Positions 1-32,693 of a DNA stretch of 32,693 nucleotides are shown here, piece by piece. Origin of the DNA: Spirochaetales bacterium. Its GTDB lineage: Bacteria; Spirochaetota; Spirochaetia; DSM-27196; SLST01. The position numbers and the translations under genes were made by a program. The notes beneath the pieces are model-generated. The model had not been told where the DNA came from. It worked only from the letters and a program-made list of their open reading frames with translations, and searched no databases. Positions within the stretch are counted from its first letter, which is position 1. Every line of letters begins with the position of its first letter. The stretch lies in contig JAHOYX010000111.1 in the NCBI GenBank assembly GCA_019038705.1, forward strand, positions 1-32,693. Reading direction: 5' to 3'.

Positions 1-1
1 G

Positions 2-73
2 TATTTTGAGCTCGCTCCGGGGAGTCATCCGGTCACCGCAATCTGCACACTCATTCTGGAACGCGACGACTAA
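2..73 (+). CDS. C-terminal end of an unidentified protein (partial)
   Basis: An open frame enters from the left edge and stops at TAA, 12 bases before the next start codon. The visible 23 residues end in the string CTLILERDD. Twenty-three residues are too few to name a family. The call rests on frame continuity and on the close, same-strand spacing to the HAD gene, which would fit co-transcription. Another frame is also open through this stretch, so the choice of frame is not certain. Confidence 0.35.
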   Translation, partial: YFELAPGSHPVTAICTLILERDD

Positions 74-85
74 CGCTGAGCGGTC

Positions 86-760
86 ATGCCCATAGAAGCA
101 GTTGCCTTTGACATTGACGGTACTCTCTATCCAAACAGGAGTATGTACCTGCGGTCGATACCGTTTGCCCTGACGCATCTCCGGCTGGTCAGGGCGTATT
201 CACGGATCCGAAAGCACGTGAGGAAGCGCAGACCAGTCACGGATCTGCAGTCGCTCGAGCGACGTCTTCTGGCCCATGAGATGGGTATCGGCGAGGCCGA
301 AGCGGCGCACATGATTGATGTGGCAATCCACGAGCGATGGGAGGCAGTGCTCAACGGGGTCAGGCCGTATCCTCATGTCCGGACCGCAATTGAGCGGATG
401 AAGGCCGGCGGGCTTCAGATGGGGGTGTCATCAGACTTCCCTGTTGACCGCAAGCTGAAGCGTCTCGGTTTGGACGGTCTATTTGAGTGCAGCCTGTGGA
501 GCGAGGAGTCGGGTTATCTGAAGCCGCATCCGGAACCGTTTCGCGCTCTTGCCGAGTGCATCGGCCTGGAGCCGTCGAGCATTCTCTACGTCGGCAACAG
601 TTACGAGTACGATGTCATCGGGGCCAAAGCCGTCGGCATGCGCGCGGCACATCTGCGCCGGCGGCCGGTGCGGAATAGCGTAGCGGATGTGACCTTCCGT
701 GATTTCCGGCGCCTGGCCGAGTGGGTTGAAGAGACAAACAGGGCCGAAAATCCCTCCTGA
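86..760 (+). CDS. HAD-superfamily hydrolase (phosphatase-like)
   Basis: A 224-residue cytoplasmic hydrolase of the haloacid dehalogenase superfamily. Motif I is DIDGTLY, with the nucleophile Asp9 and acid/base Asp11. Motif II is the serine pair at 115-116 (GVSSDF), motif III is Lys146 (YLKPHP) and motif IV is GNSYEYD at 170-176. In motif IV the usual GD is GN, leaving Asp176 as the acidic residue. The helical stretch between motif I and about residue 100 is a cap domain of the phosphoglycolate phosphatase/YjjG type. The family dephosphorylates small phosphometabolites, but the substrate cannot be read from sequence. Length is normal. The ribosome site upstream of the ATG is weak (GAGCGG), which fits translation following the preceding gene. 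Confidence 0.85.
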   Translation: MPIEAVAFDIDGTLYPNRSMYLRSIPFALTHLRLVRAYSRIRKHVRKRRPVTDLQSLERRLLAHEMGIGEAEAAHMIDVAIHERWEAVLNGVRPYPHVRTAIERMKAGGLQMGVSSDFPVDRKLKRLGLDGLFECSLWSEESGYLKPHPEPFRALAECIGLEPSSILYVGNSYEYDVIGAKAVGMRAAHLRRRPVRNSVADVTFRDFRRLAEWVEETNRAENPS

Positions 761-766
761 ACTCAA

Positions 767-796
767 TAGGCACACCTTCCTGAGATGGTGTATAAT
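767..796 (+). promoter_or_regulatory. Sigma-70-type promoter for the SpiroCoCo gene
   Basis: A perfect TATAAT -10 box lies at 791-796. A 4-of-6 -35 box, TAGGCA, lies 18 bases upstream at 767-772. Transcription would begin near 803, followed by a G-rich ribosome site (GGGGGGGAG) before the ATG at 827. The in-frame ATG at 785 lies inside this promoter, so it cannot be the start of a transcript made from it. Confidence 0.6.
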
Positions 797-826
797 GGCC
801 TCGACGTGTTCTTCGGGGGGGGAGCT

Positions 827-3800
827 ATGCAATTCTCAGGCGCCGATATCATTGTCATCGCTGTTGTTCTCATCACACTCATTGTCTATCGCCAGCTGGA
901 TCGGAACAATCGATCCCTTGAAAAGGTCAAGAAATACGCCGGTCGGGTGCACGATGAACTTGAGGTGCATGTCCAGGAAAAGGTGACCGCCATCAAGGAC
1001 ATGGGCATTGAGGTGGAGGTGCACCAGAAGGCTGCCCGCGAGGTGCTCAAGCGGGTTCAGGCGATCGAATCCGGCCTGAATGCGCGGTCTGATGAAATCG
1101 ACCACATCGGAGGTCGCATTCACGAGTACGACGAAGCGCTCGCCGAGCTCGTGAAGATGACAGCCCGTGCGGAGGAGAACATCGGCAGGGTTCGTGATGA
1201 GTCCGCGTATGTTGATGGTGTCGGAAAGCGCATCAAGGAGAGCCAGACGAAGATTGCGGGTGTTGAACGTTCCGTAGATACGCTCGTTGATCAGTTTGCG
1301 CAGATCAACCGCGAGCGCCTCGATGAAACCCAGGCTGCCGCGTTCCAGGAGGCGACCGCTCAGGTTAATGGGATGAGTCAGGACCTGTCCGGATTCCAGG
1401 AGAGACTGAATCAGTTTGCCGAGTACGTCCGAGGGGTCGAGGAGCGGGCCGAGGGCATCAGCGAACGGACCCGGACCGAGTTGGAGGACGTATCCGACAC
1501 CGTCATGCATCGGGCTCAGGAAGCCTCCATACAGGGTTCCGAGCAGCTCTCGGAGCTTCGAGAGCAGTTGGAGCTGCTGGAGAACGACTACGAGAAGAAA
1601 CTTCTCTCGCTGGCCGAACGCGGCGAGCGGATGGAGACCGCGGCACTTGCCAGGCTTCGCGAGCAGATTGATACCCAGGGGCGCGCCGTTCAAGCCGAAC
1701 TGGGCGATCGCCTCGAGGGCAACAAGAAGGTGCTCGTGGAGCGGGTTGAGGCGTTTGAGAGCGGGATCCGGGAGAGTCAGGCTGTTCTCGCTGAGCGGTC
1801 ACAAACGCTCGAGGCGGAGCGTGAAGCCGTTCTGCAGCGGATTGCCGAGTTTGGTGGGGACCTGAAGAAACAGATTGATTCCGCGTCCGAGAAGATTCAG
1901 AGTTCGGTTCTGGGAGAGATTGAGTCGAGGCTGGGCGAGTACGAATCGCAGATCACCTACCGTTTTGAGAAACTCGATGGCGTTGGCGGTGATCTGGAAC
2001 AGCTCGAGGCGCGACTGCACGATTCGATGGAGAAGATCACCGACCGTGTCACTGCTGACTTCACGGATTTTGCGGAAGAATTTGCTCAAAGCAGGGAGGG
2101 TCAGCGTCGGGCAGCCGACCTGGAAATGGCGAGACTCCGCGAGCAGATGGGGGAGCTCGAATCCGGGATCGGTGACCTGAAGACCCAGGCCTACGAGAAC
2201 GTGAGCGAGAAGCTCCGGGTATTTGAAGACGAGTTCTTTGCCGACCTCAAAGAGCGACAGGTTGCCATGGAACAGCGACTGGTGGACTGGCAGGCCGCGT
2301 TCCAGCAGGAGATGGATGGCGTGGCAACCCAGGCCAGGGAGGAGCGTGCCGAGATTGAATCCGGCTATACGACCGATGTGAAGCGGCGCCTGGAGGATTT
2401 GCAGTCTTCCGCATACGGGAAGTATGAAAAGATTCTGGAGGAGGCTCTCTCATTCCAGCAGGGGATCGAGATCAGAGTGAACGGAGCGCAGGAACTGATA
2501 GCTTCTCTCGAGCGCGATATCGAGGAGGAAACCTCGCAGCTGGCCGCTGAATCCAAGGCTCAATTGCGAGAGCAGTTCGCCCGACACCGGGATCAGGTTG
2601 CTGAAGAGGTTGTTGATCTGGAACGGGGTCTTCGCCAACGCATTGAGGATCTCGGTGAGAAGTTTGAAACCGGCCGACATGACCTGGAGACGATGCTGGA
2701 GGAGAGCCGCAGCGATGCCACCACATGGAAATCACAGGTGGACCAGCGGTTGCAGGGCGCTTCCAACGATGTGAATCAGCAGATCGCCGACTTCCGCGTG
2801 AACATCGGCGACACGGTAGCCGATCTCAAACAGACATTTGCCGCAGATCGGGAAGAGGCGCTCGCCGCGAGCTCGGCCGAACGCGAGCGGCTTCAGGCAG
2901 AACTGGATTCGTTGTCCGCTCAGGTTTCAGGGCTGGTTGACGATATCCGGCAGAAGAGCAATGAGGCGCTCGCCGAGTTCAGTGAACAGTACGCTGCTCT
3001 GCGTGTGGAGACCGAGAAGCAGACGAGGGGTCTTGGCGCTGACGCCGATGCCCGTGCCCAGGATTTCCGAGTCTTCGTGCAGGATACCCGCGATCAGTTT
3101 ACCGCGATGCAGGAACGCCTCCTCGGCAAGCTGCAGGAACAGGCCCAGACGTTGACCATCAACCTGGATGAGATTCAGAAGCGTCAGCGCACATTCAGTG
3201 AGCAGACTAAAATTTTTGAGCGCGCGGACACTATGAAGGACGAACTTCAGCGGGCCATCGCCGGGTTGCGAGAGGACCTGAGCCGCGTGGAGCAGCAGCG
3301 CAGGGATATACGCGACATTGAGGGTCAGTTCACCAAGCTCAGGAAGTCAACCGACGACGTTTCCGAGCGAATGGGCAAGTTCATGGCTGAAAAACGCCGC
3401 ATTGACTCGCTTGAGGAGGACTACAAGCGCCTGACGACAATGAGCCAGTCGGTCGAACTGAAACTGGATCACGTGACCGCGAGTAACGACTCCCTCCAGG
3501 CAATGCAGGCGTCGCTGCGCAATCTGGAGGAAGTAGAGAAGGATGTTGAAAGCAAATTCCAGCGTCTCGAGAAGAAGAAGGCCATCCTGGACCTGACCAC
3601 CGAGGGGGTCGACAGAAACTTCCAGAGCCTGCAGGAGGCCGAGGGCAGACTCGGTGAGATCACGACTGAACTCAATGCACTGCCGGGTCACGTGGAAGAA
3701 CTCTCGACGCGGCTTGGGCAATTGGCAGGAAACAAGCGCGATGCTGATGCCGCGGTGAAACAACTCGCACTGCTGGACCAGACCCTCGAGGAGATTGAGG

Positions 3801-4081
3801 AGCGGATGGAGAGTCTGAACTCCGCCCGCGAATGGCTCGCGCGGACTGAAACCCGATTTGGCGAGGTTCAGAACGAGGCGGAGGAGCAGGTCAAGCTGCT
3901 CGGTGCCATCATGAAACAGCAGGGTAAGAGTTCCGGCGGCGAGGCCGGTGCTCCCGCCATCACGACCCGGGACACGGTGCTAAAACTGGCGAGACAGAGC
4001 TGGAACGTGGATGAGATTGCCCGCGCCACGAGCCTCTCGCGGGGCGAAGTTGAGCTGATCCTGGAGCTGGCCACCAAGTAG
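827..4081 (+). CDS. SpiroCoCo-family giant coiled-coil membrane-anchored protein
   Basis: A 1084-residue protein made almost wholly of coiled coil. A single hydrophobic segment (about residues 4-20) follows a very short N-terminus. Then come about 1000 Glu/Gln/Arg/Leu-rich residues with heptad periodicity and almost no Pro, Cys or Trp. The last 30 residues form a compact helix-turn-helix-like tail (NVDEIARATSLSRGEVELIL). This layout matches the SpiroCoCo family, which I know as spirochaete-specific and of unknown molecular role; a cytoskeletal or envelope scaffold is a guess. The ATG at 827 is preferred to an in-frame ATG at 785 because it follows a strong purine-rich ribosome site and the upstream one sits in the promoter. 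The rod could approach 100 nm if fully extended, estimated from the standard coiled-coil rise per residue. Confidence 0.85.
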   Translation: MQFSGADIIVIAVVLITLIVYRQLDRNNRSLEKVKKYAGRVHDELEVHVQEKVTAIKDMGIEVEVHQKAAREVLKRVQAIESGLNARSDEIDHIGGRIHEYDEALAELVKMTARAEENIGRVRDESAYVDGVGKRIKESQTKIAGVERSVDTLVDQFAQINRERLDETQAAAFQEATAQVNGMSQDLSGFQERLNQFAEYVRGVEERAEGISERTRTELEDVSDTVMHRAQEASIQGSEQLSELREQLELLENDYEKKLLSLAERGERMETAALARLREQIDTQGRAVQAELGDRLEGNKKVLVERVEAFESGIRESQAVLAERSQTLEAEREAVLQRIAEFGGDLKKQIDSASEKIQSSVLGEIESRLGEYESQITYRFEKLDGVGGDLEQLEARLHDSMEKITDRVTADFTDFAEEFAQSREGQRRAADLEMARLREQMGELESGIGDLKTQAYENVSEKLRVFEDEFFADLKERQVAMEQRLVDWQAAFQQEMDGVATQAREERAEIESGYTTDVKRRLEDLQSSAYGKYEKILEEALSFQQGIEIRVNGAQELIASLERDIEEETSQLAAESKAQLREQFARHRDQVAEEVVDLERGLRQRIEDLGEKFETGRHDLETMLEESRSDATTWKSQVDQRLQGASNDVNQQIADFRVNIGDTVADLKQTFAADREEALAASSAERERLQAELDSLSAQVSGLVDDIRQKSNEALAEFSEQYAALRVETEKQTRGLGADADARAQDFRVFVQDTRDQFTAMQERLLGKLQEQAQTLTINLDEIQKRQRTFSEQTKIFERADTMKDELQRAIAGLREDLSRVEQQRRDIRDIEGQFTKLRKSTDDVSERMGKFMAEKRRIDSLEEDYKRLTTMSQSVELKLDHVTASNDSLQAMQASLRNLEEVEKDVESKFQRLEKKKAILDLTTEGVDRNFQSLQEAEGRLGEITTELNALPGHVEELSTRLGQLAGNKRDADAAVKQLALLDQTLEEIEERMESLNSAREWLARTETRFGEVQNEAEEQVKLLGAIMKQQGKSSGGEAGAPAITTRDTVLKLARQSWNVDEIARATSLSRGEVELILELATK

Positions 4082-4261
4082 GGATCCCGGTCCACTTGCA
4101 GGGCAAACGCGCAGGAGCGTGCACCAATTGTGCTGATGCATGCGGGAACGTCTTGTCGCTGGTCGGTTCGCAGACGGACCCGCCGAAGACGGCCTGCGGA
4201 GTCGCTCCAAGCCATTCCCACATGCCGCACACCATCATCGCGCATCTGAGTTTGACCCGAT
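4082..4261. other. 180-base convergent intergenic spacer
   Basis: This lies between the stops of the SpiroCoCo gene (+) and the lipoprotein gene (-). I see no tRNA-like fold, no clear GC hairpin followed by a T run, and no credible short gene. Termination of the two converging transcripts here is expected but no intrinsic terminator could be recognised. Confidence 0.5.
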
Positions 4262-5770
4262 CTATTGGTAGCTACGAACTCGAGTAGTGCCGTCGTCGTC
4301 GAAGGCCGCAAAGAGCTTCCCGCCCCCGGCTGCGAGAGTAAGCGCCGTTGGTGTTGAGCCTGTGAAGTCGGACGGGCTGTTCTGGGCCCACGAGGGTGCC
4401 GTGGTGTCGTACTGAGCCACAACCCCGCCATCCTGTGCCAGATCAAGGTAGAAGAGCGAGATCATCTCGGATTGGGCTGCCAGCCCCACCGACGTGCCGT
4501 CGGGATCCACAACACCGGAAAACCCGGAATCACTTCCCGGAACCACAACGCCCTCTTCGTCGACGAGGTGCAGTCCCGACGTGTCCAGGTAGGCAACCGA
4601 GATGCCGTCGGTGGCAGGGGAGACAGTCGGGTCAATGGTGATCGCGGTGGCCTCGATTTCGATGTCGCCCGAAGAGCCATCGTACGCCGGCGGCAATGGA
4701 TCTGCCGGCCAGCCGCTCCCGGTCCACACGGCCACACGAAGGCTCGCGGTTTCCCCGAGGGCGTCAACGTTGTCGTCTTCCAACTCGTAGAGGAGCACGG
4801 CAGCGCCCGGGACAGCGGCCGCATCAATCTGGCCGATCGAGCCGACTGCATTATCCAGAGTGTCATCTGTCACCGACGGGGCAGTGAGCGATACGAGCGC
4901 CCCGTTATACCTGCGCATCACCATTTCGCCCGCCGCCCCGCGATAGCTGATCAAGAGGTCGTCAGCGTCAATTGCCACGAGGGTCACAAATGGTGCGGAG
5001 GGGTGGGCCTGTGGGAACGCCGGCCCTTCAAGCAGGGACCATTCCTCGAGCTCCGGATCGTATCGATACAGGAACACCTTATCCGTGTCGGACACGACTT
5101 CCGGGTCCTCAGCGACGATCGCGGCATAGACGTTCCCGGCCGCGGCAACATCCGCAACCCGGGTGTCGGTGCCGTCGGTAACCTCGGATGGGCTGCCAAG
5201 CACCGTCCGGGCACCGTCGGCCTCAATCTGCCTTACGGTCGCGGTCGCCCCGGTCCCGTTCCCGACCGTCAGCACGTATGCCTGTATTGTGGGTGTCGTG
5301 CGGTCCAGGGCCAGCCGAATCGTCCCGGCGGCGCCAAATATCGTCGCCTGATCCTGCCACCCGATCTCCTCGGCGTCACGAAAACCCTCAACCACACTGC
5401 TTGGGAGTGACTCTTCACCTGTTGAGAGCCGGCCCGCGCTCACCGTGTAGAAATAGCTCGTGGGGTCGGTGTCAATGTCCAGCAGGGTAGCCTGACGCAC
5501 AGTTTGATAGGGCACATGAACGGTATCCCCGCCATCCGGGAAGGGTCCGTCAGGACTCAGTGAGCGATAGACGTAGTAGACGTCGGCGCCGGTCACGGCG
5601 CCCCATGTGACCTGGATGAGATCTGTGCGGTCGTCGCTTGCTGCCACACCGGTGGGGGCGACTAGTGAACCGAAGAAGGTCAGTCCGCAACCGGTGAGGC
5701 CGATTATTACACCCGCGATCAGCGCCGCGCGGCAAACCAGCGTCCGGGTCTCAGCTCTGTGTAACGACAT
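4262..5770 (-). CDS. Secreted lipoprotein with N-terminal fibronectin III-like domain
   Basis: A 502-residue lipoprotein. The signal peptide ends in a lipobox, LTGC, giving lipidated Cys28. After it comes a fibronectin type III-like stretch (about 38-115, with VTWGAVTGADVYYVYRS), then a large region rich in Asp, Gly, Thr and Val with repeated strands, probably a beta-propeller or beta-sandwich. I recognise no enzyme motif. The start codon overlaps the stop of the upstream beta-barrel gene (TGATG), so the two are translationally coupled. As last gene of the Lol-like operon it may be an accessory lipoprotein of the barrel or the cargo of the pathway; both are inference. Confidence 0.85.
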   Translation of the reverse strand: MSLHRAETRTLVCRAALIAGVIIGLTGCGLTFFGSLVAPTGVAASDDRTDLIQVTWGAVTGADVYYVYRSLSPDGPFPDGGDTVHVPYQTVRQATLLDIDTDPTSYFYTVSAGRLSTGEESLPSSVVEGFRDAEEIGWQDQATIFGAAGTIRLALDRTTPTIQAYVLTVGNGTGATATVRQIEADGARTVLGSPSEVTDGTDTRVADVAAAGNVYAAIVAEDPEVVSDTDKVFLYRYDPELEEWSLLEGPAFPQAHPSAPFVTLVAIDADDLLISYRGAAGEMVMRRYNGALVSLTAPSVTDDTLDNAVGSIGQIDAAAVPGAAVLLYELEDDNVDALGETASLRVAVWTGSGWPADPLPPAYDGSSGDIEIEATAITIDPTVSPATDGISVAYLDTSGLHLVDEEGVVVPGSDSGFSGVVDPDGTSVGLAAQSEMISLFYLDLAQDGGVVAQYDTTAPSWAQNSPSDFTGSTPTALTLAAGGGKLFAAFDDDGTTRVRSYQ

Positions 5771-7665
5771 CAGAACGATCCTCCCGGCATTGCGATTGAA
5801 ACGGTGACTCCAAAGGTCGGCTCTGCCGGCTCCGCCGACAGCAGCGAACCGGGATTGGTGAACTCATCACTCTCTCCTCCAAACGTGAACCGGGCAGAGG
5901 CCGACACCGAAAACCTGTCCAGGAACGAGTAGGAGATTGCCGGTGTCACGATGCCCGACCAGTCCGACATGTTGACCAGGCCAAAGGCCGTGATCCCGAG
6001 ATCGGTGCCCAGAATGCTGGAAAGCGAAAGGGTGAGGCCCGCGTAGTGGCGTCCCCAGTTCGTGACATCACCGAACGCCAGGGCGGGGGGATCCTCGTAT
6101 CCTTCCGGTTGTGCTTCCGGATCATCAATGATCAGTCCGTTCTCGCCGGTGTTTGCCAGCAGCCGGGCGGCAGCGGGCATCAGCCCGGGCGTCTCGTCCG
6201 CATACCCTTCGCCGTTGAAGAAGTATTGACCGATGACCGCAAGGGAGAGCGTGTCCTCCCACTCCTTGAGGTAGCGGAAGCCCGCGGTGGCCTGGGCAAA
6301 GAGGGCGTCGCCAACCTCAAAGGTGTCCAGCACGATATCCAGATCATCTTCCGGATCGGCATCGGCGGCGCTCTGGTCCCGGCTGGGCCTCACGAAGACC
6401 CGGTCGGAGCCGTAGAGGAGAACTCCTTCGCCGAAAACATCGACCTCGCCAATACTCGCGGAGTAGAGAGCAACAAGCCGTGGCGCAAGGGTCCGCTGAT
6501 AGTAGCCGGCAACGCCCAATTCCCCTCTTCCAACGGCAAGCTCCACCTTCGGCGCGATCGCAACGTCAAGTGGCTCCGCGTCCGCGTTGAGGATGGCGTA
6601 CAGATATGCGTTGCCGGTGATGCCAAAGGGATACTGCACTCGAAGCGAAACCGGCCCCTCCCTGTCGGCGGTCGGATCCTCGGCATCAACGGCTGTCAGG
6701 TTCAGCACGTCCGCAGGGCTGAAGAAGTATCCGGTCCCCCACTTGATCGTGTGTTTCCCGAATCGGAAGAAGAGTTGATCCTGCCAGACGTAGTCTGCAA
6801 AGAGCTCAAACACCAGGATTTCGAGGCCCGGCGGAGTGCCGAGGCTCCCCGGGTCCTCCTCCGGTTCCTCGTCGTCCTCTCCATCAGCGGCCCCATCCGC
6901 GGGGATCGTGATGATCACCGTTCCGGTTCCGTCGCGGATCTCGGTATCCCCGTCGTCGTTTTCCTCGGTCGTCCAACCCTCGGGGAGGGCGGATGTGTCG
7001 ATGTCACCGCCGGTAAGGGCGAGCCCGGCAATATCAAGGCCCCCGTCGGTCGTCGTATCAATACTCAGCTTCCCAAATGCGCGGAACTCCTCTTCCGGTC
7101 GAGCGTCAAAAAAGAGGTCGGCGCCGATTGATGGCTGGAGGCTCTCCGAAGTCGGGTCAAACGGGCCGAAATCCGACGTCCAGACGTCGTCCCAGCCGTA
7201 ATCCGCCGAGACAGAACCCCTGATCCGGCCGCCCCAACGGACACCTTCGGTAATCAGAAGATCTGACACAGGCGAACCAACGGGAACAGCTCCTTCCGGG
7301 GCTTCTTCAATGATTTCGTCTGTGGCGAAAAGCGAATCGAGATCGTCCACGTCTATGAAGTCGTTGCCGATCGCCGTCGAGTCCCCGCCGCCGCCGGCGG
7401 CGTCATCGACAATCGCGAACGGATCGGCGAACAGGTCATCGGTATCCGCGTCCGATTCGCCGGCCCCAACCGCGAACGGATCCGCGAACAGAGGATCTTC
7501 AAACAGCGAGTCGTCCATCAGAGGGTCCGCAACCTCCGTCGGTGGCTCCGGCTCGGCCTTTCCTTTCTCCGATGAATCGACCTGGGCCGCCATCCAGACG
7601 GGTGCGCAGGCAACGAGGATCGCTGTCAGCAGTCTGCGTCGTGCGCTACCCCCCCGTGTGCTCAC
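5770..7665 (-). CDS. Outer-membrane beta-barrel protein with acidic N-terminal extension
   Basis: A 631-residue exported protein. It starts at GTG with AGGAGA nine bases upstream; the stop codon of the preceding gene is part of that ribosome site. Residues 1-27 are a signal peptide (ending VWMAAQ). Residues about 46-120 are acidic and disordered, with Phe-Asp-rich repeats including LFADPFA twice. From about 140 onwards, alternating strands run to a C-terminal Phe (IAMPGGSF), the usual end of a BAM-assembled barrel. The segment FGKHTIKWGTGYFFSPADVL resembles the GKQ-WG-NP motif of DUF1302-like barrels, which I recall from other lipid-transport loci; homology is not shown. A second acidic loop lies near 235-270. 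It is likely the outer-membrane end of the operon's transport path. Confidence 0.8.
   Translation of the reverse strand: MSTRGGSARRRLLTAILVACAPVWMAAQVDSSEKGKAEPEPPTEVADPLMDDSLFEDPLFADPFAVGAGESDADTDDLFADPFAIVDDAAGGGGDSTAIGNDFIDVDDLDSLFATDEIIEEAPEGAVPVGSPVSDLLITEGVRWGGRIRGSVSADYGWDDVWTSDFGPFDPTSESLQPSIGADLFFDARPEEEFRAFGKLSIDTTTDGGLDIAGLALTGGDIDTSALPEGWTTEENDDGDTEIRDGTGTVIITIPADGAADGEDDEEPEEDPGSLGTPPGLEILVFELFADYVWQDQLFFRFGKHTIKWGTGYFFSPADVLNLTAVDAEDPTADREGPVSLRVQYPFGITGNAYLYAILNADAEPLDVAIAPKVELAVGRGELGVAGYYQRTLAPRLVALYSASIGEVDVFGEGVLLYGSDRVFVRPSRDQSAADADPEDDLDIVLDTFEVGDALFAQATAGFRYLKEWEDTLSLAVIGQYFFNGEGYADETPGLMPAAARLLANTGENGLIIDDPEAQPEGYEDPPALAFGDVTNWGRHYAGLTLSLSSILGTDLGITAFGLVNMSDWSGIVTPAISYSFLDRFSVSASARFTFGGESDEFTNPGSLLSAEPAEPTFGVTVSIAMPGGSF
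7414..7490. repeat. Short direct repeat encoding the LFADPFA motif
   Basis: Two 20-base copies, at 7414-7433 and 7471-7490, differ at one base and start 57 bases (19 codons) apart. On the minus strand they encode the two LFADPFA motifs in the acidic N-terminal region of the beta-barrel protein. Identity at the DNA level suggests a fairly recent internal duplication or gene conversion. Confidence 0.75.
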
Positions 7666-7676
7666 CCGTCAATCTC

Positions 7677-8438
7677 CTAGTTGCTGACCCGCTCGAGGTA
7701 GGCCTTGCTGAACACCGAGTCAGGGATGGTCTGGATTGTGGCATCAGTCATGGTGAGCTGTGTGCGCTCACCGTCGTTGAGTTCGTCAACGATCAGCACC
7801 TGCTTGGGGATGATCTTGCTGCCGACCCGTTCGTAGCGGGGATAGAGGACCGTTCTCATGAGTCTGCCGTTCACGCTGAAATCCTCTTCCTTCAGCACGA
7901 TTGTCTGATCCTGGCGAATCCACAACCGCACCTGGTCGTACGCGACGTCGGAGGATCGAGCTTCCAGATCGACCACGTAGACGTCAAAGCTGCCCAGTGT
8001 GCCCTCCTGCCACGATTGTACCGTGTAATCGGAGCTGAATGAACTCTGATCCAGGTCGGCATTCTGGGCGTCCGAGTTCTGGATGTTCTCCCTGATCGTC
8101 GTACGCTCAAACTTCCGGCTCTCCGGATCGTAGAACCAGACGTTTTCATCAACCTGCAGGTATCCCTGGCCGCGCTGAACATCCGGTTGGAGGATGAGAA
8201 TGAGAAACTGGTCGTTCAGGTCCCGCCTGAACAGTCGTGCCTGGGTTACCTCGCGCTCCTCTCCCGGACGCTCGGATATGATCGTGTAGACGGCGGAGAA
8301 ATCGCTCTCTGAGAAGTTTGCGAGATCGTCAATCTCCCGCAGAATCGAGTCGAAATCCGGATCCTCAGCGGCAACCCAGACCGGGGTCAGTACGGTGAGC
8401 GCGGCAATCAGGATGGAAGTGTATATCAGTCGCTTCAT
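7677..8438 (-). CDS. LolA-like outer membrane lipoprotein-sorting protein
   Basis: A 253-residue periplasmic protein. It has a signal peptide (1-24, ending VWVAAE) and then a LolA/LppX-type fold, the family annotated as outer membrane lipoprotein-sorting protein (PF17131, named from memory). Family-typical features are the GYLQVDENVWFYDP segment (about 92-105) and the RKFERTTIRENIQNSDAQNA segment that follows, both strongly conserved in that family. Such proteins carry a lipid or lipidated protein in a half-barrel across the periplasm. It begins 11 bases after the permease stop, with AGAGAGG as ribosome site, and sits between inner-membrane and outer-membrane components. Its cargo is unknown: lipoprotein or free lipid are both possible. 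Confidence 0.88.
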   Translation of the reverse strand: MKRLIYTSILIAALTVLTPVWVAAEDPDFDSILREIDDLANFSESDFSAVYTIISERPGEEREVTQARLFRRDLNDQFLILILQPDVQRGQGYLQVDENVWFYDPESRKFERTTIRENIQNSDAQNADLDQSSFSSDYTVQSWQEGTLGSFDVYVVDLEARSSDVAYDQVRLWIRQDQTIVLKEEDFSVNGRLMRTVLYPRYERVGSKIIPKQVLIVDELNDGERTQLTMTDATIQTIPDSVFSKAYLERVSN

Positions 8439-8449
8439 GCGATACCTCT

Positions 8450-9784
8450 CTAAGCTCTCAGGGCGTCAACGGGCGGCATGAGCGCCGCCTTCCGGCTTGG
8501 GATGAACGCTGCCAGGATGGTCAATCCGGCCACAATGCCGGCATTCATCGCAACCTGAAGCGGTCTGACCGCGAAAGTGAAGTAGCCATTCTTCAGAAGG
8601 ATGAATATCGCCGAGTCCAGACCCAGGAAGATCTGGCTCATGATCAGCATGATGATCCCGGCGACGACAAGACCAAAGAGCACTCCTCCCATCGCCAACA
8701 GAAACGCCTCCAGGAGGAAGAGTATCTGGACCCTTTCACGCTGCATCCCGAGGGCACGCATCGTTCCTATCTCCTTGACGCGCTCATACATAATCATCCG
8801 GAAGGTGTTCGTTATGCCGACCATGATGATCACGAACAGGACGAGGAGGATCACCAGTGCCGCGCCGTTCAGGAGCCGAACAATCTCATCAACTTCGCTC
8901 AGAACATCGTTCAGCGTGAATAGCCGATATCTGACTCCAGACCACGTCTCCTCGTCGGCCTGCTCAAAGAGCGCTTCAACCGGATTTTCGCCCTCTTCCT
9001 CGGTATTGCGCTCAAAGACGTTGACCCGCCGGCTCAGCTCTTCGAAATACTGGTCGGCTTCCTGGTCAATGAGTCCGAGATCGGTAAGAAAGATGCCGAG
9101 AGTCTGATACTGTTTCGGTTGCAGGGTGAGGAGTTCATTCACGTAGGAGAGATCCGCATAGGCGGACAACTGTCCAAACAGCCCCGGGTCATAACTCACT
9201 CCGGCGAGCACGAACTCCCCGACGTTCTGCTGTCCCGCGATGGTGCGCATTCGCGCGATGATCCGTTCACCAAGCTCGACGTTCAGCGCCTCGGCAATTG
9301 TCTCGGTGAGGATGATCCCGTTCCGTTCTCCGCGGTCGTTCGTCGCAAGCATGTTCTCGAACTCGCCATCGAGCAGCACGAGCCGTTCGCGAAGATACCG
9401 TTCCTCATCCCAGTCCACGCCGACGACCGTTTGTCGGATGCTCTCGCCCTGGAAAATGAGTGCCCCGGTGAACTCGCTGCGCTTGCTGACGAAAGTGACC
9501 GGCATCTCCTGTTCGGCCACTATCTCGAGGAGAATGTCGTCATCGGCGATTCTCCACTGTTCCTTCCCGTCCGCCGTTTTCTCCACGCCTTGCACGAAGA
9601 TATGCCCGGCGAGGATATTCGAGAAATTCTCGCTCACGTTCTCAACGAAACTGCCGGCGAATCCGTTGATCAGCGTCACGATCGTGATGCCGAAAGCAAT
9701 GGCTCCGCCGAGCAGGAATGTTCGGCGTTTCTGTCGATTGAGGTTTCGGAGTGCTATCAGGACCGTCTTCAGTAGTGTCTTCAT
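8450..9784 (-). CDS. FtsX/MacB-type ABC transporter permease (LolC/LolE-like), second subunit
   Basis: A 444-residue inner-membrane permease with the FtsX-family layout: one N-terminal membrane helix (about 25-47), a large periplasmic domain (about 48-310), then three C-terminal helices (about 311-335, 360-385, 412-432). The cytoplasmic loop carries the family-typical coupling sequence ERVKEIGTMRALGMQR. The protein ends PPVDALRA, typical of FtsX/LolE permeases. These permeases do not move substrate through the bilayer; they use ATP hydrolysis to drive periplasmic mechanical work such as lipoprotein extraction (LolCDE). It begins 15 bases after the first permease, and the two probably form a heterodimer. 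Confidence 0.92.
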   Translation of the reverse strand: MKTLLKTVLIALRNLNRQKRRTFLLGGAIAFGITIVTLINGFAGSFVENVSENFSNILAGHIFVQGVEKTADGKEQWRIADDDILLEIVAEQEMPVTFVSKRSEFTGALIFQGESIRQTVVGVDWDEERYLRERLVLLDGEFENMLATNDRGERNGIILTETIAEALNVELGERIIARMRTIAGQQNVGEFVLAGVSYDPGLFGQLSAYADLSYVNELLTLQPKQYQTLGIFLTDLGLIDQEADQYFEELSRRVNVFERNTEEEGENPVEALFEQADEETWSGVRYRLFTLNDVLSEVDEIVRLLNGAALVILLVLFVIIMVGITNTFRMIMYERVKEIGTMRALGMQRERVQILFLLEAFLLAMGGVLFGLVVAGIIMLIMSQIFLGLDSAIFILLKNGYFTFAVRPLQVAMNAGIVAGLTILAAFIPSRKAALMPPVDALRA

Positions 9785-9799
9785 GTTGTTCTTACCACG

Positions 9800-11413
9800 T
9801 CACTCCGTCTGGATGGCCTTGATCGGCTGGATCTTCAGAGCAACCGAAACCGGGTAGAGGTGCGCGAGGATACCGATAACGCTGACAATCACCAGCGACC
9901 CAAGCACCGAGATCGCCGAAGCCACAGGCTTCAGTTCGGGACCGGCGAAGAGGATGGTGAGAAAGGTGTTTGTTGCCGGCACGCCCATCAGGTGGAGTAT
10001 TCCGATGATGCCAAGTCCGGTCGCAACACCGATCAGTCCGAACAGTGACGTGATAACGAGCGTTTCCACCATGAACATCCGCCAGACGAACCCGCGCTGC
10101 GCGCCGAGAGCCCGCATGGTTCCTATCTCGCTGGTGCGCTCCATGACCGAGAGCACCATCGTATTCATAATGATAATCACCGCCACGATACCGATTATCA
10201 GGATCGCGATATTGAACACCGTGCGAATGACGTCCGCCGTCGTAGCGAACGGACCGGCCGCCATCTCCCAGTTCCCGGCCTGGGCCGAAATGCCCTGCGA
10301 GATGAACCACTCGTTCAGCTCTTCAACCACATGATCCGTCCTGCGCGGGTTCTCCACACGGGCGAGGAAGTAGTGCCAGGTTGTCCCGGCGTCGATCTCG
10401 GCCTCAACCTGGACCAGTGCTTCTTCGGCTTCGCTCGTGGCATTCCCCGTTCCGAGCATGCCGTCGAGATTCTCAAAGTCGACCACTTCCCCGGTAGCCT
10501 CAGCTATGACCGAATCCCCGAACAACTCTTCCCCGAAGAGATCATCGCCGAATGGATCCGCCGAAAAGAACTCGTCCTCGAGAGAATCGCCCCTGCCGGC
10601 TTCCACTCGATCCAGCAGTTCGGTCTGCTCATAGTCAAGCTCGATCTCACTGCTTGCTCCGAGACTCAAGCCCAGGAGTGCTCGCAGTGTCTGCGGGTCG
10701 ATGTAGCTGATCAACTCGGCTCCCACCCCTTCGCTGATGCCGGTCATCTCATAGATGCCGATCAGAGGCACGACCCGGATCCGTGGAAGTCCCTGCGACA
10801 GCCCGCTGACAACGCGTATGCTGTCCCCGGCGTGGATCTCGTACTCTTCCTCTTCGATCCCCGCATCCTCGAGACCCCGGAGGGCCGCTTTCTGGAGATC
10901 CTCAACGCGATCGGTGCTCAGCATGATGCCTTCGGTGCCCGGCTCCAGGTATGTGCCCTCGATCAACTGGAGATTGTCAAACATCTCGCGGTAGCTCGTC
11001 GGGTCAATCCCGAAGAGAACCGTGAACGCGCTGTTCTCGAGGCCATCAATCCGGTCGTCCTCCGCACGCATGAACCCGAAACCCGAGATCTGAGTCGTCG
11101 TGGCCGTAATCTGAGGATTGCCGGTGAGGTGATCGTTGATCTCATTGAATTCCGGTATGACGGGAGTCTGTTCGAGGCGACCAACCGATTGCACGCCGAA
11201 CAGACTGATGCTTCCTTCAGCGAGACCGGAGACCATGATGTTGCCGGTGTAGTTGTTGATGAAGGCGCGCTCAATGCCGGTCCGGGCGGTATCCATCATG
11301 GCATTGCCGACGACCAGAACAACGACAGCGAGTGCGACGATGCTGCCGATGATGAGGGTCTTCCCCTTGTGCTCTGTCAGGTTGCGCATGGCAATGCGCA
11401 GGAGTACGCCCAC
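9800..11413 (-). CDS. FtsX/MacB-type ABC transporter permease (LolC/LolE-like), first subunit
   Basis: A 537-residue partner permease with the same four-helix FtsX layout: helix 1 near 17-38, periplasmic domain about 40-395, last three helices about 396-425, 448-475 and 500-522. The conserved loop ERTSEIGTMRALGAQR is present. It is about 90 residues longer than its partner. Part of the difference is an acidic insert at about 272-310, rich in Phe, Asp and Gly (SADPFGDDLFGEELFGDS), within the periplasmic domain. This insert resembles the acidic extension of the barrel encoded three genes downstream. It lies 4 bases after the ATPase gene. Confidence 0.92.
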   Translation of the reverse strand: MGVLLRIAMRNLTEHKGKTLIIGSIVALAVVVLVVGNAMMDTARTGIERAFINNYTGNIMVSGLAEGSISLFGVQSVGRLEQTPVIPEFNEINDHLTGNPQITATTTQISGFGFMRAEDDRIDGLENSAFTVLFGIDPTSYREMFDNLQLIEGTYLEPGTEGIMLSTDRVEDLQKAALRGLEDAGIEEEEYEIHAGDSIRVVSGLSQGLPRIRVVPLIGIYEMTGISEGVGAELISYIDPQTLRALLGLSLGASSEIELDYEQTELLDRVEAGRGDSLEDEFFSADPFGDDLFGEELFGDSVIAEATGEVVDFENLDGMLGTGNATSEAEEALVQVEAEIDAGTTWHYFLARVENPRRTDHVVEELNEWFISQGISAQAGNWEMAAGPFATTADVIRTVFNIAILIIGIVAVIIIMNTMVLSVMERTSEIGTMRALGAQRGFVWRMFMVETLVITSLFGLIGVATGLGIIGILHLMGVPATNTFLTILFAGPELKPVASAISVLGSLVIVSVIGILAHLYPVSVALKIQPIKAIQTE

Positions 11414-11417
11414 AGCG

Positions 11418-12128
11418 CTACGCCCCGTCGCCCGCCGGGGCGGTTCTCCGATTCTCGATGATATTGCCGTCCAGAAGTCGAATGATGTGATCTGCGATTC
11501 CCATGATGGACGGGTCGTGGGTGCTGAAGATGAACGTTGTCTCCAACTCGCGATTGATTTTCTTCATCAGCTCGATGATGCCTTCCCCTGTCTTGGAATC
11601 CAGGTTGGCCGTGGGCTCATCGGCAAGCACAATCTGCGGCCTGGTGACGAGCGCACGGGCAATTGCCACCCGCTGCCGCTGCCCGCCGGAGAGTTCGTTT
11701 GGCCGGTGGGTCCGCCACCGCGTGAGATCCACTTCCTCTATGAGAAAATCGACATACCGCTTCCGTTCCTCCTTCGGCGCGACCTCGGTGCCGAGGAGCA
11801 GCGGAAACTCGACGTTCTCAAACACATTGAGGACCGGCACCAGGTTGAAGCTCTGGAAGATGAAACCGATGAACTGGTGCCGCAGCCGCGTGATCTCACG
11901 GTCGGTAAGACCGCTGGTCGGCTGATCGTCTATGTACACGGTTCCTTCCGTCGGTGTGTCGATGCAGCCGATCATATTGAGGATCGTCGACTTTCCGGAC
12001 CCCGACGGACCCGCGATTGATATGAAGTCGCCCCGCTCGATTGAGAAGGTAACTCCATTGACTGCCCGGACATGTGTCTCCCCGAGCGGATAGACCTTGT
12101 GTACGCCTTCCAACCGAACGATGCTCAC
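11418..12128 (-). CDS. ABC transporter ATP-binding protein (LolD/MacB-type)
   Basis: A 236-residue ATPase with Walker A GPSGSGKS (40-47), Q-loop within GFIFQSFNLVP, signature LSGGQ, Walker B IVLADEPT and switch His in STHD, all intact. The motif after Walker A (IGCIDTPTEG) and the length are typical of the LolD/MacB/FtsE group. The frame is open about 90 codons further upstream, but family alignment begins at SIVRLEGVHKVYPLGE, so the GTG at 12128 is chosen. An AAGGAA element lies 14 bases before it, a long spacing that makes the start slightly uncertain. It is first in the operon and energises the two permeases that follow. Confidence 0.92.
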   Translation of the reverse strand: MSIVRLEGVHKVYPLGETHVRAVNGVTFSIERGDFISIAGPSGSGKSTILNMIGCIDTPTEGTVYIDDQPTSGLTDREITRLRHQFIGFIFQSFNLVPVLNVFENVEFPLLLGTEVAPKEERKRYVDFLIEEVDLTRWRTHRPNELSGGQRQRVAIARALVTRPQIVLADEPTANLDSKTGEGIIELMKKINRELETTFIFSTHDPSIMGIADHIIRLLDGNIIENRRTAPAGDGA

Positions 12129-12291
12129 TGTGGCCCCGCTTGTTCCTTGGATTCGCCCTAATAGTACTAATTCCACCCGTAATCGTCGCCACCCATGTTG
12201 TTGAGTCAGCGACACATAGGGGGGCGTCCGCTTGACGATGGTATGACCCGGAAGTACCTTTTCGACGAACGAATCAGGGACAAAGGACATC
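12129..12291. promoter_or_regulatory. Divergent promoter region between the Lol-like operon and grpE
   Basis: These 163 bases separate two divergent operons and must hold both promoters. For grpE, TTGACG at 12232-12237 is a good -35, but the -10 at the right distance (TACCTT, 12255-12260) is poor. For the minus strand the best -10-like hexamer is TACTAT, read from 12161-12166, without a convincing -35. No CIRCE element (TTAGCACTC and its inverted copy) is present. The grpE ribosome site is AAAGGA, six bases before the ATG. Confidence 0.4.
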
Positions 12292-12978
12292 ATGTCGACC
12301 GACGAGCAGATGCGAGATAAACAGGCAGTCGATGCTGAATCCGAGACCGAAAGCGCGGATGGAACTGCCGATACATCTACCGACACTGAGGCCAAATCCG
12401 GCGTTGAAGAATCCGGCGATGCAGCATTGCGGGCGGAAGAGAGTGCGGAGAGCGGACCGAACGAACAGGTCGAATTGACTCCGGAAGAGCGTCTGGAGAC
12501 CCGGATTGTCGAACTGGAGGCAGAGAACGCCGGACTCGCGGACGGCCTGCTGCGAAAGACGGCTGACTTTGAGAACTACCGGAAGCGCATGCTCCGGGAG
12601 AAAGAGGAGTTTGTCGCATACGCGAACAGGGAACTTCTTCTGGACATTGTTTCAATTGTTGATGATTTTGAACGTGCGATCCGTTCCGCCGACGAATCTC
12701 ATGACTTCGCCGCGTTTCATGATGGCATCGTCATGATTGAGAAGCAATTCATAAACATGCTCGACCGGAAGTGGAAGCTTGCCCGGTTTGACAGTGTTGG
12801 AGAGGAGTTTGATCCTCAGCGGCACGAGGCAATGATGACCGAGGATCGATCGGATCACGAGCAGTCCATGGTGCTCGAGGACTTCCAGAAGGGATACATG
12901 CTGCATGAGAAGGTCCTGCGACCGGCAAAGGTGAAAGTGTCCATGCCGGACGCTTCGGGCCCCTCGAAGCGGGAATGA
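12292..12978 (+). CDS. grpE: Nucleotide exchange factor GrpE
   Basis: A 228-residue cytoplasmic cochaperone that releases ADP from DnaK. The first 60 or so residues are an acidic, Glu/Ser/Asp-rich disordered extension. A long dimerising helix follows (ETRIVELEAENAGLADGLL), then the family hallmark KTADFENYRKRM and the C-terminal beta domain (DSVGEEFDPQRHEAMM and the VLRPAKVKVS end). Length is slightly above normal because of the acidic N-terminus. It leads a grpE-dnaK-dnaJ operon. Many spirochaetes place hrcA before grpE; here the gene upstream is divergent and unrelated. Confidence 0.96.
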   Translation: MSTDEQMRDKQAVDAESETESADGTADTSTDTEAKSGVEESGDAALRAEESAESGPNEQVELTPEERLETRIVELEAENAGLADGLLRKTADFENYRKRMLREKEEFVAYANRELLLDIVSIVDDFERAIRSADESHDFAAFHDGIVMIEKQFINMLDRKWKLARFDSVGEEFDPQRHEAMMTEDRSDHEQSMVLEDFQKGYMLHEKVLRPAKVKVSMPDASGPSKRE

Positions 12979-13020
12979 CAGGAATCTAAACCAGGGTAGA
13001 GAAAGATAGAGGAGAACGGT

Positions 13021-14997
13021 ATGGGAAGGATCATTGGTATTGATCTTGGAACAACCAACTCGTGTGTTGCGGTGATGGAGGGTGGTGAGCCCGTAGTCAT
13101 TCAGAACAGCGAGGGTCAGCGCACGACGCCGTCGATGGTTGCGTACACGAGCAAAGGCGAACGCCTCGTCGGGCAGCCTGCAAAGAACCAGATGGTGACC
13201 AATCCGGAGAACACCATCTACTCCATCAAGCGGTTCATGGGGCGGCGGCAGGATGAGGTCTCTGAAGAGATCCGCATGGTTCCGTACGAGATCGTGACCG
13301 ACAGCTCCGGCGGAGCCCGTATTCAGATTGGAGACTCCCAGTACTCGCCTCCTGAGGTTTCTGCCGCGATCCTGCAGAAGATGAAGGAGACGGCTGAAGA
13401 CTACCTTGGCGAGAGCGTGACTGAAGCTGTCATCACGGTTCCGGCCTACTTCAATGATGCCCAGCGTCAGGCAACCAAGGACGCGGGCAAGATAGCGGGT
13501 CTCGAGGTCAAGCGGATCGTGAACGAACCGACTGCGGCTTCACTCGCTTATGGCTTTGGCAAGGAGAAGAAGGAAGAGAAGATCGCCGTGTTCGACCTCG
13601 GTGGCGGAACATTCGACATCTCCATCCTCGAGCTCGGCGACGGCGTGTTTGAGGTCAAGAGCACCAACGGTGACACACACCTTGGCGGTGACAATTTTGA
13701 CCAGCGCGTGATCGATTGGCTTGTCGGCAATTTCAAGCAGGACTATGGCATTGACCTTTCCCAGGACCGCATGGCCCTCCAGCGCCTCAGGGAGGCGGCC
13801 GAGAAAGCCAAGAAGGAACTTTCAAGCACCCAGCAGACAGAGATCAACCTTCCGTTCATTACCGCCGATTCAAGCGGGCCGAAGCACCTCCAGTACAGCC
13901 TGACCCGCTCGCGCTTTGAGCAGATGGTAGAAGACCTCGTCCAGAAGACCAAAGAGCCTTGCCTGAAGGCGCTGAAGGACGCCGGACTGCCGGCCTCCGA
14001 GATCGACGAAGTAATCCTCGTCGGCGGTTCTACGCGGATGCCTGCGGTGCAGGAGCTGGTCAAGGAGATGTTCGGTCGTGAACCCCACAAGGGCGTCAAT
14101 CCGGACGAGGTAGTGGCTGTCGGTGCGGGAATTCAGGGCGGTATCCTTGGCGGAGACGTCAAGGACGTGCTTCTCCTGGATGTGACGCCGCTTTCGCTGG
14201 GCATAGAGACGCTCGGCGGAGTATTTACCCGGCTCATTGATAGAAACACGACGATACCAACGCGAAAGAGCCAGATCTTCTCGACAGCAGCGGACAACCA
14301 GAATGCGGTGAGTATCCATGTGCTGCAGGGCGAGCGCGAGATGAGCACCCAGAATCGTACTCTCGGCCGGTTTGACCTGGTCGGGATCCCGCCGGCCCCG
14401 CGCGGCGTACCCCAGGTTGAAGTAGCCTTTGACATTGACGCAAACGGCATCGTGCATGTGTCGGCCAAGGATCTGGGTACGGGCAAGGAGCAGAAGATAC
14501 GGATCGAGAGCTCCTCGGGACTCTCCGACAGCGAGATTGACAAGATGGTCAAAGAAGCCGAGGCGCACTCGGAAGAAGACAAGAATAGCCGCGAAGCGGC
14601 TGAGAGCCGAAACGAGGCCGACAACCTGATCTACGCCACTGAGAAATCGCTGTCCGATTTCGGCGAGAAGATTTCCGACGATGATCGACAGGAGATCCGC
14701 AATGCGATCTCCGAACTCAAGACAGCCATGGAGAGCGATGACCCTCCAGCTATCAAGGAGAAAACCGAGGCGCTGAAACAAGCCTCCTACAAGCTCGCAG
14801 AAGAGGTCTACAAGAGCACGCAACCTGAGGGTGAAGCCGCGGATCAGGCCGGGGCGGAAGCTGACGGCGCGACTGCCGCCGACGACGGTACGGACACCGG
14901 GGGCGGCGAGCAGTCCGGAGCGGATGCAAAGAGCGCCGAGAAGGAAGCTGCGGAAGACGTTGACTACGAGGTTGTAGACGAGGACGAAAAGAGCTAG
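13021..14997 (+). CDS. dnaK: Molecular chaperone DnaK (Hsp70)
   Basis: A 658-residue Hsp70. The nucleotide-binding domain (about 1-385) shows [18 protein letters not shown], the second phosphate motif [14 protein letters not shown] and the adenosine motif [14 protein letters not shown]. The linker [19 protein letters not shown] leads into the substrate-binding domain and helical lid. The tail is Gly/Asp/Glu-rich and ends [12 protein letters not shown], a typical bacterial DnaK C-terminus. It folds nascent and stressed proteins with DnaJ and GrpE, encoded on either side. A strong ribosome site, AGAGGAGA, precedes the ATG. Nothing is abnormal. Confidence 0.98.
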
Positions 14998-15002
14998 CGG
15001 CA

Positions 15003-16133
15003 GTGGCCAAACGAGACTACTACGAGGTGCTTAGCGTTGATCGCGGCGCCGCCAAGGACGACATCAAACGCGCGTATCGTAAGATCGCGGTCGCAAACCA
15101 TCCCGACCGGAATCCTGGGGACAAGGCGGCGGAAGAACGGTTCAAAGAAGCAACAGAAGCCTATGAAGTTCTCGCCGACGAGAAACGCCGTCAGGCGTAC
15201 GACCAGTTTGGCTTTGCCGGCGTGGAGGGCATGGGTGGCGGTCCGGGCGCCGGTGGATTTACGTCGGCTTTCCGGGACTTTGAGGATCTGTTTGGCGACT
15301 TTGGCGGCATCTTCGATTCCTTCTTCGGAGGCAGTGGCGGCAGACGGCGGGGCGGCGGCCGCGAGAGCGTTCAGCGTGGAAGCGATCTCCGCTACGACCT
15401 CGAGATTGCGTTCAAGGAAGCTGCGTTTGGGACCAAGGAAGAAGTCTCCTATCCCAAAGAGATCAGCTGTGATCGCTGCAAGGGCGCGGGGTCGGAGCCC
15501 GGCAGTGGCAAGAAGACATGTCCGACCTGCGGTGGTGCAGGGCAGGTGCGCCGAAGTTCCGGCTTCTTCTCAATTGCCAGCGCCTGTCCGACCTGCCGCG
15601 GCGAGGGCACCATCGTAGAGAAGCCTTGCTCCAAATGTGGCGGCAGCGGCTTGCTGAAGAAGAACCAGAAGATCAACGTCACGATCCCGGCGGGAGTTGA
15701 GGACGGGCGCCGGATCAGGATCCCCGAACAGGGGGATGGTGGCCCACGAGGTGGTCCACCGGGTGATCTCTATGTTGTGATCAGGGTCCGGTCGCACGAG
15801 TTCTTCGAGCGGGATGGCTTTGACATTTACTGCGTGATTCCGGTGAGTTATGCCCAGGCCGCACTTGGCGCAGAGCTGTTGGTGCCAACGCTCGACGGCA
15901 AACAGGTGAAGGTGAAGATCCCGGCGGGAACCCAGAACAACAAGATTCTCAGACTCCGAAACGAAGGGATCTCTCACGCGTCCAGCGGACGCCGCGGTGA
16001 CATGTATCTCCGCATTCTCGTGACCATACCTCGTAAGCTGTCATCCAGAGCGAAGACACTCCTCAAAGAACTTGCGGAAGTAGAAGGGGAGAACACCAGC
16101 CCCAAACCTGTTCCGCTTGCGGATCTCAGATAG
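15003..16133 (+). CDS. dnaJ: Chaperone protein DnaJ (Hsp40)
   Basis: A 376-residue class A J-protein starting at GTG, five bases after the dnaK stop. The J domain (1-70) has the HPD motif in ANHPDRNPGD. A Gly/Phe-rich linker (about 75-120) follows, then a zinc-binding domain with four repeats: CDRCKGAG, CPTCGGAG, CPTCRGEG and CSKCGGSG. The C-terminal client-binding domains follow. All eight cysteines are present. It delivers clients to DnaK and stimulates its ATPase. Confidence 0.97.
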   Translation: MAKRDYYEVLSVDRGAAKDDIKRAYRKIAVANHPDRNPGDKAAEERFKEATEAYEVLADEKRRQAYDQFGFAGVEGMGGGPGAGGFTSAFRDFEDLFGDFGGIFDSFFGGSGGRRRGGGRESVQRGSDLRYDLEIAFKEAAFGTKEEVSYPKEISCDRCKGAGSEPGSGKKTCPTCGGAGQVRRSSGFFSIASACPTCRGEGTIVEKPCSKCGGSGLLKKNQKINVTIPAGVEDGRRIRIPEQGDGGPRGGPPGDLYVVIRVRSHEFFERDGFDIYCVIPVSYAQAALGAELLVPTLDGKQVKVKIPAGTQNNKILRLRNEGISHASSGRRGDMYLRILVTIPRKLSSRAKTLLKELAEVEGENTSPKPVPLADLR

Positions 16134-16141
16134 AGCGACCG

Positions 16142-16669
16142 GTGAAACGCCCACGTCGACGTAAGCGGCGTCTCATTGATGCAGAGTTCCAATCGCGCAT
16201 GATTCTCCGGTCCGTCGGGATCATCGTCCTCAGCACCGTTCTCTTCTCCATCGGTTTCCTTGCGTTCTACTGGGCCTCGTACATGTCCGGCGACAATCTC
16301 TTCAAAGAGTTCATCGTGGTCTACAAGCAGATTGAGACGGTCGATGACGTGGAGATCAGCGGCAGGAGCGTTCAGCAACGCTCGTACACGGTTGAAGCTC
16401 AGCCGGAGACCTCTCGTTGGCGATTAATCCTTCCTCCCCTGCTGTTCAACAACCTTCTCATTGCCGCTGTCCTGAGCGTGTTCGCCGTCTGGTACTCTCA
16501 CCGAATTTCCGGGCCGGTATACCGCATAACTGCCGATGTGCGCGCGGCCGTGCGTGGGCAGCGCGGAGTGCGAATTCAGCTCCGACAGAGAGATGAACTC
16601 CGCGATCTTGCTGCTCAGATCAACCGCCTGCTGGAAGAGTTGGACGCGTTTGAGGGCGACGACCATTGA
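16142..16669 (+). CDS. Stand-alone HAMP-domain inner-membrane protein
   Basis: A 175-residue protein starting at GTG, eight bases after dnaJ. A very basic N-terminus (KRPRRRKRR) precedes a membrane helix at about 20-45, a periplasmic loop of about 50 residues (46-93), a second helix (94-118) and a HAMP-like module (119-170). HAMP features are the Pro in HRISGPVYRIT and the DELRDLAAQINRLLEEL second helix. There is no kinase, cyclase or chemotaxis signalling domain after it. It could be a sensor subunit that passes a signal to a separate partner, or a structural membrane protein. No function is claimed. Confidence 0.8.
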   Translation: MKRPRRRKRRLIDAEFQSRMILRSVGIIVLSTVLFSIGFLAFYWASYMSGDNLFKEFIVVYKQIETVDDVEISGRSVQQRSYTVEAQPETSRWRLILPPLLFNNLLIAAVLSVFAVWYSHRISGPVYRITADVRAAVRGQRGVRIQLRQRDELRDLAAQINRLLEELDAFEGDDH

Positions 16670-16718
16670 GCGTCTGACGGTCCCTGCCGAGACTATACAT
16701 GTGACAGAGAGACAAGCC

Positions 16719-17153
16719 ATGCACGTGAAACCGATCGTTGGACGTGTCGTCATCGTCCTCATGCTGACTCTTGCTGTCGTGGCGCCTGTAGCGGACGAAA
16801 ACGAATTGACCGAGACCGCTCTCGATTCGGAGGCACGGTTTGACCCGGTCGCATACGCCGTCGGATGGCTGATTGCCGATCGCAACAGTGACGGGACGGC
16901 GGACTACGCAGTGCAAGTGGATGAGCGCGGATACAAGCTCCGAGAGGCAATGGACTTCAATCTGGACGGCCGGATGGACGACTTCTATTTCTACAGCAAC
17001 AATGTTCTTCAGCGTCAGGAGGTTGATTCCAACTTCGACCAGGCAATTGACATCTGGATCTACATGTGGCGAGGCGTATATGTGCAGAAGTGGGAGCGTG
17101 ATACGGACTACGACGGTGCGGTGGACATGACCCGTGACTATGGCAGACCCTAG
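16719..17153 (+). CDS. Small exported protein with four calcium-loop-like repeats
   Basis: A 144-residue protein with an N-terminal signal or anchor segment (about 8-25). It carries four Asp-rich nine-residue loops of the form D-x-[ND]-x-D-x-x-x-D: DRNSDGTAD (54-62), DFNLDGRMD (79-87), DSNFDQAID (103-111) and DTDYDGAVD (128-136). Spacing is 24-25 residues, and each loop is followed by an aromatic strand-like stretch. The loops resemble calcium sites of EF-hand, dockerin or thrombospondin type 3 repeats; metal binding is inferred. The ATG at 16719 is chosen because it begins directly before the signal segment; a GTG at 16701 is possible. It lies in the dnaJ-HAMP-rlmB gene string. Confidence 0.78.
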   Translation: MHVKPIVGRVVIVLMLTLAVVAPVADENELTETALDSEARFDPVAYAVGWLIADRNSDGTADYAVQVDERGYKLREAMDFNLDGRMDDFYFYSNNVLQRQEVDSNFDQAIDIWIYMWRGVYVQKWERDTDYDGAVDMTRDYGRP

Positions 17154-17889
17154 CAGCAGCTATCTCACCGCCTACAGAAGCATCGATGAAACCCTCAAGG
17201 CCCCCCCGCCGGGCTGCACTCTTTTTGTTGTGCATGAATCGACTCGCGTGGCGGAGATCGTGCGCGCCGCCCGATCTCACGGCATCACGGTAGAGACGGT
17301 GCACAAGGCTGAATTGCGCCGATTGGCGGGTGAGTCGGCACGCGACTGCGCGCTGCGAGTGCCGCGTGGTCACGGCGGGCCGGCAGCCCTTCTGGCGGAT
17401 ATCATTGCGCCGGCCGAAGTCACGGACGCGCTGATCGTGATTCTGGATCATGTGACTGATCCGCACAACTTCGGCGCCATTCTGCGATCAGCCGATCAGT
17501 TCCGGGTGGATGGAGTCGTGATCCCGGACCGACGATCGGCAGACATCACGCCGGTGGTTTTGCAGTCGAGCGCCGGCTCCGCAACGCACGTGCCGCTGGT
17601 GAGAGTGAAGAATCTGGTTTCGGCGATTGAAACGCTCAAGAGCGCGAGCTACTGGGTGTACGGCGCGGACATGGCCGGCGTTCGGGCGGATGCCACTGAT
17701 CTTGCCGGGCGCACTGTCCTGGTGATGGGGGGCGAGGGCCCTGGTTTGTCCCGACTTGTCCGGGATCGGTCGGACGCTCTCGTTCGAGTACCTGCAAAGG
17801 GTCACGCGGATTCATTCAACGTATCGGTGGCTACCGGAATTCTACTCTACGAAATCAGACGGCAACAGAACTGGTTTGAAGGGTGTTGA
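17134..17889 (+). CDS. rlmB: TrmH/SpoU-family RNA 2'-O-methyltransferase (RlmB-like)
   Basis: A 251-residue SPOUT methyltransferase that probably methylates a ribose in 23S rRNA using S-adenosylmethionine. An N-terminal substrate-recognition domain (1-95) precedes the SPOUT core. Motif 1 is LDHVTDPHNFGAILRSA, with the catalytic Arg; motif 2 is VLVMGGEGPGLSR; motif 3 is SFNVSVATGILLYEI. The knot-forming C-terminus is complete. The gene starts at GTG 20 bases inside the preceding gene, with GCGGTGG nine bases upstream; an ATG two codons later is an alternative. RlmB (G2251) is the best guess from motif quality, but other TrmH-family targets are possible. Confidence 0.88.
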   Translation: MTMADPSSSYLTAYRSIDETLKAPPPGCTLFVVHESTRVAEIVRAARSHGITVETVHKAELRRLAGESARDCALRVPRGHGGPAALLADIIAPAEVTDALIVILDHVTDPHNFGAILRSADQFRVDGVVIPDRRSADITPVVLQSSAGSATHVPLVRVKNLVSAIETLKSASYWVYGADMAGVRADATDLAGRTVLVMGGEGPGLSRLVRDRSDALVRVPAKGHADSFNVSVATGILLYEIRRQQNWFEGC

Positions 17890-17895
17890 TCCGGA

Positions 17896-19149
17896 CTACG
17901 AACCGAATATTCGCCCGCCGATGTCCGGCCGGTACCATGAGCCGGGGAACGTGATGCCTCTCGCCGCGGAGTATGCCCGTGAGCGCGCATTGAGGAGTTC
18001 CCTGCCGATTCCAACAGCCGTGAAGCACCGTCCGCCGCCGGTGACGAGCCGGCCATGCCGCACCGCGGTCGAGGCGTGAAAGACGAACGCTTCATCTTCG
18101 GGGTGAGATGGCAGTCGCGATACGGTCAATCCCTTCTGGTAGCTTCCCGGATACCCTGCCGCGGCGATGACGACTCCAACTGCCGATGCCTCAAGGTAGC
18201 CGGCCGGGAAGTTGCCAATTGAGCCGTGGACGATCGCTTCACACCAGTTCGTAAAGTCTGCCCGCAGGAGGGGAAGCAGGACCTGTGCTTCGGGATCCCC
18301 GAATCGAACATTGTATTCCAACAGACGAGGACCGTCGGTAGTGATCATCAGACCAAAGTAGAGTACACCTCGATATCCGATTCCGGCGTCCGCCATGCCG
18401 CGGAAGGTGGGCGCGACAATCTCCCGGTCAATCTGCAACATCTCCTCAGGGGTGATCCACGGCACAGGACAGACGGCTCCCATTCCGCCGGTGTTCGGAC
18501 CGGTGCTTCCGACGCCCGCCTTCTTGTAATCCGCACAGGGCGGCAGCATGAGGTAGTCCGATCCGTCGGTGAGCGCGAAGATTGAGACTTCGCTGCCGGT
18601 CAGAAACTCCTCCGCGATGACCTCATCTTTGGCGTCCACGATGGCGCGGCCATTGGCTATGAGAATGTCCGGATCCTCATCCTCGAATACACCTTTTCCT
18701 CCGGCCAGGCCGCTCTTCTTGACGACGAGACGCTTGCGGGTGGCACGAACGTACTTCTCAAACTCGTTGCCATCAGAGAACGAACGGTACGCGGCAGTCG
18801 GGATGTTGTAGCTGGACATGAATGACTTGGCAAATGCCTTGCTCGCCTCAAGCCTGCTCGCAGCGGCGTGCGGTCCTACCGCCGCGATGCCCTCCGCCGA
18901 AAGTGCATCCACGAGTCCGGCCGCAAGCGGCGCCTCCGGCCCAATAAACACCAGGTCTATAGACGAATCCACCGCAAAGCGAGTGACCGCCTCCACGTCG
19001 TTGGGTTCGATCTTTGGGAGATTGGTGGCCAGATCCAGCGTCCCGGCATTGCCGGGTGCGGCGAACAATCCCGAGAGGCGGTTGCTCCGTGAAAATTTCC
19101 AGCAGACAGTGTGCTCGCGAGCGCCCTCGCCGACGACGAGAACCTTCAT
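17896..19149 (-). CDS. purD: Phosphoribosylamine-glycine ligase (GARS)
   Basis: A 417-residue ATP-grasp enzyme for step 2 of purine synthesis: phosphoribosylamine plus glycine plus ATP to GAR. The N-terminal domain begins KVLVVGEGAREHT (family consensus GGGREHA). The ATP-grasp core contains KKSGLAGGKGV and EEFLTGSEVSIFALTDG; the family motif GAVCPVP (in TGGMGAVCPVP) and NVRFGDPEAQVLLP are intact. It is the last of four overlapping pur genes, sharing an ATGA with purN. Its stop is only six bases from the convergent rlmB stop. Confidence 0.96.
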   Translation of the reverse strand: MKVLVVGEGAREHTVCWKFSRSNRLSGLFAAPGNAGTLDLATNLPKIEPNDVEAVTRFAVDSSIDLVFIGPEAPLAAGLVDALSAEGIAAVGPHAAASRLEASKAFAKSFMSSYNIPTAAYRSFSDGNEFEKYVRATRKRLVVKKSGLAGGKGVFEDEDPDILIANGRAIVDAKDEVIAEEFLTGSEVSIFALTDGSDYLMLPPCADYKKAGVGSTGPNTGGMGAVCPVPWITPEEMLQIDREIVAPTFRGMADAGIGYRGVLYFGLMITTDGPRLLEYNVRFGDPEAQVLLPLLRADFTNWCEAIVHGSIGNFPAGYLEASAVGVVIAAAGYPGSYQKGLTVSRLPSHPEDEAFVFHASTAVRHGRLVTGGGRCFTAVGIGRELLNARSRAYSAARGITFPGSWYRPDIGGRIFGS

Positions 19150-19745
19150 GGAGGCCCGTCCTTCCCGCAGAGTGCGTCGAGTTCGGCGAGCAGTGACTGG
19201 ATGACTTCAGGATAGGTCCGATGTTCGAGCTCATGCATTCGCATTTCGAGTTCGGCCAAGGTCTCGCCCTCTCTCCTGGCCAGGGGCTCCCGGCGGATGA
19301 TCTCTCCGGTATCAATGCCATCGTCCACGAAGTGGACTGTTATGCCAACCACCTCGTCGTCGGTCTCATAGCTGCGCTGAATGGCGTTGAGTCCGCGGTG
19401 GTTCGGAAGGAGCGCAGGATGAAGGTTCACGATCATCCGGGGAAACGCGTTCAGGAAAGCAGTCGACAGAACCCGCATGAACCCGGCCAGGGCGATGATA
19501 TCGGGTTGCCACGCACGGAGGATAGACTCCATTCGGCCCTCGGCCGTCTGCTTTGCTCCGTCGGACGATGCTTCGTAGGGCACCAGCGCCCACGGCACAT
19601 CGAGGGCCTCTGCACGTTTCAGTACGGGCGCGCCCGGTTGGTCGCACAGAAGGCCGGCGACGACGTGCGGCCCCGCGGCCAGGGACTCGCAGATGGCCTG
19701 AAAGTTCGATCCGGAGCCCGATGCGAGGACGGCAACGCTACCCAT
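19146..19745 (-). CDS. purN: Phosphoribosylglycinamide formyltransferase (GART)
   Basis: A 199-residue enzyme that adds a formyl group from 10-formyl-tetrahydrofolate to GAR (purine step 3). It starts VAVLASGSGSNFQAI, the phosphate-binding loop. The catalytic Asn and His are in IVNLHPALLP, and the catalytic Asp is in DDGIDTGEII. The open frame extends upstream of 19745, but the family begins at MGSVAVLASG, so that ATG is used; it overlaps the end of purM by eight bases. After LLP the sequence reads NHRGLNAIQRSYE instead of the common FPGLHAHEQALE, a known variant class. Confidence 0.94.
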   Translation of the reverse strand: MGSVAVLASGSGSNFQAICESLAAGPHVVAGLLCDQPGAPVLKRAEALDVPWALVPYEASSDGAKQTAEGRMESILRAWQPDIIALAGFMRVLSTAFLNAFPRMIVNLHPALLPNHRGLNAIQRSYETDDEVVGITVHFVDDGIDTGEIIRREPLARREGETLAELEMRMHELEHRTYPEVIQSLLAELDALCGKDGPP

Positions 19746-20685
19746 CAACGACCTCGCCCAGGTGAATAACCGGTTCGCCGATGAGGTCGGGAATCTTCCC
19801 GGCGGTCTCCTCTGCAACGACAACCGCGATGCCTATTCCCATGTTGAATACGGCGCGCATCTCTTGCTGTGGGATACTGCCGGACCGTTCGATGACAGCA
19901 AAGATCTCAGGGATCGGCCAGTCCCAGGTGAGTCGCGCCTGGAGGTTTTCCGGGACGACTCGGGTGAGATTCCCCTCAAGGCCGCCACCGGTGACGTGAG
20001 CGGCCGCCTTTATGCAGCAGCGGACTTTAGCAAGCTCTCGGACGTAGATGCGGGTTGGGGTGAGGAGTTCCCGCCAGACCGCGTCGTCGGCCTCAAAGAG
20101 CGCCTTGCGGGCCAGGCTGAAGCCATTTGAATGCACGCCTGTCGATGAGAGGCCGAGTATGACATCCCCGGCCTTGATGGAGTCAGATTGTGGGAGTTGA
20201 TGGTCGGCTTCAGCAACGCCCGTGGCGAAGCCCGCCAGATCAATGTCATCGGCACCGTACATATCCGGCATCTCGGCGGTCTCACCGCCTGCGAGCGTAC
20301 AGTCGGCGAGTTCACACCCGCGCACGACGCCGCCGATGATCTGTTCCAGCTTTGGCTGGTCCAGTTTTCCGCATGCGATGTAGTCCAGAAAGAAAAGCGG
20401 GTCAGCTCCGCATACGGCAAGGTCGTTCACACACATCGCCACAAGATCAATCCCGATCGTTGAGTAGTCACCCAGGCGGCGCGCAACGAGAAGCTTGGTG
20501 CCGACGCCGTCTGTGGCGCCGAGCAGGACAGGGTTCCGATATCGTTCTGTCGGTAGCGGGATGCCACCGGCGAACGCTCCGATTGTGGGAGAGATCGACT
20601 TGCTCGGCAGCCGTGATATGAATGTAGCGAACCGGTCGCCCCCGCTGACATCAACCCCGGCATCCGAATAACTGCGCGGGGTCAT
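19738..20685 (-). CDS. purM: Phosphoribosylformylglycinamidine cyclo-ligase (AIR synthetase)
   Basis: A 315-residue enzyme that closes the imidazole ring of FGAM to AIR with ATP (purine step 5). Recognised by the N-terminal SYSDAGVDVSGGDRF, the GATDGVGTKLLVA nucleotide region, MCVNDLAVCGADPLFFLDY, LAGGETAEMPDMY and LSSTGVHSNGFSL, all family hallmarks. It is about 30 residues shorter than the E. coli enzyme (345), mostly at the C-terminus. The start overlaps the purF stop (ATGA). purL, purS/purQ and later pathway genes are not in the window. Confidence 0.95.
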   Translation of the reverse strand: MTPRSYSDAGVDVSGGDRFATFISRLPSKSISPTIGAFAGGIPLPTERYRNPVLLGATDGVGTKLLVARRLGDYSTIGIDLVAMCVNDLAVCGADPLFFLDYIACGKLDQPKLEQIIGGVVRGCELADCTLAGGETAEMPDMYGADDIDLAGFATGVAEADHQLPQSDSIKAGDVILGLSSTGVHSNGFSLARKALFEADDAVWRELLTPTRIYVRELAKVRCCIKAAAHVTGGGLEGNLTRVVPENLQARLTWDWPIPEIFAVIERSGSIPQQEMRAVFNMGIGIAVVVAEETAGKIPDLIGEPVIHLGEVVDG

Positions 20686-22172
20686 GAGATTCTTCCGATC
20701 GGCTGCTCAGCGGGCATGGTCTCCGCTCGGGAGGCGGCAGCGAGTTCTTCGTCGGTCAGCGGTACAGGCACGGGGTACCGGCCGCTGAAGCACGAGTAGC
20801 AATAGCTGTCAGGCAAATCAACACTTTCGCGAAGTAGTGCGAGAGGCAGAAACCTGACGCTGTCCGCGCCGACCGTATCGGCGATCTCGTCGGGAGTGAG
20901 GTGATTGGATATCAGCTCCTGTCGGGTTGGGATGTCAATCCCAAAGAAACACGGCCAGCGAATCTCAGGGGACGAGAGCCGGAGATGGACCTCGGCCGCG
21001 CCGGCTTCTTTCGTCAGATTGACAAGAATCCGGGCCGTGGTGCCGCGCACAAGGGAATCATCAACGAGAATGACCCGCTTGCCGCGGATTGCCTCCCGCA
21101 CCGGGTGCAGCTTCATCCTGACCGCCAGTTCCCGCTCTGCGGAGGTTGGCATGATGAAAGATCTCCCGGCGTAATGATTTCGTGTGAGACCCATGTCAAA
21201 CGGCAACCCGGACTCCTCGGCATAGCCGAGAGCTGCACTTGTTCCGGAATCAGGAACGGGAATCACGATGTCGCCAAATCTGCCGTCCGGCGCATCTGCT
21301 CTTGCCAGCGCGGCGCCCATCCGTTTCCTCGCTTCATGGACGCTGGTGTCAAACACCTGCGAGTCCGGGCGAGCGAAGTAGATCAGCTCAAATATGCACT
21401 GGCAGTGACTCGGAGCGGCCGGCAGAAAATCGACGTGGAGTCCGTCGTCGTTCACGACAATGACTTCGCCGGGCTGGACGCTTCGGAACTCCGTCACCTT
21501 GAGAATGTCGAGAGCACATGTTTCCGAAGCGACCACCGTCATGTCTTCTTTGAATCCGACGTAGAGCGGGCGGAACCCAAATGGGTCACGAACAGCGACG
21601 AGTGAATCATCGTGGAGAAAGACCATTGAGAACGCGCCTTGCACGAGCTGGAGGGTCTCCAGCAGCGCTTCGTAGAAAGAGGGCGCCCGGCTCCGCGAGA
21701 GGAGGTGCAGAATCAGTTCGGTGTCCGAGCTCGATTGGAAGATCGATCCCTCATCGAACAGCATGGCCTTGAGCCGGCGAGTATTTGAGATGTTCCCGTT
21801 GTGGGCGACCGCGACGTCTCCCTTGTTGCACACCACACTGATTGGCTGGACGTTCTCAACCTTGTTACCGCCGCGGGTGGAGTATCTGACATGACCAATT
21901 CCGACGTTAGAGAGCTTGGTCTCGGTGAGGTAGCGCGAGAGAACAGAGGACACCATACCGAGATCACGGTAGACAACGGTGCGGCCCGATTTGCGATACG
22001 CTATTCCGGCGCTCTCCTGTCCGCGGTGCTGCAGCGCGAAGAGCGGGAAGAAGAGCTGTTCAGGGATGTTGAGCGGCTGTTTCGAATGAATCCCGGCAAC
22101 ACCACAGTGGTGAACGAGAGATTGGATGCTTGAACCGGTGCCGTCGGACTCGACGTTCACCCTCTGTGTCAT
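20682..22172 (-). CDS. purF: Amidophosphoribosyltransferase, iron-sulfur (B. subtilis-type)
   Basis: A 496-residue enzyme that commits PRPP and glutamine to purine synthesis. After a 22-residue propeptide comes Cys23 (HHCGVAGIHS), the N-terminal nucleophile exposed by processing. The glutaminase domain continues with FALQHRGQESAGIA and VAHNGNISN. The phosphoribosyl domain has the PRPP motif VILVDDSLVRGTTA (367-380). Cysteines matching the [4Fe-4S] ligands of the B. subtilis enzyme are at about 257/259, 408, 458 and 461 (YCYSCFSGRYP), so this is the oxygen-sensitive, cluster-containing type. It lies 35 bases after tatD; the ribosome site is weak. Confidence 0.96.
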   Translation of the reverse strand: MTQRVNVESDGTGSSIQSLVHHCGVAGIHSKQPLNIPEQLFFPLFALQHRGQESAGIAYRKSGRTVVYRDLGMVSSVLSRYLTETKLSNVGIGHVRYSTRGGNKVENVQPISVVCNKGDVAVAHNGNISNTRRLKAMLFDEGSIFQSSSDTELILHLLSRSRAPSFYEALLETLQLVQGAFSMVFLHDDSLVAVRDPFGFRPLYVGFKEDMTVVASETCALDILKVTEFRSVQPGEVIVVNDDGLHVDFLPAAPSHCQCIFELIYFARPDSQVFDTSVHEARKRMGAALARADAPDGRFGDIVIPVPDSGTSAALGYAEESGLPFDMGLTRNHYAGRSFIMPTSAERELAVRMKLHPVREAIRGKRVILVDDSLVRGTTARILVNLTKEAGAAEVHLRLSSPEIRWPCFFGIDIPTRQELISNHLTPDEIADTVGADSVRFLPLALLRESVDLPDSYCYSCFSGRYPVPVPLTDEELAAASRAETMPAEQPIGRIS

Positions 22173-22207
22173 AACAGAGTGATGGTCAGAGGGTCAAGGT
22201 ATGCCGG

Positions 22208-22981
22208 TTACGATTCAATCCCGAAGAATCGCTGGGTGTTCTCAAAGACGCTCTCGGTGAGTTCGTCCACGGGCATCTCCCGCAGTTCAGCCAGGAACTT
22301 CGCAGTCTCCGGCAGGTAAGCGGGCTTGTTCCTCTTGCCTCGGTAAGCCGACGGGACCATGAACGGGCTCTCACTCTCGATCAGGATTCTATCCAGGGCC
22401 ATGTTCTTGGCCGTCTCGTGAAGGTTCCGAGCGTTCCGGTAGGTGAGATTGCCGGCGAAAGAGATGTAGATGTTGAGCTCCAGGGCTCGCTGCGCATACT
22501 CCCAGTCTTCCGAGTAGCAGTGGAGCACTCCTCCGCGGCGAGGCACCTTCTGGCGGAGGATCTCCAGCACGTCGTTCCCGGCGTCCCGGTTATGGATGAT
22601 AACAGGCTTGTCAAGACGATCTGCCAACTCCAGCTGGGCGATGAACAGTTCAATCTGAGAGTCTTTGTCGCCGAATTTGCGATAGTAGTCGAGGCCTGTT
22701 TCGCCAATTGCGACAACGCGAGGAAGCTGTACGCCCTCTTCAACGCGCAACTGCCAGTCCCGCCCGGGATTAATCACTTCCGACGGAGAGACGCCGACAG
22801 CGTAGTAGACGTGCGACGCGGTTTTCAGGTTCTCATGAACCTGGAAAAAATCCCGAAGATTATTACAGATGGAGACTATCCCGGCGACACCCTCGCGTTT
22901 CGCTTCCTGTACGACAATGAGTTGTTCAATCGGGTCTTCGTGGATCAACCCTATATGCGCGTGAGAATCAAAAAGCTTCAT
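22208..22981 (-). CDS. tatD: TatD-family metal-dependent hydrolase
   Basis: A 257-residue TIM-barrel amidohydrolase of the TatD DNase family. Metal-site motifs are FDSHAHIGL (His-x-His), GETGLDYY (Glu), VIIHNRDAG (His) and LHCYSED (His). The last metal motif, usually ETD-S/A-P in the family, reads ESESPFM, so the conserved Asp is replaced by Glu. Family members act as 3'-5' exonucleases or deacylases; activity here is unproven. The open frame extends 24 codons upstream, but family homology begins at MKLFDSHAH, so 22981 is chosen. It is upstream of and co-directional with purF. Confidence 0.88.
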   Translation of the reverse strand: MKLFDSHAHIGLIHEDPIEQLIVVQEAKREGVAGIVSICNNLRDFFQVHENLKTASHVYYAVGVSPSEVINPGRDWQLRVEEGVQLPRVVAIGETGLDYYRKFGDKDSQIELFIAQLELADRLDKPVIIHNRDAGNDVLEILRQKVPRRGGVLHCYSEDWEYAQRALELNIYISFAGNLTYRNARNLHETAKNMALDRILIESESPFMVPSAYRGKRNKPAYLPETAKFLAELREMPVDELTESVFENTQRFFGIES

Positions 22982-23095
22982 ACTACTTCTACTACTTCCG
23001 CGTTTATGAAGGATGTGGTAAACTTTGATTGTTTCCAGCGAGAAACATACCACTCTGGCTGTCGGCCGTCAATACGGGATCGAGGAAGTCGCTAT

Positions 23096-23124
23096 TTGAC
23101 AAAAAGTTACGTGCGTAGTAGTCT
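23096..23124 (+). promoter_or_regulatory. Possible promoter for the M23-bactofilin operon
   Basis: A perfect TTGACA -35 lies at 23096-23101. At 17 bases the -10 position reads TAGTCT, a weak match. It stands 48 bases before the GTG start of the M23 gene, inside the 190-base divergent spacer shared with tatD. The same spacer holds a 9-base tandem (ACTACTTCT, ACTACTTCC) at 22982-22999, right at the tatD start. Confidence 0.4.
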
Positions 23125-23171
23125 GCGTTTGGCATATTTCAGTCACGTGCACACTCGGGTAGGAGTTTCTG

Positions 23172-24215
23172 GTGAGTCTTGATCCCAGGACCGACGCGCA
23201 GGGCGGACGACAGCTGTCTCTGTCCGGACGCATTCAATCAGCTTGGAGAACAGTCGGTCGGTTTCTGAAGAATCTCGTCCGGTCGGGGAAACAACGCTTC
23301 ACGATCATGTTCATCCCGCACTCGGAGAAGCGGGTTCTCAATGTCCAGCTCAACACCTTTGCACTAATATTCGTAGCTGTGATCGTCGTCGTCGTCGTAA
23401 GTGGCTTCTTCTATTTGGCCACGGTGTTTTCCGGTTCGGAGCGGCTCGTAGACGAGACAGGTTCCCGGCTCCGGGAGGCTGAGGCGAGTTTGGAGCAGGT
23501 TCGTCATGAGGTGAACGAGTTCCTGCAGGTGTACGACGTCTTTGACGATGCACTTCAGAGTACGCTGCAGCGTTTGGACATCAGCGCAGCGTCGGGCGGG
23601 GACCTCCCGGTTTCCGGCGGTGATTTATCAACCATGTTGGATCTCGAGGAAATTCAGGACGGCGAACTCCGGGAGATGCTGGATCTTCAGCGGGTTGTTG
23701 CCTCGCTCAATTCGTCAATCAGCCCACTCACCGAAATCTCGGATGTTCTCGAACTGAATCGGCAACTACTCAGTGACATCCCCAACTACTGGCCGGTAAT
23801 CAATGGCCTCGGCTGGGTGACCATGGAGTTCGGCCCCAACATCCACCCGATCCAGGGCATCTGGTACATGCACAAAGGCATTGATATTGCCCACTTCCCG
23901 GGCACTCCCATTGTCGCCGCGGCCAATGGAAAGGTAACCAAGACCGGACGTGACACCATTGGCTACGGCGGTTTCGTGGAGATTGACCACAATTACGGGT
24001 TCCGGACGAAGTACGGGCATATGAATGTGATCGATGTCGTGGAAGGTCAGGAAGTCATCCAGGGCCAGCGGCTCGGGACCATGGGGAACACGGGCATTTC
24101 GACCGGGACCCACCTGGATTTCCAGATGTGGATCGGTACCGAGAACATTGATCCGGCATATTTCCTGAAGCTCTCGAAGCCCGATTTCAATCGACGCACT
24201 CGAGCGCGTTACTAG
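23172..24215 (+). CDS. M23-family (LytM) peptidase, membrane-anchored
   Basis: A 347-residue single-pass protein. It has a basic cytoplasmic N-terminus, a helix at about 61-83, a coiled-coil stem (about 92-135) and a C-terminal M23 domain (about 215-330). The first metal motif is H234-K-G-I-D238, and the catalytic-type His is H283 in YGHMN. The final motif, normally His-x-His, is H314-L-D316: the second His, a zinc ligand in LytM, is replaced by Asp. The domain may be a peptidoglycan endopeptidase with changed metal chemistry or a non-catalytic regulator. The GTG start follows AGGAG. The bactofilin gene begins with no gap, a pairing also seen for Csd1-CcmA in Helicobacter pylori cell shape. 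Confidence 0.9.
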   Translation: MSLDPRTDAQGGRQLSLSGRIQSAWRTVGRFLKNLVRSGKQRFTIMFIPHSEKRVLNVQLNTFALIFVAVIVVVVVSGFFYLATVFSGSERLVDETGSRLREAEASLEQVRHEVNEFLQVYDVFDDALQSTLQRLDISAASGGDLPVSGGDLSTMLDLEEIQDGELREMLDLQRVVASLNSSISPLTEISDVLELNRQLLSDIPNYWPVINGLGWVTMEFGPNIHPIQGIWYMHKGIDIAHFPGTPIVAAANGKVTKTGRDTIGYGGFVEIDHNYGFRTKYGHMNVIDVVEGQEVIQGQRLGTMGNTGISTGTHLDFQMWIGTENIDPAYFLKLSKPDFNRRTRARY

Positions 24216-24746
24216 ATGGCAACCCGCGGAATCAACGAAGAATCTTTCATCAATTCGATTGTCGGGCCCGGCACGTTCTTTCGCGGTCACGTGGAGCTTC
24301 ACGGGTTGCTACGGATTGACGGGGACTTTTCCGGGTCAGTGCGGACAGACGGACGGGTGATCGTCGGGAAATCCGGCCGGGCAGACTGTGCTATCGAGGC
24401 CGGGACGGTGGTGATCGGTGGTCTCTTTCGTGGTGAGATCCTTGCCTACGAGAAAGTGGTGTTGTTGTCTTCATGCGTGGCTCTCGGCAGTGTTGCCGCT
24501 CCTCGGTTGATTGTGGAGGAGGGTGTTCTCTTTTCCGGCCGATGCAGAATCACCGGTTCTGCCGAATCCCTCGTAGCGAGTGCCGACAATGGCAAACGCA
24601 AGAAATCACTCCTGCTGGAAACTGTACGGCGGCGGGAAGAAAGCGCCGCTGCGCGGAACGCGACGGAGCCTGCCGCGATATCTGATGAAGTGGGGGCTGA
24701 GAGAAGGGAACCGACGCCTGCAGGCGCGGCGCCCGAGCGAGACTAG
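24216..24746 (+). CDS. Bactofilin family cytoskeletal protein
   Basis: A 176-residue protein. The central domain (about 15-115) shows the bactofilin pattern of short hydrophobic-Gly turns, such as GTFFRGHVELHGLLRIDGDF, VIVGKSGRADCAIEAG and VVIGGLFRGEI, which fold as a right-handed beta-helix. A disordered charged tail follows from about 120. Bactofilins polymerise without nucleotide and place peptidoglycan enzymes that set cell curvature. The ATG abuts the stop of the M23 gene, so the two are co-translated. The partner domain is the M23 peptidase, as in other bacteria. Confidence 0.9.
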   Translation: MATRGINEESFINSIVGPGTFFRGHVELHGLLRIDGDFSGSVRTDGRVIVGKSGRADCAIEAGTVVIGGLFRGEILAYEKVVLLSSCVALGSVAAPRLIVEEGVLFSGRCRITGSAESLVASADNGKRKKSLLLETVRRREESAAARNATEPAAISDEVGAERREPTPAGAAPERD

Positions 24747-24751
24747 GAGCC

Positions 24752-25246
24752 GTGGAACGGATAAGTGGAGACGGGTTCTTTAGCTATCGTCGCGAAGTTC
24801 AGAACGATTCCAAGGCCGGAAAACGCACGCGGAGAACGGGCAAACGCCGGTCGTTCTTCTCTGAACTTGGCAATCTCGCGGAATCATCGGAAGTCGAGTC
24901 AATTGACCGCACACCGGAGCAAAGCGATGCTGAAGCGGCTGAGCTTCTTGATTCGGTCTTTGAATCCGGGGACAATCTGAAGCGTCACACGGATCTGGCT
25001 TCGCTGCGGGCATACAAGGACGCGGTGAGACGGTTCCTCTCCGTGGTTGTGAAGCGCGGGATAGATGTGGAACAGCAGCAATCGGGGGCGGATGTGCTGA
25101 AGCGAAAGCGCTACGCGCTCATCCGCATCATTGATGATAAGCTCGAGCGTCTGGCTGCCGCGATGATCTCAAATCAACGCAACCAGATAGAATTGCTGGC
25201 GAAGATCGATGAGATAAATGGGCTGATAGTAGACCTTAGAAGGTAA
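24752..25246 (+). CDS. YaaR (DUF327) family protein
   Basis: A 164-residue cytoplasmic protein starting at GTG after TAGGAGC. The first 45 residues are basic and probably disordered. From about 50 the protein is helical, with the DUF327/YaaR pattern LRAYKDAVRRFLSVVVKRG and KRYALIRIIDDKLERLAAAMI. The function of YaaR is not established. In Bacillus subtilis yaaR lies in the same small cluster as yaaT (ricT), and here too the next gene is a RicT homologue, which supports both calls. Confidence 0.82.
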   Translation: MERISGDGFFSYRREVQNDSKAGKRTRRTGKRRSFFSELGNLAESSEVESIDRTPEQSDAEAAELLDSVFESGDNLKRHTDLASLRAYKDAVRRFLSVVVKRGIDVEQQQSGADVLKRKRYALIRIIDDKLERLAAAMISNQRNQIELLAKIDEINGLIVDLRR

Positions 25247-25266
25247 TTCGATCAGAGGAGAACAAC

Positions 25267-26151
25267 ATGTCACTGCCGGCCTCCCGTCCGCATTTTCCAT
25301 GTACCATCACAGGTGGCGCCGGTGAGGTCGCACTCGCCCGGACGGCTCACTGCGGCGAGACGCAACTCGTGCGCGTGGCGGACGGCATGGAACTTTCGTG
25401 CGGTGATTACGTCGTCATTGCCACGAAATACGGACGGGATCTGGCCCGCATCCTCGGACCGGTATCCGCGGAGAATCGTGACCGTTGGGGTGACACCACG
25501 GCAGTGCACCGCAAGGCTGTCAAAGAGGATCTGGATCGATACGAGCACAATGCTGCCAAGGCTGAGGAGGCGGCAAAGAGGTGCCGGGCGATGATTGCTG
25601 AGCATCGACTGCCAATGCAGCTTGTGAGCGCACACTACGTGCTGGACGAACCCCGACTGGTCTTCTTCTTCACGGCGGAGTCGCGGGTGGATTTCCGCAG
25701 TCTGGTGAAGGATCTCGTTGCAGAGTTCCATCTCCGCATTGAACTGAGACAGATCGGGGTGCGCGATGAATCTCGACTTGTTGGCGGGCTTGGCGTGTGT
25801 GGAAGAGTTCTCTGCTGCCACGGGATCACCGACAAGCTGAAGCCGGTCTCCATCAAGATGGCCAAGGTGCAGAACCTCTCTTTGAACTCAATGAAGATCT
25901 CAGGGCCCTGTGGGCGGCTGCTGTGCTGCCTGGAGTACGAGTACGATTTCTATCGTGAGCAGAAACGGGGTCTCCCGCACGAAGGCTCTCGGGTGAAGTT
26001 TGAGGACACCTTGTTCAGAATTACGGAGGTCAACGTGCTGACACGTAAGATCAGGGTGGAAGGTGACGGGCGCGTGATGGAACTGCCAATCGAACGTTTC
26101 TATCAGGACGCCAAGAGCCAACGCTGGATGATCAGCACGGATTCTACGTAA
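25267..26151 (+). CDS. ricT: PSP1-domain protein, RicT (YaaT) homologue
   Basis: A 294-residue protein with a PSP1 C-terminal domain. The hallmark cysteines are GVCGRVLCC (C178, C183, C184) and GPCGRLLCC (C215, C220, C221), joined by KPVSIKMAKVQNLSLN. In Bacillus subtilis RicT joins RicA and RicF in an iron-sulfur complex that aids RNase Y-dependent mRNA maturation. Whether RicA/RicF partners exist here is unknown; neither is in the window. The ribosome site AGAGGAG precedes the ATG. The last eight bases overlap the 3' end of the convergent ABC gene. Confidence 0.92.
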   Translation: MSLPASRPHFPCTITGGAGEVALARTAHCGETQLVRVADGMELSCGDYVVIATKYGRDLARILGPVSAENRDRWGDTTAVHRKAVKEDLDRYEHNAAKAEEAAKRCRAMIAEHRLPMQLVSAHYVLDEPRLVFFFTAESRVDFRSLVKDLVAEFHLRIELRQIGVRDESRLVGGLGVCGRVLCCHGITDKLKPVSIKMAKVQNLSLNSMKISGPCGRLLCCLEYEYDFYREQKRGLPHEGSRVKFEDTLFRITEVNVLTRKIRVEGDGRVMELPIERFYQDAKSQRWMISTDST

Positions 26152-28234
26152 TGGTGCTGTCCTGGTACTGCAGCTTGTAGAGGTTGTGGTAGATACCCTG
26201 TTCAGCGATAAGAGTAGCATGGGTGCCCTGCTCGACGAGCTCGCCTTGCGCCAGGACCAGTATCCTATCTGCGTGTTTGATTGTTGACAGCCGGTGGGCG
26301 ATTACCAACGAAGTCCTGCCCTCCATGATCGTCCCTACCGCCACCTGGATCAATTGCTCGGTTTGCGTGTCAATGCTTGCCGTGGCTTCGTCCATAATGA
26401 TGATCCGTGGATCGTGTGCGAGTATGCGGGCGAACGACAGAAGTTGCCGCTCGCCGGTCGAGATATTCGTTGCTCCTTCGGTCAGAGCACTTTCGAAACC
26501 GTCCGGGAGGCGTTCAATGAAGCCTGCCTGAACCAACACTGAAATCTCGCGTAGTTCATCCTTCGAGAGCTCCCGTCCAAGCGCGATATTGGAGCCAACG
26601 GTATCACTGAACAGAAACACATCCTGCTGAATCGGCTGAATCACCGTCCGCAGGGCGTCAAGCGAGTACTCCCGGATGTCCACACCATCCAGGAGGATCC
26701 TGCCTCTCTGAATGTCCCACATCCGGGTGAGAAGATTGGCAATCGTGGTCTTTCCGGCGCCGGTGTAACCGACAACGGCAACTGTCTCTCCCGGATTGAT
26801 GCGGAAGGACAGATCCCGGATGACTGGTTCGCCTTCCTTGTACTCGAACCAGACATGATCAAACTCAACACTCCCCGTGATCGGCCTGGGTGACGTCCGC
26901 TTGCCGTCGTCAGGAATCCGATCCACGTCGTCAAGCATCTCAAAAACGCGTTCGCTTCCGGCCAGAGCGCTTTGAAGGATGGTGAACTGTTCGGAAATGG
27001 ACATGACCGGCTGGTAGAAACGACGGATCAGGTTCACGAACGCGATTAACACCCCGAGGGACACAACGCCCGACAGGAGGAAATTCGCGCCGTAGTAGAT
27101 CACGATGGCAATTGACACAGAACTCAGAAGATCGATGATAGGCCGGAAAACGGCGAACACGTACATTTCGCCGAGATTTGCCCGCAAGAGTTCGTCGTTC
27201 CGTTCGGTGAACTCGCCCCAGACCTTCCGTTCCCGCACAAACAACTGCACGATCGACATTCCGGACAGATGCTCGGAGAGGAAGGCGTTCACTCGCGAGA
27301 CCCACATCCGAACCTTGCGATACACCTCGCGCGCCCGTTCCCTGAAGAACACCGTCAGAACTAACACCGGAGGCAGCGTCGCCAGGGTGACGAGACCGAG
27401 TCTCCAGTTGAGCAGCATAATAGTGGCTACCGAACCAATCATGAGCGCCAGGTTTCTGAGCAGGTTGATCAATACGTCGGTGAAGAACTGGTTCACGGTC
27501 TCCACGTCGTTGGTCACTCGTGTCACGAGTTTGCCAACCGGGTGCCGGGACAGGTAGCCGAGTCGTTGCCGTATCGTATGGCTGAAGAGTTCCATTCGCA
27601 TATCTTTCATCACGCCCTGACCGACAAGGGCCATGAAGTAGATCTGCGCGAATGTGAAGGCGAGTACACTGGCGAGGAGCACGAAGAAAACGAGGGTCGT
27701 GCGTCGCAACTCTGAGAGATCATCGCCGCGAATCAGCCTGCGTTGCTGATCGGAGAGCTCATCGAGTTCGGCTGCGTCAATGGAAGCATACTGCCGGCCA
27801 TCAACTGTTCCGGTGTCGGTCACTACATTCCCGAAAGATCCGTCAAAGGTGGAGGTGAGCGCATCGTCGTACGGGAATACATAGTACCCCGCCTCATCAA
27901 GGACGCCGCTTTCGGTGAGTCCGATTCTATCCACGCCGGAGAGAGCTACCAGCTTGTCGTCCGGGATGTAGGTTGCGCCTGAGAGTACAATGGCGTCGTC
28001 GAACTCAGCCGCACGAAATTCGATGACATGCTCGGCCGGGATACGCGTGAATCGAGCAATGAGACTGTCATCCACTGCGCGTTGAATGACAATCGGAAGC
28101 AGCAGATCTCCAGCCGTTCCGATCCCCAGCGAGATGATTGCGATGACCGCGAGGAGTCGATAGGGTTTGGCGTAGCTGAGAAGCCGACGCATGACCCGAG
28201 GATTGTATCCGGAGAGTACCTGTTCTTCTTCCAT
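26144..28234 (-). CDS. Heterodimeric ABC exporter subunit with extracytoplasmic insert (BmrD/YheH-like)
   Basis: A 696-residue type IV exporter half. Helix 1 is at about 27-50. An insert of about 120 residues (about 58-178), acidic and strand-rich, separates it from helix 2 (about 180-205); such a domain is known in BmrD. The remaining helices and nucleotide domain follow: Walker A GYTGAGKT (489-496), Walker B IIIMDEAT (D615, E616) and switch H647 are intact. The signature is divergent, ISTGERQ (591-597), not LSGGQ. Divergent signature with intact Walker B is the TM288/BmrD pattern, so its partner is the neighbouring subunit. Exported substrate unknown. Confidence 0.92.
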   Translation of the reverse strand: MEEEQVLSGYNPRVMRRLLSYAKPYRLLAVIAIISLGIGTAGDLLLPIVIQRAVDDSLIARFTRIPAEHVIEFRAAEFDDAIVLSGATYIPDDKLVALSGVDRIGLTESGVLDEAGYYVFPYDDALTSTFDGSFGNVVTDTGTVDGRQYASIDAAELDELSDQQRRLIRGDDLSELRRTTLVFFVLLASVLAFTFAQIYFMALVGQGVMKDMRMELFSHTIRQRLGYLSRHPVGKLVTRVTNDVETVNQFFTDVLINLLRNLALMIGSVATIMLLNWRLGLVTLATLPPVLVLTVFFRERAREVYRKVRMWVSRVNAFLSEHLSGMSIVQLFVRERKVWGEFTERNDELLRANLGEMYVFAVFRPIIDLLSSVSIAIVIYYGANFLLSGVVSLGVLIAFVNLIRRFYQPVMSISEQFTILQSALAGSERVFEMLDDVDRIPDDGKRTSPRPITGSVEFDHVWFEYKEGEPVIRDLSFRINPGETVAVVGYTGAGKTTIANLLTRMWDIQRGRILLDGVDIREYSLDALRTVIQPIQQDVFLFSDTVGSNIALGRELSKDELREISVLVQAGFIERLPDGFESALTEGATNISTGERQLLSFARILAHDPRIIIMDEATASIDTQTEQLIQVAVGTIMEGRTSLVIAHRLSTIKHADRILVLAQGELVEQGTHATLIAEQGIYHNLYKLQYQDSTIT

Positions 28235-29994
28235 CAGATGTCCTCCGGATCAGTATAGGTTTTCTGTTCGGACAGCTGCTGCAGGAGAGACACCTCCCGA
28301 TAGAACCCGTCCTGAGTCAGCAGTTCCGCATGGGTGCCGTACTGTATCAGACGGCCCTGATCAAGAACGGCGATCTTGTCTGCCGCCGCCAACGTGCTGA
28401 CACGATGGCTTACGATGATGCTTGTTGTCGCGCTGCGTTCAGAGAGGAGCTGATTCAGGATGAGTTCTTCGGTCTCGGTGTCAACGGCGGAAAGCGCATC
28501 GTCAAACACGAGGATGCGCGGCTTCTTCGCGAGGGCCCGTGAGATTGCTACGCGCTGCTTTTGCCCCCCACTGAGCGTAATGCCGCGCTCACCGACTTCC
28601 GTTTCCCATCCGTCCGGGAAGGTTTGCATGTCGCGGGAGATGGTGGACACATCCGCAGCGTGCCGTATCAGCGTTTCGTCAGGATCATCCAGTCCGAACC
28701 CGATGTTGTCCCTCAGACTGACCGAGAACAGGAAGGTGTCCTGAGGGACGCTCCCGAAGGCTTCTCGAAGTGTCTTCAGGTCATAGTCCAGAACATCCAC
28801 GCCGCCTACGAATACCGTGCCACGTGGCGGGTTGTCCGTTCTGGGGAGAAGTCGTAGCAGCGTTGATTTGCCCGAACCGGTTCGTCCCAGAATACCGAGG
28901 ATTGAACCCTCGGGTACCTCCAGGGACACGCCGTGAAGGGCGCTCGCGGAGGCACCTGGATAGGTGAAGGAGAGATTCCGAATTGAGATAGCGGTTGACG
29001 GCATGACCCGGACGCCATCCGGCGGTGATGCAATTTCCGGAGTCTCGTCAAGGACAGCATTGATACGCTGCAGAGAAGCTGCGCCCCTCTGAAGCAGGTT
29101 CACGGTGAAACCGGCGCCAAGCATCGGCCAGATCAGCATCTCCAGATAGCTGAGCGTCGCAACGAACTCCCCGGCTGAGACGGAGCCGAGGATGACGCCT
29201 TCTCCACCGTACCGGAGGAGCAACAGCGTCGTGATGCCGGCAAGGAAACTCACGAGCGGAAAGAACAGTCCCCAGATCCGTACCAGTTTCATGTTACGAC
29301 CCTGGTACTCGGCATTGGAATCGGCGAACTTCCCGAGGAAGAATTGTTCTTTGACGAAGCTCTTAATGACCCGAACGCCACTGAGCATCTCATGGGCCTG
29401 CTGACTCAGCGATGAGAACCCTTCCTGCACCTTGAGGAAGAGTCCCCGAATAAAGCGACCCGCAAACAGAATGAGTCCGGTGATAAATGGGAGCGGCAGA
29501 ATCACAATCGCCGCAATTCGAGGACTTTGAACGAAGAGAATTCCGAGAATACCGGCGGTCAGAAACACACCGTCGAACAATGCTACGAGCGCCATTCCGG
29601 ATGCCATTCGGACGGAGTTCATGTCGTTGGTGGACAGCGCCATCAGATCACCAACCTGGCTCCGATGGTAGAAGCTTGGCTGCAACATGAGGAATTTCTC
29701 AAACAGTCGAGCCCTGAGCTCGGCTTCTATGCGCCGGGACGCGCCGTGTATGAAGTAACGCCACCCGAATCTTCCAAGCGCGATCACAATCGAGACCCCA
29801 ATGAGCTGTATCATCAGAACCCCGATTGTGCGGAGATCGAACCCGCCCCAGCTGACCGCATCAATCGCTCTGCGCAGGAACTGAGGTATGAGAATCTGGC
29901 TGCCGCTCGTCACGGCCAGACAGGCTATGCCGGCAATGTAGGACCAGCGGTATCGCCGCACGAACGGGACCAGCGTCCGGTATTCTTTGAGCAT
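28234..29994 (-). CDS. Heterodimeric ABC exporter subunit with degenerate Walker B (BmrC/YheI-like)
   Basis: A 586-residue exporter half with six helices in about 18-300 and one nucleotide domain. Walker A GRTGSGKS (370-377), signature LSGGQ (474-478) and switch H530 are intact. Walker B reads ILVFDDALS, so the catalytic Glu is Asp499. This is the reverse of the partner's pattern, giving one active and one inactive ATP site. The stop overlaps the partner's start (TGATG). The open frame extends 45 codons upstream into plsC, but the family begins at MLKEYRTL, 13 bases after the plsC stop, so 29994 is used. Confidence 0.93.
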   Translation of the reverse strand: MLKEYRTLVPFVRRYRWSYIAGIACLAVTSGSQILIPQFLRRAIDAVSWGGFDLRTIGVLMIQLIGVSIVIALGRFGWRYFIHGASRRIEAELRARLFEKFLMLQPSFYHRSQVGDLMALSTNDMNSVRMASGMALVALFDGVFLTAGILGILFVQSPRIAAIVILPLPFITGLILFAGRFIRGLFLKVQEGFSSLSQQAHEMLSGVRVIKSFVKEQFFLGKFADSNAEYQGRNMKLVRIWGLFFPLVSFLAGITTLLLLRYGGEGVILGSVSAGEFVATLSYLEMLIWPMLGAGFTVNLLQRGAASLQRINAVLDETPEIASPPDGVRVMPSTAISIRNLSFTYPGASASALHGVSLEVPEGSILGILGRTGSGKSTLLRLLPRTDNPPRGTVFVGGVDVLDYDLKTLREAFGSVPQDTFLFSVSLRDNIGFGLDDPDETLIRHAADVSTISRDMQTFPDGWETEVGERGITLSGGQKQRVAISRALAKKPRILVFDDALSAVDTETEELILNQLLSERSATTSIIVSHRVSTLAAADKIAVLDQGRLIQYGTHAELLTQDGFYREVSLLQQLSEQKTYTDPEDI

Positions 29995-30007
29995 CCTGTT
30001 TTCGCGC

Positions 30008-30868
30008 CTACCCTTGCACTGCGGTAAGACTGTGCCACTCGTTGATCTGTTGCGCGACTGAGTCCTGCACCGCCTCCACCGCGTCTCCGATGGAGCGCTT
30101 CGTTGTGCCCGGGTCGAACACGCCGACAAAACCGATCCTGTACGTGATTCCTCTGAGATTCTTGAGGAGGTTTGTCATTGACGCAAAGTGATATCCGCCG
30201 TCAATCGCCACACCCACAATGGGAAGAGGGGTGATTTCAAGGATACTCCTCACCCCCCCGGTGTGGAATCGAGTGACCTCACCGGTGCGCGATCGTGTAC
30301 CTTCGGCAAAGACTACCGGCGACAGGCCGTGCTTCGCACGTTGTCCGAGCGTGGCCAGTGCTTTGACAGTGCTTCGGTAGCCACCGTGCCGATCGATCAG
30401 CGCATGCTGCTGGATTCGGAGCACTTCTGATACCGCCGGGAATCCCCGGGTGAGTTCCTTCTTTGCCACGAATCGCAGACTGTGAGATTTGAACGCCGCC
30501 ATCAGCACGGCGATGTCGGCCATGCTTTGATGATTGGCGCACACGAGGCAGGGGTTGGGCAGGCCGATTGTCAGGCGATCATCAAGTTCCACGGAGAGGT
30601 GGCCGTACACACGGGCCAGACGCATGAGGTGCGCAGCCATGTGTGACACCCGTGCATTCAGGAAGGATCGAGCGACAGGCCGGCAGATCACAGATGTTGC
30701 TTTGAGAAAGAAGTCCCACAGAACGAGAAGGGCCGAAATGCTGAGCAGAAAAATCGCAGTGCCCATCGTGACAATGTAGTGTCCAGCGCGGATGGAGGGA
30801 ACCCTTCTCGCCACACCGAGTCTGCCGGCAGGCCGTTGAACCCGCCACTCGAGCGCCATTCGGTTCAT
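30008..30868 (-). CDS. plsC: 1-acyl-sn-glycerol-3-phosphate acyltransferase (PlsC-like)
   Basis: A 286-residue membrane-bound acyltransferase. A hydrophobic N-terminal segment (about 35-62) precedes the catalytic motif NHQSMAD (H113, D118), the phosphate-site motif EGTRSR (189-194) and a third motif around IVGVAIDGG. The family makes phosphatidic acid from lysophosphatidic acid. Start at 30868 follows GGAG seven bases upstream; ATG 30859 is also possible. It leads the string that continues with the ABC exporter genes and is divergent from rpsT. The exporter might handle a lipid, but co-location alone does not show that. Confidence 0.9.
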   Translation of the reverse strand: MNRMALEWRVQRPAGRLGVARRVPSIRAGHYIVTMGTAIFLLSISALLVLWDFFLKATSVICRPVARSFLNARVSHMAAHLMRLARVYGHLSVELDDRLTIGLPNPCLVCANHQSMADIAVLMAAFKSHSLRFVAKKELTRGFPAVSEVLRIQQHALIDRHGGYRSTVKALATLGQRAKHGLSPVVFAEGTRSRTGEVTRFHTGGVRSILEITPLPIVGVAIDGGYHFASMTNLLKNLRGITYRIGFVGVFDPGTTKRSIGDAVEAVQDSVAQQINEWHSLTAVQG

Positions 30869-30882
30869 CCTTCTGCTCCAGC

Positions 30883-30911
30883 TTGACAGCGGGGTATGAA
30901 TCTGATAACTT
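30883..30911 (+). promoter_or_regulatory. Promoter of rpsT
   Basis: A perfect TTGACA -35 at 30883-30888 is followed after 17 bases by TAACTT at 30906-30911, with an extended TG at 30903-30904. It stands about 40 bases before the TTG start of rpsT, in the 82-base divergent gap with plsC. The ribosome site is GGAGGA (30937-30942), eight bases before the start. Confidence 0.55.
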
Positions 30912-30950
30912 TCGGTGCTGTCACCAATTACTAGATGGAGGACTATCCCT

Positions 30951-31214
30951 TTGATAGCTCACGGCTCTGCAGCCAAAAGACACAGACAAAGTGAAAAACG
31001 ACGGGTAATGAACCGCGCCGTCCGAAGTGAGGTGCGTTCCGGCATCAAGAAGTTTCTTGATGCAGTGGACGCGGAGAACAAAGATGGTGCATCCAAGCAG
31101 CTTCAGGTCGTAACGAAGCTTGTTGATACTGCCGCGGGTAAGGGCGTTTATCACAGGAATACGACCGCGCGCACGAAGTCAAGATTGCACAAGAAGCTGA
31201 ACGCGATGGCGTAG
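30951..31214 (+). CDS. rpsT: Small ribosomal subunit protein bS20
   Basis: An 87-residue basic, helical ribosomal protein that binds 16S rRNA. Family signatures are AAKRHRQSEKRRVMNRAVRS near the start, a middle helix with IKKFLDAVDAENKDGA, and the C-terminal KGVYHRNTTARTKSRL. The frame is open to 30915, but that would add 12 residues foreign to the family. The TTG at 30951 has an ideal ribosome site (GGAGGA, eight bases before) and gives normal length. E. coli rpsT also starts with a rare UUG codon and is autoregulated in translation, so the same control is plausible. Confidence 0.95.
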   Translation: MIAHGSAAKRHRQSEKRRVMNRAVRSEVRSGIKKFLDAVDAENKDGASKQLQVVTKLVDTAAGKGVYHRNTTARTKSRLHKKLNAMA

Positions 31215-31236
31215 GCGCGCAGTTGCTCCCGCGCGC
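31215..31236 (+). other. Possible GC hairpin between rpsT and the HU gene
   Basis: GCGCGC at 31215-31220 can pair with GCGCGC at 31231-31236 around a ten-base loop, directly after the rpsT stop. No T run follows, so it is not a standard intrinsic terminator. It may be an RNA-stabilising stem or attenuator, or chance in GC-rich DNA. Confidence 0.3.
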
Positions 31237-31272
31237 AAGCAGCAGTGCGCCGGCATGGACTGGGGAGAAGTC

Positions 31273-31575
31273 GTGGTCGGGAACAAGCTAACAAAAGCCG
31301 AGATTGTAGAACGCATATCTCAGAGCACAGATGTCAGTAAGAAGGACATCCACGCAATTGTTGACTCGTTTTTCGCCGAGGTAAAGGGAGCGCTCACCTC
31401 TGACCGGACAGTTGAGTTTCGCGGCTTTGGTACATTCGAGGTGCGAACACGGAAAGGGCGCGAGCGAGCAAGAAACCCAAAGACGGGTGAGACCGTTCGT
31501 GTGCAGAACCACGGTGTTGTCGTATTCCGTCCCGGAAAGGAACTGAAAGACGCAGCGTGGTCGCTGAGAGGTTGA
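31273..31575 (+). CDS. HU/IHF-family DNA-binding protein
   Basis: A 100-residue nucleoid protein. It has the helix pair (KLTKAEIVERISQSTDVSKK), then FRGFGTFEVRTRKGRERARN with the DNA-bending arm PKTGETVRV, and a closing FRPGKELKDA helix. The GTG at 31273 follows GGGGAG by five to six bases; the ATG 18 bases upstream has no ribosome site, so it is not used. Length is close to HU (90). Whether it acts as HU or as an IHF-like subunit cannot be decided; no partner gene is here. It lies between rpsT and lnt on the same strand. Confidence 0.93.
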   Translation: MVGNKLTKAEIVERISQSTDVSKKDIHAIVDSFFAEVKGALTSDRTVEFRGFGTFEVRTRKGRERARNPKTGETVRVQNHGVVVFRPGKELKDAAWSLRG

Positions 31576-31620
31576 GTCGGTCGCACTGACGACACCCGGC
31601 GTCCCGCCTGACAATCCACG

Positions 31621-32693
31621 ATGACCGTGCAACAACCCGGAATTAGTTCACGAAGTTTCTTCTCCTCTCTGGCAATCAAGTTTGGTCTGGTTGCTGCCGG
31701 CGCGATACTCTTTTCACTCTCTTTCCCGAGCCTGGTCTCAACTTGGGGGTGGTTTCCACTCGCGTACATTGCACTCGTGCCGGTGTTCGTGCTGGTTCAT
31801 CGTTCCACCTGGCCGGAAATCTTCTTCTTCGGGTTTTTCTACGGACTGGTCACGTACGCGATCCACAACTACTGGTTGAGTGGCTTTCATCCGCTCGCGC
31901 TCGTCGCGGTCCCGCTGATCTACGCCACCTATTTCCTGGTCTTCTTCCCGTTGCTGAAACTTGCAGACAGCCTCATGCCGAAATACGGGTATCTTCTGCA
32001 GCTTGCCATATGGATCGCTTATGAGTACTTCCGAACACAGTTCTTCCTCGGATACTCGTATGGGATCATCGGATACACGCAATACCTCTTCCTACCGCTC
32101 GTACGGGTGTCCAGCCTGACTGGGATCTGGGGTGTGAGTCTTCTGGTCGCATTCCCCAGCGCGTTTCTTGGAAATGGTTTGCGGTCAGGATGGGCCGGGC
32201 TGAAATCATTCGCGCGAGATCATGGGTTAGAGGCGATGGTGTGGGCTGCGCTGCTCACAGTCGGGATCGTCTACGGACTGGTGACCAAGGTCGATTATTC
32301 GGAAAGCCGACAATGGCGAGTGGCGCTGATCCAACAGAATTCCGACCCCTGGTTGGGTGGACCGGAGGCGTACAAGAGATCTCTCGACATATCACTGCGG
32401 CTCAGCGAACAAGCTCTCCTCGATGATCCGGATGTCATCGTGTGGTCCGAAACGTCGGTGGTTCCGCCGATTGACTATCACACACGATACCGGAGCAATC
32501 CCGATTCCTACGGCATCGTCCAGCGGCTGGAGGCCTATCTTGCAGCCCAATCCGTGCCCTACGTGATCGGCAACGCGAGCGCCAGACTGCTGCGCAATGA
32601 CGAAGGCCAGCTGGAGCGGCTGGACTACAACGCAGTGATTGTTCACGATGACGGGAAGTTCACCGAACCATACCGGAAGACCCACCTTGTACC
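31621..32693 (+). CDS. lnt: Apolipoprotein N-acyltransferase, C-terminus beyond window (partial)
   Basis: The first 357 residues of Lnt, which adds the third acyl chain to lipoproteins at the inner membrane. Five or six hydrophobic helices fill residues about 20-240, including the family-typical SLSFPS near the start and IWIAYEYFRTQFFLGYSYG. The nitrilase-like domain begins at about 250 (VALIQQNSDPW). Two of three catalytic residues are visible: Glu277 in WSETSVVPP and Lys353 in PYRKTHLV. The catalytic Cys would lie past the right edge. No clear ribosome site precedes the ATG, so the start is moderately certain. It implies triacylated lipoproteins, consistent with the lipoprotein gene and LolA-like system in this window. 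Confidence 0.92.
   Translation, partial: MTVQQPGISSRSFFSSLAIKFGLVAAGAILFSLSFPSLVSTWGWFPLAYIALVPVFVLVHRSTWPEIFFFGFFYGLVTYAIHNYWLSGFHPLALVAVPLIYATYFLVFFPLLKLADSLMPKYGYLLQLAIWIAYEYFRTQFFLGYSYGIIGYTQYLFLPLVRVSSLTGIWGVSLLVAFPSAFLGNGLRSGWAGLKSFARDHGLEAMVWAALLTVGIVYGLVTKVDYSESRQWRVALIQQNSDPWLGGPEAYKRSLDISLRLSEQALLDDPDVIVWSETSVVPPIDYHTRYRSNPDSYGIVQRLEAYLAAQSVPYVIGNASARLLRNDEGQLERLDYNAVIVHDDGKFTEPYRKTHLV

Follow-up and report, generated by a model that had tools for sequence, protein, structure and literature searches.

What is carried across the envelope by a spirochaete operon that has the parts of a Lol pathway and ends in an outer-membrane barrel of its own? The operon belongs to a Spirochaetales bacterium (genome 63.8% complete) and lies in a stretch of 32,693 nucleotides, analysed as a whole and referred to here as the window, in which six closely packed genes run on the minus strand from position 12128 to 4262, with short gaps or overlaps, and encode in this order an ATPase, two permeases (C and E), a carrier, a barrel and a lipoprotein, as located by the initial annotation. 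A 1,098-residue coiled-coil protein is encoded on one side of the cassette (785-4081; a neighbour in 13 loci), and a GrpE-DnaK-DnaJ operon is divergent from it on the other (12292-16133; a neighbour in about 9 loci).

Gene content and protein families

The first gene of the conserved cassette (11418..12128, minus strand) encodes an ABC ATPase of the LolD/MacB type (PF00005, 2.3e-33), which scored 217.4 bits against the LolD equivalog model TIGR02211, below the cut-off of 307.75; its GTG start at 12128 agrees with this model, whose match starts at residue 92 of the longer open reading frame. The FtsX-type permease C (9800..11413, minus strand; PF02687, 4.9e-16) has hydrophobic segments at residues 15-44, 389-427, 443-481 and 494-528 and a large periplasmic domain at about residues 45-388, and is followed by permease E of the FtsX/MacB_PCD type (8450..9784, minus strand; PF02687, 1.1e-14; PF12704, 1e-10). 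The similarity of both permeases to the lolCE model was confined to their C-terminal part (48 bits for C and 60 bits for E; cut-off 362.45). The LolA-like periplasmic carrier (7677..8438, minus strand) is a member of PF17131 (4.4e-43; 147.5 bits against a gathering cut-off of 30), scored 16.5 bits against the LolA family PF03548, below the cut-off of 23.6, and has NE2245 (PDB 3buu, 2.7e-26) as its best PDB relative. The assignments previously made for the carrier and the two FtsX permeases were thus reproduced by the profile searches, and that of the lipoprotein is confirmed by an LTGC lipobox.

The 631-residue protein encoded at 5770..7665 (minus strand) had been proposed to be a beta-barrel ending in Phe, and this was borne out by its AlphaFold2 model, built with 38 relatives, in which a barrel was predicted with pLDDT >90 for most strands, and by a C-terminal Phe that is invariant in these relatives. 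The best PDB matches of the fold in Foldseek were Campylobacter MOMP, Veillonella OmpM1, porins and AlgE, and the 50 best matches were porins, MOMP, OmpM, AlgE and similar proteins, so that the barrel is not of the Omp85 type. At the sequence level, the barrel profile found nothing in the PDB. The protein alone matched no Pfam family, PF06980 (DUF1302) included; PF06980 was matched by 10 of the 38 relatives, with 4.2e-7 as the best value, suggesting that the barrel is related to DUF1302, a family working with LolA-like proteins and RND pumps in systems such as AmeABCD. Residues 25-129 form a disordered N-terminal tail (7279..7593, minus strand; pLDDT <50).

Conservation of the cassette and its separation from Lol

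Loci were gathered by similarity to the barrel alone, in the collection scan with a narrow barrel alignment, ignoring all neighbours, so that the genes next to the barrel provide an unbiased test of conservation. Among 296 Spirochaetota genomes, matches to the barrel were found in 79 with the single sequence and in 120 with the profile. In a set of 127 non-redundant barrels, the gene immediately upstream was that of the carrier in 112 of the 116 cases that could be tested, and the complete order of five genes, from the ATPase to the barrel, was seen in 79 of the 89 loci with enough sequence. The five-gene cassette of ATPase, permease C, permease E, carrier and barrel is therefore conserved far beyond chance, and the barrel does keep its place beside Lol-like genes. 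The whole cassette is present in Treponema putidum, while the barrel is separated from the remaining genes in T. vincentii and in a relative (L133 and L039 / L196); permease C of the relative with the detached barrel retains the box described below. No barrel match was obtained in the profile search for a 1.1-Mb genome of a Treponema-like family (G053) or for the small genomes of family f8.

The cassette had been regarded as a machine of spirochaetes, which proved too narrow, since it also occurs in metagenome-assembled genomes labelled Bacillota, Firmicutes or Clostridia (loci L140, L142, L152, L156, L158, L168, L173, L179 and L180), and a shorter form is found in Gamma- and Betaproteobacteria. 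All eight Bacillota-labelled genomes checked encode Omp85, indicating that they probably have an outer membrane; the genomes with this label are either diderm Bacillota or mislabelled bins. In the tree, seven Bacillota-labelled loci and one unassigned bacterium formed one clade (support 0.993). Further genes were seen behind the barrel in some loci, namely, immediately after it, those for a histidine kinase and a response regulator of the OmpR type (L036:10078-12070 and about 16 further loci), from which some cassettes are probably inducible, and in several loci one for a flavodiiron-type protein with ODP beta-lactamase and flavodoxin domains (for example L051:2988-4205).

The sixth gene behaves differently from the other five. 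The lipoprotein gene (4262..5770, minus strand), whose start codon overlaps the stop codon of the barrel gene, is found in 8 loci, always directly behind the barrel and mostly in the clade of the window, and full-length relatives of its product occur in 2 of the 296 sampled genomes, all other matches spanning the FN3-like N-terminal domain only. Of the conserved six-gene set envisaged by the initial annotation, five genes thus stand and the lipoprotein, which had been taken for a core part in the place of LolB, does not; being absent from most cassettes and yet not restricted to the window, it is regarded here as an optional partner. Its model was of low confidence (pLDDT 57) and its fold matches were mostly kelch, sialidase and WD40 propellers, and the beta-propeller that may lie behind the FN3-like domain is for this reason a tentative reading.

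A survey for a separate Lol set, which had been suggested as a check, showed that the cassette does not hold the only Lol genes of the organism. A separate LolA of PF03548 was present in all eight genomes tested, with the copy of the source genome on contig 93, and a second FtsX pair in the order FtsX-ATPase-FtsX was found in all eight regions fetched. When three of these sets were scanned against the NCBIfam lolCE model, five of the six permeases scored 191-226 bits and the sixth 148; the set of the source genome gave 200 and 191 bits, also under the cut-off of 362.45. These Lol-type permeases, while still under the family cut-off, score far above the 48 and 60 bits of the window permeases. 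Since LolCDE-type genes and LolA exist separately, the cassette was rejected as the Lol pathway of the organism, and many spirochaetes carry the five-gene machine apart from their ordinary Lol genes. Like LolCDE-LolA-LolB, the cassette combines a LolD-type ATPase with two FtsX permeases and a soluble carrier of the LolA fold; in contrast, its carrier belongs to PF17131 and a barrel stands at the end of the pathway, without LolB. To our knowledge, no LolB is known in spirochaetes. The earlier view of a dedicated trans-envelope cassette with its own barrel, distinct from canonical Lol, therefore holds, with a gene order that is conserved across Spirochaetota.

A box shared by permease C and the barrel tail

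The first reading overlooked what proved to be the most informative feature. The barrel tail cannot be aligned between relatives except for a box of the D-x-L-F-G type in acidic surroundings, of which the window has three copies, DPLFA at residue 57 (7483..7497), DDLFA at residue 76 (7426..7440) and DSLFA at residue 110 (7324..7338, all minus strand). The same box is present in one loop of the periplasmic domain of permease C, with two copies in the window covering residues 290-299 (DDLFG at residue 290 and EELFG at residue 295; 10517..10546, minus strand). Among 85 full-length sequences of permease C, Phe293 is conserved in 98%, in a loop that otherwise mostly varies. Judged by the hydrophobic segments of the protein, the permease C box lies in the periplasm, the side that N-terminal tails of outer-membrane barrels likewise face.

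A strict pattern of the box was found in 74 of 122 barrel tails (shuffled mean 11.5) and in 61 of 98 permease C proteins (shuffled mean 15.7), and elsewhere in the cassette in none of 111 carriers, none of 88 ATPases and 5 of 100 permease E proteins. With a profile of the barrel tail, 82 of 90 permease C proteins scored at least 10, the best match falling in the same loop in 80 of the 90, as compared to 2 of 95 permease E proteins, 1 of 98 carriers, none of 83 ATPases, 2 of 33 other FtsX permeases and 9 of 442 background proteins encoded in the neighbourhood. The reverse search, with a profile taken from one column of the permease C alignment and without any regular expression, gave scores of at least 10 for 110 of 120 barrels, in 107 of them within the tail, and for 4 of 95 permease E proteins, 1 of 100 carriers, 1 of 83 ATPases and 12 of 510 background proteins. 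The box is thus restricted to permease C and the barrel tail and nearly absent from the other proteins compared. The strongest background matches were the G/F regions of cytoplasmic DnaJ proteins (DFEDLFG), indicating that motifs of this kind occur elsewhere and that the pairing is the unusual part.

The two copies also tend to occur together. Among 100 cassettes, the box was present in both proteins in 74, in neither in 7, and in one of them in 19 (Fisher p 0.004); in our reading, the permease is cut by a contig end in 8 of the 19 mixed cases and the barrel start was mis-called in one, and without these cases the p value was 6e-5. Paralogous cassettes of other spirochaetes mostly followed this pattern: three bear the box in permease C as well as in the barrel and three bear it in neither, and a fourth of the box-less type (L200) showing a chance-level permease match. 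The box is absent from the proteobacterial versions of the module, and hence it is not required in every such pathway. A basic pair of the carrier, R71-R72, is found in 64 of 74 box-bearing cassettes and in none of the seven box-less ones; however, the box-less carriers are divergent throughout, and this pair is therefore only a candidate binding site for the box.

In E. coli, only LolC of the two permeases recruits LolA, through a periplasmic loop known as the Hook (PMC10865981). The cassette resembles this arrangement in that one of its two permeases bears a putative carrier-docking loop, and differs in that the putative docking box is common to the outer-membrane receiver too. Given this precedent, and since within the cassette the carrier alone is both soluble and periplasmic, the simplest reading would be that it recognises the box at both membranes. 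It is unlikely that the box serves instead to bridge permease C and the barrel via another periplasmic protein, or as a chaperone site for unfolded barrels; the similar motif in the G/F region of DnaJ would fit the latter, but a chaperone site would leave the box of an inner-membrane permease unexplained, and the cassette offers no soluble periplasmic protein other than the carrier. Neither the present cassette nor the box was found described in a limited search of the open-licence literature.

Proposed pathway and cargo

From the conserved cassette, the predicted barrel, the separate Lol set and the shared box, we infer a dedicated carrier pathway, leading from the inner to the outer membrane, in which the carrier would dock on the shared box at both membranes and the cargo would be a lipid, a reading that we hold to be moderately probable. 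Judging from their families, the ATPase and a heterodimer of permeases C and E would draw a lipophilic molecule out of the inner membrane, after which the PF17131 carrier would dock on the box in the permease C loop and take the cargo, as LolA does on the LolC Hook. The carrier may then diffuse to the outer membrane and dock on one of the boxes in the flexible barrel tail, and the DUF1302-like barrel would receive the cargo and insert it into the outer membrane or pass it across. Both stations, the inner-membrane donor and the outer-membrane receiver, would in this way be marked by a single short tag. Whether the acidic-x-L-F-G box serves a periplasmic lipid carrier as a docking code with two stations, and defines a spirochaete-wide lipid export separate from Lol and Lpt, is in our judgement evenly balanced.

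The nature of the cargo is suggested by the proteobacterial relatives. An ABC-FtsX-PF17131-barrel module was found in Rahnella, Enterobacter, E. coli and Paraburkholderia, and a related one in marine Vibrio, where the surroundings are unannotated; the spirochaete barrel profile matched the barrels with 7e-11 in Rahnella, 5e-9 in Vibrio, 2e-6 in Enterobacter, 1e-5 in E. coli and 6e-3 in Paraburkholderia. The three Enterobacterales clusters hold ketosynthases and a malonyltransferase, to which E. coli adds an acyl carrier protein, FabZ and a holo-ACP synthase, and the Paraburkholderia module adjoins lipase genes and a gene for a phosphopantetheinyl transferase. The modules in fatty-acid/polyketide-type clusters share gene order and families with the spirochaete cassette and differ from it in having one recognised FtsX permease, in lying inside a biosynthetic cluster and in lacking the box. 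By analogy with these clusters, a lipid or lipophilic product is the more likely cargo, as compared to a lipoprotein. No lipid-synthesis gene was conserved beside the spirochaete cassette in the neighbour survey, and the cargo assignment therefore depends on distant relatives.

Export of surface lipoproteins, by a second Lol system handing selected lipoproteins to the barrel and with the product of the sixth gene as cargo or cofactor, would accord with the LolCDE-like engine, the LolA-like carrier and the 8 loci in which a lipoprotein gene immediately follows that of the barrel. Most cassettes, however, have no lipoprotein, the carrier matches PF17131 and not LolA, and the relatives sit in fatty-acid/polyketide-type clusters, and we find this explanation rather improbable.

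Another conceivable role is the inducible efflux of toxic lipophilic compounds or membrane-active peptides by a MacB-like machine in which a shuttle replaces MacA-TolC. AmeABCD of Castellaniella, which has the same types of carrier and barrel, consists of a DUF1302 barrel, a LolA-like protein and an RND-type pump, with AmeC as another periplasmic accessory protein, and confers monoterpene tolerance (PMC6394551), and the regulator-kinase pair behind the barrel in about 17 loci would also fit. This pair is, however, missing in most cassettes, and neither a conserved MacA adaptor nor TolC was recognised beside the cassette among the part of the neighbours scanned; we therefore consider efflux quite unlikely. 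Uptake, with the barrel importing a lipid that the carrier delivers to the ABC permease, is highly improbable, since, although porin-type barrels can import, the FtsX-type (type VII) ABC transporters known to us function in export or mechanotransmission and the relatives sit in biosynthetic clusters.

A lipid carrier pathway of the kind that we favour is related in different ways to other systems. In P. putida, the DUF1302 barrel and the LolA-like protein encoded by PP_0765/0766 are predicted to form a complex (PMC10866462), and both this pair and AmeABCD resemble the cassette in joining a DUF1302-type barrel with a periplasmic protein of the LolA superfamily. Unlike the cassette, the engine of which is ABC/FtsX, these systems have an RND (HAE3/MMPL) engine, and their carrier is of DUF1329. 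The Borrelia cluster BBJ23-29, proposed to export a non-polar ligand, is likewise a spirochaete cluster with a MacB-like ABC transporter, a LolA-like carrier and a barrel; by the description given, it differs in its Omp85-type barrel, in a single homodimeric permease, in two TPR proteins and in being reported from Borrelia only (PMC13078400, 2026). AmeABCD, the DUF1302/DUF1329 pair of P. putida and an unstudied fatty-acid-type cluster of E. coli can be joined as one carrier-barrel unit, driven by ABC or RND engines. For spirochaetes, a defined and conserved gene set with a receiving barrel bears on how lipids and lipoproteins are delivered to the outer membrane and the surface. It also offers a short motif, accessible to mutation, that is expected to set the stopping points of the carrier, and carrier targeting can be tested directly with peptides and point mutants.

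Two further gene sets were noted. The ABC-FtsX-PF17131-barrel set of E. coli is part of a fatty-acid/polyketide-type cluster in the csg-ycdU region (L103:537-20866); this arrangement is present in 382 of 5,426 E. coli genomes, and the cluster lies beside an FHA/FhaC pair and has YcdU as its last gene. In the genome from which the window was taken, contig 66 (L072:5799-10702) encodes in a row an MMPL transporter, a PF17131/DUF1329 carrier and a probable barrel of 458 residues, so that the principle of the cassette recurs in this organism with an RND-type engine.
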